NCBI RefSeq assembly: GCF_010729665.1
Contig: NZ_AP022610.1
Span: forward strand, 5,146,001 to 5,210,000
Origin: Mycolicibacterium madagascariense
GTDB lineage: Bacteria > Actinomycetota > Actinomycetes > Mycobacteriales > Mycobacteriaceae
Direction of reading: 5' to 3'
Length of the DNA stretch: 64,000 bases
Made by a program: the position numbers and the translations under genes. Shown piece after piece: positions 1 through 64,000 of this stretch (position 1 is the stretch's first letter; the number at the start of each line of letters is the position of its first letter). A model generated the notes under the pieces. The model saw nothing but the letters and a program-made list of their open reading frames with translations, ran no database searches and was not told the origin of the DNA.

Positions 1-1683
<1,683 letters not shown>

Positions 1684-1873
1684 TCGTTGTCTCTGGCCAG
1701 CGGGTCTGCGAGGAGAATCGCGACGGCCACGTCCTTCCGAGGTGCGCAGGTTGAGTTCGTTCAGGCTACCGCTAGACCAACGACCGGAGGTTCCCGACGG
1801 GTGAACGGCACCCTGCTCGACGTCCGCTCCACGTCCTCGCCGAGGGCCGGTCGTGACGTTTAGGGTGCTCCCC

Positions 1874-2617
1874 ATGCCCACGCCACCCTCGACGTCCGTC
1901 CGCACCGTCGGCCGCACGGTCGCCGCGGCCGCGATCGCCCTCTTCGTCGTCGCCGGGTGCGATACGTCGTCGTCGGCGCCGAGCCCGGTCCCCGGCACCA
2001 CCGCGCCGCGACAGGTGACCGTCGTCGGCGAGGGCAAGGTCGACGGCACGCCGGACACCCTGACCATCGGCCTGTCGATCGCCGCCACCGCACCCGACGC
2101 GATCGGTGCGTCCAACCTGGCCAGCAGCCGCATCGCCGCGGTGACCGACGCCATCGCCGGTCAGGGCGTCGACCGCAAGGACGTGGCCACCACGTCGGTC
2201 ACCCTGCAACCGCAGTACGGGCAGGACGGCACGACGATCGTCGGCTACCAGTCGAGCAACTCCGTCGACGTGAAGGTGCGACGGGTGGACACCGGACCCC
2301 AGGTGCTCGGGGCGATCACCACCGCGGGCGGTGACGCCACCCGCATCGACTCGGTGACGTATTCGATCGAGGACGACTCGCAGTACGTGCGGGATGCCCG
2401 CCAGCGCGCCTTCGACGACGCCAGGAACCGGGCTCAGCAGTACGCGCAGCTGTCGGGGCTGAGCCTCGGCAAGGTCCTGTCGATCTCGGAGACCGGTAGC
2501 GGCGCGCCACCCCCCACGCCGCTGCCCCGCGTCGACGCGCGGGCCGCGGCCGTCCCGCTGTCACCCGGTCAGCAGACCGTCGGCTTCTCGGTGACCGTGG
2601 TGTGGGAGCTGACCTAA
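1874..2617 (+). CDS. lpqG: SIMPL-domain (DUF541) lipoprotein, LpqG type
   Basis: Predicted exported lipoprotein of 247 residues. The N-terminus has a basic start, a hydrophobic stretch ([10 protein letters not shown]) and a lipobox VAGC, so Cys should be lipidated and the protein held on the outer face of the cytoplasmic membrane. The rest is one SIMPL domain (VTVVGEGKV start, VGFSVTV end); its molecular role is not known. I chose ATG 1874 over an in-frame GTG at 1853 because the hexamer TAGGGT at 1861-1866 lies 7 nt before the ATG, the spacing of a leaderless mycobacterial transcript, and the signal peptide then has a normal length. Convergent with hpt, 3 nt between the genes. Confidence 0.88.
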
Positions 2618-2620
2618 CGG

Positions 2621-3208
2621 CTAGGCGCCCTCGTACACCTTCGGATCCAGCGTGCCGATGTAGGGCAGGTCGCGGTAGCGCTCGGCGTAGTCCAGGCCGT
2701 AGCCCACGACGAATTCGTTCGGGATGTCGAAACCGCACCAGGTGATCTCGACGTCGGCGCGGATCGCCTCGGGCTTGCGCAGCAGCGTGCACACCTGCAG
2801 CGAGCGGGGATGGCGCGTCGCGAGGTTGCGCAGCAGCCAGGACAGCGTGAGACCGGAGTCGACGATGTCCTCCACGATCAGCACGTCGCGGTCGTGGATG
2901 TCGCGGTCGAGGTCCTTGAGGATGCGGACCACCCCCGACGACGACGTCGACGAGCCGTACGAGCTGACCGCCATGAACTCCAGCTGCGTCGGCAGCGGGA
3001 TCGCCCTCGCGAGGTCGGTGACGAACATGACCGCCCCCTTGAGGACGGTCACCAGCAACAGGTCGTCGCGGCCGTCGCCCTCCTCGCGCCGGTAGTGGGC
3101 GCCGACCTCGGCGCCCAGCTCGGCGACGCGCGCCTGAACCTGGTCCTGGGAGAGGAGCACCGACTCGATGTCGCCGGGATACGGGTCCACGGCTGATGGC
3201 TCGGGCAC
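2621..3208 (-). CDS. hpt: Hypoxanthine(-guanine) phosphoribosyltransferase
   Basis: Purine salvage enzyme in the cytoplasm: transfers phosphoribose from PRPP to hypoxanthine or guanine, giving IMP or GMP. The 195-residue protein has the PRPP-binding loop [13 protein letters not shown] near the middle, the flexible-loop segment SSYGSSTSS, the early VLKGA loop and the C-terminal [13 protein letters not shown] motif typical of HPRTs. GTG 3208 (start VPEPS) gives a length close to the M. tuberculosis protein; an in-frame ATG at 3247 would add 13 residues with no resemblance to the family. It lies 58 nt downstream of tilS on the same strand; the tilS-hpt order is common in bacteria. Confidence 0.95.
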
Positions 3209-3266
3209 GGCAACAGCGTGCCATGCCCGCGCGTCGGCGACCAACACGTGCCGCGCCGACCCGCGC

Positions 3267-4241
3267 TCACACCGGTTCGGTGCGCAGGACCAGGGCCGGG
3301 CCCGCGCGGTCGGCGAACAGCCGCTGCCGGCGCTCGGCTGATCCCACCGCGACCCCTCCGCGCCCGCGACGTTGCGCGGCCAACCGGTCCACCGCCCGGA
3401 TCTGGCCGTCGGTCAGGCCGCCCGCGCCGCCGTCGAGCAGCCAGCGCCGGATGACCCGCCCGCGCAGCCCCGCGGGCAGCGCCGCCAGCTCGTGGGCGTC
3501 GAGGCGCGCCTCCCGGCCGGCGCCGGTCCGCAGCGTCGCCAGCGCGCGGTCGGCCAGCGCGTCGAGGGTGTCGGTGTCCTCGCGTAGCGCGACGGCCGTG
3601 CGGGCCAGCGCCTGCGCGACGCCGCCGCCGAGCACGTCCTCCAGCAGCGGGAGCACCTCGCCGCGCAGCCGGACCCGGGTGAACCTGGGGTCGGCGTTGT
3701 GCGGGTCCGACCACGGCAGCAGGCCCAGCTCCGCACACGCGGCGAGGGTGTCGGCGCGGCGCACGCCGAGCAGCGGCCGCCCCCACGGCGGGTCGTGCGG
3801 GCGCATGCCGGCGATCGAGCGGGCACCGGACCCGCGGCCCAGTCCGAGCAGCACGGTCTCGGCCTGGTCGTCGAGCGTGTGGGCCACCAGGACCGGCGCC
3901 CCGTCGCGGGCGCCGTCGAGGGCGGCGTAGCGCGCGGTCCGCGCCGCGGCCTCGGGCCCGCCCGTGCCGCCGACCTCGACGCGGAGCACCCGGGCGTCGA
4001 CGCACCCCAGCCCGATCGCCTGCTCGCGGGCGGTGTCGGCCACCTCGGCGGAACCGGGCTGCAGGCCGTGGTCGACGACGAGCGCGACCGTGGGACGGCA
4101 CGCCGCGGCGGCCGCCGTCAGCGCCAGCGAGTCCGCGCCCCCGGACAGGGCCACGCACCACCTCTCGGTGGCGGCGTGGTGCGCGGCGGCGAAGTCGTCG
4201 ACCGCCGCGCGCACGATCGCTAGAGGACCCGGTCGATCCAT
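3267..4241 (-). CDS. tilS: tRNA(Ile)-lysidine synthase TilS
   Basis: Converts C34 of tRNA-Ile(CAU) to lysidine, using ATP and lysine, so that the tRNA reads AUA. Length 324 residues. The N-type ATP-pyrophosphatase loop SGGADS is near residue 33; further family motifs are [30 protein letters not shown] and RPLLGVRR. The C-terminal TilS domain is short, as in other mycobacteria. The start MDRPG at 4241 matches the MDRQ start I recall for M. tuberculosis and overlaps the upstream metalloprotease-like gene by 22 nt, suggesting translational coupling. Essential in most bacteria. Confidence 0.95.
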
Positions 4242-5287
4242 CGCTGCGGCTCGTCGACTTCCGTTGGCAGCGGCAGGGTTTCGGGGCTCGTCCAGACCGT
4301 GTTGAAGGCGGCCGTGCCGACCGCGCCGACGACGTGGTCGACGAACGCCTTGCCGCGGGTGTACTGACTCATCTTGGCGTCGAAGCCCAGCAGCGCCCTG
4401 AGCACCCGCTGCAGCGGTGGCTGCCGGTGCCGGCGGCGCTCGTCGAACCGCCTGCGAATGGTGGCCACCGAGGGCACCACCTTCGGGCCGACGGCGTCCA
4501 TCACGTGGTCGGCGTGACCCTCCAGCAGCGTGCCCAGCACCAGGAGCCGGTCCAGCGCCGCGCGCTGGGGCTCGGACTGCACGGCCCGCAGCAGCCCGAC
4601 GATGCCCTCCGAATTCGATTGCGCCGCATGGCTGTTGGCGCTTCTCCTGGCCTTGACGAACTCCCCGAGCCGCGACACCACCTGGGTCAGGTCCTGTCCG
4701 CTGTCGTCGGTGACGACGGCCAGCGACTGCGACATGTGTTCGGCCAGCCACGGATTCGCGCGGAACTGCACGCGGTGGGTGACCTCGTGCAGGCACACCC
4801 ACAGCCGGAAGTCGGCCGGTGAGACCCGCAGCTGGCGCTCGACGGCGATCACGTTGGGATACACCAGCAGCAGCTCTCCCCGGGGAGCGGCGAACGGGTC
4901 GTACTGGCCGAGGATGCCGGAGGACACGAACGCCAGCACCGCACCGGTCTGCGCGCCCGTGACCCGGCGCGCGATGCGCCCGCCGGAGACACCGTCGCGC
5001 GTGCCGCCGGTCATGACGCGCATGGATTCGGTTGCCGCCCTTACCCATTCGACCCTGTCGACGATGCGCGCCTCGGTGACCTCGGCACCCTCGCTGAGAC
5101 CCGCGACGTCGCGGACGGGCTCCTCGGCGCGGCGCGCGGCATCCGCGAGCTCCTCGATCGCCTGGTTGCGGGTGTAGTCGGTGACGGGCGGGGCGGGCCT
5201 GACGAGCTTGGCGCCGACGGTGGCCGCGAAGTCCCAGTCGACCGTGCGGCCGACGGTCACCGGCGAGGCCGGGCTCACGCGGCACAC
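4220..5287 (-). CDS. Zincin-like metalloprotease-family protein (DUF2342)
   Basis: 355-residue protein of the DUF2342 family, sometimes labelled coenzyme F420 biosynthesis-associated because of genome co-occurrence; an Rv3626c-type protein. A zincin-like signature LHEVTHRVQF (HExxH) lies near residue 168 and a downstream LEGHADHVMDAVG segment could supply the third ligand. Neither substrate nor proteolytic activity is established for the family. No signal peptide, so probably cytoplasmic. The ATG at 5287 overlaps the end of dacB by 13 nt and the 3' end overlaps tilS, so dacB, this gene and tilS form one tightly packed transcription unit, probably continuing into hpt. Confidence 0.9.
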   Translation of the reverse strand: MCRVSPASPVTVGRTVDWDFAATVGAKLVRPAPPVTDYTRNQAIEELADAARRAEEPVRDVAGLSEGAEVTEARIVDRVEWVRAATESMRVMTGGTRDGVSGGRIARRVTGAQTGAVLAFVSSGILGQYDPFAAPRGELLLVYPNVIAVERQLRVSPADFRLWVCLHEVTHRVQFRANPWLAEHMSQSLAVVTDDSGQDLTQVVSRLGEFVKARRSANSHAAQSNSEGIVGLLRAVQSEPQRAALDRLLVLGTLLEGHADHVMDAVGPKVVPSVATIRRRFDERRRHRQPPLQRVLRALLGFDAKMSQYTRGKAFVDHVVGAVGTAAFNTVWTSPETLPLPTEVDEPQRWIDRVL

Positions 5288-6651
5288 CCGCAGCCGTGCA
5301 GCGCCGAGGCCACCGCGTCGATCGCGGTGCGGCCCGTCGGGCCTGCGGAGTTGGAGATCAACGCGAACGTCAGCACCCGGCCGCTGGCGTCGGTGAGGAA
5401 ACCGGCCAGGGCATTGGTCGCGGTGAGCGACCCGGTCTTGGCCCGCAGCAGGCCCAGCGTCGCGCGGCCCGCGTCGGTGTCGAGGAAGCGGTTCGACAGC
5501 GTGCCGCTGCCGCCGGCGATCGGGAGCAGGTCGACGAGCGGTCGCAGATCGTGGTCACCGTCGAGTTCGTCGTCGGCGGCCGCCGCGGCGATCACCCCGT
5601 CGAGCGTGTCGGCCGTCAGCCGGTCGTTCACCGACAGCCCGCTGGAGTCGACGAGGGTGGCCCCGGCGGTGTCGATGCCCGCCTTGCCGAGCTGGCCGAG
5701 CACCGCCTGCACCGCGCCGTCGAAGCTCTGCGGCTTGCCGACGGCGGCGGCCACCTCGCGTCCGGTCGACTCGGCCATGACGTTGTCGGACTCGCTCATC
5801 AGCTGGCGGAGGCGTTCGATCAGCGGGGGTGACTGCACCGCGGCGATCTGCTGCCCCTGCACGGGCGCGCTCGACATCGTGACGGCGGCGGGGTTGACCC
5901 CGAGGGCCACCGCGAGGGCTCGGCCCGCGTCCAGCGCGGGCGTCCGCGACCGCGCCGAGTCGACGCTGACGGGCTGGGTGCGGCCGCCGTCGAGCATGAC
6001 GGCCTCCATAGGCGCGATGTCCCCGCCGTCGATGTCGACGGGATCCCAGCCGGGGGCCAACGTCGGTCCGCTGTAGGCGCTCGCGTCGACCTGCACCGAC
6101 TTCGGGGTGATGCCGGACCGGCGCACCTGGTCGGCGAGGTCGCTGATGCGGGCGGCACCGCGGTACCAGGTGTCGGTGCCCGGTGGGGCCGCCGACAGCG
6201 TCGGGTCTCCGCCGCCCTTGAGGACGACCAGGCCCGGCGACGCGGTCTGATCCGGCGCGATCACCGTCGTGGTGAGGCGCGCGTCGCGGTCCAGGGTCAG
6301 CAGCGCCGCCGCCGTCGTCAGCACCTTGTTCGTCGACGCCGGCTGCATGGGAACGTTCCCGCCCTGCGACCACAGCTCGCGGCCCGTCACGCCGTCGGTG
6401 ACCCGGCCCGTCATCGCCCCCAGATCCGGGTTCGCGACGAACGGCGCCAACGTCGCCGCCAGCACCGCCGGGGTGGGCGAAGGCGCCGAGTCGGCCAGCG
6501 GCGTCAGGGCCGGTCGGACGGTGGGCGGGGCGGGTCGCGCCGCCACGCTCGCAGTCGGCGAGGCGGCGGGGCTGGTGCCGCTCGAGGTGGCCACCGCGCC
6601 GACGGCGACGACCGCGGCCACCGCGAGCAGCACCACGACGCCGACCCACAC
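5275..6651 (-). CDS. dacB: D-alanyl-D-alanine carboxypeptidase/endopeptidase (PBP4 type)
   Basis: Exported penicillin-binding protein that trims or cleaves D-Ala cross-links in peptidoglycan. An N-terminal signal anchor (VGVVVLLAVAAVVAVG) is followed by a Pro/Ala/Ser-rich linker and the S13-family domain: active-site SxxK as STNK near residue 107, SxN as SDN in SESDNVMAES, and KTG in AKTGSLTATN. The coordinates use GTG 6651, but this removes basic residues (RPTRWRRSTH) that normally precede the anchor. No ATG, GTG or TTG lies just upstream in frame; an AGGAGA sequence precedes an in-frame ATC at 6693, so the true start may be non-canonical. Head of the unit dacB, DUF2342, tilS and probably hpt; divergent from ppa. 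Confidence 0.9.
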   Translation of the reverse strand: MWVGVVVLLAVAAVVAVGAVATSSGTSPAASPTASVAARPAPPTVRPALTPLADSAPSPTPAVLAATLAPFVANPDLGAMTGRVTDGVTGRELWSQGGNVPMQPASTNKVLTTAAALLTLDRDARLTTTVIAPDQTASPGLVVLKGGGDPTLSAAPPGTDTWYRGAARISDLADQVRRSGITPKSVQVDASAYSGPTLAPGWDPVDIDGGDIAPMEAVMLDGGRTQPVSVDSARSRTPALDAGRALAVALGVNPAAVTMSSAPVQGQQIAAVQSPPLIERLRQLMSESDNVMAESTGREVAAAVGKPQSFDGAVQAVLGQLGKAGIDTAGATLVDSSGLSVNDRLTADTLDGVIAAAAADDELDGDHDLRPLVDLLPIAGGSGTLSNRFLDTDAGRATLGLLRAKTGSLTATNALAGFLTDASGRVLTFALISNSAGPTGRTAIDAVASALHGCGCAA

Positions 6652-6830
6652 GTGCGTGGATCGCCGCCACCGAGTGGGACGCGGGATTCCGATGGTCGCT
6701 CTCCTGATCCGTGGTTGGCCGAGCCGACCCGTACCGAGCCCGCAAGGGAAGGGTAATCGCTCGTCTATGGTGGACCGCGTCGTCAGCCGACGACCCCAGG
6801 ATGCTTTGCGGACGTGAAGGAGTCGCGGCG

Positions 6831-7319
6831 GTGCAGTTCGACGTCGTCATCGAGATCCCGAAGGGGTCGCGCAACAAGTACGAGGTGGACCACGAGACCG
6901 GTCGGGTCAAGCTGGACCGCTACCTCTACACGGCGTTCGGCTACCCCGCCGACTACGGCTTCTTCGAGAACACCCTCGGCGAGGACGGCGACCCGCTGGA
7001 CGCCCTGGTGCTGCTGCCCGAGTCGGTGTTCCCCGGCTGCGTCGTCGAGGCCAGGCCCGTCGCGATGTTCAAGATGACCGACGAGGCAGGCGGCGACGAC
7101 AAGCTGCTGTGCGTGCCCGCGGGCGACCCGCGGTGGGACCACGTGCAGGATCTGGCCGACGTGCCCCCGTTCGAACTCGAGGCCATCAAGCACTTCTTCG
7201 TCCACTACAAGGACCTCGAGCCCGGCAAGTTCGTCAAGGCCGCCGACTGGGCGGGCCGCGAGGAGGCCGAGGCCGAGCTCCAGCGATCGATCGAGCGGTT
7301 CGGCTCCTCCGGGCACTGA
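6831..7319 (+). CDS. ppa: Inorganic pyrophosphatase
   Basis: Hydrolyses pyrophosphate to phosphate in the cytoplasm, pulling forward DNA, RNA and activated-sugar synthesis. 162 residues, the usual family-I length. Motifs: [13 protein letters not shown] near the start, the substrate loop YPADYGFF, and the metal-binding segment [11 protein letters not shown] with its aspartates. The GTG start ([10 protein letters not shown]) follows a GAAGGAG ribosome-binding site 9 nt upstream; an ATG-like extension further upstream does not match the family. A hexamer TATGGT at 6766-6771 is a plausible -10 box, giving a leader of about 55 nt. Divergent from dacB. Confidence 0.97.
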
Positions 7320-7389
7320 TCCCGGGTGATTTAGCACGCCCGTAACACGGGGTAACCCGCTCGTGCCATCGGCTGGCCATCCTGAGAAC

Positions 7390-7911
7390 GTGCTGTTGCA
7401 TCAGGGGATCGGGCTGGAGGCGTTCAACGCGCTCCCCGAGCGCAAGGCCGTCCACGCCCTGTTCGAGTGCTGCAACAGCGTGACCATGGCCCGCCACCTG
7501 GCACGGGGCCGGCCCTACGACAGCCACGCCGCGCTGTTCCGGCGGGCCGACGCGCTGCTGTTCGCCCTTCCCGAGCCCGCGGTCGACCAGATCCTGGACG
7601 CCTGCCCCGACGTCGGCAAGCGCCCGCGCAGCGAGAAGTCGCAGGCCGAGCAGTGCGCCCTGTGGGACGACGACGCCGCGGTGATGGCGCAGCTCGCACA
7701 GTCCGCGCGCACCTACGCCGACACCTTCGGCTTCGGCTTCGTGATGTTCGTCGGCGGTCTGGACGCCAAGACCGTGCTCACCAACATCGACGACCGGCTG
7801 CACCACGACCTGGAAACCGAACGCAAGGTCCTGCGCAACGAATTGGCCAAGATCAACCGCTCCCGGCTGGAGCGCATGCTGGGTCCCGAGGGCGGCTACC
7901 AGAACTGGTGA
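7390..7911 (+). CDS. 2-oxo-4-hydroxy-4-carboxy-5-ureidoimidazoline (OHCU) decarboxylase
   Basis: Third enzyme of urate degradation: decarboxylates OHCU to (S)-allantoin. About 173 residues. Family features: a FNALPE start, ECCNS near residue 30, the RPY segment, DACPDVGKRP (the HPRIG-like catalytic region, here without the canonical His), the helix ARTYADTFGFGFVMFVGG and the ERKVLRNELAKINRSRL end. Start GTG 7390 (VLLHQG) was preferred; GTG 7363 would add 9 residues. Just upstream of allantoicase, 29 nt apart. Urate oxidase and 5-hydroxyisourate hydrolase are not in the window. The replacement of the catalytic-region His weakens the exact activity call. Confidence 0.82.
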   Translation: MLLHQGIGLEAFNALPERKAVHALFECCNSVTMARHLARGRPYDSHAALFRRADALLFALPEPAVDQILDACPDVGKRPRSEKSQAEQCALWDDDAAVMAQLAQSARTYADTFGFGFVMFVGGLDAKTVLTNIDDRLHHDLETERKVLRNELAKINRSRLERMLGPEGGYQNW

Positions 7912-7940
7912 CGCGGCCGCCGTCGCCTAGGCTCCTGTGA

Positions 7941-8975
7941 GTGAGCACCCCGTCTGAGAAGAACCGATCGCAGTCGCGTTTCCTGTCCCTTCCCGACCTC
8001 GCCGCGCGGTCGGCCGGCGGTGCCGTCCTGTGGGCGAACGACGAGTTGTTCGCCGAGAAGGAGAACCTGATCACGCCGGGGTCCGCGGAGTTCCGGCCGG
8101 CGACCTTCGGCCACAAGGGCCAGGTCTACGACGGGTGGGAGACCCGCAGGCGCCGCGACCTCGGACCCGATGCCGCCGACGCGGCGATCGTCCGACTCGG
8201 GGTCGCGGGCATCGTCCGCGGCGTCGTGGTCGACACGGCCTGGTTCACCGGCAACTACCCGCCCCAGATCTCGGTGGAGGCCGCGTTCGTCGACGGCTAC
8301 CCGTCGGTCGAGGACCTCGTCGAGAAGACGCAGTGGACGACGCTGGTGGAGCGCACCGGCGTCAACGGCGACACCCGCAACCCGTTCCCCGTCGACTCCC
8401 CGCGGCGCTGGTCGCACGTGCGGTTGTCGATCTATCCCGACGGCGGCGTGGCACGCTTCCGCGTCCACGGCGAGGGCGTGCTGAACCCGGACTTCGCCGA
8501 CGGCATGACGATCGACCTGGCGGCACTGGAGAACGGAGGCCGAATCACGGCCTGCTCCAACATGTTCTACAGCTCGCCCAACAACCTCCTGCTGCCGGGG
8601 ACTGCGCGGACGATGGGTGACGGCTGGGAGACCTCGCGACGCCGCGACGCCGGAAACGACTGGGTCGAGGTGCATCTGGCGGGCCGTGGCACGCTGAACG
8701 CCGCCGAACTCGACACGTCCTACTTCGTCGGCAACGCCCCCGGCGTCGGCCGCCTCTCCGGACGCGACGGCAATGGCGACTGGTTCGAGCTGCTGCCGCC
8801 GACCGACCTGCTGCCCGACACCCGGCACCGCTTCCTGATCCGCGACGAGCGCCCGATCACCGACGCCCGGCTCGACATCCACCCCGACGGAGGCATGGCC
8901 CGGCTGCGGTTGTTCGGCAGCCTCACCGCCGACGGGCTGCAGGGCATCCGCGAGAGCTGGGACGCCAGCGCCTGA
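7941..8975 (+). CDS. alc: Allantoicase
   Basis: Hydrolyses allantoate to (S)-ureidoglycolate and urea. 344 residues made of two repeated jelly-roll domains: each half carries a GWETxRRRD motif (YDGWETRRRRDLG near residue 60; GDGWETSRRRDAG near residue 230), a DTxxFxGN motif (DTAWFTGNYPP; DTSYFVGNAPG) and an IxPDGGxAR(L/F)R motif (IYPDGGVARFR; IHPDGGMARLR). The GTG start lies 7 nt after the hexamer TAGGCT (7928-7933), so a leaderless transcript may start here even though the OHCU decarboxylase is directly upstream. No allantoinase lies in the window. Confidence 0.93.
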   Translation: MSTPSEKNRSQSRFLSLPDLAARSAGGAVLWANDELFAEKENLITPGSAEFRPATFGHKGQVYDGWETRRRRDLGPDAADAAIVRLGVAGIVRGVVVDTAWFTGNYPPQISVEAAFVDGYPSVEDLVEKTQWTTLVERTGVNGDTRNPFPVDSPRRWSHVRLSIYPDGGVARFRVHGEGVLNPDFADGMTIDLAALENGGRITACSNMFYSSPNNLLLPGTARTMGDGWETSRRRDAGNDWVEVHLAGRGTLNAAELDTSYFVGNAPGVGRLSGRDGNGDWFELLPPTDLLPDTRHRFLIRDERPITDARLDIHPDGGMARLRLFGSLTADGLQGIRESWDASA

Positions 8976-8984
8976 TTGGCGGAC

Positions 8985-10175
8985 CTAGGTCCTCACCAGT
9001 CCGGCCAGATGCGCGCCGATGGGCAGGGCGGCGGTCGCCGCGGGCGACGGTGAGTTGAGCACGTGCACCATCCTGGCGGTGCGTTCGATGACGAAGTCGT
9101 GCACCAGCGTGCCGTCCCTGCGCACGGCCTGGGCCCGGATGCCCGCCTCATACGGCAGCAGATCGGACGTCGTCAAAGCCGGTGCGTACTTGCGGCATTC
9201 GCGCAAGTAGCGGCGCTTGAAGAGCGAGTTGCCGATCTCGGTGACGCCGAGCCGGACGTTGGCCCTGGCCACCCGCCACAACCCGGGAAAGGCCGCCATT
9301 CTCGCCACGTCCCGCGGGTCGACGGAGAACTTCGGATAACCCTCGCGGGCCAGCCCGAGCACGGCACTCGGTCCCACGGTGATGCGGCCGTCGATGGTGG
9401 GGCTCAGGTGCACCCCGAGGAACGGCAACTCGGGATCGGGTACCGGATAGATCAGTCTGCGCACGAAACCCGAACGCGTGGAGGGTAATTGAAAGTACTC
9501 ACCGCGGAAGGGGACGATCTGCACGTCGATGGGGACACCGGCCATCTCGGCCAGCCGGTCGGCCTGCAGACCACCGCACACCACCAGCCGGTCGCAACTC
9601 ACCGTCGCCGATGACGTCGAAACTCGCACTCCCGCACTGTCTTCGACGATCCCCACCACCCGCTGACCGGTGCGCACCGCACCCCCGGCCGCGACGATCA
9701 GGTCGGCGAGGCGACGGGCCACCTGCCGGTAGTCGACGATGCCGGTGCGCGGCAGATGCAGCGCGCCCAGGCCCGTCACGTTCGGCTCGAACTCGATCAG
9801 TTCGGCGCGGCTCAGCCGTCGGCACTCGATGCCGTTGACCGCGGCGCGCTCCCGTAGCGCGGTCATGCGGTCCAGTTCGGCGGGCGTCGTCGCGACGATC
9901 AGTTTGCCGCACTCGTCGAAGGCGATGCCGTGCTGCGCGCAGAACTCCTTGGTCGCACGCTCCCCCGCCCGGCAGAACCTCGCCTTGAGGCTGCCCGGCT
10001 CGTAGTAGATGCCGGAGTGGATGACGCCGCTGTTGTGGCCGGTCTGGTGCGCGGCCGGCGACGTGGCCCCCTCCAGCACGACGACGGACGCGTCCGGTTC
10101 GGCAAGCAGCAGGTGGTGTGCCGTCGACAGGCCGACGATGCCTGCCCCGATGACGCAGTACCGGAAGCGTTCCAT
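8985..10175 (-). CDS. lhgO: L-2-hydroxyglutarate oxidase (FAD-dependent)
   Basis: Oxidises L-2-hydroxyglutarate to 2-oxoglutarate with FAD, passing electrons to oxygen or quinone; a metabolite-repair role. 396 residues. The N-terminal dinucleotide fold shows GAGIVGLSTAHHL near residue 10, then HQTGHNSGVIHSGIYY and PGSLKARFCRAG, which are diagnostic of the LhgO group within the DAO superfamily. The middle PFRGEYFQL and the C-terminal LNSPSPAATAALPIG also fit. The ATG is preceded 8 nt upstream by TACAGT (minus strand), a likely -10 box. Divergent from the hydroxyacid dehydrogenase; convergent with alc, 9 nt apart. Confidence 0.9.
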   Translation of the reverse strand: MERFRYCVIGAGIVGLSTAHHLLLAEPDASVVVLEGATSPAAHQTGHNSGVIHSGIYYEPGSLKARFCRAGERATKEFCAQHGIAFDECGKLIVATTPAELDRMTALRERAAVNGIECRRLSRAELIEFEPNVTGLGALHLPRTGIVDYRQVARRLADLIVAAGGAVRTGQRVVGIVEDSAGVRVSTSSATVSCDRLVVCGGLQADRLAEMAGVPIDVQIVPFRGEYFQLPSTRSGFVRRLIYPVPDPELPFLGVHLSPTIDGRITVGPSAVLGLAREGYPKFSVDPRDVARMAAFPGLWRVARANVRLGVTEIGNSLFKRRYLRECRKYAPALTTSDLLPYEAGIRAQAVRRDGTLVHDFVIERTARMVHVLNSPSPAATAALPIGAHLAGLVRT

Positions 10176-10216
10176 TGCCTCGCACTGTACAAACCCGTCG
10201 TAGCGTGGACGACATC
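10176..10216. promoter_or_regulatory. Divergent promoters of lhgO and the hydroxyacid dehydrogenase
   Basis: The 41-bp spacer holds a minus-strand TACAGT (10184-10189), 8 nt before the lhgO ATG, and a plus-strand TAGCGT (10201-10206), 10 nt before the dehydrogenase ATG. With normal 17-bp spacing, each -35 region would fall at or inside the other gene's start, so the two promoters overlap. The boxes match the mycobacterial TANNNT consensus; transcription starts are inferred. Confidence 0.5.
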
Positions 10217-11191
10217 ATGAGCACTCCACCCCGCAGTCGCACCGTCCTTCGAGTCGGACCGCTCAAGGACTCGCTGGAACGCACCCTCGCCGAGGACTAC
10301 GGCGCCTACGTCCTGCCCTCCGAGCCCGCCGAGCGCGAGGCGTTCCTGGCGTCGCACGGCGCCGAGATCACCGCGGCCGTCACGTCGGGACGCACCGGGG
10401 TCGACGCCGCCCTGCTGTCCGCGCTGCCGAATCTCGGGGCGATCGTGAACTTCGGGGTGGGCTACGACACCACCGACGTCGACGCCGCCGCGGCGAGGGG
10501 GGTCGGCGTCAGCAACACCCCCGACGTGTTGACCGACTGCGTGGCCGACACCGCGGTGGGACTGCTGATCGACGTGATGCGCGGATTCTCGGCCGCCGAC
10601 CGCTACGTCCGCGCCGGGCGCTGGGTCACCGACGGCGACTATCCACTAACCCACCGGGTGAGCGGCAGGCGTGTCGGCATCATCGGGCTCGGCCGCATCG
10701 GATCGGCGATTGCCAAGCGGCTCAACGCCTTTGGCTGCGTCATCTCCTACCACAACCGCCACCGCAAGCCCGACGCGCCGTATGAGTACGCCGAGTCGCC
10801 CGTCGAGCTGGCCCGCGGCGTCGACGTCCTGGTGATCGCGGCCGCCGGCGGCAGCGGCACCGAGCACCTGGTCGACGCCGACGTCATCGCCGCACTCGGC
10901 CCGTCGGGCTACCTCGTCAACATCGCCCGCGGCAGCGTCGTCGACCAGGCCGCGCTGATCGACGCCCTGTCCGACGGCAGACTGGCCGGGGCCGGGCTCG
11001 ACGTGTTCGCCGACGAGCCCCACGTGCCCGCCGAATTGATCGCGATGGACCACGTGGTGCTGCTACCGCACGTGGGGAGCGCCACGGTCGAGACGCGGGC
11101 GGCCATGGAGGAGCTGACGCTGCGCAACCTCGACGAATTCCTCGCCACGGGACGCCTGGTGACGCCCGTCGTGCCGCCCGGCTCGCCGTGA
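10217..11191 (+). CDS. D-isomer-specific 2-hydroxyacid dehydrogenase
   Basis: NAD(P)H-dependent oxidoreductase, 324 residues, probably acting on a 2-oxoacid such as glyoxylate or hydroxypyruvate. The substrate domain contains NFGVGYDTTDVDAAAARGV; the Rossmann domain starts with GIIGLGRIGSAIAKRL near residue 155. Catalytic residues are Arg in VNIARGSVVD, Glu in DVFADEPHVP and His in LLPHVGSAT. The short N-terminal domain and GRIGSAIA loop resemble GhrB/hydroxypyruvate reductases rather than SerA, which carries a C-terminal regulatory domain missing here. Its place near allantoicase makes a glyoxylate reductase role attractive, but that is inference. Confidence 0.85.
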   Translation: MSTPPRSRTVLRVGPLKDSLERTLAEDYGAYVLPSEPAEREAFLASHGAEITAAVTSGRTGVDAALLSALPNLGAIVNFGVGYDTTDVDAAAARGVGVSNTPDVLTDCVADTAVGLLIDVMRGFSAADRYVRAGRWVTDGDYPLTHRVSGRRVGIIGLGRIGSAIAKRLNAFGCVISYHNRHRKPDAPYEYAESPVELARGVDVLVIAAAGGSGTEHLVDADVIAALGPSGYLVNIARGSVVDQAALIDALSDGRLAGAGLDVFADEPHVPAELIAMDHVVLLPHVGSATVETRAAMEELTLRNLDEFLATGRLVTPVVPPGSP

Positions 11192-11198
11192 CGTCCAG

Positions 11199-11603
11199 CT
11201 AGGCCGTCTTCCTCCCGCGCAGCGCCAACCGCGCCAGCACGTCGTACCCCAGCCCGCGCAGGTCCACCCGACCCGGGCCCGAGATCAGGGTCACCCCGTC
11301 GGCGACCCCCGCCGCACCGATGTCGGCGATCAACCCGGTCAGCCCGTCGACGGTGCCCGCATACCGCAGCGTGCCGTCGTCGATCGCGGCGAGGTCGCGC
11401 ACGGAGTGGAAGTCGGGCGCCACCGCGACCGTGACGTCGAGGATCACCTCGGCGTCGGGCCGCTCGGAGCGAATCCGGTGGCGCCCGCGCTGGGCGCGCT
11501 GCAGGTCCGGGGCCACCAGGCGCACCGCATCACCGCCGGCGTCACCCCCGGAGGTCAGTTCACTCCAGTCGCCGTCAGCGCCGTCCACCACGAATAGCCG
11601 CAC
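11199..11603 (-). CDS. Orphan luciferase-like C-terminal fragment, hypothetical
   Basis: 134-residue protein with no certain function. The sequence (a DLQRAQ region, then VRDLAAIDDGTLRYAGTVDGLTGLIADIGAAGVADGVTLISG, shown only in outline) resembles the C-terminal third of FMN/F420 luciferase-like monooxygenases, where a GT-x-(D/E)-x(3)-L-x(3)-I helix and an AGVDG-type strand close the barrel. The N-terminal flavin-binding portion is missing. It may be a gene remnant or a free-standing small protein. GTG 11603 (VRLFVVDG) is the probable start; an in-frame ATG at 11648 gives 15 more residues. Convergent with the hydroxyacid dehydrogenase (7 nt apart) and divergent from the large synthetase. Confidence 0.5.
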   Translation of the reverse strand: MRLFVVDGADGDWSELTSGGDAGGDAVRLVAPDLQRAQRGRHRIRSERPDAEVILDVTVAVAPDFHSVRDLAAIDDGTLRYAGTVDGLTGLIADIGAAGVADGVTLISGPGRVDLRGLGYDVLARLALRGRKTA

Positions 11604-11722
11604 GCCGGGGACGGTACGCGCGCCGACGCCGACCCGCGATGGTTGCAATCACGCGGAATCCAGGGCGATGAACCCCGTGCGGCGCTGCCGGGCGGCCGAT
11701 GCCGGGTTAGTAGTTTGTAGTC

Positions 11723-14700
11723 GTGACGACGGACCCACGCCCGGACATTCCCGCGCAGTACCTGTCGTCGCCGTCCGCGCCACCAGCGCGCACGCTGATC
11801 GACGTCCTGCAGGCCACCGCTGCGCGCTACCCCGACGCCCCCGCCCTCGACGACGGCGAGGTGCAGCTGACCTACGCCGAGCTGATCGCCGACATCGACG
11901 AGAGCGTGGCGTGGCTGGCCGCCCGCGGCATCGGCCGCGGCGACCGCATCGGCATCCGGATGCCGTCGGGCAGCTACGCCCTCTACGTCGCGATCCTGGC
12001 GGCGCTCGCCGTCGGCGCGGCCTACGTCCCGGTGGACGCCGACGACCCGCAGGAGCGCGCCGACCTGGTGTTCGGCGAGGCCCAGGTCGTGGCGATCATC
12101 ACCGAGCTCGGGCTCGTCCGCGGGCCCGGTTCGTCGCGCGGCTGGCGCGCGGGGCCGCCGATGATCCGCGACGACGCGTGGATCATCTTCACCTCGGGGT
12201 CCACCGGCACGCCGAAGGGCGTGGCGGTGACCCATCGCAACGCGGCCGCCTTCGTCGACGCCGAGGCTCAGATCTTCTTGCAGGACAACCCGATTGGGCC
12301 CGGCGACCGAGTCCTCGCCGGGCTGTCGGTGGCGTTCGACGCGTCGTGTGAGGAGATGTGGCTGGCATGGCGCCACGGCGCCTGCCTGGTGCCCGCTCCG
12401 CGCTCGCTGGTGCGCAGCGGCATGGATCTGGGCCCGTGGCTGGTGTCGCGCGACATCACGGTGGTCTCGACGGTGCCGACGCTCGCGGCGCTGTGGCCCG
12501 CCGAGGCGCTCGAAGCGGTGCGGCTCTTGATCTTTGGCGGAGAGGCCTGCCCGCCCGAGCTCGCCGAGCGACTCGCCGTCGAGGGTCGCGAAGTCTGGAA
12601 CACCTACGGACCCACCGAGGCCACCGTCGTGGCGTGCCTGGCCCGGCTGCGCGGGGGGCCGGTCAGCATCGGCCTGCCGCTGCCCGGGTGGGACCTCGCC
12701 GTGGTCGACAAGGAGGGCCACCCGGTGCCGGTGGGCGACGTCGGCGAGCTGGTGATCGGCGGCGTCGGGCTGGCCCGCTACCTCGACGCGGACAAGGACG
12801 CCGAGAAGTACGCGCCGATGCCGACCTTGGGCTGGTCGCGGGCCTACCGCAGCGGCGACCTCGTCCGGCTGGAGCGCGACGGGCTGTACTTCCAGGGCCG
12901 CGCCGACGATCAGGTGAAGGTCGGCGGCAGGCGCATCGAGCTCGGCGAGGTCGACTCGGCGCTCGTCCACCTGCCCGGCGTCAGCGGCGGCGCGGCGGCC
13001 GTGCGCCGGACCGCCAGCGGCACCCCCCTGCTGGTCGGATACGTCGCGAGCGCCGACCCCGACTTCGACCTCGCCGCGGCCCGCAAGCATCTCGCCGAGT
13101 CCCTGCCCGCCGCGCTGGTGCCGCGGTTGGTGCTGCTCGACGAGCTGCCGACGCGGACGTCGGGCAAGGTCGACCGCGACGCGCTGCCATGGCCCCTGCC
13201 GGACTCCGCCACCGAGGACGGTCCCGAGCTGGGCGGCACCACGGGGTGGCTGGCCGGTCTCTGGCGCGACGTCCTCGCCACCCCGGTCGGTGGGCCCGAG
13301 GAGGACTTCTTCGCCCTTGGCGGCGGTTCGCTGTCGGCGGCGCAGCTGGTGGCCGCGCTGCGGACCCGCTACCCCGAGGTGACGGTCGCCGACCTGTACG
13401 ACCATCCCCGCCTCGGCTCGCTGGCCGGCTACCTCGACGAGCTCGACCCACCACCGGCCGTCGAGCCCAGGACCGTCGCCCCGGTGTCCCGGTTGACCGG
13501 GCTGGCGCAAACCCTCGCGTCCGTCCCGTTGGCCACGCTGGCGGGCATGCAGTGGGTGGTCTGGCTGGCGCTGCTGAACTACCTGGCGGCGGGGATCGTG
13601 CCGTGGGCCGTCCCGGTGAACGGATGGCTGCTGCTCGCCGGGTTCGTCCTGTTCGTCTCCCCGCTGGGCCGCATGGCCATCGCGGTGTTCGGCGCCCGCA
13701 TCCTCGTCGGCAATCTCCAGCCGGGCACGTACCGGCGTGGCGGAGGCGTGCACCTGCGGGTGTGGCTCGCCGAGCGCCTCGGGGAGGCCAGCGGGGCCGA
13801 AAACCTCGCTGGCGCACCATGGTTGGTCTACTACGCCCGCGCGCTGGGCAACCGCGTCGGCAAGGGCGTGGATCTGCACTCGGCACCGCCCGTGACGGGC
13901 ATGCTGACGCTGGGACACCGCTGCTCGATCGAACCGGAGGTCGACCTCACCGGGCACTGGATCGACGGCGACCTCTTCCACGTCGGTGAGATCACCGTCG
14001 GCAACGACGCCACCATCGGCGCGCGGACCACGCTGCTGCCCGGCTCCTCGGTCGGCAAGAACGCCGACGTCGCGCCGGGCTCGGGTGTGGTGGGCAAGGT
14101 CAAGGCGGGCCAGTACTGGAAGGGCTCGCCCGCCGTGAAGTCCGGCAAGGCCAGGCACCCGTGGCCCGACGAGCGGCCGGCCCGCGCCTCGGTCTGGGTG
14201 GCGATGTACGGCCTGACGTCCATCGCGCTCGGAGCGGTGCCGCTGGTCGCCCTCGGCGCCGGGCTCGCCGTCCTCGGGCTGGCGGTCCGCGGCACCGCCA
14301 CGCTGGGCGGTGCGGTCGGGCCGGCGCTCGCCTGGACGCCGGTCGCGACCCTCGTCGCCGCGGTCGTCTACGCGGTGCTGACGGTCTTGGGGGTGCGCGC
14401 GCTGTCACTGGGACTGCGCGAGGGCTACCACCCGGTCCGCAGCCGGGTGGGCTGGCAGCTGTGGGCGACCGAACGGCTCATGGACGCCGCCCGCAACTAT
14501 CTGTTCCCGATCTACGCCAGCCTGCTGACCCCGGCCTGGCTGCGGCTGCTGGGGGCGCGGGTCGGTGCGGGCACCGAGATCTCGACGGCGTTGCTGACGC
14601 CCAAGTTCACCGTCGTCGAGGACGGCGCGTTCCTCGCCGACGACACCATGGTCGCGTCCTACGAGCTGGGTGGCGGCTGGATCCACGTCGCCACCGCGAC

Positions 14701-15622
14701 CGTCGGCAAGCGGGCGTTCCTCGGCAACTCGGGGATCACCCAGCCGGGCCGGCGCGTCCCCGACGACGGTCTCGTCGCGGTGCTCAGCGCCACGCCGCAC
14801 AAGGCCAAGGCGGGCTCGTCGTGGCTGGGCAGTCCGCCGATCCGGCTGCGCAGGCAACCGACTGCGGCCGACGCGCTGCGCACGTTCCATCCGTCGCGCC
14901 AGCTGAAGGTCAAGCGCGGTCTCGTCGAGACGTGCCGACTGCTGCCGCTCATCATCACGTTCGCGATCGGGGTCGGCGTGCTGGCGAGCTTGGAGGCGCT
15001 GGCACGCGAACTCGGCTGGCTGGGCGCGTCGCTGCTCGGCGGCCTGGTGCTGTTGGCCGCCGGCGCGGTCGCGGGCACGGTCGCCGTCATCGCGAAGTGG
15101 CTATGGGTGGGGCGCATCCGCGCGGTGGAGCATCCGCTGTGGTCGTCGTTCGTCTGGCGCAACGAGGTGTCGGACACCTTCGTGGAAACCGTTGCGGCCC
15201 CGTGGTTTGCGCGCGCCGCGAGCGGAACCCCGGTGATGAACCTGTGGCTGCGGGCGCTCGGCGCGAGGATCGGACGCGGCGTCTGGTGCGAGACCTACTG
15301 GCTACCCGAGGCCGACCTCGTCACCGTGGGCGCGGGTGCGACGGTGAGCCGCGGCTGCGTCGTGCAGACCCACCTGTTCCACGACCGCATCATGCGGCTG
15401 GACACCGTGACGATCGACGAGGGCGCGACGCTCGGGCCGCACTGCGTGGCGCTGCCCGCCGCCCGCATCGGGGCGGGCGCGACCGTCGGGCCCGCGTCGC
15501 TGGTCATGCGCGGCGACGAGGTGCCCGCATCGTCGCGCTGGCAGGGCAACCCCATCGCACCGTGGGGACCCAAGCGCAAGAAGCGGGCCGGCTCGAACGC
15601 GAAGAACAAGAGCGCTGCGTGA
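11723..15622 (+). CDS. Pls/PosA-type NRPS-like amino-acid ligase with membrane acetyltransferase-like domains
   Basis: 1299-residue single-module membrane protein. The adenylation domain (about residues 20-490) has FTSGSTGTPKG near 155, NTYGPTEATV near 293, YRSGDLV near 375, KVGGRRIELGE near 395 and TSGKVDRDALP near 475. A carrier domain follows, with the phosphopantetheine Ser in DFFALGGGSLS near 536. There is no canonical condensation or thioesterase domain. Instead, six or so hydrophobic segments alternate with three hexapeptide-repeat (left-handed beta-helix) regions near 700-800, 945-1030 and 1165-1270. This is the layout of epsilon-poly-L-lysine synthetase (Pls) and relatives that polymerise an amino acid or join it to a nucleophile. 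A-domain FDASCEE has Glu where the binding-pocket residue 239 falls, compatible with a cationic substrate (inference). GTG 11723 follows TAGTTT (11711-11716) by 6 nt: probably leaderless. Overlaps the M1 peptidase by 4 nt. Confidence 0.88.
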   Translation: MTTDPRPDIPAQYLSSPSAPPARTLIDVLQATAARYPDAPALDDGEVQLTYAELIADIDESVAWLAARGIGRGDRIGIRMPSGSYALYVAILAALAVGAAYVPVDADDPQERADLVFGEAQVVAIITELGLVRGPGSSRGWRAGPPMIRDDAWIIFTSGSTGTPKGVAVTHRNAAAFVDAEAQIFLQDNPIGPGDRVLAGLSVAFDASCEEMWLAWRHGACLVPAPRSLVRSGMDLGPWLVSRDITVVSTVPTLAALWPAEALEAVRLLIFGGEACPPELAERLAVEGREVWNTYGPTEATVVACLARLRGGPVSIGLPLPGWDLAVVDKEGHPVPVGDVGELVIGGVGLARYLDADKDAEKYAPMPTLGWSRAYRSGDLVRLERDGLYFQGRADDQVKVGGRRIELGEVDSALVHLPGVSGGAAAVRRTASGTPLLVGYVASADPDFDLAAARKHLAESLPAALVPRLVLLDELPTRTSGKVDRDALPWPLPDSATEDGPELGGTTGWLAGLWRDVLATPVGGPEEDFFALGGGSLSAAQLVAALRTRYPEVTVADLYDHPRLGSLAGYLDELDPPPAVEPRTVAPVSRLTGLAQTLASVPLATLAGMQWVVWLALLNYLAAGIVPWAVPVNGWLLLAGFVLFVSPLGRMAIAVFGARILVGNLQPGTYRRGGGVHLRVWLAERLGEASGAENLAGAPWLVYYARALGNRVGKGVDLHSAPPVTGMLTLGHRCSIEPEVDLTGHWIDGDLFHVGEITVGNDATIGARTTLLPGSSVGKNADVAPGSGVVGKVKAGQYWKGSPAVKSGKARHPWPDERPARASVWVAMYGLTSIALGAVPLVALGAGLAVLGLAVRGTATLGGAVGPALAWTPVATLVAAVVYAVLTVLGVRALSLGLREGYHPVRSRVGWQLWATERLMDAARNYLFPIYASLLTPAWLRLLGARVGAGTEISTALLTPKFTVVEDGAFLADDTMVASYELGGGWIHVATATVGKRAFLGNSGITQPGRRVPDDGLVAVLSATPHKAKAGSSWLGSPPIRLRRQPTAADALRTFHPSRQLKVKRGLVETCRLLPLIITFAIGVGVLASLEALARELGWLGASLLGGLVLLAAGAVAGTVAVIAKWLWVGRIRAVEHPLWSSFVWRNEVSDTFVETVAAPWFARAASGTPVMNLWLRALGARIGRGVWCETYWLPEADLVTVGAGATVSRGCVVQTHLFHDRIMRLDTVTIDEGATLGPHCVALPAARIGAGATVGPASLVMRGDEVPASSRWQGNPIAPWGPKRKKRAGSNAKNKSAA

Positions 15623-16935
15623 GCCGGGATTCGAAGCGACCGGTCATCGACCCCTACCTCCCCGGCAACGGCAACTTCGGCTACCGGGTGTCGCGCTACG
15701 AACTCGACCTCGAGTACAAGGTGAACATCAACCGGCTGGCGGGGACCGCGACCATCACCGCGGTGACGCTGGCGTCGCTCTCGACGTTCAGCCTCGACCT
15801 GTCCGACGCGCTCGCGGTGTCCAAGGTGTCGGTCAACGGCCGCAGGCCCGCCCACTTCGCCCGCAGCAAGGGCAAACTCGACGTCACGCTGTCCGCGGCG
15901 CTGCCTGCCGGGGCGGCGCTGACGATCACCGTGCGCTACGCGGGCACCCCGAGGCCCATCCGGTCGCTGTGGGGTGACGTCGGCTTCGAGGAGCTCACCA
16001 GCGGCGCCCTCGTCGCGGGCCAGCCCAACGGCGCCGCCTCGTGGTTTCCGTGCGACGACCATCCCAGCAGCAAGGCGAGCTACCGCATCGCGATCGCCAC
16101 CGAGAACCCCTACTACGCGCTGGCCAACGGCGAGCTGGTGTCGCGCCGCACCAGGGCCGCGATGACGACGTGGACCTACGAGCAGCCCGAGCCCACGTCG
16201 ACCTACCTCGTCACGCTGCAGATCGGCGAATACCAGCAACACCGGTTGACGAAGTCGCCGGTCGTCATGAATGCCGTTCTGCCCCAACGACTCCGGCAGA
16301 ACTTCGATCACGACTTCGGGCGCCAGCCGCAGATGATGAAGCTGTTCGTCAAACTGTTCGGGCCCTACCCGCTGTCGAACGGGTACACCGTCGTGGTGAC
16401 CGACGACGATCTCGAGATTCCCCTTGAGGCCCAAGGCATTTCGATCTTCGGAGCGAACCACTGCGGCGGCAACCGCAGCGCCGAACGACTGATCGCGCAC
16501 GAACTCGCGCACCAGTGGTTCGGCAACTCGGTCACCGTGCGGCGCTGGCGCGACATCTGGCTGCACGAGGGGTTCGCCTGCTACGCCGAATGGCTGTGGT
16601 CGGAGGACTCCGGCGGCCGCACCGCCGACGAGTTGGCCAAGCACTACCACCAGCGGCTGAGGCACTCGTCGCAGCACCTGCTGCTGGCCGACCCGGGGCC
16701 GCGCGACATGTTCGACGACCGGGTCTACAAGCGCGGCGCGCTCACCCTGCACGCGCTGCGCCGCACCATCGGCGACGACCGGTTCTTCGACCTGCTGCGG
16801 GACTGGACCGCGCGGCACCGGCACGCGACGGCCGTCACCGACGACTTCACCGGGCTGGCCGCCAACTACGCCGAGGAGTCCCTGCGGCCGCTGTGGCGGG
16901 CCTGGCTGTACTCGACGGACGTCCCCCACCCGTGA
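15619..16935 (+). CDS. M1-family metallopeptidase, short form
   Basis: 438-residue zinc aminopeptidase-family protein lacking the usual large C-terminal helical domain. N-terminal beta-saddle: GYRVSRYELDLEYKVN and the ISSWFPCDDHP-like SWFPCDDHPSSKASY. Zinc site: HELAHQWFGN with His 294 and His 298, and Glu 317 in LHEGFACYAEW (HExxH-x18-E). The exopeptidase GxMEN loop is replaced by PLEAQGISIFG, so aminopeptidase specificity is not assured. Catalytic Tyr may be in DRVYKRGALTLHALR. No signal peptide, so cytoplasmic. The GTG overlaps the TGA of the Pls-like gene (GTGA), so the two are translated together; the peptidase may trim, recycle or detoxify the synthetase product (inference). Confidence 0.88.
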   Translation: MSRDSKRPVIDPYLPGNGNFGYRVSRYELDLEYKVNINRLAGTATITAVTLASLSTFSLDLSDALAVSKVSVNGRRPAHFARSKGKLDVTLSAALPAGAALTITVRYAGTPRPIRSLWGDVGFEELTSGALVAGQPNGAASWFPCDDHPSSKASYRIAIATENPYYALANGELVSRRTRAAMTTWTYEQPEPTSTYLVTLQIGEYQQHRLTKSPVVMNAVLPQRLRQNFDHDFGRQPQMMKLFVKLFGPYPLSNGYTVVVTDDDLEIPLEAQGISIFGANHCGGNRSAERLIAHELAHQWFGNSVTVRRWRDIWLHEGFACYAEWLWSEDSGGRTADELAKHYHQRLRHSSQHLLLADPGPRDMFDDRVYKRGALTLHALRRTIGDDRFFDLLRDWTARHRHATAVTDDFTGLAANYAEESLRPLWRAWLYSTDVPHP

Positions 16936-18182
16936 CCGACGCGTCGACCGTCCCCAGTCAGGGACCGGTCACCCGGGGCAGCGTCGTGCGGGTCGGCGCG
17001 GCCACCGTGGTCAGCGCGCTGTGCGGCTACGCGGTGCTCTACCTGGCCGCCCGCGATCTCGCGCCGGCGGGCTTCTCGGTGTTCGCCGTGTTCTGGGGCG
17101 CCTTCGGGCTGCTGGCCGGGGCATCGAACGGGCTGCTGCAGGAGTCGACGCGCGAGGTCAGGCAGGCACTGCGCGCCCCGACGGCCGACGGCCCGCGCAT
17201 CCACCCGATGTGGGTGGCAGCGCTGGTCGGCGTGCTCGCCGCGGTGGCCGTCACGGCGAGCGCTCCGCTGTGGTCGGGGCACGTCTTTGCCGACGCCCGG
17301 TGGCTCAGCGTCGGCCTGCTCAGCGCGGGCATCGCCGGGTTCTGCATGCACGCCACGCTGCTCGGCGTGCTGGCCGGGGCGAACGGGTGGAGCCAGTACG
17401 GGGCGCTCATCATGGGCGACGCGATCGGCCGGGTGTCCGTCGCGCTGGCCACGTTCCTCGTCGGCTGGCAGCTCGTCGGATACCTGTGGGCGACCGTGGC
17501 GGGGTCCATCGCCTGGCTCGTCGTCCTGCTGGCGTCCCCCACCGCGCGAGCCGCGGTCGCGCTGGCGACGCCGGGCACCATGGTGACGTTCCTGCGCGGA
17601 GCCTCGCACTCCATCGCGGCGGCGGGCGCCAGCGCGATCCTCGTCATGGGCTTCCCGGTGCTCCTCAAGGCCACCTCGGCCGATCTCGGCGCGACGGGCG
17701 GGGTGGTGATCCTCGCGGTGACGCTGACGCGGGCGCCGCTGCTGGTGCCCCTGACCGCGATGCAGGGCAACCTCATCGCCCACTTCGTCGACCAACGCGA
17801 GCGACGGCTGCGATCGCTGATCGCCCCGGTCGCGGCGCTGGCCGTACTCGGTGCGGCGGCCGTGCTCGTCGCGGGACTCGCGGGGCCGTGGTTGCTGCGC
17901 ACCGCGTTCGGACCCGAGTACCAGGCCGGTGGCGCGCTGCTGGCCTGGTTCACGTTCGCCGCGGTGGCGATCGCGCTGCTGACGCTGACCGGTGCCGCCG
18001 CCGTCGCCGCGGCCCGACACCGCGCGTACGCGGCGGGCTGGGTCATCGCGACGGCGGCGTCGGTGTTGCTGCTTCTGCTGCCGCTACCCCTGGAGACCAG
18101 GACCGTGGTGGCGCTGCTGTGCGGCCCGCTCGTCGGAATCGCCGTCCACGTGGTGGCGCTGGCCCGGGCGCCCGGGGCGTGA
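16932..18182 (+). CDS. Polytopic membrane protein, polysaccharide flippase-like (Rv3630 type)
   Basis: 416 residues, almost entirely hydrophobic, with about 12 predicted membrane helices (for example [64 protein letters not shown]). The pattern fits MOP-superfamily exporters of lipid-linked sugars (Wzx/MurJ relatives), but no residue-level signature proves transport. GTG 16932 overlaps the M1 peptidase stop by 4 nt. It sits just before a polyprenyl-phosphate sugar synthase, its activator and an epimerase, so moving a polyprenyl-phosphate sugar across the plasma membrane is a reasonable guess. In M. tuberculosis the equivalent gene also precedes Rv3631. Confidence 0.8.
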   Translation: MTDASTVPSQGPVTRGSVVRVGAATVVSALCGYAVLYLAARDLAPAGFSVFAVFWGAFGLLAGASNGLLQESTREVRQALRAPTADGPRIHPMWVAALVGVLAAVAVTASAPLWSGHVFADARWLSVGLLSAGIAGFCMHATLLGVLAGANGWSQYGALIMGDAIGRVSVALATFLVGWQLVGYLWATVAGSIAWLVVLLASPTARAAVALATPGTMVTFLRGASHSIAAAGASAILVMGFPVLLKATSADLGATGGVVILAVTLTRAPLLVPLTAMQGNLIAHFVDQRERRLRSLIAPVAALAVLGAAAVLVAGLAGPWLLRTAFGPEYQAGGALLAWFTFAAVAIALLTLTGAAAVAAARHRAYAAGWVIATAASVLLLLLPLPLETRTVVALLCGPLVGIAVHVVALARAPGA

Positions 18183-18205
18183 CCGGGTATCTTGTCGGCA
18201 TCGAC

Positions 18206-18901
18206 ATGGGAACCCGCTCCGAGGATGCGTGGATCGTCATCCCCGCCTTCAACGAGGCGACCGTCATCTCCGACGTCGTCGCCGACGTCACGTCCGTGTT
18301 CGCCAACGTCGTCGTCGTCGACGACGGCAGCCGCGACGACACCGCCGACCGCGCGTGGCGCGCCGGCGCCCACGTCGTCCGCCACCCCGTCAATCTGGGC
18401 CAGGGCGCCGCGATCCAGACCGGCGTCGAGTACGCCCGCAGCCGCCCCGGCGCCGCGGTATTCGCGACGTTCGACGCCGACGGGCAGCACCGGGTGCAGG
18501 ACGTCGTCCGAATGATCAAGCGACTGGTGACCGAGGACCTCGACATCGTGGTGGGCACCCGGTTCGCCGAAAGTGCGCCGGTGGGCATGCCCGTCCTGCG
18601 GCGGCTGCTGTTCCCGCTGATCGCCAAGCTCAGCCCCGCCAGTCGCCGACTCGGTCTGACCGACGCGCACAACGGCCTGCGCGTCTTCAACCGCACCGTC
18701 GCCGACGGCCTCAACCTCACGATGAACGGCATGGCCCACGCGAGCGAGATCGTCGCCGAGATCGTCGAACACGGGTGGCGTGTCGCCGAGGAACCCGTCG
18801 AGATCCTCTACACCGACTACTCGATGTCGAAGGGTCAACCGTTGGTCAACGGCGTCAACATCGTCTTCGACGGGTTGCTGCGAAAGAGGATGCGCCGATG
18901 A
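18206..18901 (+). CDS. ppgS: Polyprenyl-phosphate N-acetylgalactosaminyl synthase (PpgS/Rv3631 type), GT2 family
   Basis: 231-residue GT-A glycosyltransferase of the dolichol-phosphate-mannose-synthase type. Motifs: WIVIPAFNEA at the start, VVVVDDGSRDDTAD, NLGQGAAIQTG and the DxD-type FATFDADGQH near residue 95. The M. tuberculosis homologue Rv3631 was reported to transfer GalNAc from UDP-GalNAc to polyprenyl phosphate, supplying the galactosamine substituent of arabinogalactan. ATG 18206 (MGTRSEDAWIV) matches the MGTQTEDVWIV start I recall for that protein; GTG 18179 would add 9 residues. The stop overlaps the DUF2304 gene (ATGA). No membrane helix, so it probably depends on the partner for membrane contact. 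Confidence 0.87.
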   Translation: MGTRSEDAWIVIPAFNEATVISDVVADVTSVFANVVVVDDGSRDDTADRAWRAGAHVVRHPVNLGQGAAIQTGVEYARSRPGAAVFATFDADGQHRVQDVVRMIKRLVTEDLDIVVGTRFAESAPVGMPVLRRLLFPLIAKLSPASRRLGLTDAHNGLRVFNRTVADGLNLTMNGMAHASEIVAEIVEHGWRVAEEPVEILYTDYSMSKGQPLVNGVNIVFDGLLRKRMRR

Positions 18902-19239
18902 ACTGGATTCAGGTCCTGCTGATCCTCGCGATCGTCACGCTGATGGTCTACCTGCTGCGGTCGCGGCGCAGCGCCCAGGCCAAGGCGTGGGTCAAGGTCG
19001 GCTACGTACTGTTCGTCGTCGCCGCCATCTATGCGATCGTGCGGCCCAACGACACCACGGTCGTGGCGAACTGGCTGGGCGTCGCCCGCGGCGCCGACCT
19101 GCTCGAGTACGCCCTGATCGTGGCGTTCCTGTTCACCACCATCAGCACCTACATGCGGTTCAAGGACCTCGAACTGCGGTACGCGCAGCTGGCCCGCGCC
19201 GTCGCCCTCGAGGGCGCCCGCACCCCCGCCGACGACTAG
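18898..19239 (+). CDS. DUF2304 small membrane protein, PpgS partner (Rv3632 type)
   Basis: 113 residues with three hydrophobic helices (WIQVLLILAIVTLMVYLL; VGYVLFVVAAIYAIV; LLEYALIVAFLFTTIST) and a charged C-terminal amphipathic segment FKDLELRYAQLARAVAL. The M. tuberculosis counterpart Rv3632 was reported to enhance PpgS activity, probably by anchoring it at the membrane. The ATG overlaps the ppgS TGA by 4 nt, which couples production of the two proteins. Convergent with galE, 6 nt apart. Confidence 0.88.
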   Translation: MNWIQVLLILAIVTLMVYLLRSRRSAQAKAWVKVGYVLFVVAAIYAIVRPNDTTVVANWLGVARGADLLEYALIVAFLFTTISTYMRFKDLELRYAQLARAVALEGARTPADD

Positions 19240-19245
19240 CGGCCG

Positions 19246-22018
<2,773 letters not shown>

Positions 22019-22027
22019 GCTCGGGCC

Positions 22028-22399
22028 ATGACGAACTTGCGCGACGAAGGCCTGCGGGTCTTTCGAGAAATGCTTCCCGGCGTGCTCCCCGACGGGGACG
22101 TCGACTTCGGCGCCGACGGCTTCGCCCCCGAACTGCTGGACATCGGGGTCGAGAGCGTGTTCGGCAAGCTGTGGACGCGCGACGGGCTGAGCAGGCGCGA
22201 GCGCAGCCTGGTCACCCTCGGCATCCTCATCGCCCTGCGCGCCACCGACGAGCTGAGCGCCCACTTCCGGATCGCCCGCACCAACGGTCTGACCGACGAC
22301 GAACTCGCCGAGGTGATCTACCACGCCAGCGGTTACGCCGGGTTCCCCGCCGCGGCCACCGCCAAGAACGTGGCGACGAAGGCGCTCGCGCAGGAGTGA
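22028..22399 (+). CDS. Carboxymuconolactone decarboxylase (CMD) family protein
   Basis: 123 residues, one CMD fold. Core: LWTRDGLSRRERSLVTLGILIALRATDELSAHFRIARTNGLTDDELAEVIYHASGYAGFPAA is characteristic (outlined by its key parts RRERSLVTLG, E in DELSAH and H in HASGYAG). No CxxC pair, so the AhpD-like peroxidase activity is unlikely; a 4-carboxymuconolactone decarboxylase-like role is not proved. ATG 22028 lies 6 nt after the hexamer TAGGCT (22016-22021), whose TAG is the stop codon of the upstream gene, so a leaderless transcript starts inside the intergenic junction. Confidence 0.88.
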   Translation: MTNLRDEGLRVFREMLPGVLPDGDVDFGADGFAPELLDIGVESVFGKLWTRDGLSRRERSLVTLGILIALRATDELSAHFRIARTNGLTDDELAEVIYHASGYAGFPAAATAKNVATKALAQE

Positions 22400-22446
22400 G
22401 GCGGGGTCGCAGGCTTGGGGTCTTCGGTATGGTCCGAGCCGAAAGG

Positions 22447-22478
22447 CGTCATCATCTGTTGACGTCATCATTCGTTGA
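22447..22478. repeat. Tandem duplication of a 16-bp unit
   Basis: Two adjacent 16-bp copies, CGTCATCATCTGTTGA and CGTCATCATTCGTTGA, differ at two neighbouring positions and are followed by CG. Each ends in GTTGA(CG), so the stretch contains two GTTGACG words 16 bp apart. It lies between the CMD gene and tRNA-Thr. It could be a binding site for a dimeric regulator or a chance duplication. Confidence 0.6.
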
Positions 22479-22552
22479 CGGCCACCAAAGCGGTATGCCT
22501 GCCAGACAGGCGGGACACCGGGGCGAACGCAGGAGACCGCAGACCTCCGTGG

Positions 22553-22625
22553 GGCCGCCTCCGGGAATCGAACCCGGGACCTTCTCATTACGAGTGAGAC
22601 GCTCTACCGACTGAGCTAAGGCGGC
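22553..22625 (-). tRNA. tRNA-Thr (anticodon CGU)
   Basis: The minus strand folds into a full cloverleaf. The acceptor stem GCCGCCT pairs with AGGCGGC, the D arm is GCTC/GAGC, the anticodon stem TCTCA/TGAGA holds the loop CTCGTAA with anticodon CGT, and the T arm CCGGG-TTCGATT-CCCGG is canonical. It reads ACG threonine codons. CCA is not encoded. 73 nt including the discriminator base. Confidence 0.95.
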
Positions 22626-22655
22626 ATGCCCGCACGGTGCGCGCTGGGCGGGACG

Positions 22656-22685
22656 AGTCTACGGCAGGCGTCCGCGCGGACCCAA
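22656..22685 (-). promoter_or_regulatory. Promoter of tRNA-Thr
   Basis: On the minus strand TTGGGT (22680-22685) and TAGACT (22656-22661) are 18 bp apart, close to the SigA consensus. The predicted transcript would begin about 24 nt upstream of the mature tRNA 5' end. It sits between the end of holB and the tRNA. Confidence 0.6.
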
Positions 22686-22698
22686 TTCGCCGGTCGGA

Positions 22699-23919
22699 TC
22701 AGCCGCGCAGCGCCTGTCCGACCGTCGCCACCAGGGCGTCGACGGCGAACTTCGGCTTGACGTTCACCGCCAGCGCCTCCCGACACTCGAGCACGGCCTC
22801 GATGCAGCGCAGCAGCCGGTCGGGTGGCACGTGCCCCGCCATCCCGGCCACCTTGTCCGCCATGTCCGGGTGGTTGGGCTGCACGGCCCCGGCCCCCGAC
22901 GACACCAGCAACGCGTCCCGGAAGTAGGTGGCCAGGTCGATCAGCGCACGGTCGAGGGCGTCGCGCGACGCCCGGGTCTGCCGCGACTTCTGCCGCTTCT
23001 CGAGGTCCTTCAGCGCTCCGGTGGCGCCCCGCAGCGCACCGGCGGCGCCCTTGCCGGTGCCACCCGCGCCCAGTGCCGTGCGCAGTTCCTCGGTCTCGGC
23101 CTCGTTGCGGTCACCGGTGAGGGCCTTCGCCTCGTCCTCGGCGGTGGCCACCAGTTCCTCGGCGGCCGCGTAGGCCCGCGTCGGCGTGGCCGCGTCGCGG
23201 GCCAGGCCGAGCGCGCGTTCCCGGCGGCTGCGGGCCTGCTCGTCGGTGGCGAGCCGCCGCGCCCTGCCGACGTGGCCGCCGCTGACCGACGCCGCCCATC
23301 GCGCGTCGGCCTCGGCCATGCCGTCGGTCTCGATCAGCACCTTGGCGATCGCCGCGAGCGGCGGGGTCACCAGGGCGACGTGGCGGCAGCGCGAGCGCAG
23401 CGTGATCGCGATGTCCTCGGGGTCCACCGATGGCGCGCACAGCAGGAACACCGTCGACGCCGGCGGCTCCTCGACCACCTTCAGCAGCGCGTTCGCCGCG
23501 CCCTCGGTGAGCCGGTCGGCGTCCTCGACCACCACGACCTGCCACCGTCCGGTCCCCGGCCGCCGGGAGGCGATCTGCACGATGTCGCGCATCTCCCGGA
23601 CGCCGATCGACAGACCCTCGGGAATGATCCGCCGGACGTCGGCGTGCGTGCCGGCCATCGTCGTCGTGCAGGCCCGGCATTCACCGCACCCCGGCGGCCC
23701 GTCGGAGGTGCACTGCAGCGCGGCGGCGAAGCACACCGCCGCGATCGAGCGGCCCGACCCCGGCGGCCCGGTGATCAGCCAGGCATGGGTCATGCGGCCC
23801 CCGGCCGCCCCGGTGGCCAGGGTGTTGTGAGCCGAATCACCGCGAGCCGCCCACGCCGCCCCGACCAGTTCGGCCTCGACGGCGTCCTGACCCACCAGAC
23901 GCGAGAAAACACTGCTCAT
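22699..23919 (-). CDS. holB: DNA polymerase III clamp loader subunit delta'
   Basis: 406-residue clamp-loader subunit that helps open and load the beta clamp during replication. The N-terminal AAA+ domain starts FSRLVGQDAVEAEL; a P-loop GPPGSGRS replaces the usual GKS Lys with Arg, as normal for a delta' that does not hydrolyse ATP. Zinc-binding cysteines are in CTSDGPPGCGECRACTTT (four Cys). The SRC region is LRSRCRHVAL. A longer middle segment with KALTGDRNEAETEEL and a basic linker (KRQKSRQTRASRD) separates it from the C-terminal helical collar domain. ATG 23919 is preceded 9 nt upstream by TAGAGT on the minus strand. Confidence 0.95.
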   Translation of the reverse strand: MSSVFSRLVGQDAVEAELVGAAWAARGDSAHNTLATGAAGGRMTHAWLITGPPGSGRSIAAVCFAAALQCTSDGPPGCGECRACTTTMAGTHADVRRIIPEGLSIGVREMRDIVQIASRRPGTGRWQVVVVEDADRLTEGAANALLKVVEEPPASTVFLLCAPSVDPEDIAITLRSRCRHVALVTPPLAAIAKVLIETDGMAEADARWAASVSGGHVGRARRLATDEQARSRRERALGLARDAATPTRAYAAAEELVATAEDEAKALTGDRNEAETEELRTALGAGGTGKGAAGALRGATGALKDLEKRQKSRQTRASRDALDRALIDLATYFRDALLVSSGAGAVQPNHPDMADKVAGMAGHVPPDRLLRCIEAVLECREALAVNVKPKFAVDALVATVGQALRG

Positions 23920-24013
23920 CGATCGCCGACTCTAGTGCTCCGCGGCGACACGTCCCCGGGCATGCTCGAACGACAGCGCCATGTCCGTCCGCCCGGACCG
24001 ATACGGTTATGAG

Positions 24014-25606
24014 GTGACCGGGCAGGCAGCAGCACCGATCGGGCGAATCACCGCATTCGTCCGGTGGGCGGCGCGCACCCCCTGGCCGGTCTTCACCCTC
24101 GGCATGCTGCAGGCCGACATCATCGGCGCCCTGTTCGTGCTGGGCTTCCTCCGGTTCGGGCTGCCGTCCGAGGACCGGGTCCAACTGCAGGACCTGCCCG
24201 CCTTCAACCTGGCCATCTTCCTGGGCTACCTGTTCGTCGCGTTCACCGTCGGCGCGTACCTGACGCTGCGCCTGCTGCTGCCGGTGATCCGCTGGCAGCG
24301 CCGCGACAGCCTCCTCGGGGGCAGCGATCCGAGCGTGACCGCGGTGGCCCGCGTCCGGGCCCTCCGCATGCCCTACTACCGGACCATGATCAGCGTCTCG
24401 AACTGGTGCCTCGGTTCGATCGTCTTCATCGTCGCCAGCTGGCCGGTCGCCAGCCGCTCGGCGCCCGTCGTGGCGGTCGCCACCGCACTCGGCGCCACCG
24501 CGACGGCCATCATCGGCTACCTGCAGTCCGAGCGGGTGCTGCGTCCCGTCGCGGTGGCGGCCCTGCGCGGCGGCATCCCCGAGAGCTTCAAGGCCCCCGG
24601 CGTGATCCAGCGTCAGGTGCTCACCTGGGTGCTGTCGACGGGCGTGCCCATCCTGGCCATCGTGCTGGCGCTGGTGGCCAGCAAGTTCGAGATCCTCACC
24701 GCGCCCGCGGCACGGCTCAACACGCCCATCCTGCTGCTGGCGATCGCCGCACTCGTCATCGGCCTGTCGGGCACGGTGCTCGTCGCGATGTCGATCGCCG
24801 ACCCGCTGCGCCAATTGCGCTGGGCGCTGGGCGAAGTGCAGCGCGGCAACTACAACGCCCACATGCAGATCTACGACGCCAGCGAATTGGGGCTGCTGCA
24901 AGCCGGATTCAACGACATGGTCCGCGATCTCGCGGAGCGGCAACGGCTTCGCGACCTGTTCGGCCGCTACGTCGGCGAGGACGTCGCCCGCCGAGCGCTG
25001 GAGCGCGGCACCGAGCTGGGTGGCCAGGAACGCGACGTCGCGGTGCTGTTCGTCGACCTGGTCGGTTCGACGCAGCTGGCGTCCACGCGGCCGGCGTCGG
25101 AGGTCGTGAGCCTGCTCAACGAGTTCTTCCGCGTCATCGTCGACACCGTCAACCGGCACGGCGGGTTCGTCAACAAGTTCCAGGGTGACGCCGCCCTGGC
25201 CATCTTCGGCGCGCCCATCGAGCATCCCGACGCCTCCGGTGGCGCACTGGCCGCCTCGCGCGAGCTGCACGACGAACTGCTGGAAGTGTTGGGGCAGACC
25301 GAGTTCGGCATCGGCGTCTCGGCGGGCCGGGCCATCGCCGGGCACATCGGCGCCCAGGCCCGGTTCGAGTACACCGTGATCGGCGACCCGGTCAACGAGG
25401 CCGCCCGTCTCACCGAGCTGGCCAAGCTCGAAGTCGGCCACGTACTGGCCTCGGCGATCGCGGTCAGCGGTGCACTGGACGCCGAGGCGCTCTGCTGGGA
25501 CGTCGGCGAGATCGTCGAACTGCGGGGCCGGTCGTTTCCGACCCAGTTGGCTCGACCGCTGAATCTGGCTGCGCCGCGGCAGTTTCCGAGCCAGGTGCAG
25601 GGCTGA
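24014..25606 (+). CDS. Membrane-bound class III adenylate cyclase with HAMP domain (Rv3645 type)
   Basis: Makes cAMP from ATP. 530 residues: six membrane helices in about residues 25-290 with cytoplasmic ends, a HAMP linker (DPLRQLRWALGEVQRGNYNAHMQ near 295-345) and a C-terminal cyclase domain (about 355-520). Metal-binding aspartates are in VLFVDLVGSTQ and in KFQGDAALAIFG; the transition-state segment is VIGDPVNEAARL. GTG 24014 (VTGQAAAPIGRI) was chosen because TACGGT (24002-24007) lies 6 nt upstream, the leaderless spacing, and because an ATG at 23981 would put 11 odd residues in front. crp at 49998 is a likely downstream effector. Convergent with topA, 10 nt apart. Confidence 0.93.
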   Translation: MTGQAAAPIGRITAFVRWAARTPWPVFTLGMLQADIIGALFVLGFLRFGLPSEDRVQLQDLPAFNLAIFLGYLFVAFTVGAYLTLRLLLPVIRWQRRDSLLGGSDPSVTAVARVRALRMPYYRTMISVSNWCLGSIVFIVASWPVASRSAPVVAVATALGATATAIIGYLQSERVLRPVAVAALRGGIPESFKAPGVIQRQVLTWVLSTGVPILAIVLALVASKFEILTAPAARLNTPILLLAIAALVIGLSGTVLVAMSIADPLRQLRWALGEVQRGNYNAHMQIYDASELGLLQAGFNDMVRDLAERQRLRDLFGRYVGEDVARRALERGTELGGQERDVAVLFVDLVGSTQLASTRPASEVVSLLNEFFRVIVDTVNRHGGFVNKFQGDAALAIFGAPIEHPDASGGALAASRELHDELLEVLGQTEFGIGVSAGRAIAGHIGAQARFEYTVIGDPVNEAARLTELAKLEVGHVLASAIAVSGALDAEALCWDVGEIVELRGRSFPTQLARPLNLAAPRQFPSQVQG

Positions 25607-25616
25607 CCCGGCCGCG

Positions 25617-28442
25617 CTAGGCCTTCTTCGCCGCCGCCTTCTTGACGGCCTTCTTCGCCGGTGCCTTCTTCGCGGCGACCTTCTTGGTCGCCGCCTTCTT
25701 CGCCGGCGCCTTCTTCTTGACCGGGCCGCGGGCGCGGCGGTCGGCCAGCAGCTCGGAGGCTCGCGAATCGGTGATCGACATGACGTCGTCGCCCTTGCGC
25801 AGGCTGGCGTTGGTCTCGCCGTCGGTGACGTACGGACCGAAGCGGCCGTCCTTGATCACCATCGGCTTCTCCGAGACGGGGTCGTTGCCGAGCTCGCGCA
25901 ACGGTGGCGTCGCCGCGCCCTGCCTGCCGCGCCGCTTGGGCTCGGAGTAGATCTTCAGCGCCTCGTCCAGCGTGATGGTGAACATCTGCTCTTCGTTGGC
26001 CAGTGACCGAGAGTCGGTGCCGCGCTTGAGATATGGGCCGTAGCGGCCATTCTGCGCGGTGATCTCCTCGCCGTTGGCGGGATCGACGCCGACGACGCGC
26101 GGGAGCGACAGCAGCCGCAGCGCATCCTCGAGCGTGACGGTCTCCAGATCCATCGACTGCAGCAGCGAGCCCGTGCGCGGCTTGGGTCCGGTCGGCGGCT
26201 TCTTGCCCCGCTTCGCGGGCGCACCGTCCTCGGGGTCCTCCGGCGGGGCGGGCAGCACCTCGGTGACGTACGGCCCGTATCGCCCGTCCTTGGCCAGGAT
26301 CTCGTGGCCGGTCTCGGGGTCGACGCCGAGCGAGCGGCCCTCCTGCGGGGTGGAGAACAACTTCTCGGCGAGTTCGAGGGTGAGCTCGTCGGGCGTCAGC
26401 TCGTCCTTGAGGTTGGCGCGCTGCGGGGTGAGCTCACCGTCCTCGCCGACGATCATCCGCTCCAGGTAGGGGCCGTTGCGGCCGACCCGGACGTTGATCG
26501 CACGCCCCTGGTCGTCGTCGAACAGCTTGATGGAGTTGATCTCTCGGGCGTCGATCTCCTCGAGGTTGCCGCCGACGAGCTTCTTCAGCCCGCCGGACCT
26601 GGCGATCGACCCGTCGACCCCGTGCTCGCCGCCGAAGTAGAAGTTGTTGAGCCAGTTGGTCCTTCGCTCGTTGCCCGAGGCGATCTCGTCGAGCTCGTCC
26701 TCCATGGCGGCGGTGAAGTCGTAGTCGACGAGCCTGCCGAAGTGCTGTTCGAGCAGACCGGTCACCGCGAACGCCACCCACGACGGGACCAGCGCGCTGC
26801 CCTTCTTGTGGACGTAGCCGCGGTCCTGGATGGTCTTGATGATCGAGGAGTAGGTCGACGGCCTGCCGATGCCGAGCTCTTCGAGCGACTTGATCAATGA
26901 CGCCTCGGTGAAGCGCGCGGGCGGGCTGGTGGTGTGCCCGTCGGCGGTCAGGTCGGTGGCGTCGACGCGCTGGCCCTGGGTCAGATTGGGCAGGCGGCTC
27001 TCGGCGTCGTCGGCCTCGCCGCCGGCCTGGTCGTCGAGGCTCTCGACGTAGGCCTTCAGGAAGCCGGCGAACGTGATGGTGCGGCCGCTGGCGTTGAAGA
27101 CGACTTGCTCGCCCGTGCGGGCGCTGCCCGCGATCCGCAGGCTCAGCGTGGTGCCGCGGGCGTCGGCCATCTGGGAGGCGACGGTCCGCTGCCAGATCAG
27201 CTCGTAGAGCCGGAACTCGTCGTTGTCGAGCCTGCTGTGCAGCTGACCGGGTGTCTGGAAGACGTCGCCCGAGGGCCTGATGGCCTCGTGCGCCTCCTGC
27301 GCGTTCTTCACCTTGCGGGTGTACTGGCGGGCCGTCGGGTGGACGTACTCGTCGCCGTAGAGCTGTCTGGCCTGGTTGCGCGCCGCGTTGATGGCCGTCT
27401 CCGACAGGTTCGTGGAGTCGGTGCGCATATAGGTGATGTAGCCGTTCTCGTACAGCCGCTGCGCGATGCTCATCGTGCGCTCCGAGCTGAACCGCAGCTT
27501 GCGACCGGCCTCCTGCTGCAGCGTCGAGGTCATGAACGGGGCGTACGGCCGGCGGGTGTAGGGCTTCTGCTCGACCGAGGCCACGCTGAGCTGGGCGCCC
27601 CGCAGCCCGCCCGCCAGCGCCGACGCCGAACTCTCGGTGAGCACCATGACCTCGTCGGGGCGGCGCACGACGCCGAGCGAGTCGAAGTCGCGACCGCTGG
27701 CCACCCGCTTGCCGTCGACGGTGTTGAGCTTGGCGGTGAACGTCGGAGGCGACGCCGACGGGTCGGACACGCTGGCGTCGAGGTCGGCCGTGACGTCCCA
27801 GTAGCCGGCGCTGCGGAAGGCCATCCGCTCGCGCTCGCGCTGGACGATGATCCTGGTGGCCACCGACTGCACGCGGCCCGCCGACAGCTTGGGGGCGACC
27901 TTCTTCCACAGCACGGGGCTGACCTCGTAGCCGTAGAGCCGGTCGAGGATGCGCCGGGTCTCCTGCGCGTCGACCAGGTCGATGTCGAGGTCGCGGGGGT
28001 CGTCGGCGGCGGCGCGGATGGCCGACTCGGTGATCTCGTGGAACACCATGCGCTTGACCGGGATCCGCGGCTTGAGCGTCTCGAGCAGGTGCCAGGCGAT
28101 GGCCTCGCCCTCGCGGTCGCCGTCCGTCGCGAGGTACAGCTCGTCGACGTCCTTGAGCAGGCCCTTGAGTTCGGTGACCGTGCTCTTCTTCTCGGGGCTG
28201 ATGATGTAGAGCGGCTCGAAGTCGGCGTCGACGTTGACCCCGAGCCGGGCCCACGGCTCCGACTTGTACTTCGCGGGGACGTCGGCCGCGGCGCGCGGCA
28301 GGTCGCGGATGTGGCCGCGCGAGGATTCGACGATGTAGCTGGAGCCGAGGTATCCAGCGATTTTGCGCGCCTTGGTGGGCGACTCGACTATGACGAGTCG
28401 CCTGATCGTGCCGTTGCCGCTGCCACCGTTCCGGTCAGCCAA
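25617..28442 (-). CDS. topA: DNA topoisomerase I
   Basis: Type IA topoisomerase that relaxes negative supercoils; essential in mycobacteria. 941 residues. The TOPRIM domain starts RLVIVESPTKARKIAGYLG, with the DxDxE acidic triad in ATDGDREGEAIAWHL. The catalytic Tyr is residue 338 in ITYMRTDST. As in other mycobacteria there are no zinc-finger cysteines; instead, the C-terminal part has four repeated domains (each with GRYGPYVTE or GRFGPYVTD-like motifs) and a Lys/Ala-rich tail of AKK units that binds DNA and RNA polymerase. The start is TTG at 28442 (MADRNGG), consistent with the MADPKTK start I recall. Confidence 0.97.
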   Translation of the reverse strand: MADRNGGSGNGTIRRLVIVESPTKARKIAGYLGSSYIVESSRGHIRDLPRAAADVPAKYKSEPWARLGVNVDADFEPLYIISPEKKSTVTELKGLLKDVDELYLATDGDREGEAIAWHLLETLKPRIPVKRMVFHEITESAIRAAADDPRDLDIDLVDAQETRRILDRLYGYEVSPVLWKKVAPKLSAGRVQSVATRIIVQRERERMAFRSAGYWDVTADLDASVSDPSASPPTFTAKLNTVDGKRVASGRDFDSLGVVRRPDEVMVLTESSASALAGGLRGAQLSVASVEQKPYTRRPYAPFMTSTLQQEAGRKLRFSSERTMSIAQRLYENGYITYMRTDSTNLSETAINAARNQARQLYGDEYVHPTARQYTRKVKNAQEAHEAIRPSGDVFQTPGQLHSRLDNDEFRLYELIWQRTVASQMADARGTTLSLRIAGSARTGEQVVFNASGRTITFAGFLKAYVESLDDQAGGEADDAESRLPNLTQGQRVDATDLTADGHTTSPPARFTEASLIKSLEELGIGRPSTYSSIIKTIQDRGYVHKKGSALVPSWVAFAVTGLLEQHFGRLVDYDFTAAMEDELDEIASGNERRTNWLNNFYFGGEHGVDGSIARSGGLKKLVGGNLEEIDAREINSIKLFDDDQGRAINVRVGRNGPYLERMIVGEDGELTPQRANLKDELTPDELTLELAEKLFSTPQEGRSLGVDPETGHEILAKDGRYGPYVTEVLPAPPEDPEDGAPAKRGKKPPTGPKPRTGSLLQSMDLETVTLEDALRLLSLPRVVGVDPANGEEITAQNGRYGPYLKRGTDSRSLANEEQMFTITLDEALKIYSEPKRRGRQGAATPPLRELGNDPVSEKPMVIKDGRFGPYVTDGETNASLRKGDDVMSITDSRASELLADRRARGPVKKKAPAKKAATKKVAAKKAPAKKAVKKAAAKKA

Positions 28443-28573
28443 CTGTGTCTACGCTCCACTCCATACCTGGCCAGTGAGCGCGGGACCACTGAATCAGCGG
28501 CCCCACCGGCCCATGGCAAGTGACAATTTCGCACTCCGGGCGAGCGTACGCAAACTGGCCTAACCCGCGGACG

Positions 28574-29167
28574 TCATTGGGTACGCGGCCACAGCTGCAA
28601 CGCCTCGACGTGGTCCGGAGGTTCCCCCACGTTCTCTACCAGCCGCGATAGCCTCCTGCGACCGCTGATCCGGAGCGCGGGGTGCATCCCGCGGGTGCCG
28701 ATCAGGGTGGGTGCGATTCCCACCCTCATCAATGCGGACGCGAGTGCGGAATGCGTATCGGGGGCGTGCGGGTCCAGGCCCAGCAGGTACCGGTCGGCCT
28801 CAGGCACGCCCGCGGCCAGCGTCCAGGCCCGCAATTCGCGGGGTCCGGGCAGCCACTGCGGCGGCACGGTCTTGACCGCGCCGCGCGTCCAGTTCGCCGC
28901 GATCGGCGACAGCCGCCGATCGGGCGCCGTGCGCACCAGCGGACTGTGCTCGTCGGTCTGCCCGATCTCGGGTTCCAGGCCGGCCTCGGCGATCATCTCG
29001 GCGAGCGCCTCGGCCCGCCACAGTCCGTCGACCACGACCGACAGGCGGGCGGCGCGCTCGTCGCCGTGGCCCACCAGCACCACCTGTCCCGGCGCGGCGA
29101 GGATCCCGGTGAGGTCGGCGACCGCGGGCGGCACCGCCTCGGCAGAGAAGAAGGACAGCTGACTCAT
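28574..29167 (-). CDS. Conserved hypothetical protein (Rv3647c type)
   Basis: 197 residues, apparently cytoplasmic, no recognised catalytic motif. It starts MSQLSFFSAEAVPPAVADL and has WTRGAVKTVPPQWLPGPRELRAW in the centre and GMHPALRISGRRRLSRLVENVGEPP near the end, a conserved actinobacterial hypothetical of unknown role. The ATG at 29167 follows AAGGATC, a fair ribosome-binding site, and overlaps the TGA of a 22-codon upstream ORF (29232-29164). In M. tuberculosis cspA precedes this gene; no cold-shock gene is visible here. Confidence 0.85.
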   Translation of the reverse strand: MSQLSFFSAEAVPPAVADLTGILAAPGQVVLVGHGDERAARLSVVVDGLWRAEALAEMIAEAGLEPEIGQTDEHSPLVRTAPDRRLSPIAANWTRGAVKTVPPQWLPGPRELRAWTLAAGVPEADRYLLGLDPHAPDTHSALASALMRVGIAPTLIGTRGMHPALRISGRRRLSRLVENVGEPPDHVEALQLWPRTQ

Positions 29168-29232
29168 GATCCTTGGCTCCTCGCGCACGCGCTCGTCAAG
29201 AGCGCCGGGGTCCTCACCCGGGCGCTCGTCAC
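29164..29232 (-). CDS. Leaderless 22-codon upstream ORF coupled to the Rv3647c-type gene
   Basis: A minus-strand TAGTGT (29239-29244) lies 6 nt before GTG 29232, the exact spacing of leaderless mycobacterial starts. The ORF runs 22 codons (starts VTSARVRTPAL, one Cys at codon 16, ends SQGS) and its TGA overlaps the downstream ATG as ATGA. Translation of it would deliver ribosomes to the Rv3647c-type start. Leaderless short ORFs in front of genes are known in mycobacteria, some responding to amino acid supply; this one has no run of a single amino acid. Confidence 0.5.
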   Translation of the reverse strand: MTSARVRTPALLTSACARSQGS

Positions 29233-29377
29233 GTTCCGACACTAGGCCAGCGACGCCGCCCCACCGCGCACCGTGCCGCGTGCGCGTCCGACCCGTCCCG
29301 ATGGCCGCCGTCGTACCGACCGGGCATGGTGATCGTGGACGTGCGGAGAATCGAATGGGTGACGGGAGGGGGACGAC

Positions 29378-31726
29378 GTGAGCAACGCGCTCGCCGGCGG
29401 GCCCGCGGACTTCGGTCGCGAGCTGCTCGCCAGCGCCGTCGACGGCACCGACCCCGACGAGCACCCGCTGCGGCACGTGTCGGACCTGGCCGCCCGGCGC
29501 GCGCGCACCCAGGCATGGCCGCAGTGGGCCGATCCCGACGTCGTGCGCGCCTTCACCGACCGCGGCATCGGCGTGCCGTGGACGCACCAGGTGCAGGCCG
29601 CGGACCTGGCCTACTCGGGCCGCCACGTGGTGCTCAGCACCGGCACCGCGTCGGGCAAGTCCCTCGGGTACCAACTCCCGATCCTCACCACGCTCGCCGC
29701 GGACCCCAGGGCTCGGGCGCTGTACCTCGCGCCGACCAAGGCGCTCGGGCACGATCAGCTGCGCGCTGCCCAGTCGTTGACGGACGCGGTCGCATCGCTG
29801 TCCGACGTCGCGCCCTGCTCGTATGACGGCGACAGTTCGACCGACGCGCGCCGGTTCGCCAGGGAGCGCTCACGCTGGATCTTCTCCAACCCCGACATGA
29901 TCCATCTGTCGTTGCTGCGCAACCATGCCCGCTGGGCGGTGTTCCTGCGCAACCTGAAGTTCGTGGTCGTCGACGAATGCCACTACTACCGCGGCATCTT
30001 CGGGTCGAACGTCGCCATGGTGTTGCGCAGGCTGGTCCGGCTGTGCGCCCGGTACGCCCCCGGCGGCGTCGGCCCCACCGTGATCTTCGCCAGTGCGACG
30101 ACGTCGTCGCCCGCGGCCACCGCATCGGAACTGCTGGGGCACACCGTGACCGAGGTGACCGACGACGGCTCCCCGCAGGGCGGCCGGACGGTGGCCCTCT
30201 GGGAACCCGCGCTGCGCCAGGACGTCACGGGCGAAAACGGGGCGCCGGTGCGCCGGTCCGCGGGCTCGGAGGCGGCACGGGTCATGGCCGACCTGATGGC
30301 CGAGGGCGCCCGCACCCTGACCTTCGTCCGCTCGCGACGGGGAGCCGAGCTGACCGCACTCGGCGCACGGGCCAGGCTCGAGGACGTCGCACCCGACCTC
30401 GTCGAGCTGGTGGCGTCCTACCGGGCGGGCTACCTCGCCGAGGATCGCAGGGCACTGGAGCGGGCCCTGCTGGACGGCGAACTGCGCGGCCTGGCCACCA
30501 CCAACGCGCTGGAACTCGGCGTCGACATCGCCGGTCTGGACGCCGTCGTCCTGGCCGGCTTCCCCGGCACCGTGACGTCGTTCTGGCAGCAGGCCGGTCG
30601 CGCGGGCCGACGCGGGCAGAGCGCACTGATCATCCTGATCGCCAGGGACGATCCGCTCGACACCTTCCTGGTTCACCATCCAGCGGCCCTGCTCGAGCGT
30701 CCCATCGAGCGCGTCGTGATCGACCCGTCCAATCCGTACGTGCTCGGGCCCCAATTACTCTGCGCCGCAACCGAGCTGCCGCTCACCGAGGCCGAGGTGC
30801 GGACGTGGGACGCCGAGGCGGTGGCCGACGAACTCGTCGACGACGGTCTGCTGCGGCGGCGACCGTCGGGTTACTTTCCCGCGCCGGGGCTCGATCCCCA
30901 TGCCGCCGTGGACATTCGGGGCTCCACGGGTGGCCAGATCGCGATCCTGGAGACCGGCACCGGCCGGATGCTCGGCAGCACGGGTGCGGGCCAGGCCCCC
31001 TCGTCGGTGCATCCCGGCGCGGTGTACCTGCACCAGGGCGAGAGCTACGTGGTCGACGCGCTGGACTTCGAGGACGGCGTCGCCTTCGTGCACGCCGAGG
31101 ATCCCGGATACTCCACCTCGGCGCGCGAACTGACCGACATCACGGTGACCGGCCCCGGCGAGCGCCGCACGATCGGACCCGTCACGGTGGGCTTCGTGCC
31201 GGTCTGCGTCAGCCACACCGTGGTCGGCTTCCTGCGCAGGCGACTCGACGGCGAGGTCATCGACTTCGTCGACCTCGACATGCCCACCCACAGCCTGCAG
31301 ACCATGGCGGTGATGTGCGCGATCGAGCCGGAGGCGTTGCAGGACAAGGGCATCGGCGACACCAGCGTGCCCGGATCGCTGCATGCCGCCGAGCACGCCG
31401 CGATCGGACTGCTGCCCCTGGTGGCCAGCTGCGACCGCGGCGACATCGGCGGGGTGTCCACCGCCGTGGGACCCGAGACGGGTACGCCCACGATCTTCGT
31501 CTACGACGGCCACCCCGGGGGTGCGGGTTTCGCCGAGCGCGGTCACGAGCAGATCATCACGTGGTGGGACGCCACGGCCGCGGCGATCGAGGCGTGCGAG
31601 TGCCCGGCGGGCTGCCCGTCGTGCGTGCAGTCACCCAAGTGCGGAAACGGCAACGATCCACTCGACAAGGCGGGTGCCATCACCGTGCTGCGACTGGTCG
31701 TCGACGAGTTGTCCGCCCACGCCTGA
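29378..31726 (+). CDS. sftH: SF2 DNA helicase of the SftH/MrfA (YprA) clade
   Basis: 782-residue DEAD/DEAH-family helicase. The Q-motif-like WTHQ is followed by Walker A TGTASGKS near residue 90, DECH in VVDECHYY near 205, SAT in FASATTSSP, GVDI in ELGVDIAGLD and motif VI QQAGRAGRRGQ near 410. The C-terminal MZB domain carries four cysteines in CECPAGCPSCVQSPKC. M. smegmatis SftH is a 3'-5' DNA translocase-helicase and the Bacillus relative MrfA repairs mitomycin C lesions, so a role in DNA cross-link repair is likely. The start is GTG 29378 after GGAGGGGGACGAC, a strong ribosome-binding site. Confidence 0.93.
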   Translation: MSNALAGGPADFGRELLASAVDGTDPDEHPLRHVSDLAARRARTQAWPQWADPDVVRAFTDRGIGVPWTHQVQAADLAYSGRHVVLSTGTASGKSLGYQLPILTTLAADPRARALYLAPTKALGHDQLRAAQSLTDAVASLSDVAPCSYDGDSSTDARRFARERSRWIFSNPDMIHLSLLRNHARWAVFLRNLKFVVVDECHYYRGIFGSNVAMVLRRLVRLCARYAPGGVGPTVIFASATTSSPAATASELLGHTVTEVTDDGSPQGGRTVALWEPALRQDVTGENGAPVRRSAGSEAARVMADLMAEGARTLTFVRSRRGAELTALGARARLEDVAPDLVELVASYRAGYLAEDRRALERALLDGELRGLATTNALELGVDIAGLDAVVLAGFPGTVTSFWQQAGRAGRRGQSALIILIARDDPLDTFLVHHPAALLERPIERVVIDPSNPYVLGPQLLCAATELPLTEAEVRTWDAEAVADELVDDGLLRRRPSGYFPAPGLDPHAAVDIRGSTGGQIAILETGTGRMLGSTGAGQAPSSVHPGAVYLHQGESYVVDALDFEDGVAFVHAEDPGYSTSARELTDITVTGPGERRTIGPVTVGFVPVCVSHTVVGFLRRRLDGEVIDFVDLDMPTHSLQTMAVMCAIEPEALQDKGIGDTSVPGSLHAAEHAAIGLLPLVASCDRGDIGGVSTAVGPETGTPTIFVYDGHPGGAGFAERGHEQIITWWDATAAAIEACECPAGCPSCVQSPKCGNGNDPLDKAGAITVLRLVVDELSAHA

Positions 31727-31932
31727 GCCCCTCCAGTGAATCCACCACACACGTGGAGACGATTCCGAGGATCGGCGGTCGCGGTCCCCGGCGGCGCGGC
31801 ACGAATCGTGCGTTGTCCTGCGGCGACGCCGGCCGTTTGCGGGTCGGCCCGCCGCGGCGGCGGCCCGCCGGGACGCCGTCGCGATCGACCGCATCGGCTA
31901 ATTCGGCGGCTTCCCGACGGTAGAATGCCGGG

Positions 31933-32991
31933 ATGACCCACGACTGGCTCCTCGTGGAGACACTCGGCGCCGAACCGGCCGTGGTCGCGCAAGGTCAGCA
32001 CACCGAGGACCTCGTTCCCGTGAGCGCCTTCCTTCGCCGCAACCCCAACCTGATGGCCATTCAGACGGCGATCAACGAGACCGTGCAGGCGGGCAAGCCG
32101 CTCAGCAGCCTCACCCCCAAGAGCGACCGGGTCATCCGCACCGAGGTGGTGCAGATGACCGACGGCCGCATCCACGGCGTGCACGTATGGATCGGCACGC
32201 TCGACGAGGATCCGCCCGACCGGGTGCTGCCCGGACCTCTCAAGTGGGACCTGACGAATCGCGTCGCCACCGACACCCCCGAGTCGCTGATGAACGGCGG
32301 CCTGGACCCCTCGGCCGAGGCCACCCAGGGTCGCGCCTTCGCCGAGGACCTGCCGGCGCGGCCGCTGAGCGCGCGGGAGGCCGAGGTGCTGTCGGCCGCC
32401 ATCAAACCCGTTGCCGGACGGGCCTTTTGCACCACCTGGGACGTTGCCGACTTCAAGGGCAGGCCGATCACCGTCGGGTTCGTCGCCCGTGTGCTCGAGG
32501 AACCCGACGACAGCGGCCGCACCGGGTTGATATGCCGGGCGATGAACTGGCGCGGAGTGCGCGCCGACACCGCAGCGCCGCGCGACCGCGGCCAGTCGCT
32601 GCTCGACGACCATCCCCGCCCCGGCGTGCACCGGGCGCTGGTCGACCTGCAGACGTGGAAGCTCATCAGGTGGCTCGACGAGCCGTGCCCGTTCTTCGAC
32701 TGGCGCGACCAACGCGACGGGCAGCCCATCGTGCACCCCGACGACGGGCCCGAGATGGCCGCGATGACGATCGACTTCGACACCGGCGAGGCATCCCGGG
32801 TGCTGCGGTTGCGGACTGAGGACGGCGACTGGACGCCAATCCACGTGACGCTGCACCGCGTCGACGTCGGCGAGGACGCGCCGGCCGGGTTGCTGTCGCT
32901 GCGGCTGCCCCGCCCCGACGAGGACGAGCCCCGCCCGCGCAAGGTCACCCGGCGCGCCAGGGCCCGCGCGGAGCGCGCCGCCCGCCACTAG
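31933..32991 (+). CDS. DUF5593 / PAS-GAF-like protein (Rv3651 type)
   Basis: 352-residue cytoplasmic protein. The N-terminal part (MTHDWLLVETLG) and middle (KPVAGRAFCTTWDVADFKGRPITVGF) match the DUF5593 family, whose C-terminal region resembles GAF/PAS sensor folds; ligand and partner are not known. The C-terminus is a basic tail (RKVTRRARARAERAAR). ATG 31933 lies 6 nt after TAGAAT (31921-31926), so the mRNA is probably leaderless. The 205 bp upstream are GC-rich with no gene; the PE33 gene found here in M. tuberculosis is missing. Confidence 0.85.
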   Translation: MTHDWLLVETLGAEPAVVAQGQHTEDLVPVSAFLRRNPNLMAIQTAINETVQAGKPLSSLTPKSDRVIRTEVVQMTDGRIHGVHVWIGTLDEDPPDRVLPGPLKWDLTNRVATDTPESLMNGGLDPSAEATQGRAFAEDLPARPLSAREAEVLSAAIKPVAGRAFCTTWDVADFKGRPITVGFVARVLEEPDDSGRTGLICRAMNWRGVRADTAAPRDRGQSLLDDHPRPGVHRALVDLQTWKLIRWLDEPCPFFDWRDQRDGQPIVHPDDGPEMAAMTIDFDTGEASRVLRLRTEDGDWTPIHVTLHRVDVGEDAPAGLLSLRLPRPDEDEPRPRKVTRRARARAERAARH

Positions 32992-33010
32992 TCACGCCGG
33001 CCGCCGCTCG

Positions 33011-33325
33011 TCACGCTGGTCCCGCACGGGCACTCGCGCTGGCCAGCCCGACGCCCCACCTGCCGAGCCGGACGCCAACCTGCACCGTCACCACGACGTC
33101 GAGCCCGTCGACCACACAGCCCGCCACCGTGGCCCGCGACGCCGACGCCACCGCCGCAGCCCAGTCGCACGCCGACCCCGGGCCCGACGCCAGCCGGTTC
33201 GCCGCGGCCAGGGCACCGAGATCGGCCACCGCCTGCGCCCGGTGTCGGCCGATCACGGCCGAGCCCACCACCGCGGCCCCGCCGGTCACCACCAGCAGCA
33301 CGCTCATCATCGCGGCCGCGAGCAC
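33011..33325 (-). CDS. TadG/TadE-like small exported protein (Rv3654c type), start uncertain
   Basis: About 104 residues. The recognisable part is DRGSASVLAAAMMSVLLVVTGGAAVVGS, a hydrophobic pilin-like segment, then HRAQAVADLGALAAANRLA, the signature of Tad helicity-rich membrane proteins, with two cysteines (GSACDW and AGCVVDG). The coordinates use GTG 33325, inside the hydrophobic stretch. The residues DRGSAS before it belong to the family but have no ATG, GTG or TTG in this frame upstream, while an ATG in the neighbouring frame (ATGGTCGAA at 33364) sits where a start would be expected. The M. tuberculosis homologue was reported to be secreted and to affect macrophage apoptosis. Confidence 0.7.
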   Translation of the reverse strand: MLAAAMMSVLLVVTGGAAVVGSAVIGRHRAQAVADLGALAAANRLASGPGSACDWAAAVASASRATVAGCVVDGLDVVVTVQVGVRLGRWGVGLASASARAGPA

Positions 33326-33341
33326 GCTGGCCGAACCGCGG

Positions 33342-33671
33342 TCAGACCCCGGGTTCGACCATCGCCACCGACTCCGCGGCGACGGTGACCGGCAGGAACC
33401 GCGCCGCCTGAGAGCTGACCCGCGCGATGACGAATTCACCGTCGCGGTGCAGCGCCAGTCGCGCGCCGGCGGGACCCGTGCGACGGACCGCCTCCGCGGC
33501 GGCGCCCTCGTCTCCGCGAGCCGCCAATCGTGCTGCCTCGCGGGCGGAGTCGACACATCGCACCTGCATCGCGACCGCACCGAGGCCGCCCAGGCACAGC
33601 ACCAGGACGACGACCAGCGCCGCGATGGCGAACGCCGCCTCGACCGTGACGCCACCCTCCTCTCCGCTCAG
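33342..33671 (-). CDS. TadE-like pilus assembly protein (Rv3655c type), CTG start
   Basis: 109 residues: short N-terminus, a TadE-type segment GVTVEAAFAIAALVVVLVLCLGGL and then MQVRCVDSAREAARLAARGD, the family signature; a helix and beta-rich C-terminus follow. Membrane-anchored minor pilin of the Flp operon. No ATG, GTG or TTG exists before the hydrophobic core. A CTG at 33671, overlapping the flp TGA as CTGA, is the best start (LSGEEGG), in the position where ATGA/GTGA junctions are normal. Translation probably depends on ribosomes ending flp. Confidence 0.78.
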   Translation of the reverse strand: MSGEEGGVTVEAAFAIAALVVVLVLCLGGLGAVAMQVRCVDSAREAARLAARGDEGAAAEAVRRTGPAGARLALHRDGEFVIARVSSQAARFLPVTVAAESVAMVEPGV

Positions 33672-33883
33672 ACCTTGGTGTCGAGTGCCCGGGTGATGAT
33701 GTTGGTCAGCGCGGTCACGATCGAGTCGCCCGTCACCACCGTGTACAGGATCGCCCCGAACGCCGCGGCGGCAATCGTCCCGATCGCGTACTCCACGGTC
33801 GACATGCCCGACTCGTCGACCGCGAGCACCGTCGCCCGCTCCCGCATCCACCCAAAGACTCTGTCCCACAGCGTGATCTGCAT
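33668..33883 (-). CDS. flp: Flp-type pilin, DUF4244 (Rv3656c type)
   Basis: 71-residue type IVb pilin precursor. The processing site is SGMSTVEYAIGTIAAAAFGAILYTVV: Gly before Met, and Glu at +5 of the mature protein, as expected for prepilin peptidase substrates, followed by a hydrophobic helix. ATG 33883 (MQITLWDR) follows GAGGAG 7 nt upstream; an earlier ATG at 33907 lacks such a site. It should be the major subunit of a pilus-like fibre. No prepilin peptidase gene lies in the window. Confidence 0.9.
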   Translation of the reverse strand: MQITLWDRVFGWMRERATVLAVDESGMSTVEYAIGTIAAAAFGAILYTVVTGDSIVTALTNIITRALDTKV

Positions 33884-33937
33884 CGTCGAACTCCTCACCT
33901 TCACCATCCGCGGACTCTCCGCGGAACGCGCCCTTGC

Positions 33938-34498
33938 TCACCAGACGCCGGATCTCACGACGTCCCCCGCCAACCCGACCACCACCGGGACGACCCCGAG
34001 ACACACGAACGCCGGCAGATGACAGACGCCGAGTGGGCCTGCGATCAACACCGACGCCCGCTCGGCGGACGCCCGCGCCGCGTCCGCAGCATCCAACCGC
34101 GACTGATCGGCCAACTCCGAGACTGCCTGCGCCAGAGCAACTCCCGACGTCGCCGAGCGCCTCGCCAGCCGGCATAGTGCGTCGACGTGCTCGTCGCCGG
34201 TGCCCGCGGCGGTCGACCAGGCGCTGGCCGGATCGCCGCCGAGGGCCAGCAGGTCGGCCGCCCGTTCCAACACGTCGGCCAGGGGACGCGGCGAGTGCGG
34301 GGCGCTCGCCCTGGCGGCAGCCGCCACCGCCATGCCGGAGGACAGACACGCAGCGAACACGCCCAGACTCGACGCCACGGCCAGGGGGTCCTCGGCCGGG
34401 GGCGCCGGCGCGTCGGTCCGAACGACCCGCACTCCGGCGCGCGTCCGGCCACCGGTGAGCAGTACGGCGAGCGCGAGAAGCACTGCGGCCAGGCTCAT
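33938..34498 (-). CDS. Type II secretion F-domain protein, TadC-like (Rv3657c type)
   Basis: 186 residues with a shortened T2SSF domain. N-terminal hydrophobic segment SLAAVLLALAVLLTGG, the F-domain heart with ALCRLARRSATSGVALAQAVSELA and a C-terminal helix pair HLPAFVCLGVVPVVVGL. Membrane platform subunit working with the TadB-like neighbour in the Flp system. ATG 34498 overlaps the TadB stop (ATGA). Confidence 0.88.
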   Translation of the reverse strand: MSLAAVLLALAVLLTGGRTRAGVRVVRTDAPAPPAEDPLAVASSLGVFAACLSSGMAVAAAARASAPHSPRPLADVLERAADLLALGGDPASAWSTAAGTGDEHVDALCRLARRSATSGVALAQAVSELADQSRLDAADAARASAERASVLIAGPLGVCHLPAFVCLGVVPVVVGLAGDVVRSGVW

Positions 34499-35277
34499 CT
34501 CAGTATCCGACCGGTGATGCGGTCCGACCACCACAGTCCGGCACAGGCCAGCGTCACGCCGACCAGCAGCAGCCACCGGCCGACGGCGTCGCCCAGCAGG
34601 AAGCGCAGGGGTTGCGCACCGATGAGATGACCCAGCGCCACGCCGAGCACGGGCAGTCCTGCCAGGATCGCCGTGGTCGCCCGCGCGCCCGCCATGCCCG
34701 CGGTCACCTGCGAGGCGAACCGCTCGCGCTCGACGATGTCGCGTTCGGCGGCCCGGACCAGCGCGACGATCGCGAGGCCCTGCGTCTGTGCGAGCGACCA
34801 GCACGCCGCCAGCCGCTCCCAGTGCCCCGGCACCGCCGATCGGGTTGCGGCCGCGCGCAATCCCGCCACCACGTCCCCGCCGAGCCGGGCGCGGGCGGCG
34901 ACCGCTCGTAGCGATTCCGCGGCCACGCCACCGGTCTCGTCGGCCGCGGTCTCGAAGGCGAGCACCGGGTGCACGCCGACCCGCAGTTCGCCCACCAGGA
35001 CGCCGAGCGCACCCTGCAGCGCCACGGCCTCCGCGGTGCGCCTGGCCATCGTGCGGCCGTCGCGGCGGCGCAGCGCCACCGTCACCGCCACCACCCCGAC
35101 GGCCAGCGTCACCGGCGGCGGGGCGAGCACGGCCAGCGCCGCCGCTCCCACCACGGCGCAGGCGCCCGCGCCGCGGAGGGATCTCGGCCTGCCCGGACGC
35201 CGCGTCGGGATCCGGTGACGCGGGACGCCGGGCGCCACCAGCACCGCCACCGCCAGGAGCAGCGCCGCCGCGGTCAC
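34495..35277 (-). CDS. Type II secretion F-domain protein, TadB-like (Rv3658c type)
   Basis: 260 residues: two N-terminal membrane helices (ALLLAVAVLVAPG; CAVVGAAALAVLAPPPVTLAVGVVAVTVAL), a cytoplasmic T2SSF domain (RLAACWSLAQTQGLAIVALVRAAERDIVERERF) and two C-terminal helices. It forms the inner-membrane platform of the Flp/Tad apparatus. Coupled on both sides: it overlaps tadA and tadC by 4 nt each. Confidence 0.9.
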   Translation of the reverse strand: MTAAALLLAVAVLVAPGVPRHRIPTRRPGRPRSLRGAGACAVVGAAALAVLAPPPVTLAVGVVAVTVALRRRDGRTMARRTAEAVALQGALGVLVGELRVGVHPVLAFETAADETGGVAAESLRAVAARARLGGDVVAGLRAAATRSAVPGHWERLAACWSLAQTQGLAIVALVRAAERDIVERERFASQVTAGMAGARATTAILAGLPVLGVALGHLIGAQPLRFLLGDAVGRWLLLVGVTLACAGLWWSDRITGRILR

Positions 35278-36440
35278 GGGAGTCCGCCCGTCGACAGCAT
35301 GGCATCCAATTGCTCGCGGCCACAGCCGAATCCGCGCTCGACGTGCCAGGCGGTCAGCGCCGACACCAGCCCGTCGGCACCCCGCCGCAACACCGCGATC
35401 TCCTCCAGCCGTCGGCGCCCGGCCCGGTTGCGCCCGACGTGCAGCACGACGCGGACCGCGGCGGCCAACTGGCTGTGCAGTGCCGCCCGCTGCAGGCCGC
35501 CGACGGCGGCGAGCGCCTCGAGCCGGGCGGGCACCTCGGCCGGGCTGTTCGCGTGCACGGTGCCCGCTCCCCCGTCGTGACCGGTGTTGAGGGCGGCGAG
35601 CAGATCGACGACCTCACCGCCGCGAACCTCACCGACCACGATCCGGTCCGGACGCATGCGCAGTGCCTGGCGCACCAGATCGCGCACCGTCACCTCGCCC
35701 ACGCCCTCGACGTTGGGGTAGCGGGCGACGAGGTGAATTAGGTGCGGGTGCCGTGGTGCCAGTTCCGGTGCGTCCTCGACGCAGATGATCCGCTCGTCCG
35801 CGGCCACCGCCCCGAGCGCCGCGGACAGCAGCGTCGTCTTCCCCGCGCCGGTGCCACCCGAGACCAGGAACGCCTGGCGCGCCGCGATGACGCCGCCGAC
35901 GAGGGTGGCGGCCGCAGGGGCGATGGCACCGGATGCGACCAGGGCGGCGAGATCCTGTGTGGCGGGCCGCAATACGCGCAGGGACAGGCACGTGCCCGCG
36001 GGCGCGAGCGGTGGCAGCACCGCGTGCAACCGCACGGTGCAGCCCCCTGATCCCAGCCCCGTCAGCTGACCGTCGACCCAGGGCTGGGCGTCGTCGAGCC
36101 TGCGTCCGGCCGCCAGTGCCAGCCGCTGGGCCAACCGTCGGACCGCGGCCTCGTCGGTGAATCGAATCGTGGTGCGCCGCAGTCCGTCCCCGTCGTCCAC
36201 CCAGACCGAGTCCGGTGCCGAGACCAGGACGTCGGTGGCCCCGTCCGCGCACAGCAGCGGTTCGAGGATGCCCGCGCCCGTCAGCTCGGTCTGCAGCAGC
36301 CGCAGCGTGCTCAGGACGTCGGTATCGCCGAGCACGCCCGCGGATTCGGCGCGTATCGCCTCGGCCACCACGTTCGGCCGCAGTGGCGCGGCCTCGGCCG
36401 CCAGCCGTTCCCTGACCCGGTCGATCAGCGATGCGCTCAC
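35274..36440 (-). CDS. tadA: TadA-type secretion/pilus ATPase (Rv3659c type)
   Basis: 388-residue hexameric traffic ATPase that powers pilus assembly. Walker A is [13 protein letters not shown] near residue 200, Walker B / Asp box [28 protein letters not shown] near 270 and a His box [15 protein letters not shown] near 285. The N-terminal domain has [17 protein letters not shown] PilB/TadA features. It overlaps tadB at its 3' end and ssd at its 5' end by 4 nt. Confidence 0.94.
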
Positions 36441-37519
36441 GAGACGTCCCGCTCATCGGTCTGACCGGGTTGGCGGTGCAGCACGCGGAGCACGCGGCGC
36501 GCTCCCGAGGTCAGTGCCGATCGGCGCCGGGGCCGCAGGCCGCCGCGCTCGAGTTCGGCTGCGAGCCCTGGCCGGTGACGGACGGCCGCCAGCAGGGGTA
36601 GGCCGCAGATGCGGGCGACGTCGGCCGCCCGCAGGCCGCCGGGGGCGGGACCCCGCACGACGAGACCCACGTTGGGATTGTTCTGCACCACCCAGCGCGC
36701 GACGGCCGTCGCGGCGGCGGCCGACCGCACGTCCGCAGGCGTCACCAGCACGACGAGGTCCGCCGCGTCGAGCACGACGCCGGCCGCGGCGGTGGCACGC
36801 CGCGGGAGGTCGCACACGACCGTGCCGCCGCCGCGGCATCCGCCGTCGAGCACGGCCGCGAGAGCCACCGGGTCGACGTCGCGGGTCTCACCGTTCGCCG
36901 ACAGCACCGCCACGCCGTGCCGTGACGGCAGCGCCGCGCGCAGGGCGGCGTGACCGACGCGCCCGCCGCCCAGGGCCAGATCAGGCCAGCGCAGTCCGGC
37001 GTCGCGCTCGCTGCCCAGCGCGAGTTCGATTCCCCCGCCCCACGGGTCGACGTCCACCAGCAGCGGGTCGGGGGCGACGAGGGCGAGTGCGGTCGCGAAC
37101 ACCGTCGCGCCCGCGCCGCCGCAGCCGCCGAGGACGGCGAGCACCGCACCGCGGCGCACGTCGTCGGCGGCGTCGGCCGCGTCGGTCAGCTCCGAGACCA
37201 GCCGGCCCTCGTCCTCGGGTATCGACAGAACCCGTTGCGCGCCAACGGAAATAGCGGTCTGCCAATCCTCGGCGGTGGGCTCGGTGGGGCCGACGACCAG
37301 GACGCGGTCGCGGCGCGGGAGCCCGCGCTGCGCGCATCGTCGGGCGCCATCGACGTCGACGACGACGGCCGATGCGGACGTCCACACCTTCGTACTCGAC
37401 GGTTCGGCGGCAGCGACCACCCGGACTCCGGCGGCGGCCGCCGCTCGATCGACGTGCCCGCGCAGATCGGCGTCGCCGACGAGCACGAGGACGCCGGAGC
37501 GCGGTGGGGACGTGTTCAC
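36437..37519 (-). CDS. ssd: Septum site-determining protein Ssd, CpaE/MinD-like (Rv3660c type)
   Basis: 360-residue protein of the CpaE/TadZ family. A receiver-like N-terminal half is followed by an ATPase half (about residues 130-350). The expected deviant Walker A is GGCGGAGATVFATAL: it has the glycines but lacks the signature Lys, so ATP turnover is doubtful. VDVDPWGGGIELAL and VVCDLPRRATAAAG are the switch-like motifs. M. tuberculosis Ssd was reported to inhibit septum formation when overproduced, while the operon points to polar localisation of the pilus machine. GTG 37519 was chosen (VNTSPPRSGVLVLVG). First gene of the Flp operon. Confidence 0.88.
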   Translation of the reverse strand: MNTSPPRSGVLVLVGDADLRGHVDRAAAAAGVRVVAAAEPSSTKVWTSASAVVVDVDGARRCAQRGLPRRDRVLVVGPTEPTAEDWQTAISVGAQRVLSIPEDEGRLVSELTDAADAADDVRRGAVLAVLGGCGGAGATVFATALALVAPDPLLVDVDPWGGGIELALGSERDAGLRWPDLALGGGRVGHAALRAALPSRHGVAVLSANGETRDVDPVALAAVLDGGCRGGGTVVCDLPRRATAAAGVVLDAADLVVLVTPADVRSAAAATAVARWVVQNNPNVGLVVRGPAPGGLRAADVARICGLPLLAAVRHRPGLAAELERGGLRPRRRSALTSGARRVLRVLHRQPGQTDERDVS

Positions 37520-37663
37520 GCCTCGACTCTGCGGGCCGGGTCCGACAGGACGCCATCCCCATTCGGGGATCTGTGGATGAACGAGCGGCTGTGGATGACC
37601 GAGTCTGCGCAAACCCTGGCGCACGTCAGTTCGCCGACCGGAAGGACGGGACTGAAATGGTCC

Positions 37664-37762
37664 GGAAAAAGGGACGACCCCCGCCAGGGGGGAGGAGGCG
37701 GAGGTCGTCGTGTATCAGCCCCGGGGGGTCGGGCTGATCCACACCCGGCCATAAGCCGAGTA
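37664..37762 (-). ncRNA. 6C small RNA (B11/ncRv13660c type)
   Basis: The minus strand forms two hairpins with C-rich loops: ATCAGCCC/GGGCTGAT (37714-37738) with six consecutive C in its loop, and a 13-bp stem with one mismatch (37673-37685 with 37697-37709) whose 11-nt loop also holds six C. The second hairpin is followed by CCCTTTTT (37666-37673), an intrinsic terminator. This is the definition of the actinobacterial 6C RNA, which lies between Rv3660c and Rv3661 in M. tuberculosis, the same place as here. 5' end inferred from the -10 box TATAGT (37769-37774); length about 99 nt. It is thought to base-pair with mRNAs of replication and secretion genes. Confidence 0.9.
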
Positions 37763-37768
37763 ATGCTC

Positions 37769-37799
37769 ACTATACACACGAAGACGATGAGCAGCGCAA
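37769..37799 (-). promoter_or_regulatory. Promoter of the 6C RNA
   Basis: Minus-strand TATAGT at 37769-37774 matches the -10 consensus in five of six bases. A weaker TTGCGC (37794-37799) 19 bp upstream may act as -35. Start predicted near 37762. Confidence 0.6.
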
Positions 37800-37935
37800 G
37801 GGCTCGCCCTGCTGTGCAACCGCCCTGAAATAACACGGTGACCTGGAAAGTTACAGCCGCCGTCAGGTGACCGTCGCTGCCACTTCGATGAGCGCGCCGA
37901 CCCGCCCGACACCCTCCACGCCTATGCTGAGACCC

Positions 37936-38793
37936 GTGACTGCTTCCGGCGCCGCGTCGGCGGACGCGGCAGAGCCGCGCATCGCGCCGGCCACCGATCC
38001 GCTGATTCGGACCGCGGCGTTCTTCGACCTCGACAAGACGGTCATCGCGAAGTCGAGCACGCTGGCCTTTAGCAAACCCTTCTTCGATCAGGGGCTCATC
38101 AACCGGCAGGCCGTCCTCAAGTCGACCTACGCGCAGTTCCTGTTCCTGATGTCGGGCGCCGACCACGAACAGATGGACCGGATGCGGTCCTACATCACCA
38201 CGATGTGCAAGGGCTGGAACGTCGAACAGGTCAAGTCGATCGTCGGCGAGACGCTGCACGACATCGTCGATCCACTGGTGTTCGCCGAGGCGGCGAACCT
38301 GATCGCCGACCACAAGCTGTGCGGTCGCGACGTCGTCGTGGTCTCCGCCTCCGGCGAGGAGATCGTGGCGCCCATCGCCAGGGCACTGGGCGCCACCCAC
38401 GCGATGGCGACCCGCATGGTCGTGGAGGACGGCAAGTACACCGGCGAGGTGGCGTTCTACTGCTACGGCGAGGGCAAAGTCGAGGCCATCCGCGAGCTGG
38501 CCGCGCGCGAGGGCTATTCACTCGACCACTGCTACGCCTACTCCGACTCGATCACCGACCTGCCGATGCTCGAGGCGGTCGGTCACCCGACCGTCGTCAA
38601 TCCGGATCGCGCGCTGCGCAAGGAGGCGGCGGGCCGGGAGTGGCCGGTGTTGACGTTCTCCCGGCCGGTGTCGCTGCGCGACCGGATCGGCGCGCCGTCC
38701 GGTGCCGCGGTCGCGACGTCGGTGGCCGTCGGCGTCAGCGCGCTCGCGGCGGGCGCCGTGACGTACTCGCTGCTGCGCCGGTTCTTCTTCTAA
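37936..38793 (+). CDS. HAD-IB family phosphatase with C-terminal membrane segment (Rv3661 type)
   Basis: 285-residue HAD-superfamily hydrolase of the SerB/HAD-IB type. Motif I is FFDLDKTVIAKSSTLAF with nucleophile Asp and acid Asp (DxD) near residue 34. Motif II lies in VVSASGEEIV. Motif III/IV is YAYSDSITDLPMLEAVG. The C-terminal stretch AAVATSVAVGVSALAAGAVTYSLLRRFFF is hydrophobic and probably anchors the protein. Substrate unknown; annotated SerB-like in M. tuberculosis by similarity. GTG 37936 follows TATGCT (37923-37928) by 7 nt, the leaderless spacing; an in-frame GTG at 37867 would add 23 residues. Lies between the 6C and Ms1 RNAs. Confidence 0.9.
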   Translation: MTASGAASADAAEPRIAPATDPLIRTAAFFDLDKTVIAKSSTLAFSKPFFDQGLINRQAVLKSTYAQFLFLMSGADHEQMDRMRSYITTMCKGWNVEQVKSIVGETLHDIVDPLVFAEAANLIADHKLCGRDVVVVSASGEEIVAPIARALGATHAMATRMVVEDGKYTGEVAFYCYGEGKVEAIRELAAREGYSLDHCYAYSDSITDLPMLEAVGHPTVVNPDRALRKEAAGREWPVLTFSRPVSLRDRIGAPSGAAVATSVAVGVSALAAGAVTYSLLRRFFF

Positions 38794-38854
38794 TCACCCG
38801 GCGCGCGTTGCTGACGCGTCGAATAACGATCTGACGACTCGACCGAATTGACCC

Positions 38855-38883
38855 TTGATGTGACAGCGGTCACGGAGTACAAA
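38855..38883 (+). promoter_or_regulatory. Promoter of Ms1
   Basis: TTGATG (38855-38860) and TACAAA (38878-38883) are 17 bp apart, a good SigA-type promoter. The transcript should begin about 38889. Confidence 0.6.
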
Positions 38884-38888
38884 GGAGT

Positions 38889-39194
38889 CACGGAAGTCGG
38901 GTGAGGCCAAGGCCGAATCGGAAGAGAAGGTTCGTCCTCCCAAGCCAGACGTCCCAGCACGGAACCTGCGAACCCACGCGGAGCCCACGCCGCGATAATG
39001 GCAGAAGTGTTGCGGGCCTGCGTAATAGCGAAGAGCGAACGCCAAGCCGGGATCCCTTGGGTGGGATCGGCAGCCGTAGCGCATCGCGACGACGCCGAGG
39101 CCACCCACGCAACCTACTGAGCACGCTTGGTATCCAGAGTTCCGTGCTAGCGGGCGGCGAGCCGAGTCATTCGGAGCGCCGCCCGCTTCATTTG
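38889..39194 (+). ncRNA. Ms1 small RNA (MTS2823 homologue)
   Basis: A 400-bp gap without a credible protein gene between the Rv3661-type and Rv3662c-type genes holds a promoter followed by about 300 nt ending in a strong hairpin (10-bp GC stem 39150-39159 with 39177-39186) and TTCATTT. Position, orientation and length match Ms1 of M. smegmatis and MTS2823 of M. tuberculosis, an abundant stationary-phase RNA that binds core RNA polymerase lacking sigma factor. Several short frames overlap it but none has codon bias or homology. The identification rests on synteny and size; I did not compare sequences. Confidence 0.82.
39150..39194 (+). terminator. Intrinsic terminator of Ms1
   Basis: GCGGGCGGCG (39150-39159) pairs perfectly with CGCCGCCCGC (39177-39186); an inner GCCGAG/TTCGG arm may extend it. 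The T-rich end TTCATTT follows. It lies 8-16 bp before the convergent neighbour. Confidence 0.8.
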
Positions 39195-39201
39195 CTGGAT
39201 G

Positions 39202-39945
39202 TCACTTGCCCGCCGCCTCGGCAATGGCCAACGCTTCTCTTGCGCCCGCACGCAAAGCCTTGCTGCAGGCAATCAACCACGCCGCCAGCCCCTCGCGCGT
39301 CCCGGACGCGAATCCACGGGCGGCCGCACGGTAGTCGCCAGGCTTCTGCATCCAGGACTTCTCCGGCACGCCGAGCCCGTGCGTGTCCAAACCGCTGGCG
39401 ATCGTGACCAACCGGGCGACCCCGCGCGCCACCACCCCGTCGGCGACGCCGAAGGGCTCCAGGGTGAGCAGTTCGCCGTGTACGACCGCGGCGACGATCG
39501 GCGCGGGCGCGCGCGTGCCGGTGACGACGTCGGCCAACATCTCCAGCCGCCGCCCGACCCCGGGATCCGCGCGCGGCCTGCCGAGCCGGTCGTCGTCGGT
39601 GAGGTCGGCCGCGGCCAGGGCGTGCAGCCGGGCGATCGCCTGCAGCGGCGCGCGCTGCCAGACGCCGACCAGCGTGGTCGCGCCCCCCTCCAGGGCCTCG
39701 GCAACGCGGAGTGCGCCGGACAGCACGGCGTCGGGTTCGCCGTCCGGACCGAGCACGAGGGACCCGCCGTCGAGCACCGAGGACGCGCGGGCGGCCCGCA
39801 TCGCCGCCTCCGCTGCCGTGGCCGGCCAGCCCCGACGGTTCGCCTTGTGCCGGTGGGCCAGGGCCAGCGACTCCCGGGCCTCTTCGCCCGCAGCTGCCAC
39901 GCCGGGCAGTTCCACCAGGGGTGCGAGAGGATCCGGAGCGGTCAC
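39202..39945 (-). CDS. Fic-fold-like protein without Fic catalytic residues (Rv3662c type)
   Basis: 247 residues, mostly helical. The central part VVHGELLTLEPFGVADGVVARGVARLV aligns by eye with the Fic core (A-x-H-x(2)-F-x(3)-HPFxDGNGRxGR): the first His (VVH), the PF pair, the G of the loop and the two Arg positions survive, but the catalytic His is Glu (EPF) and the NG of GNGR is missing. The preceding GRPRADPGVGRR helix and the following YRAAARGFASGTREGLAAWLIACSKAL also fit the fold. It is therefore unlikely to AMPylate targets in the usual way. The M. tuberculosis homologue is labelled oxidoreductase or hypothetical; I see no basis for an oxidoreductase fold. Convergent with Ms1. Confidence 0.72.
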   Translation of the reverse strand: MTAPDPLAPLVELPGVAAAGEEARESLALAHRHKANRRGWPATAAEAAMRAARASSVLDGGSLVLGPDGEPDAVLSGALRVAEALEGGATTLVGVWQRAPLQAIARLHALAAADLTDDDRLGRPRADPGVGRRLEMLADVVTGTRAPAPIVAAVVHGELLTLEPFGVADGVVARGVARLVTIASGLDTHGLGVPEKSWMQKPGDYRAAARGFASGTREGLAAWLIACSKALRAGAREALAIAEAAGK

Positions 39946-40036
39946 GAGGACACGCTAGTGCGCGCCTCCGACGCGGCGGCACGCGACGGCGGAGTCCTCA
40001 GCGCCGACGGGCCCGGCGGTGACTACGCTCACACCC

Positions 40037-41992
<1,956 letters not shown>

Positions 41993-42010
41993 CTGCGACG
42001 GGTCCTGCCA

Positions 42011-42045
42011 TTGCAACCGTGATGCAACGTCTGCTGCCCTATCTT
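42011..42045 (+). promoter_or_regulatory. Promoter and palindromic operator of the aldehyde dehydrogenase
   Basis: The palindrome TTGCA-N7-TGCAA (42011-42027) lies over the -35 region of TATCTT (42040-42045). Such a site is well placed for a repressor or activator. The start codon is 47 nt downstream of the -10 box, with a GGAGAGG ribosome-binding site. Confidence 0.5.
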
Positions 42046-42091
42046 CGGTGACGACCGACACACTCTGTCGCCACCGCTGGAGAGGAACACC

Positions 42092-43615
<1,524 letters not shown>

Positions 43616-43628
43616 GCCGGTCGTTCAG

Positions 43629-43676
43629 GTAGCGCGCACAGTCGCTGCGACGCCGATCGGCGACTGTGGGCGCTAT
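43629..43676. repeat. Imperfect 19-bp inverted repeat, possible bidirectional terminator
   Basis: Left arm AGGTAGCGCGCACAGTCGC (43627-43645) and right arm GCGACTGTGGGCGCTATCT (43660-43678) are complementary with two mismatches around a 14-nt loop. It lies between the convergent aldehyde dehydrogenase and serine protease genes. No long T run follows on either strand, so termination would be atypical; it may instead be a dispersed palindromic element. Confidence 0.6.
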
Positions 43677-43692
43677 CTCGACGAGGCGCCCG

Positions 43693-44433
43693 TCAGGCAG
43701 CGGGTGGTGCGGCGCCGATCGGGACGAAGTCGGCGCCGGGCCGGTTCTTGGCGTCGATGTCGCCGAGGATCGCGTTGATGGACATCGTGACCGCGGGGGT
43801 GTGCAGCGGCACGAACTTCACCACGCACGTCGGCAGGTCTTCGCTGAACGCGCCGTGGATCATGCCGACCAGCTGGTTGTTGACGGTCACCGGGGCGCCG
43901 GAATCGCCCGGCTGGCCGCACACCTGGTTGATGATCGTGCCCGGCTTGTCACCGGGCCCCCACGTCACGCCGCACGACTGCCCGGTGGTGCGCCCCAGCT
44001 TGCAGGCGACGTCGCCGAACGAGGGATCGGGGCCGATGCCGTCGATCTCGAAACCGTCGATGCTGTTGACCGGTTGGACCTTGCGGGGATCGAACTGGAT
44101 CACCGCGTAGTCGAGGCTCTCGTTGCCGGCCACCATCGTCCCGACGATCCCCGCGCTCTGCGCGCGCTCGGAGGCGATCTGCGCGCCGGGCCCACCGCAG
44201 TGTGCGGAGGTGAACCCGATGAGGTTGCCGAACCGGTCGTGGCCGATCGAGGTCAACGTGCAGAACGTGTCGCCGTCGATGACGATGCCCGAGCCGCCGC
44301 CGAGGATCACCTGGTCATCGGCCCGCGCGTGCGCCGTCAGCGGTGCCGCCAGGGCCGTTGACAGGAGCAGGAGCGCAACGCCCAAGGCGAGGGGCCACGG
44401 GACCTGACCGCGCCGACTCCGTCGTACCAGCAA
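43693..44433 (-). CDS. Secreted chymotrypsin-like serine protease (Rv3668c type)
   Basis: 246 residues with a signal peptide (basic VRRSRRGQ, hydrophobic LALGVALLLLSTALAA, cut near AHARA). Catalytic triad: His in GFTSAHCGG near 86, Asp in NESLDYAVI near 121 and Ser in GQPGDSGAPV near 188; cysteines are at CTLTS, AHC, CKLGRTTGQSC and CGQPG, probably disulfide-bonded. Alpha-lytic-protease-like fold. No pro-region is evident. The start is taken as TTG 44433, with GAGGGG 7 nt upstream; no ATG or GTG fits the signal peptide. A minus-strand TAGACT (44477-44482) implies a leader of about 37 nt. Confidence 0.88.
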   Translation of the reverse strand: MLVRRSRRGQVPWPLALGVALLLLSTALAAPLTAHARADDQVILGGGSGIVIDGDTFCTLTSIGHDRFGNLIGFTSAHCGGPGAQIASERAQSAGIVGTMVAGNESLDYAVIQFDPRKVQPVNSIDGFEIDGIGPDPSFGDVACKLGRTTGQSCGVTWGPGDKPGTIINQVCGQPGDSGAPVTVNNQLVGMIHGAFSEDLPTCVVKFVPLHTPAVTMSINAILGDIDAKNRPGADFVPIGAAPPAA

Positions 44434-44559
44434 GAAAACCCCTCGTGACAGCCCCGGCCCGCGATCGATGAGCGTCAGTCTAACGTCGGCCGGGATCGTT
44501 GCGGCGGCCGCGACATGGCAACATGGGCCTCCAATACATCCGGCGGGAAGGACGTGTCC

Positions 44560-45078
44560 GTGAGCAATGGCGACCGCAAGAGCGGCGTTCCGACTACGGT
44601 GACCTCGATTCCGCTGGTGAATCCGCATGCGCCCAAGCCGGATCCGTCCATCGGCGACCTGGTCAAGGACGCGACGTCACAAGTGTCGACGCTGGTGCGG
44701 GCCGAGGTCGAACTCGCGCGCGCCGAGATCACCCGCGACGTCAAGAAGGGCCTGACGGGCAGCGTCTACTTCATCCTGGCGCTCGTCGTGCTGTTCTACT
44801 CGACGTTCTTCTTCTTCGCGTTCATCGCGGCCCTGCTGCACGAGTGGCTGCACTTCTACGTGTGGTCCGGCATCCTCATCGTCTTCGGCCTGATGGTGCT
44901 GACGACGGCGCTGCTCGCCCTGCTGGGGTGGCGCAAGGTCAAGAAGATCAGGGGCCCGCAGCAGACGATCGCGTCCGTCAAGGAGGCCAGGGTGGCGCTG
45001 GTGCCCGGCGGCGACAAGCCCGGTGACAAGCTCTCGATCAACGGCGCACCGTCGACCACGGATCCCTCCGGCTGGTAA
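44560..45078 (+). CDS. Phage holin superfamily / Holin-X membrane protein (Rv3669 type)
   Basis: 172 residues. Amphipathic N-terminal helix SIGDLVKDATSQVSTLVRAEVELARAEI typical of DUF1469/Holin-X proteins, then two membrane helices (VYFILALVVLFYSTFFFFAFIAAL; FYVWSGILIVFGLMVLTTALLALLG) and a basic tail. Despite the family name there is no lysis context; a membrane-envelope role is more likely. GTG 44560 with AAGGA 8 nt upstream was chosen over ATG 44515. The ATG of ephE overlaps its stop by 1 nt. Confidence 0.85.
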   Translation: MSNGDRKSGVPTTVTSIPLVNPHAPKPDPSIGDLVKDATSQVSTLVRAEVELARAEITRDVKKGLTGSVYFILALVVLFYSTFFFFAFIAALLHEWLHFYVWSGILIVFGLMVLTTALLALLGWRKVKKIRGPQQTIASVKEARVALVPGGDKPGDKLSINGAPSTTDPSGW

Positions 45079-46073
45079 TGGCCGCACGCCGTGCCCGCGG
45101 CGCCACCAAACGGCCCCCGCCGGACCCGTCGACCACCCGGATCTCCGGCCCGTGGCGGCATCTGGACGTGCACGCCAACGGAATTCGCTTCCACGTCGTC
45201 GAGGCCACCCCCGTCGCGACCGCGGACGCATCGGTGGGGGTCGACCAGCCGCTGGTGATCCTGCTGCACGGCTTCGGCTCCTTCTGGTGGTCTTGGCGGC
45301 ATCAGCTCCGCGGGCTGTCCGACGCCCGGGTCGTGGCTGTCGACCTGCGCGGCTACGGCGGTAGCGACAAACCGCCCCGCGGCTACGACGGCTGGACGCT
45401 GGCCGGTGACGTCGCGGGACTGGTGCGCGCGCTCGGCCACGAGACGGCGACGCTCGTCGGCCACGCCGACGGTGGATTGGTGTGCTGGGCTACGGCCGTG
45501 CTGCACCCACGGGCGGTGCGGGCCATCGGCCTGGTCAGCTCACCGCACCCGGTCGCGCTGCGGGCCTCGGCGCTGACCCGTCGCGATCAGGGCTTGGCGC
45601 TGCTGCCGTGCCTGCTCCGGTATCAGCCGCCGCGATGGCCCGAGCGGACGCTGACCCGCGACGACGGCGCCGCGCTGGAGGCCATGGTCCGCGACCGCGC
45701 GGGCAACGGGTGGATCGGCACCGAAGACTTCGCCGAGACGATGCATCACCTGCGCAGGGCCATCCAGATCCCGTCGGCCGCACACTCGGCGCTGGAGTAC
45801 CAGCGGTGGGCCGTGCGCAGCCAGCTGCGCGGCGAGGGCAGGCGCTTCATGCGGTCGATGCGGCGCCCGGTCGCGGTGCCGGTGCTGCACATGCGCGGCG
45901 ACGCCGATCCGTACGTGCTGGCCGACCCGGTGCACCGCACGCAGCGCTTCGCGCCGCACGGCCGTTACGTGTCGGTGGCGGGCGCGGGACACTTCGCGCA
46001 CGAGGAGAATCCCGCCGCCGTCAACGAACACCTGACGAGGTTCATCGCCGGCGGGTCGGGGGGCCTGACCTAG
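45078..46073 (+). CDS. ephE: Alpha/beta hydrolase, epoxide hydrolase EphE-like
   Basis: 331 residues, cytoplasmic. Oxyanion-hole segment LLHGFGSFWWSWRHQL near residue 57, nucleophile elbow LVGHADGGLV with Asp (GHADGG) near 133, acid region RGDADPYV near 275 and catalytic His in AGHFAHEENP near 307. The nucleophile Asp is consistent with epoxide hydrolases or haloalkane dehalogenases rather than esterases. Substrate unknown. Convergent with marP: both stop codons share the palindrome CTAG at 46070-46073. Confidence 0.88.
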   Translation: MAARRARGATKRPPPDPSTTRISGPWRHLDVHANGIRFHVVEATPVATADASVGVDQPLVILLHGFGSFWWSWRHQLRGLSDARVVAVDLRGYGGSDKPPRGYDGWTLAGDVAGLVRALGHETATLVGHADGGLVCWATAVLHPRAVRAIGLVSSPHPVALRASALTRRDQGLALLPCLLRYQPPRWPERTLTRDDGAALEAMVRDRAGNGWIGTEDFAETMHHLRRAIQIPSAAHSALEYQRWAVRSQLRGEGRRFMRSMRRPVAVPVLHMRGDADPYVLADPVHRTQRFAPHGRYVSVAGAGHFAHEENPAAVNEHLTRFIAGGSGGLT

Positions 46074-47257
46074 GAGATGCAGGTGTCGGTCGACACCTGT
46101 TGGGTGTTGCCGGCCTTCGCCATCTGCTTGGCCACCTCGCTCGCGGTCAGCACGAACCCGGTGTCGGCGTCGTCGACGGCCGCCCCGAACACCACGCCGA
46201 GCACCTTGCCGTCCTTGTCGATCAGCGGACCACCCGAATTGCCTTGTCGCACAGTGCCTCTGATGGTGTAGACCTCGCGCGTCACCGTCGTGGTGTGGTA
46301 GATGTCCGGCCCGTTGAGCTGAATGATCTCGCGGATCCGGCCGGGGGTTGCGGTGAACTCGCCGCCGCCCGGGTAGCCCATCACGACCGCGTCGGTGCCG
46401 GTCGGCGCCTCCTGCATGTCGAACTGCAGCGGCGCGGCGGGCAGCCCGGGCACGTCGAGGATGGAGATGTCCGCGTCGGGGTCGTACGACACCACGGTCG
46501 CGTCGTAGGTCTTGCTGCCGGACTCGACCGTCACGCTCTCCGCCCCCGCGACGACGTGGGCGTTCGACATGACCCGGTCGGGCGCGACGACGAAGCCACT
46601 GCCCTCGAGCACCTTCTGGCAGCTCGTCGCCACCCCGCGGATCTTGAGCACGCTGGGCCGCGTCGCCGCGACCACGGGATCGTTCGCCAGGGCGGCGTCC
46701 GGCACGTCGACGTTGACGATGGGCGTGCGGCCGAACGGCTGCAGCACGTCGGGCAGGCCCGAGGTGTCCAGCAGGGACGACAGTCGCGTCGGCACCCGCT
46801 TCAGCCACGGCGGCGCCACCCCGTCGACGGCGGAGAGCACTCGCGAACCACGCACTGCCGCAGCCAGATTCGGCTGATCCGACGATGTCAGCGGGGTGGC
46901 CAGCAGCCACGCCGCCACCAGGACCGCGACGAGCTGCAGTCCCACGCCGACGACCGAGTCGATGGTGCGCAGCCCCCGGTTGCGGATCGCCCCCCGCACG
47001 GCCCTGCCGAGGACGACGCCGGCGATCTCGCCGATCACCACCAACCCGAGGATTAGGAACAGGGCGACGAACAGCTTGGTCCGGGCGCCCTGGACGTGTC
47101 CGACCACGTGCGGCGCCAACAGCACGCCCGCCACCGCACCGAGGATGACGCCGACGAAGGACAGCAGCGAGCCCAGCGCCCCGGAGCGCCAGCCAGAGAT
47201 GGCGGCGACGAAGGCGATGGCGAGGACGGCCAGATCAAGCCACTGCGACGGTGTCAT
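46070..47257 (-). CDS. marP: Membrane serine protease MarP, acid-resistance protease
   Basis: 395 residues. Four membrane helices (residues 1-150, CvpA-like: LDLAVLAIAFVAAISGW, LLSFVGVILGAVAGVLLA, LFVALFLILGLVVIGEIAGVVL, GVGLQLVAVLVAAWLLATPL) tether an extracytoplasmic trypsin-like domain with His in VMSNAHVVAG, Asp in DPDADISIL and Ser in VRQGNSGGPL, near residues 235, 264 and 343, the positions in M. tuberculosis MarP. Two cysteines (ATSCQ and DTCIS) form the regulatory disulfide. MarP activates the peptidoglycan hydrolase RipA in acid and keeps intrabacterial pH. Last gene of the nth-thioredoxin-Nudix-marP operon. Confidence 0.95.
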   Translation of the reverse strand: MTPSQWLDLAVLAIAFVAAISGWRSGALGSLLSFVGVILGAVAGVLLAPHVVGHVQGARTKLFVALFLILGLVVIGEIAGVVLGRAVRGAIRNRGLRTIDSVVGVGLQLVAVLVAAWLLATPLTSSDQPNLAAAVRGSRVLSAVDGVAPPWLKRVPTRLSSLLDTSGLPDVLQPFGRTPIVNVDVPDAALANDPVVAATRPSVLKIRGVATSCQKVLEGSGFVVAPDRVMSNAHVVAGAESVTVESGSKTYDATVVSYDPDADISILDVPGLPAAPLQFDMQEAPTGTDAVVMGYPGGGEFTATPGRIREIIQLNGPDIYHTTTVTREVYTIRGTVRQGNSGGPLIDKDGKVLGVVFGAAVDDADTGFVLTASEVAKQMAKAGNTQQVSTDTCIS

Positions 47258-48051
47258 TGTTGGCCCTCACGGTAATCGCTGCCGCCGCCGACGAGCGCCA
47301 TTGCCGCGCTCAATTCGCGCACGTCGTCACCGTCCCACCGCTGCGCCCAGCCCGCGACGTCGAGGATCGCGGAGATGACCTGGCCCGTGAAGCCCCACAC
47401 CAGCATCTGGTTGAGCAGGAACGCGGGTCCGGCGAACCGTCGGGTGTTGTCCTCGCGGTACACCATGAGCCGGTTCTGCGGGTTGATGAACGCGCGCAGC
47501 GGCACGCGGGCGACGATCGCGGTCTCGCTCTCGTCGACGACGCAGACGGGACCGGGGTCGGGTGAGTAGGCCAGGACGGGCACCACGTGGAAGCCCGACG
47601 GCGGGATGAACATCCGATCGAGAGTCAGCAGCGGATGGATTCGCGCGGTGTCGATGCCGGTCTCCTCGCGGGCCTCCCGCAGCGCCGTGCCGACGGGGCC
47701 GCCGTCGCCCGGATCGGCCGCGCCACCGGGGAAGGCGGCCTGCCCGGCGTGCTGGCGCAACGTCGACGCCCGCACGGTGACCAGCAGGTCGGCGTCGGGA
47801 GGAGGTGAGCCGGGCGGCCCACCGGCGGGCGACTCGGACGGTCCGGAGATCAGGACCAGGACGGCGGCGTCGCGCTTGGCGCCGGTGCGCGTCGCGGTGC
47901 TGTTGGCCGCGCTGATCGCCGCGAGCACGTCGTCGGGCACCCGCCTGCGGTAGGCGCGCGGAATCTCGGCGGCGTTCTGCAGGAGGGGCTCGAGCCAGGC
48001 CGGGGCGACCGAGACGTCGAGAGCCGCAGCCCCGTCACCGGTGACGTTCAA
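47254..48051 (-). CDS. Nudix hydrolase, CoA pyrophosphatase-like (Rv3672c type)
   Basis: 265 residues. The Nudix box GGAADPGDGGPVGTALREAREETGID is near residue 110 and the neighbouring LLTVRASTLRQHAGQAAFPGG fits the NudL/CoA diphosphatase pattern (LLTxRxxxLxxHxGQxxFPGG). It probably cleaves CoA or acyl-CoA to 4'-phosphopantetheine and 3',5'-ADP. Overlaps marP and the thioredoxin-like gene by 4 nt each. Confidence 0.9.
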   Translation of the reverse strand: MNVTGDGAAALDVSVAPAWLEPLLQNAAEIPRAYRRRVPDDVLAAISAANSTATRTGAKRDAAVLVLISGPSESPAGGPPGSPPPDADLLVTVRASTLRQHAGQAAFPGGAADPGDGGPVGTALREAREETGIDTARIHPLLTLDRMFIPPSGFHVVPVLAYSPDPGPVCVVDESETAIVARVPLRAFINPQNRLMVYREDNTRRFAGPAFLLNQMLVWGFTGQVISAILDVAGWAQRWDGDDVRELSAAMALVGGGSDYREGQQ

Positions 48052-48701
48052 CCCCGCACTCCCATCCGTGGATTCACCGCCGCTGCGATCTCATCGGCGC
48101 TGGTGAACGAGCGCGGCAGGATCTGGGCCACCGTACCGTCCGCGCGCAGCACGACGGTGGCGGGCATGACGTTGGGCACCTGCAGCGCCGCCGCGACGAG
48201 CCGCCGACCGTCCTGCAGGGTCGGCAGCCGCACGCCGAGTTCGCTCAGTCGCTGCAACGCCGCGGTCTCGTTCTCGTCCTGGTGGACGGTCAGCACGGTG
48301 ACCTGCGTGCCCATCCGCCGCTGGTACTCCGCCATCGCGGGCAGCTCGTCGGCGCACGGGCCACACCAGTAGGCCCACAGGTTGAGCACCACGTTGCGTC
48401 CCGCAACCGCGCGCCCCACGTCGACGCGGGACCCGTCGGCCGCGCACTGCACCGTCACGCCGGTGAGCGCGGCGGGCGCGGGGCCGGCAGCGGGCGCCGG
48501 GCACGGCGGCAGGTCGGCCTTGGCGCGGGGGCCCGCGAGCGCCTGCGGGTCGTCGGCGTCGCGGTGTTCGCGAGCCGCGCCGACGTCCGCGCCACCCCCG
48601 GTGCCGTCGGCATCGTCGGAACCGACCTCGCGCCACAGCGCCACCGCGAGCGCGACGATCACCACGAGGACCGCGATGGTCCACCTGGTCGACGTCCGCA
48701 T
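48048..48701 (-). CDS. Membrane-anchored thioredoxin-like protein (Rv3673c type)
   Basis: 217 residues. N-terminal signal anchor WTIAVLVVIVALAVALW, an Asp/Gly-rich linker, then a TlpA/ResA-like thioredoxin domain with WCGPC in LNLWAYWCGPCADELPAM near residue 120 and cis-Pro in NVMPATVVL. Two additional Cys (CPAP, VQCA) lie before the domain. It should act on disulfides outside the membrane, for example in MarP or other exported proteins. Overlaps the Nudix gene; 14 nt after nth. Confidence 0.9.
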   Translation of the reverse strand: MRTSTRWTIAVLVVIVALAVALWREVGSDDADGTGGGADVGAAREHRDADDPQALAGPRAKADLPPCPAPAAGPAPAALTGVTVQCAADGSRVDVGRAVAGRNVVLNLWAYWCGPCADELPAMAEYQRRMGTQVTVLTVHQDENETAALQRLSELGVRLPTLQDGRRLVAAALQVPNVMPATVVLRADGTVAQILPRSFTSADEIAAAVNPRMGVRG

Positions 48702-48715
48702 GCCGGCGGCGACGC

Positions 48716-49480
48716 TCAGAGTCCGGCCAGCGCCAGCAGGTGCTCGGTCTCGGGTCCCTTCACCAACGGCGCGGCGGTCAGCGGATCGGTAGGGCCGAGG
48801 CCGTAGGACGGGCAGTCCTTCGCCAGCACGCACACCCCGCACGCCGGCTTCTTGGCGTGGCACACGCGGCGCCCGTGGAAGATGATGCGGTGGCTCAGCA
48901 GGGTCCACTCCTTGCGGGGGATCAACTCCGCGACCGCGAACTCGACCTTGACCGGATCTTCCAGCTCGGTCCAGCGCCACCGGCGGACCAGCCTGCCGAA
49001 GTGGGTGTCGACCGTCAGGCCCGGAATGCCGAAGGCGTTGCCGAGGATGACGTTCGCGGTCTTGCGACCGACGCCCGGCAGCGTGACGAGCTCGTCGAGG
49101 GTGTTGGGCACCTCGCCGCCGAACCGGGCGACGAGCTCCTCGCCAAGCCGCATCAGCGAATTGGCCTTGTTCCGATAGAAGCCCGTGGTGCGGACCAGGG
49201 CCTCGAGTTCCTCGCGATCGGCCCCCGCGTAGTCGGCCGCGGTGCGGTACTTCGCGAACAGCGCGGGCGTCGCCAGGTTGACGCCCTTGTCGGTGCTCTG
49301 GGCGGACAGGATGGTCGCCACGGTGAGCTCCAGCGGATTGGTGAAGTCCAGCTCGCAGTAGACGTGCGGAAAGGCTTGGGAGAGCGTGCGATTCATGCGT
49401 CGCGCCCGTCGGACGAGACCGGTGTGGGTCTCGGCGTCGAACTTCGTCGAACGGGGGGCTGCCGCTGCACTCTTGGCCAC
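48716..49480 (-). CDS. nth: Endonuclease III
   Basis: DNA glycosylase/AP lyase for oxidised pyrimidines. 254 residues: helix-hairpin-helix [14 protein letters not shown] with catalytic Lys, catalytic Asp in [11 protein letters not shown], and a [4Fe-4S] cluster from [17 protein letters not shown] (C-x6-C-x2-C-x5-C). A GTG or ATG at 49480 (MAKSAAAAP) adds a basic tail before the core; the actual core begins about [10 protein letters not shown]. First gene of the operon leading to marP; divergent from the Rv3675-type gene. Confidence 0.95.
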
Positions 49481-49573
49481 GCCACAAGACTACTGACGAA
49501 ACTGACAAGCGTACGCGCGGACTGGTGGCGTTCTGTGATCCCACTGAGACCTTCGGCGTGTTTACTTCGCCGT

Positions 49574-49894
49574 GTGACTTGGTTGCTCGTTGCGTTCATC
49601 CCGGGGTTGCTGATGTTGGCAACCTTCGGGCTCGACCGCATCGAAGCCAGCCTCGACGGCGACGCCGTGTCCCCCGCCGACGTCACCGCATTTCTCGAAC
49701 AGGCCAAGGCAGACTGCGCCAAACCGGCCGCGCCGCGCACCCAGACCCCCTCCTACGAACTGCTCGACGACGGCTTCGACGACTACCCCGAAGCCGTTCT
49801 CGCCGAGCCCGCTCCGGGTTTGCCGACGCGGGTGTTCGTCCACCACGGATCCAAAACCGAATTTCAGCCGACCCGCCACGCCCATCGTGTGTAG
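49574..49894 (+). CDS. Small membrane protein (Rv3675 type)
   Basis: About 106 residues. One N-terminal membrane helix VTWLLVAFIPGLLMLATFG, then DRIEASLDGDAVSPADVTAFLEQAKADC and an acidic, proline-rich C-terminus with PTRVFVHHGSKTEFQPT. Function unknown. The start is GTG 49574 or GTG 49535 (13 residues longer); neither has a strong ribosome-binding site. Between nth and crp. Confidence 0.65.
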   Translation: MTWLLVAFIPGLLMLATFGLDRIEASLDGDAVSPADVTAFLEQAKADCAKPAAPRTQTPSYELLDDGFDDYPEAVLAEPAPGLPTRVFVHHGSKTEFQPTRHAHRV

Positions 49895-49997
49895 CGTTGG
49901 CACGTCGCGAAGCTGCCTACGCTTAGACTGATTTTCGCCGTCCAGACCGGGTGGCCTTCGCGTGTGTGAATGACTCTGACGGCTTGAGAGGGTGAAC
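49895..49997 (+). promoter_or_regulatory. Region upstream of crp
   Basis: 103 bp hold TTGGCA (49897-49902) and two overlapping candidate -10 boxes, TACGCT (49918-49923) and TAGACT (49924-49929), 15 and 21 bp away. The leader would be about 62-68 nt with GAGAGG near the start. I see no convincing TGTGA-N6-TCACA site, so autoregulation cannot be claimed. Confidence 0.45.
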
Positions 49998-50672
49998 GTG
50001 GACGAGATCCTGGCGCGGGCCGGAATCTTCCAGGGCGTCGAACCGACTGCGGTCTCCGCGCTGACGAAGCAGCTGCAGCCAGTCGACTTTCCGCGTGGGC
50101 ACACGGTGTTCGCCGAGGGCGAGCCCGGCGATCGGCTCTACATCATCATCTCCGGCAAGGTGAAGATCGGCAGGCGGTCTCCCGACGGTCGCGAGAACCT
50201 GCTCACCATCATGGGACCGTCCGACATGTTCGGCGAGCTGTCGATCTTCGACCCGGGCCCCCGGACCTCCAGCGCCACCACCATCACCGAGGTGCGCGCC
50301 GTCTCGATGGACCGCGATGCGTTGCGCGCGTGGATCGCCGACCGGCCCGAGATCGCCGAGCAACTCCTGCGCGTCCTGGCCCGTCGCCTCCGCCGGACCA
50401 ACAACAATCTGGCCGACCTCATCTTCACCGACGTCCCCGGTCGCGTCGCCAAGCAGTTGCTGCAGTTGGCCCAGCGGTTCGGCACCCAGGAGGGCGGGGC
50501 GTTGCGCGTGACGCACGACCTGACCCAGGAGGAGATCGCCCAGCTCGTCGGCGCGTCCCGCGAGACCGTCAACAAGGCGCTGGCCGACTTCGCCCACCGC
50601 GGGTGGATTCGCCTGGAGGGCAAGAGCGTGTTGATCAGCGACTCCGAGCGGCTGGCCCGCCGAGCCCGCTAG
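49998..50672 (+). CDS. crp: cAMP receptor protein, CRP/FNR-family regulator
   Basis: 224 residues, almost identical by eye to M. tuberculosis Rv3676 as I remember it. cAMP-binding domain: [22 protein letters not shown] and the phosphate cassette [17 protein letters not shown]; dimer helix near 110-140; C-terminal helix-turn-helix [28 protein letters not shown]. It binds DNA as a dimer and controls genes such as rpfA and whiB1 in mycobacteria. GTG 49998 (VDEILARAG) was chosen over GTG 49992, giving the usual length; GAGAGGG lies upstream. The adenylate cyclase at 24014 could supply its ligand. Confidence 0.97.
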
Positions 50673-50683
50673 CGTCCACCGGC

Positions 50684-51487
50684 CTACTCCCGCAGATAGT
50701 TCAGTTGCGCCTGCACGCTCCACTCCGCGTGCGGCCACAGCTTCTCGTCGACGTCGGTGTAGACGTGTTCGACGATCTGCCTGGCCGAGGCATCGTCGCC
50801 AAGCACCCGTAGCGCGTCGCGCACCTGATTCAGTCGCTCCTCGCGATGGTCGAGGTAGGTCTGCGTCACCACCTCGAGATCGGCGAGATCCGGGCCGTGG
50901 CCCGGCAGCACCGCCAACGGTCCCAAGCCGTGCAGCCGTCGCAGGGACTCGAGATAGTCCCGCAAGCTGCCGTCCTCGTTGTCGATGACGGTCGTGCCCC
51001 TGCCGAGCACCGTGTCGGCGGTGAGCACCGCCCCATCGATCAGGAACGACAGCGAGTCGGCCGTATGTCCCGGCGTCGCAAGGACCTTGATGCGCAGGCC
51101 CGCTGCGTCGATGACCTCGCCGTCGGACAGCGGTCCGCCCAGACCGCGCAGGAAGCCGCTGCCCACCGCGCGCACGACGGCGCCCGTACGGTCGACCAGT
51201 CGGTCGATCGCGTCGGTGTGGTCGCCGTGCTTGTGGCTGATGAGCACCAGCGCGATCCGTCCCAGCGCCGCGATGCGGTCGACGTGGGCGTCGTCGTCGG
51301 GACCAGGGTCGACGACGACCAGCTCGTCGCTGCCCGGCCCGCGCAGTACCCACGTGTTGGTGCCGTCCAACGTCAGCGGACCGGGGTTGTCGCACAACAG
51401 CACCGACGCCGTGTCGGTCACGCGGCGCAGTCGGCCGTAGGCCGGGTGCTCCGCGCCCGGCCCCTGCTGCGGCCCGCCCGAGCTCAC
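50684..51487 (-). CDS. MBL-fold metallohydrolase (Rv3677c type)
   Basis: 267 residues. Metallo-beta-lactamase fold: SHKHGDHTDAI (HxHxDH, two metals), the ATPGHTADSLSF motif with the third His, and GHGPDLADLE. Resembles LACTB2-type enzymes (glyoxalase II/RNase-like), but the substrate is unknown. The GTG at 51487 overlaps the RidA stop by 4 nt. Third gene in the DUF4177-RidA-MBL operon; 11 nt from the crp stop, convergent. Confidence 0.9.
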   Translation of the reverse strand: MSSGGPQQGPGAEHPAYGRLRRVTDTASVLLCDNPGPLTLDGTNTWVLRGPGSDELVVVDPGPDDDAHVDRIAALGRIALVLISHKHGDHTDAIDRLVDRTGAVVRAVGSGFLRGLGGPLSDGEVIDAAGLRIKVLATPGHTADSLSFLIDGAVLTADTVLGRGTTVIDNEDGSLRDYLESLRRLHGLGPLAVLPGHGPDLADLEVVTQTYLDHREERLNQVRDALRVLGDDASARQIVEHVYTDVDEKLWPHAEWSVQAQLNYLRE

Positions 51488-51939
51488 GCGACCTCGACGA
51501 CGATCTCCACTTCGACCGGGGCGTCCAGCGGCAGCTCGAACACCCCGACCGCGGAGCGGGCATGGACCCCGGCGTCGCCGAAGACGTCACCGAACAGTTC
51601 GGAGGCGCCGTTGACGACGCCGGGCTGACCGGTGAAACCCGGTGCGGAAGCGACGAATCCGACGACCTTGACGATGCGGCGCACCGATTCGATCCCGACG
51701 AGCGCGTGTACGGCCGCCAGCGCGTTGAGCCCACACACCCTGGCGAGATCCTTGGCGTCCTCCGGGCTGACGCCGTCGCCGACCTTGCCCGTCGCAGCCA
51801 GCTTGCCCCCGACCATCGGCAGCTGGCCCGAGGTGTAGACCAGGTTGCCGGTCTGCACCGCGGGCACGTAGGCCGCCAGCGGGGCGACGACCTCGGGCAG
51901 CTCGATGCCGAGCTCCGCGAGCCGCGCGGAGACCGTCAC
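51484..51939 (-). CDS. RidA-family (YjgF/YER057c) protein (Rv3678c type)
   Basis: 151 residues, one RidA domain of the longer subgroup that contains an extra insert. Features: VQTGNLVYTSGQLPM, VCGLNALAAVHALVGIESVRRIVKVVGFVAS and ARSAVGVFELPLDAPVEVEIV. RidA enzymes hydrolyse reactive enamines from amino acid breakdown; the catalytic Arg of classical RidA (R105) is replaced in this C-terminal motif (HARSAVG keeps an Arg). Overlaps DUF4177 and MBL genes by 4 nt each. Confidence 0.9.
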   Translation of the reverse strand: MTVSARLAELGIELPEVVAPLAAYVPAVQTGNLVYTSGQLPMVGGKLAATGKVGDGVSPEDAKDLARVCGLNALAAVHALVGIESVRRIVKVVGFVASAPGFTGQPGVVNGASELFGDVFGDAGVHARSAVGVFELPLDAPVEVEIVVEVA

Positions 51940-52097
51940 CGGGGCCGCTTCATGTAGGCCACCAGCTGCTCGCCGGTCGGACCGGGCACCACCGAGACCA
52001 GCTCCCAGCCGTCCTCGCCCCACTGGTCGAGGATCTGCTTGGTCGCATGCGTCAGGAGTGCCACGGTCACGTATTCCCAACGGGTCGGTTCGCTCAT
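51936..52097 (-). CDS. DUF4177 small protein
   Basis: 53 residues: MSEPTRWEYVTVALLTHATKQILDQWGEDGWELVSVVPGP-like, with WEYVTV, the GEDGWELV turn and a C-terminal strand, the DUF4177 signature. Function unknown. The ATG at 52097 begins a three-gene operon with 4-nt overlaps; divergent from the Get3-like pair, 48 nt apart. Confidence 0.9.
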   Translation of the reverse strand: MSEPTRWEYVTVALLTHATKQILDQWGEDGWELVSVVPGPTGEQLVAYMKRPR

Positions 52098-52145
52098 GTG
52101 GCTGAGCTTATCGGGCACGACCCGCGCCGCGGATAGCATGCAGTG

Positions 52146-53192
52146 GTGACCACCGACGTTCCCGACCACGCTGGCGCCGCGTCCGTCGGCTGGCCGTCCC
52201 GGCTCAGCAAGGCGCGCCTGCACTTCGTCACCGGCAAGGGCGGAACCGGCAAGTCGACGATCGCCGCCTCGCTGGCGCTCGCCCTCGCCGCCGGCGGCCG
52301 CAAGGTGTTGCTGGTGGAGGTGGAGGGGCGCCAGGGCATCGCGCAGCTCTTCGACGTGCCGCCGCTGCCCTACTCCGAGGTGAAGATCGCCACGGCGGAT
52401 GCCGGCGGTCAGGTCAACGCGCTGGCCATCGACACCGAGGCCGCGTTCCTCGAATACCTCGACATGTTCTACAACCTCGGCATCGCCGGTCGAGCGATGC
52501 GGCGCATCGGTGCCATCGAATTCGCCACGACCATCGCGCCCGGGCTGCGCGACGTGCTCCTCACCGGCAAGGTCAAGGAGATCGTCGTGCGGTCCCAGCA
52601 GGAGAAGGCCAGGGGCACGTCGGGGCAGGGCGTGTACGACGCCGTGGTCGTCGACTCGCCGCCGACCGGCCGCATCGCCCGGTTCCTCGACGTCACCAAG
52701 GCCGTCTCGGACCTCGCGAAGGGCGGGCCGGTGCACTCCCAGGCCGAGGGCGTCGTGAAGTTGCTGCACTCCGAGTACACCGCCATCCACCTGGTGACGC
52801 TGCTGGAGGCGCTCCCCATCCAGGAAACCGTCGAGGCCATCGACGAACTCAAGGAGTTGGGCCTGCCGATCGGCAGCGTGATCGTCAACCGCAACATCCC
52901 CGCCTACCTCGGGGCGGGTGACGTCGCCAAGGCCGCGGAGGGCGCCATCGACGCCGACGCGGTCCGGGCCGGGCTGACCGAGGCCGGAATCACGTTGAGC
53001 GACGACGACTTCGCGGGCCTGCTCACCGAGACCATCGAGCACGCGACGCGGATCACCGCCCGCGCGGAGAGCGCCGCGCAGCTCGACGCCGTGGACATCC
53101 CGCGGCTCGAACTCCCCGCCATCACCGACGGCGTCGACCTCGGCAGCCTGTACGAACTCGCGGAAGCACTGAGCCAGCAAGGAGTTCGATAG
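52146..53192 (+). CDS. ArsA/Get3-family ATPase, BagA-like (Rv3679 type)
   Basis: 348 residues. P-loop GKGGTGKSTIAAS near residue 30 (deviant Walker A with the signature Lys), switch II VVVDSPPTGRIARFL near 175 and the A-loop-like VIVNRNIPAYLG. It pairs with the next gene; the M. tuberculosis pair Rv3679-Rv3680 forms a Get3-like complex reported in stress tolerance. No CxxC and no membrane segment. GTG 52146 follows TAGCAT (52134-52139) by 6 nt: leaderless; a GTG at 52143 is the alternative. Confidence 0.92.
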   Translation: MTTDVPDHAGAASVGWPSRLSKARLHFVTGKGGTGKSTIAASLALALAAGGRKVLLVEVEGRQGIAQLFDVPPLPYSEVKIATADAGGQVNALAIDTEAAFLEYLDMFYNLGIAGRAMRRIGAIEFATTIAPGLRDVLLTGKVKEIVVRSQQEKARGTSGQGVYDAVVVDSPPTGRIARFLDVTKAVSDLAKGGPVHSQAEGVVKLLHSEYTAIHLVTLLEALPIQETVEAIDELKELGLPIGSVIVNRNIPAYLGAGDVAKAAEGAIDADAVRAGLTEAGITLSDDDFAGLLTETIEHATRITARAESAAQLDAVDIPRLELPAITDGVDLGSLYELAEALSQQGVR

Positions 53193-54326
53193 ATGAGCCC
53201 CGCACCCAAGACCCTCGACATGGGGACACTCCTCACCGATCGCGCCAACCGCGTCGTCGTGTGTTGTGGCGCAGGCGGTGTCGGCAAGACCACGACCGCG
53301 GCGGCGATGGCGCTGCGCGCGGCGGAGTACGGCCGCACCGTCGTCGTCCTGACCATCGACCCGGCCAAGCGGCTCGCGCAGGCGCTGGGCATCAAGGATC
53401 TCGGCAACACCCCGCAGCGGGTGCCGCTCGCCCCCGAGGTGACCGGCGAGCTGCACGCGATGATGCTCGACATGCGCCGCACGTTCGACGAGATGGTGAT
53501 CCAGTACTCGGGCGGTGACCGCGCCGAGGCCATCCTGGAGAACCAGTTCTACCAAACCGTCGCCACGTCGCTCGCGGGCACGCAGGAGTACATGGCGATG
53601 GAGAAGCTGGGTCAGCTGCTCGCCGAGGACAAGTGGGATCTCGTCGTCGTCGACACGCCCCCGTCCCGCAACGCGCTCGACTTCCTCGATGCGCCACAGC
53701 GTCTCGGCAGCTTCATGGACAGTCGCCTGTGGCGGCTGCTGCTCGCACCAGGCCGGGGCATCGGCAAGCTCGTCACGGGCGCCGTGGGTCTGGCCATGAA
53801 GGCGCTGTCGACCGTGCTCGGTTCCCAAATGCTTTCCGACGCAGCGGGTTTCGTACAGGCGCTGGACTCGACGTTCAGCGGGTTCCGCGAAAAGGCCGAT
53901 CGCACCTACGAATTGCTCAAGCGTCCGGGCACCCTGTTCGTCGTGGTGTCGGCCGCCGAGCCCGATGCGCTGCGCGAGGCGTCGTTCTTCGTCGACCGTC
54001 TGTCACAGGAGCGGATGCCGCTCGCCGGGCTGATCCTCAACCGCACCCACCCGACGCTGTGCGAGTTGCAGTCGGACAAGGCGAGGGAGGCGGCCGACCA
54101 TCTCGACGCCGACGGCGACGGCAACGCCGTGGCGGCCGGCGTGCTGCGGATCCACGCCGACCGGGCGCAGACGGCCAAGCGCGAGGTGAGGTTGCTGTCG
54201 CGCTTCACCGGGGCCAACCCGCACGTCGCGATCGTCGGCGTGCCGTCGTTGCCGTTCGACGTGTCGGATCTGGAGGCGCTGCGGGCGATCGCCGATCAGA
54301 TCACCGGCGACTCCGACGCGGCCTGA
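53193..54326 (+). CDS. ArsA/Get3-family ATPase, BagB-like (Rv3680 type)
   Basis: 377 residues. P-loop [13 protein letters not shown] near residue 27 lacks the first signature Lys of the KGGxGKT motif but keeps the catalytic GKT; switch I is [13 protein letters not shown], switch [20 protein letters not shown]. The middle helical domain has the amphipathic [15 protein letters not shown] helices expected for client binding. ATG 53193 follows the Rv3679-type stop directly, with AAGGAG 7 nt upstream. Confidence 0.92.
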
Positions 54327-54328
54327 GA

Positions 54329-54688
54329 TCAGACGGCGCTGCGGTGCTTGCGCTGGGCGGCGAAGAACTCCGCCCAGGACACGACCTCGGGGTGCTGCTT
54401 GAGCAGGGCGCGGCGCTGACGCTCGGTCATGCCGCCCCACACGCCGAACTCGACGCGGTTGTCCAGGGCGTCGGCCCCGCACTCGGTGATCACCGGGCAG
54501 TGTCGGCAGATGACCGCGGCCTTGCGCTGGGCGGCGCCGCGGACGAACAACTCGTCGGGGTCGGCTTGGCGGCACCGTGCCTGGGAGACCCACGCGATGC
54601 GGGCTTCTGCCTCCGCGCCGTGGACTACGACACCATTGACCGGGGAACTCGTGATTGTCCTGCGCGCCGCGGGCCGTGTTCCTGACAC
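54329..54688 (-). CDS. whiB4: Redox-sensing regulator WhiB4
   Basis: 119 residues, one WhiB domain with four cluster-binding cysteines: C in SQARCRQADPDELFV, CxxC in VICRHCPV and C in ITECGADA; the helical VWGGMTERQRRALL segment follows and binds the sigma factor. The [4Fe-4S] protein senses oxygen and NO, and in M. tuberculosis represses antioxidant genes. GTG 54688 (VSGTRPAARRT) matches the M. tuberculosis start; GGGATCGCTG precedes it, with AAGGGA as ribosome-binding site. Convergent with the Rv3680-type gene. Confidence 0.95.
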   Translation of the reverse strand: MSGTRPAARRTITSSPVNGVVVHGAEAEARIAWVSQARCRQADPDELFVRGAAQRKAAVICRHCPVITECGADALDNRVEFGVWGGMTERQRRALLKQHPEVVSWAEFFAAQRKHRSAV

Positions 54689-54969
54689 CAGCGATCCCTT
54701 CGTCCAGCCGCCCCCTGCGACGGCTCGGTCTTCGGTATAGATCGCCACTGCGATCTACGCCACATTGCGTTTGCGAGTGTTACCTAGATCGCAATGTCAG
54801 TCAAAGCTAGGTGGTCAGGGGGGTTTTGCGCAACAGCCCGAGCGCAAATTTATGGGACGACCGTGCCGTGATCCGCCTTCGTGCACGTGAAACGGTTGCG
54901 CACGACCCCCACCTGGGCTAAACGGGCGGCTGCGACGCTGGTGGGTGGATACGTCGCTACTCTGTAGCC
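54689..54969. promoter_or_regulatory. Intergenic region between whiB4 and ponA2
   Basis: 281 bp. The ponA2 end holds TACTCT (54958-54963), 6 nt before the ATG. The middle contains AT-richer words than the surroundings (ACATTGCGTTTGCGAG, TTACCTAGATCGCAATG); two near-complementary motifs, ATTGCGTTT and CGCAATG, could form an operator for whiB4. No gene is evident. Confidence 0.4.
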
Positions 54970-57432
54970 ATGCCAGACCGACCGCAGGCGACGCCGCCGC
55001 CGAGGCGAGTGCCTCCCACGGTCACCGTGATCAAGCTCGCCTGGTGCATCCTGCTCGCCAGCGTCATCGCCGCCGGCATCATGTTCCCGCTCGTGGGCGG
55101 GTTCGGCCTGGTGTCCAATCGCGCCTCCGACGTCGTCGCCAACGGGTCGGCTCAGCTCGTCGAGGGCGAGGTCCCCGCGGTGTCGACGATGGTCGACGCG
55201 AAGGGCAACACGCTCGCGTGGCTCTACAACCAGCGCCGCTTCGAGGTGCGTAGCGACCAGATCGCCAACACCATGAAGCTCGCGATCGTCTCGATCGAGG
55301 ACAAGCGGTTCGCCGACCACAACGGCGTCGACTGGAAGGGCACGCTGACGGGGCTGTCCGGTTACGTGTCCGGTGCGCCCGACACCCGCGGCGGCTCGAC
55401 CATCGAGCAGCAGTACGTGAAGAACTACCAGTTGCTGGTGATCGCCCAGACGGACGCCGAGAAGCGGGCCGCCGTCGAGACCACCCCCGCTCGCAAGCTG
55501 CGCGAGATCCGCATGGCCCTGACGTTGGACAAGACGTTCACCAAGCCCGAGATCCTCACCCGCTACCTCAACCTGGTGTCTTTCGGCAACGGCGCCTTCG
55601 GCGTGCAGGACGCTGCGCAGACCTACTTCGGCATCAACGCGAGCGACTTGAACTGGCAGCAGGCCGCGCTCCTGGCCGGCATGGTCCAGTCGACCAGCAC
55701 GCTGAACCCCTACACCAACCCCGAGGGTGCGCTGGAACGTCGAAACGTGGTGCTGGACACCATGATCGACAACATCCCGCAGGAAGCCGACGCGCTGCGG
55801 GCGGCCAAGCAGCAGCCGCTCGGCGTGCTGCCGCAACCCAATGAGCTGCCGCGCGGCTGCATCGCCGCCGGCGACCGCGCCTTCTTCTGCGACTACGTCC
55901 TCGACTACCTCGCCCGCGCCGGAATCAGCAAAGAGCAGGTCGCCAAGGGCGGCTACCTGATCAAGACGACGCTCGACCCCGACATCCAGAACCAGGTCAA
56001 GTCGTCGATCGACGGCATCGCGGCGCCGGACCTCAACGGTGTGGCCAGCGTGATGAGCGTCATCAAGCCCGGCAAGGATTCCCACCCCATCGTGGCCATG
56101 GCGTCCAATCGCACCTACGGGTTGGACACCGACTCGGGTGAGACGATGCAGCCGCAGCCCTTCTCCCTCGGTGGCGACGGCGCGGGATCGATCTTCAAGA
56201 TCTTCACGACGTCGGCCGCGCTCGAGATGGGCATGGGCGTGAACGCCACGCTGGATGCGCCAGGGCGGTTCGAGGCGAAGGGCCTCGGCAGCGGCGGCGC
56301 CAAGGGATGCCCGCCCGCGACGTGGTGCGTGCAGAACGACGGCAACTACCGCGGCCAGCTCAGCGTCACCGACGCGCTCGCGACCTCGCCGAACACGGCC
56401 TTCGCCAAGCTGATCTCGCAGGTCGGCGTGCAGCGCACCGTCGACATGGCGGTCAAGCTGGGGTTGCGCTCCTACGCCCTGCCCGGCACCGCGCGCGACT
56501 ACGACCCCAACAGCAACGAGAGCCTGGCCGACTTCGTCAAGCGCCAGAATCTGGGGTCCTTCACGCTCGGCCCCATCGAGGTCAACCCGCTGGAGTTGTC
56601 CAACGTGGCGGCCACGCTGGCCTCGGGCGGCACGTGGTGCCCGCCGAACCCGATCGACAAGATCTACGACCGCAACGGCAAGGAAGTATCGGTCACCACC
56701 GAGACGTGCGAGCAGGTCGTGCCCGAGGGCCTGGCCAACACCATGGCGAACGCCCTCAGCAAGGACGACACCGGCGGCGGCACGTCGGCCGGTTCCGCGG
56801 GAGCGGCGGGCTGGACCCTGCCGGTCTCGGGCAAGACGGGCACCACCGAAGCCCACCGGTCCGCCGGGTTCCTCGGCTTCACCAGCGCCTACGCCGCCGC
56901 CAACTACATCTTCGACGACTCGAGCTCGCCGTCGGACCTGTGCACCTCGCCGCTGCGCCAGTGCAGTTCGGGCAACCTCTACGGCGGTAACGAGCCGGCG
57001 CGCACGTGGTACACCGCGATGAAGCAGTTCACCCCGGACGACGTCGTGCTGCCCCCGACCGATCCGCGGTACGTCGACGGTGCGCCCGGTTCCAAGGTGC
57101 CCAGCGTGGCGGGCATGACCCCCGACATGGCGCGGCAGCGGCTGAAGGACGCCGGGTTCCAGGTCGCCGACCAGCCGACGCCGGTCAACAGCGCGGCCCC
57201 GGCCGGGGCCGTGGTGGGGACCACGCCGTCGGGTCAGACGGTCCCGGGGTCGATCATCACGATCCAGACGAGCAACGGCATCCCGCCGGCTCCGCCTCCG
57301 CCGCCGCCCGGTGCGCTGCCGTTCGACCCCAACGACCCGAACGCAGTTCCGGCCCCGGTCGGCTCGACGGTCATCAACATCCCCGGGCTGCCGCCGATCA
57401 CGGTCCCCATCCTGGGGCCGCCACCTCCGTAG
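54970..57432 (+). CDS. ponA2: Bifunctional penicillin-binding protein PonA2 (class A PBP) with PASTA domain
   Basis: 820 residues. Builds peptidoglycan by glycan polymerisation and cross-linking. A short cytoplasmic end precedes the membrane helix (about residues 18-40). The transglycosylase domain has the catalytic Glu in SIEDKRFADHNGVD near 103 and GGSTIEQQYVKN; the transpeptidase has SxxK as GSIFK near 409, SPN and KTG in SGKTGTTEAHRSAG near 620. One PASTA domain (KVPSVAGMTPDMARQRLKDAGF) near residue 715-780 and a Pro-rich tail end the protein. ATG 54970 follows TACTCT by 6 nt: leaderless. Divergent from whiB4. Confidence 0.96.
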   Translation: MPDRPQATPPPRRVPPTVTVIKLAWCILLASVIAAGIMFPLVGGFGLVSNRASDVVANGSAQLVEGEVPAVSTMVDAKGNTLAWLYNQRRFEVRSDQIANTMKLAIVSIEDKRFADHNGVDWKGTLTGLSGYVSGAPDTRGGSTIEQQYVKNYQLLVIAQTDAEKRAAVETTPARKLREIRMALTLDKTFTKPEILTRYLNLVSFGNGAFGVQDAAQTYFGINASDLNWQQAALLAGMVQSTSTLNPYTNPEGALERRNVVLDTMIDNIPQEADALRAAKQQPLGVLPQPNELPRGCIAAGDRAFFCDYVLDYLARAGISKEQVAKGGYLIKTTLDPDIQNQVKSSIDGIAAPDLNGVASVMSVIKPGKDSHPIVAMASNRTYGLDTDSGETMQPQPFSLGGDGAGSIFKIFTTSAALEMGMGVNATLDAPGRFEAKGLGSGGAKGCPPATWCVQNDGNYRGQLSVTDALATSPNTAFAKLISQVGVQRTVDMAVKLGLRSYALPGTARDYDPNSNESLADFVKRQNLGSFTLGPIEVNPLELSNVAATLASGGTWCPPNPIDKIYDRNGKEVSVTTETCEQVVPEGLANTMANALSKDDTGGGTSAGSAGAAGWTLPVSGKTGTTEAHRSAGFLGFTSAYAAANYIFDDSSSPSDLCTSPLRQCSSGNLYGGNEPARTWYTAMKQFTPDDVVLPPTDPRYVDGAPGSKVPSVAGMTPDMARQRLKDAGFQVADQPTPVNSAAPAGAVVGTTPSGQTVPGSIITIQTSNGIPPAPPPPPPGALPFDPNDPNAVPAPVGSTVINIPGLPPITVPILGPPPP

Positions 57433-57503
57433 ACCGGGTGTCCGGTCGAGGACTGCGTGCAATGGGACGGGTGAGTGTCCGGCGGTAGCAGTAGGCTGCA
57501 ACC

Positions 57504-58475
57504 ATGCTCGCCCGTTCGACGGTTGTGAATAAGTCCGCCAGGTTGGCCGGTTCGGTCGCCGCCGGTTCGTTGGCCGCGGGGATCGGCTACGCCACGCTCA
57601 TCGAACGCAATGCGTTCGTCGTGCGAGAGACCACGATGCCGGTGCTCACGCCGGGGTCCTTGCCGCTGCGGGTGCTGCACCTCAGCGACTTCCACATGAC
57701 GCCTGGCCAGCGCCGCAAACAGGCGTGGATTCGCGAACTGGCGGGGTTGGAACCCGATCTGGTCATCAACACCGGGGACAACCTGGCCCATCCGCGATCG
57801 GTGCCGTCGGTGGTCCAGGCCCTCAACGACCTGCTCGCGGTACCCGGTCTGTTCGTCTTCGGCAGCAACGACTACTTCGGTCCCAAGCCGAAGAACCCGG
57901 CCAACTACCTGTTCCGGCCGTCGCATCGCGTCATCGGTCAGCCGCTGCCGTGGCAGGATTTGCGGGCCGCATTCAGCGAACGCGGGTGGTTGGACGTCAC
58001 GCACACCCGCCGCGAGATCGAGGTCAAGGGGCAGCTGATCTCCGTCGCCGGCGTCGACGACCCGCACCTCTCGCGCGACCGCTACGACACCATCGCCGGG
58101 CCCGCGAGCCCCGCAGCCAACCTCACCCTCGGCCTGGTGCACGCGCCGTACACGCGGGTGCTGGATCGCTTCGCGGCCGACGGGTATCAGCTCGTGCTGG
58201 CCGGTCACACCCACGGCGGCCAACTGTGCCTGCCGTTCCACGGCGCCGTCGTCACCAATTGCGACCTCGACCCGTCGCGCGCGAAGGGTCCGTCGCGATG
58301 GGGGTCGCACATGCAGTTGCACGTGTCGGCGGGGCTCGGCACGTCGCCGTACGCGCCGTACCGCTTCTGCTGCCGACCCGAGGCGACGCTGTTGACGCTG
58401 GTGGCCTCTCCGACCGGCGGCGGCAGCCTCGGACGCCGCGCCGATCTGTCCCACCCCACGGTCTCGGCGCATTGA
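57504..58475 (+). CDS. Metallophosphoesterase, exported or membrane-anchored (Rv3683 type)
   Basis: 323 residues. A hydrophobic N-terminus ([17 protein letters not shown]) may anchor it. Calcineurin-like motifs: LSDFHMTP (DxH), NTGDNLAHP (GDxx), FGSNDYFGP (GNH/D variant) and [12 protein letters not shown] (GHTH). YkuE/YaeI-like; substrate unknown, perhaps lipid or nucleotide. ATG 57504 lies 6 nt after TAGGCT (57492-57497). The stop overlaps the next gene by 4 nt (TTGA). Confidence 0.9.
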
Positions 58476-59584
58476 CCGACCCCACCGAGGTTGCCGTTCG
58501 ACGGCACTCCCGCCGGTGGGTGGACGAGGCGATCCGCCTCATCGAGGCAGACGCCCGACGCAGTGCCGACACTCACCTGCTGCGGTATCCGCTGCCGATG
58601 TCGTGGTGCTCGCCCGGCGGTGCGGTCGACGTTCGTCTCTATCTGAAGGACGAGACCACCCACATCACCGGCAGCCTCAAGCACCGACTCGCGCGCTCGC
58701 TGTTCCTATACGCGCTGTGCAACGGCTGGGTCGGGGAGGGCACGACCATCATCGAGGCGTCGTCGGGTTCGACGGCGGTGTCCGAGGCGTACTTCGCCGC
58801 GATGCTCGGGCTGCCGTTCGTCGCGGTGATGCCGTCGTCGACGAGTGCCGCGAAGGTGGCTCTCATCGAATCTCAGGGCGGGCGTTGCCATTTCGTCGAC
58901 GAGTCCGGTCAGGTGTACGCCGAGGCCGAGCGCCTCGCCGAGGAGACCGGGGGCCACTACCTCGACCAGTTCACCAACGCCGAGCGGGCCACCGACTGGC
59001 GTGGGAACAACAACATCGCCGAATCGATCTTCGAGCAGATGCAGGAGGAGCCGTTTCCCATCCCGGAGTGGATCGTCGTCGGGGCGGGCACCGGAGGCAC
59101 CAGCGCCACGATCGGTCGCTATCTGCGCTATCGGCGGCTGCCGACCCAACTGTGCGTCGTGGACCCGGAGAACTCTGCGTTCTTCCCGTCCTACGCGCAG
59201 GGCGCACGCGACGTCGCGGGTCAGTCGTCGCGCATCGAGGGCATTGGCCGACCGCGGGTCGAGCCGTCATTCCTGCCCGACGTCATCGATCGCATGATGG
59301 TGGTGCCTGACGCGGGTTCGGTTGCCGCCGCCCACCACATCAGCCGGGTGCTGGGCCGACGAGTGGGTCCGTCGACGGGCACCAACGTGTGGGGTGCGTT
59401 CGGACTGCTAGCGGAGATGGTCGCTCAGGGACTCAGCGGTTCGGTGGTGACGTTGCTCGCCGACAGCGGCGAACGCTACGCCGACACCTACTTCGACGAG
59501 GAGTGGCTGAGCACCCGCGGGCTGGAGCCCTCGTCGTCGGAGGCGGTGCTCCAAGAGTTCGAGCGCTCGGGCCGCTGGACCTGA
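58472..59584 (+). CDS. PLP-dependent cysteine synthase-family enzyme, cysteine desulfhydrase Cds1-like
   Basis: 370 residues. PLP Lys in [15 protein letters not shown] near residue 70, [13 protein letters not shown] for the phosphate cup, [17 protein letters not shown] for the second phosphate loop and [12 protein letters not shown] near the C-terminus. The M. tuberculosis Rv3684 (Cds1) was reported to make H2S from cysteine. TTG 58472 overlaps the upstream TGA as TTGA; no ATG or GTG fits the conserved beginning. The last 97 bases overlap a possible small gene on the other strand. Confidence 0.88.
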
Positions 59585-59691
59585 TCGCCGCTCTGGAACG
59601 CGCCGCGGCGGAAGCGATCGGAGGTTGCGAACAGCCACAGCGCAGCAATGGCGAACAACCCGAAGTAGATGGTGGCTCCCAGAACCGTCAT
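59488..59691 (-). CDS. Possible small single-pass membrane protein
   Basis: 67 residues: [27 protein letters not shown], one membrane helix, then a polar Ser-rich tail. GAGAGGC lies 6 nt before the ATG. The last 97 nt overlap the desulfhydrase-like gene on the other strand, so the tail may be an accident of that overlap; a shorter protein is not excluded. Small proteins of this kind occur in other mycobacteria; I cannot prove this one. Confidence 0.45.
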
Positions 59692-59900
59692 GGTGACTGC
59701 CTCTCTCGAACGAATCGAAGTCGTGCTGGGGACAACGTCGCCGACGGGCAATTGCATTCCGCGTCAGCATGTCAACCTGTGCGTTGTCTACCCATCCGCT
59801 CCGGGACTAATCACGTTCGTGACCCACGCGACGCCGCCGGGACGGGCTGGGCCATTTGGCTTCCGCCGGGCCGGGTGCGATACGCTAGCCGGGCTCATCG

Positions 59901-59974
<74 letters not shown>

Positions 59975-59986
59975 CCGCGTAGGCAA

Positions 59987-60025
59987 CGACAAGGGCTCCG
60001 ACCGCAATGGTCGGAGCCCTCGTCG
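59987..60025 (+). terminator. Strong hairpin downstream of tRNA-Pro
   Basis: GGGCTCCGACC (59993-60003) and GGTCGGAGCCC (60009-60019) form a perfect 11-bp stem with a GCAAT loop; flanking CGAC/GTCG extends it. Only a weak T tract follows (TCGTCGTT). It lies between tRNA-Pro and the convergent small membrane gene and could stop transcription from both sides. Confidence 0.8.
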
Positions 60026-60039
60026 TTGGGGTTGCGGGG

Positions 60040-60285
60040 TCAGGCGACGACCAGCACCCGCTCCTCCTCGTCGTCGTGCTCGTGAGCCTTCGCATAGACC
60101 GCGAACGAACTCACCTCCGCCACGCCGAGCAGGATAACGGGCCAGACGAGTCCGGCCGCCAGGCTCAGGAACGTCCGCTGGCCCAGGGGTCGCCGCTCGT
60201 CACCGAGCCGGGCGCTCACCACGAACACCACGACCGCCGCCACGAGCGCCATCGTTAGGTACCCCACTATCAGGTTCCACGTCAC
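60040..60285 (-). CDS. Small membrane protein, unknown
   Basis: 81 residues, two membrane helices (LIVGYLTMALVAAVVVFVVSA; LSLAAGLVWPVILLGVAEVSSFAVY) linked by a basic loop (RLGDERRPLGQRTF), and an acidic C-terminus HEHDDEEERVLVVA. Start GTG 60285 with GAGGAGG 6 nt upstream. Function unknown. Confidence 0.75.
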   Translation of the reverse strand: MTWNLIVGYLTMALVAAVVVFVVSARLGDERRPLGQRTFLSLAAGLVWPVILLGVAEVSSFAVYAKAHEHDDEEERVLVVA

Positions 60286-60355
60286 GAGCGCCTCCTCGTT
60301 GATTTGCTGCGGGCAAACGTAGTTCCCACGTTAGCGCACTTTCAATCCGAGGCGG

Positions 60356-61342
60356 TCAGGCCGCGGCGGCGCGCAGCTTCTCCAACAGCGGCTGAGCCGC
60401 CTCCTTCAGGAAGCGGTCCTGGCCCTCGTCACCGACCTGGACCAGCGCAATGTCGGTGAAACCCGCCTTCCAGTACTCGCTGACCGCCTCGACGATCGCG
60501 TCGAGATCGGGTCCGCACGGGATGGACGAGGCGACGTCGTCGGGCTTGACGAACTGCGTCGCTCCGGCGAAACCGGCGGTGGTCGGCAGGTCGGCGTTGA
60601 CGTTCCAGCCGCCGGCAAACCACCGGAACTGTTCGTGGGCCCTGGTGACGGCCGCATCCCTGTCGGTGTCCCAGCAGATGGGAATCTGCCCGATGACCCG
60701 TGAGTCTCCCGGCAACCCCGTCGCCTTGCGCGCGCCGTGCCACCCCTTGACAAGGTCGGCATCGGGTTCGACGGCGATGAGGTGATCCGCCAGCGGGGAG
60801 AACGTCTCGACCGAGCGCTCGCCCGACACGGCCGCGGCGATGGCAACCGGAACGTCCGGCAGATCCCACAGGCGCGCCGAGTCGACCTCGAAGTACTCGC
60901 CCTTCCAGTCGACCAGCTCGCCGGTGAACAGCTCGCGGATGATCTGAACGGCCTCGCGCAGCATGTCCTGCCGGCGAAGCACCGTCGGCCACCGCTGGCC
61001 GACGACGTGCTCGTTGAGGTTCTCGCCGCTGCCGACGCCGAGCGTGAACCGCCCGTCGGCGAGGATCTGCAACGTCGCGGCCTGCTGGGCCACCACGGCG
61101 GGGTGGTAGCGGATGGTCGGGCACGTCACGTAGGTCATCAGTTCGACCCGCTCGGTTGCCTGCGCCACCGCGCCCAGAGTCGTCCAGGCATTGGGCGCGT
61201 GGCCCTGCGCCGCGAGCCACGGCGAGTAGTGGTCACTGCTCACTTCGAAGTCGAAACCGAGCCGCTCGGCCGAAACCGCGTATTCCACAAGCTGTTTGGG
61301 ACCGCTCTGCTCGGTCATGAGGGTGTAGCCGAATCGTGTCAT
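60356..61342 (-). CDS. LLM-class F420-dependent oxidoreductase (G6PDH-like family)
   Basis: 328 residues of the TIGR03557-type F420 subfamily. Motifs: FDFEVSSDHYSPWLAAQGHAPNAWTTLGAVAQATERVELMTYVTCPTIRYHPAVVAQQAATL is typical (outlined by SSDHYSPW, HAPNAW and the Tyr-His-Pro loop). GVGSGENLNEHVVGQRWP matches the phosphate-binding part of F420-dependent glucose-6-phosphate dehydrogenase, but the substrate is unknown. ATG 61342 is preceded 6 nt upstream by TAGAAC, a near -10 match. The next gene on this strand upstream is the YqeY gene, 39 nt away. Confidence 0.9.
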   Translation of the reverse strand: MTRFGYTLMTEQSGPKQLVEYAVSAERLGFDFEVSSDHYSPWLAAQGHAPNAWTTLGAVAQATERVELMTYVTCPTIRYHPAVVAQQAATLQILADGRFTLGVGSGENLNEHVVGQRWPTVLRRQDMLREAVQIIRELFTGELVDWKGEYFEVDSARLWDLPDVPVAIAAAVSGERSVETFSPLADHLIAVEPDADLVKGWHGARKATGLPGDSRVIGQIPICWDTDRDAAVTRAHEQFRWFAGGWNVNADLPTTAGFAGATQFVKPDDVASSIPCGPDLDAIVEAVSEYWKAGFTDIALVQVGDEGQDRFLKEAAQPLLEKLRAAAA

Positions 61343-61381
61343 GGCTGAGTTCTACCCGCGCGTGACCGAGTCGAAAACCGA

Positions 61382-61846
61382 CTACAGACGCTCCTTGACC
61401 GCGGCGGAGAGACGGGCGCCGTCGGCCTTCCCCTCGGCGATCGCGGTGGCGGCCGCCATGACCTTGCCCATCTGCTTGATCCCCGGCTGATGGCCGAGCT
61501 CCTCGGTGACCTGGGCGATGGCGGTGTTCACCACGTTGGCCACCTCGTCGTCGTTGAACGGCACGGGCAGGTAGTCGTCGATCACCTGGGCCTCGGCGCG
61601 CTCGTTGGCGGCGAGATCGCCCCGGCCGTTGGACACGTAGACCTCGGCGGCCTCACCGCGCTTGCGCGACTCGCGCGCCAGCACCTTGAGGACCTCGTCG
61701 TCGGACAGCTCGTGCACCTGGCTGCCTTTGACCTCCTCCTCCTGGATGGCCGCGATCAGCATCCGCAAGGTGGCCGTGGTCAGCTTGTCGCGGGCCTTCA
61801 TCGCCGCCGTCAGATCGGCCCGCAATCGGTCCTTCAGTTCCGCCAT
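61382..61846 (-). CDS. GatB/YqeY domain protein (Rv3688c type)
   Basis: 154 residues. YqeY fold: LKDRLRADLTAAMKARDKLTTATLRMLIAAIQEEEV, then ESRKRGEAAEVYVSNGRGDLAANERAEAQVIDDYLP and HQPGIKQMGKVMAAATAIAEGKADGARLS. Resembles the GatB tail domain that binds tRNA; may modulate tRNA-dependent amidation. ATG 61846 lies 7 nt after TACCGT (minus strand, 61854-61859): leaderless. Confidence 0.92.
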   Translation of the reverse strand: MAELKDRLRADLTAAMKARDKLTTATLRMLIAAIQEEEVKGSQVHELSDDEVLKVLARESRKRGEAAEVYVSNGRGDLAANERAEAQVIDDYLPVPFNDDEVANVVNTAIAQVTEELGHQPGIKQMGKVMAAATAIAEGKADGARLSAAVKERL

Positions 61847-61919
61847 GGCCTAGACGGTACGCCCGCACCCGGGGCCGTCGACGTCGACAATCGCACGGGC
61901 GATCGACAGGATGGTGGGC

Positions 61920-62954
61920 ATGAGCGGCTACTACCCGCCCCCCGGGTTTCACCCGCCTGGCTACTCCGCGCCGATGTGGCCCACGCCCGTCGTACGCCCC
62001 GGCGTCATTCCGCTGCGCCCGCTGACGCTGTCCGACGTCTTCAACGGGGCGGTCGCCTACGTCCGCGCCAACCCGAGAGCCACCCTCGGACTGACGGCCA
62101 TCGTGGTCGTGACGTCCCAGGTGGTCGCGCTCCTGTTTCAGATCGGCCCGCTGACGTCCGCCGACGTGCTGGCGCAGGGACGCGACGGTCAGTCGGGGTT
62201 CTCCGACTCCGCGCTCGTCGGGTTGCTCGCCTCGGAGGCGGCGAGCGTGGTCACCAGCGTCCTGGCCGCCATCGTCCTGAGCGGTCTGCTGACGGTCGTG
62301 GTCGGGCGCGCGGTGTTCGGCGCGACGATCGGCATGGGCGAGGCGTGGCGACGGGCCCGCGGACGTCTGCTGCCCCTGCTCGGGGTCACGGTGCTGGAGG
62401 CGGCCGGGGCCGCCCTGCTGATCGCCGTCGCGGTCGGACTCGTCGCCGCGGTCGACCGAATCGTCGGCGACGCAGCGGCTTTCGCGGTGGGCGCGGTGCT
62501 CGCGCTGGCACTCGTCGCATTGCTCGTCTACCTCTACACCGTGCTGAGCTTCGCGCCCGCCCTGGTCGTGCTGGAGCGCATTGGCGTGCTGCCCGCCCTC
62601 GCCCGGTCCATCGCCCTGGTGCGGCACGACTTCTGGCGGGTGTTCGGCATTCGGCTGCTGGCGGCGGTGGCCGCGGGCATCGTCTCCTTCGCGGTCACGA
62701 TGCCGTTCGCCGTCGTCGGCTCGGTCCTGCAGCTCGTCGACGAGTCGACCGGCGCCGCGGTCGCCGCCGTGGTGCTGGCCGGCGTCGGCAGCGCCGTCGG
62801 TCAGATCGTCACGGCCCCCTTCACCGCGGGCGTCGTCGTCCTGCTCTACACCGACCGGCGCATTCGCGCCGAGGCGTTCGATCTGGTGCTGCAGACCGGC
62901 GCCTCGCCGATGGTGCACTCCACCGACGACCTGTGGCTGACCCCGCGACGCTGA
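61920..62954 (+). CDS. Multi-pass membrane protein, DUF7847/GDPD-N-like (Rv3689 type)
   Basis: 344 residues. Pro/Tyr-rich cytoplasmic start (MSGYYPPPGFHPPGYSAP), then about six helices containing LTLSDVFNGAVAYVRANPRATLGLTAIVVV and ARSIALVRHDFWRVFGIRLLAAVAAGI, similar to the membrane domain found at the N-terminus of some glycerophosphodiesterases. Function unknown. ATG 61920 was chosen over ATG 61911 because GACAGGATG puts a ribosome-binding site closer. First gene of a three-gene unit. Confidence 0.8.
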   Translation: MSGYYPPPGFHPPGYSAPMWPTPVVRPGVIPLRPLTLSDVFNGAVAYVRANPRATLGLTAIVVVTSQVVALLFQIGPLTSADVLAQGRDGQSGFSDSALVGLLASEAASVVTSVLAAIVLSGLLTVVVGRAVFGATIGMGEAWRRARGRLLPLLGVTVLEAAGAALLIAVAVGLVAAVDRIVGDAAAFAVGAVLALALVALLVYLYTVLSFAPALVVLERIGVLPALARSIALVRHDFWRVFGIRLLAAVAAGIVSFAVTMPFAVVGSVLQLVDESTGAAVAAVVLAGVGSAVGQIVTAPFTAGVVVLLYTDRRIRAEAFDLVLQTGASPMVHSTDDLWLTPRR

Positions 62955-62955
62955 C

Positions 62956-63609
62956 GTGGCCACCATCGACATCGACCGCGAGGCCGCCCACGACGCCGCC
63001 CAGCACGAGCTGAGCAAGTCCATCTACCCGCACGGTTCGCTGCCGAGCCTGGTGCTCCAGTGGCTGGACGACGTATTGGCCCGCCTGGTCTCCCGCGCGG
63101 CGTCGGTGCCCGGCGGATGGCTGACGATCATAGTCCTGCTCCTCCTCCTGACGGTGGCCGCCGTCGCGGCGATCCGCATCACGCGGCGCACCATGCGCAC
63201 CCGCCGCGGCCATCAGGACGCGCTGTTCGGGACGACCGAGATGAGCTCGACCCAGCACCGGTCGGCCGCCGAACATGCTGCGGCAGAAGGTGATTGGGCC
63301 GCGGCGATACGTCACCGGGTGCGCGGCATCGCACGCCATCTCGAGGAGACCGGCGTCCTGCTCCCCATCCCCGGCCGCACCGCGTCGGAGCTGGCCCGCG
63401 ACGCCGGCCGCGAGCTGCCCGGGTTGGCCCTCGAATTGCACGGTGCGGCAACGTCGTTCAACGACGTCACCTACGGTGAACTACCCGGCACCGAACCCGG
63501 CTACCGGCTCGTCGCCGCCCTCGACGACCACGTGTGCGCCCACGCCGCCGGCAGCGCGCCGGACGACGCGGCCCGGGCAACCCGCGACGGCTGGGCCGAG
63601 GTGCGGTGA
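62956..63609 (+). CDS. DUF4129 membrane protein (Rv3690 type)
   Basis: 217 residues. One membrane helix (GGWLTIIVLLLLLTVAAVAAI near 55-75) and a C-terminal DUF4129 domain with HRVRGIARHLEETGVLLPIPGRTASELARDAG and FNDVTYGELPGTEPGY. Often near MoxR/DUF58/transglutaminase systems; in M. tuberculosis the moxR-type genes follow at Rv3692. GTG 62956 starts 1 nt after the previous stop. Confidence 0.88.
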   Translation: MATIDIDREAAHDAAQHELSKSIYPHGSLPSLVLQWLDDVLARLVSRAASVPGGWLTIIVLLLLLTVAAVAAIRITRRTMRTRRGHQDALFGTTEMSSTQHRSAAEHAAAEGDWAAAIRHRVRGIARHLEETGVLLPIPGRTASELARDAGRELPGLALELHGAATSFNDVTYGELPGTEPGYRLVAALDDHVCAHAAGSAPDDAARATRDGWAEVR

Positions 63610-64000
63610 CCACGACCCAGTCGCGCGTCGGCCCCACCGTCGTGCAGCGGTGGCGCAGCCTGCGCTGGGTGCTGCTCGCGCTCGCCGCGATCGTCGCCGT
63701 GTCCATCGTCGCCGCCCTGCTGACCACCCCGGCCACGGGCGGCCGGATGGACCCCGATGCGACCTCGCCCGAGGGCGCGCACGCGCTCGTCCAGCTGCTG
63801 CGGGAGCGCGGCGTGGACGTGATCCCCGCCGACGACGTCGCGTCCGTCGAACGGTCGATGCGTCCCGATGCGCTGCTGCTCGTCGCCCCGACGGCGTACC
63901 TCGTCGACGACGCCGGCCTGCGCCGGCTGAACCAGCTACCCGGTGACGTGCTGCTGGTGGAGCCACTCTCGGCGATCAGGGAGTCACTCGCGCCCAAGAT
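63606..64000 (+). CDS. DUF4350 membrane protein (Rv3691 type), cut by window edge
   Basis: First 131 codons. One membrane helix (WVLLALAAIVAVSIVAALLT near 22-41) followed by DATSPEGAHALVQLLRERGVDVIPADD and LLLVAPTAYLVDDAGLRRLNQLPGDVLLVEPL, the DUF4350 domain. GTG 63606 overlaps the DUF4129 stop (GTGA). The rest lies outside. Confidence 0.88.
   Translation, partial: MTTTQSRVGPTVVQRWRSLRWVLLALAAIVAVSIVAALLTTPATGGRMDPDATSPEGAHALVQLLRERGVDVIPADDVASVERSMRPDALLLVAPTAYLVDDAGLRRLNQLPGDVLLVEPLSAIRESLAPK

Follow-up and report, generated by a model that had tools for sequence, protein, structure and literature searches.

An epsilon-poly-L-lysine synthetase-like gene overlapping a PldII-like M1 metallopeptidase gene in Mycolicibacterium madagascariense

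The window, the whole 64,000-nt stretch of Mycolicibacterium madagascariense DNA analysed here, carries an operon of the pls-pldII type, a kind already described in Streptomyces albulus and Corynebacterium variabile. It comprises pls (11723..15622; this and all features below lie on the + strand), an ORF for a 1299-aa epsilon-poly-L-lysine synthetase-like protein, and a gene for a 438-aa PldII-like two-domain M1 metallopeptidase (15619..16935). We consider it probable that the locus serves epsilon-poly-L-lysine synthesis together with a cytosolic M1 enzyme that cuts isopeptide bonds. Both ORFs were found in the places given in a preliminary description of this DNA, and their 4-nt overlap, GTGA (15619..15622), was confirmed from the M1 start codon GTG (15619-15621) and the pls stop codon TGA (15620-15622). 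That description had proposed a Pls/PosA family synthetase, a cationic substrate and a partner peptidase, all of which remain supported; it missed the literature precedent for the pair and for a protective role, and overstated the loss of the peptidase GxMEN loop. A new type of synthetase-peptidase pair was ruled out, since publications on S. albulus and C. variabile show the same operon.

Domain organization and substrate pocket of the synthetase

A Pfam scan of Pls returned AMP-binding, PP-binding and one hexapeptide match and no match to condensation or thioesterase domains, in agreement with the earlier reading of an A-PCP protein devoid of both. The adenylation domain (approximately residues 20-494; 11780..13204) was 65% identical to its closest PDB sequence, epsilon-poly-L-lysine synthase 7wew (E 1.5e-189); its core motifs were present, as was the carrier Ser. 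The carrier (PCP) domain (PF00550; 13247..13435) contains the motif LGGGSL, whose Ser we take to be the phosphopantetheine Ser. A profile search matched residues 595-1278, the C-terminal polymerising region (13505..15556), to TIGR02353 with 752.8 bits against a cut-off of 423.1; the mismatch of this region to the family that the preliminary description had allowed for was not found.

Hydropathy analysis revealed three membrane-like stretches with room for two helices in each, at residues 612-658 (13556..13696), 824-899 (14192..14419) and 1066-1129 (14918..15109), and all three were helical in an AlphaFold model of residues 575-1299 (pLDDT 85.6). An extra hydropathy stretch within the A domain (residues 82-107) was taken as false. 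The model showed three beta-helix-like repeat stretches with helices between them, corresponding to hexapeptide-repeat domains C1 (approximately residues 711-809; 13853..14149), C2 (approximately 946-1039; 14558..14839) and C3 (approximately 1182-1280; 15266..15562), and comparison with the PDB gave local matches only, including matches to acetyltransferase folds for C1. The three repeat regions between membrane helices described from the letters were thus visible in both model and hydropathy profile. Model, local fold matches and hydropathy together indicate three tandem acetyltransferase-like domains among six membrane helices, which is the reported Pls layout (PMC8117764).

The pocket motif FDASCEE, mentioned in the preliminary description, was located at residues 205-211 (12335..12355). 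The ten-residue code, read off conserved motifs, was DAESIGTVVK, which equals the residues of the S. albulus Pls structure 7wew and was identical in 120 of 121 aligned Pls sequences, the window's among them. Ala at pocket position 2 is tied to lysine in PMC10522769. L-lysine is the likely substrate of the window Pls, because its pocket equals that of S. albulus Pls and is near-invariant in the alignment; this lysine-type pocket also supports the cationic amino acid suggested earlier.

Active site and predicted location of the M1 metallopeptidase

The M1 protein contains the zinc motif HELAH (residues 294-298; 16498..16512), Glu317 (16567-16569) as third zinc ligand and the catalytic Tyr370 (16726-16728), roles that we assume from the M1 family. 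The GxMEN loop, previously called lost, was degenerate (IPLEAQ; PLEAQG at 16420..16437) but not absent: Glu270 was retained in all 81 aligned sequences, including that of the window, with Met replaced by Leu, Val or Ile and Asn by Ala or Ser. The zinc ligands and Tyr370 were likewise conserved (81/81), as was Gln135 in the 36 sequences aligned there (36/36), and a defective M1 was ruled out on the strength of these conserved catalytic residues. With an HExxH-E site, a catalytic Tyr and N-terminal and catalytic domains only, the protein belongs to the two-domain M1 class. Its model matched the two-domain structures of Deinococcus radiodurans M1 (6a8z and 6ifg) with TM scores of 0.87-0.89, normalised by the model, at 28-30% identity over the fold alignment, and in the alignment the loop at the GxMEN place was also degenerate in the Deinococcus enzyme.

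All 10 M1 genes next to S. albulus-type Pls encoded a twin-arginine-like leader, against none of 87 M1 genes at other loci for any choice of start; none was seen in the window M1. One locus of doubtful start (L118) was first omitted, and the recount took in this locus and any in-frame start. Another of S. albulus type (L117; A domain 74%) had no complete frame or M1 match and stands outside the tree and the leader count. The S. albulus PldII type was read from genomes with a Pls A domain 72-93% identical to 7wew. Being leaderless, the window M1 probably works in the cytosol; as it appears, on sequence evidence, to lack the leader and extracellular location of S. albulus PldII, we call it PldII-like rather than PldII. 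No PldII-named entry occurred among the 120 of 7803 relatives listed.

Comparison with described operons and distribution of the pair

The S. albulus operon consists of pls, a Pls/PosA synthetase gene, and pldII, the peptidase gene that follows it (epsilon-poly-lysine-degrading enzyme II), with a 4-bp overlap as in the window (PMC4361855), and pldII has been linked to self-protection (PMC9223678). The S. albulus-type Pls nevertheless forms its own clade apart from the window Pls (10 sequences, support 1.0). At a locus of this type (L113; A domain 93% identical to 7wew), Pls was 53% and M1 43% identical to the window proteins, the latter across nearly the full length. The S. albulus enzyme is reported to lie outside the membrane, whereas the window M1 is predicted to be cytosolic. 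C. variabile has a like operon, and its Pls makes epsilon-poly-lysine when expressed in S. coelicolor; the polymer was undetectable in C. variabile culture and likewise in C. glutamicum carrying the gene, although the protein was expressed (PMC8117764). We recognised the C. variabile Pls at locus L127 through the gene-matching parts of the cloning primers. The exact primer pattern including ATG had no match in 401 family genomes; as L127 is without the ATG, this negative carries no information on presence. The C. variabile pair has the same layout and a leaderless M1, with identities to the window of 58% (Pls) and 44% (M1), but its M1 starts 10 nt after pls (start as chosen), whereas the window M1 overlaps pls.

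Within the window's genus, whose genomes were termed mycobacterial from named relatives, M1 lay directly downstream of 105 of 106 Pls copies, one copy (G030:C82) having no M1 beside it. This count omitted eight M1 matches: four 31% paralogues, a contig-end fragment in G008, two in G114 and one in G088. The neighbourhood survey called for earlier found an adjacent M1 in all 105 genus genomes counted with Pls; the absence of co-occurrence that the preliminary description had named as refuting its reading was not found. Conversely, Pls lay upstream in all 80 named M1 loci (the best 80 of 588). Of 43 genus genomes without a counted Pls, 40 lacked any M1 match at E 1e-20; the exceptions were G125, with a Pls fragment beside M1 on one contig, G114, with decayed remnants, and G088, with a short fragment of M1.

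Among 109 of 121 Corynebacterium genomes, counted uncorrected for kinship and with one 28% match (G1257) entered as lacking M1, 87 had both genes, 1 had M1 only, 3 had Pls only and 18 had neither, and the two genes were unlinked in 44 of the 47 same-contig pairs compared out of the 87. Pls does not strictly need M1, because three of the 21 Corynebacterium genomes counted without M1, and the one mycobacterial copy, have Pls. The genus of G824 was called Corynebacterium from where it falls in the family and from one member that carries the C. variabile primer sequences; the genus of G304 was called Streptomyces because seven of its loci share 79-92% DNA identity with named Streptomyces loci. A mirror-tree comparison gave a Pearson coefficient of 0.89 over 94 pairs, which partly reflects shared descent.

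A larger conserved cluster was rejected, as the window neighbours were rarely beside the 80 named pairs, several of whose loci were cut short: lhgO was beside 0 of 80, the D-2-hydroxyacid dehydrogenase gene beside 1 of 80 (34% identity), and ppgS, galE and the gene at 21080-22588 each beside 8 of 80. Apart from one Gordonia (ppgS), these recurrences were in mycobacterial loci, consistent with common ancestry. The idea that Pls-less species had lost the pair from the ppgS locus was also rejected: ppgS was present in 11 of 12 genomes, but the decayed pair of G114 lies approximately 74 kb away.

Proposed function and its alternatives

In the proposed pathway, the A domain would activate L-lysine with ATP and load the carrier domain, and the three membrane-anchored C-terminal domains would join lysines from alpha-carboxyl to epsilon-amino group, giving epsilon-poly-L-lysine that Pls may also export. 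Translation of M1 is probably coupled to that of pls through the overlap, and M1 would hydrolyse the isopeptide bonds of the polymer. In epsilon-poly-lysine the alpha-amine next to each scissile carbonyl is free, so an aminopeptidase site that retains the amine-binding Glu could attack the chain terminally and perhaps internally. In the cytosol, the enzyme would act on polymer or oligomers that are retained or re-enter, providing self-protection and lysine recovery. The trimming or self-protection peptidase put forward in the preliminary description is consistent with this; the pair and its protective role had already been described as pls-pldII in S. albulus (PMC4361855, PMC9223678) and C. 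variabile (PMC8117764).

A product other than epsilon-poly-L-lysine, whether a new polymer or one of beta-lysine, ornithine, diaminobutyrate or diaminopropionate, appears very unlikely. Relatives in the Pls/PosA family with such products do have this layout (PMC10522769, PMC8117764), and PosA, the delta-poly-L-ornithine synthetase of Acinetobacter baumannii, has the same family and domain order as the window Pls. However, the window pocket is identical to that of the lysine enzyme and differs from those of PosA (DMEHNGTVSK) and the epsilon-poly-beta-lysine synthetase (DGESISVVNK), as given in PMC10522769, which also describes PosA as encoded alone in its operon, with no obvious cotranscribed genes nearby, whereas the window pls adjoins M1. 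The diaminobutyrate and diaminopropionate synthetases also sit in another gene context (PMC8117764).

The two-domain fold and canonical catalytic residues would equally suit an ordinary cytosolic aminopeptidase that is in the operon by chance and unrelated to the polymer, but we regard this as quite unlikely: M1 tracks Pls even where the genes are unlinked, as in the Corynebacterium counts, and is missing from nearly all genus genomes without a counted Pls. A role for M1 in determining product chain length, as opposed to cell protection, also seems unlikely. Repression of pldII in S. albulus was reported to give longer chains, with a degree of polymerisation >40 (PMC9223678), contrary to a report in which inactivation of both Pld and PldII left yield and degree of polymerisation unchanged (PMC8506220), and a cytosolic enzyme would presumably miss exported chains. 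The leaderless M1 raises the testable question of why polymer cleavage lies outside the membrane in one branch and apparently inside it in the other.

Our literature search found no report of an epsilon-poly-lysine product in mycobacteria, nor any published mycobacterial product of this pathway, in line with the earlier statement that no product of the pair was described there. Should the pair function as it does in related organisms, the pathway would be present in approximately seven in ten sampled genus genomes (105/148). It is doubtful that most mycobacterial species produce epsilon-poly-lysine and degrade it intracellularly with a leaderless M1 isopeptidase. If they do, the polymer would be mainly an intracellular or envelope-associated polycation with turnover, not an exported antibiotic as in S. 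albulus, and may serve in stress, in acid or anionic envelope buffering, or as a lysine store.

Domain layout and predicted substrate of the synthetase

The two genes overlap on the + strand, pls at 11723–15622 (1299 aa, GTG start) and the M1 gene at 15619–16935 (438 aa), with the GTG start of the latter spanning the pls stop. A 924-aa ORF (14161–16935) is the M1 frame left open upstream in GC-rich DNA. The Pls protein matched the NCBIfam Pls/PosA family model TIGR02353 over residues 595–1278 (752.8 bits; cut-off 423.1). Its Pfam hits comprised AMP-binding and carrier domains plus a single hexapeptide region, with no condensation or thioesterase domain. Hydropathy analysis revealed three membrane-like stretches, each with room for two helices; a further stretch within the A domain was taken as false. 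This is the Pls layout described in PMC8117764.

The AlphaFold model of residues 575–1299 (pLDDT 85.6, pTM 0.87) contained three beta-helix-like repeat stretches with helices between them. Its PDB matches were local and involved hexapeptide acetyltransferases (best E 1.2e-5; TM at most 0.57 by target and at most 0.17 by model), and none of the matches listed covered the full C-terminal arrangement.

By sequence, the closest solved structure was the epsilon-poly-L-lysine (epsilon-PL) synthase 7wew (E 1.5e-189, 65% identical). The ten pocket positions, located via conserved motifs, are D206, A207, E210, S249, I270, G272, T294, V302, V303, and K482, identical to the pocket residues of 7wew. The resulting code, DAESIGTVVK, was present in 120 of 121 Pls proteins (that of the window among them), the other one having DAESVGTVVK. 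According to PMC10522769, Asp and Glu at positions 1 and 3 are conserved across the Pls/PosA family and Ala at position 2 is associated with lysine, while the pockets of the ornithine and beta-lysine enzymes are DMEHNGTVSK and DGESISVVNK, respectively. Because the pocket equals that of 7wew and is nearly invariant among the 121 proteins, and in view of these pocket rules, L-lysine is the likely substrate of the window Pls.

Association of pls with the M1 gene

Among 148 sampled genomes of the window's genus, 105 encoded a Pls above the cut-off and 108 contained M1 matches of E ≤ 1e-20. The M1 gene lay directly 3' of pls on the same strand for 105 of 106 Pls copies, the sole exception being the second copy in G030 (L162, contig C82), which is 73% identical to the window Pls and had no M1 match nearby in the 10 kb examined. 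In three genomes, the M1 match came without a Pls that entered the count: in G125, a Pls fragment adjoins the M1 gene on a short contig; in G088, the M1 match is a short fragment; and the 3.3-Mb genome G114 carries adjoining, decayed remnants of both genes (C1:203063–204707).

A scan of named genomes, covering the best 80 of 588 M1 relatives, revealed a same-strand Pls match upstream of M1 in all 80, a figure that applies to the closest relatives and not to M1 enzymes at large. The genera represented included Mycobacterium, Nocardia, Rhodococcus, Gordonia, Kribbella, Streptomyces, and Microbacterium, among others. A start codon was possible at a 4-nt overlap in 44 of 77 judged loci and at a 1-nt overlap in four more, a count made without L044, L045, and L084. 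In L044 (Gordonia soli), about 830 nt separate the two genes, and L084 (Streptomyces sp. CB01881) has an open M1 frame but a Pls match in pieces with a broken frame. The pair in L029 is 78–79% identical to that of the window; this record bears the title Bifidobacterium breve and is probably a mislabelled metagenome bin.

Two other genes lie just upstream of pls: lhgO, encoding L-2-hydroxyglutarate oxidase (8985–10175; NF008726, 566 bits), which is part of lysine/glutarate breakdown, and a D-2-hydroxyacid dehydrogenase gene (10175–11191). Near the 80 named pairs, lhgO was never found and the dehydrogenase gene once, and their position beside pls is probably due to chance. A 626-aa ORF at 17021–18901 matches the polyprenyl-phospho-N-acetylgalactosaminyl synthase PpgS over residues 402–625, its approximately 400 N-terminal residues matching no NCBIfam or Pfam model.

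In the genus taken as Corynebacterium, Pls was present in 184 of 242 genomes. The M1 listing comprised 109 of its genomes, 88 with and 21 without a close relative; both genes were present in 87, M1 only in one, Pls only in three, and neither in 18 (Fisher p 1.5e-16, uncorrected for kinship). In 44 of the 47 pairs compared that share a contig, more than 10 kb separates the two genes, and an M1 match fell within the flanks of about 1.5 kb in only four of the 30 best Pls loci (L127, L132, L134, and L143). Joint presence of genes that are not neighbours is better evidence of a shared function than adjacency.

The window pair belongs to an already known kind: in Streptomyces albulus, pls and pldII, the latter encoding epsilon-PL-degrading enzyme II, are neighbours in a single operon and overlap by 4 bp (PMC4361855), and Corynebacterium variabile has a similar operon of pls and a peptidase gene (PMC8117764). 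For Nocardia, poly-lysine synthesis has been predicted from a gene of this sort (PMC4035055). No mycobacterial report of an epsilon-PL product or of the pair was found in the literature searched, in which subscription journals were thinly covered.

The M1 peptidase and its predicted location in two branches

Pfam identified M1 N-terminal and catalytic domains in the window M1, and its model (pLDDT 95.0) resembled a Deinococcus two-domain M1 enzyme (TM 0.87–0.89, normalised by model). HELAH, Glu317, Tyr370, and Glu270, the last in the altered GxMEN loop, were kept in 81 of 81 sequences including the window's, and Gln135 in all 36 aligned sequences; we take the roles of these residues from the M1 family. 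Since the catalytic residues are kept in all aligned sequences, the altered loop is, as read from the alignment, a trait of all M1 enzymes examined and not a mark of decay.

A 7wew search of 392 genomes taken as Streptomyces gave a match in 166, seven of them with two. Eleven S. albulus-type loci were fetched (A domain 72–93% identical to 7wew); the complete Pls from ten of these formed one clade (support 1.0), and in all ten the adjoining M1 carried a twin-arginine-like leader, such as MTRCSRRALIRGAALLPLAAT in L157. This fits PMC9223678, which reports that PldII is located externally. No such leader was found in 87 other M1 loci, including that of C. variabile, at any in-frame start within 80 codons, and the window M1 likewise had none. 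L127 was assigned to C. variabile because it contains the two published cloning primers in their gene-matching portions, minus the forward ATG.

The C. variabile Pls makes epsilon-PL in S. coelicolor (PMC8117764). Two lineages with an identical pocket thus include proved producers; the same paper also reports the polymer as undetectable in cultured C. variabile and in C. glutamicum expressing its pls. The window Pls was 53% identical to that of the S. albulus-type locus L113, 58% to that of C. variabile, and 60–61% to three Streptomyces proteins not of the S. albulus type. Three two-Pls genomes taken as Streptomyces (L115/L116, L117/L118, and L119/L120) each had one copy per type; an M1 gene was found at five of the six loci, all but L117, and the two types of M1 differed in the leader.

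We propose that Pls would activate lysine and load it onto the carrier domain, followed by membrane-bound polymerisation and then export of the polymer, and that a cytosolic M1 enzyme would clear polymer from the cell interior. PldII has been called pivotal to self-protection (PMC9223678); according to PMC8506220, inactivation of Pld and PldII altered neither production nor chain length. The points of interest are the wide occurrence of the pair in mycobacteria and a peptidase that would act inside the cell in one branch and outside it in the other.
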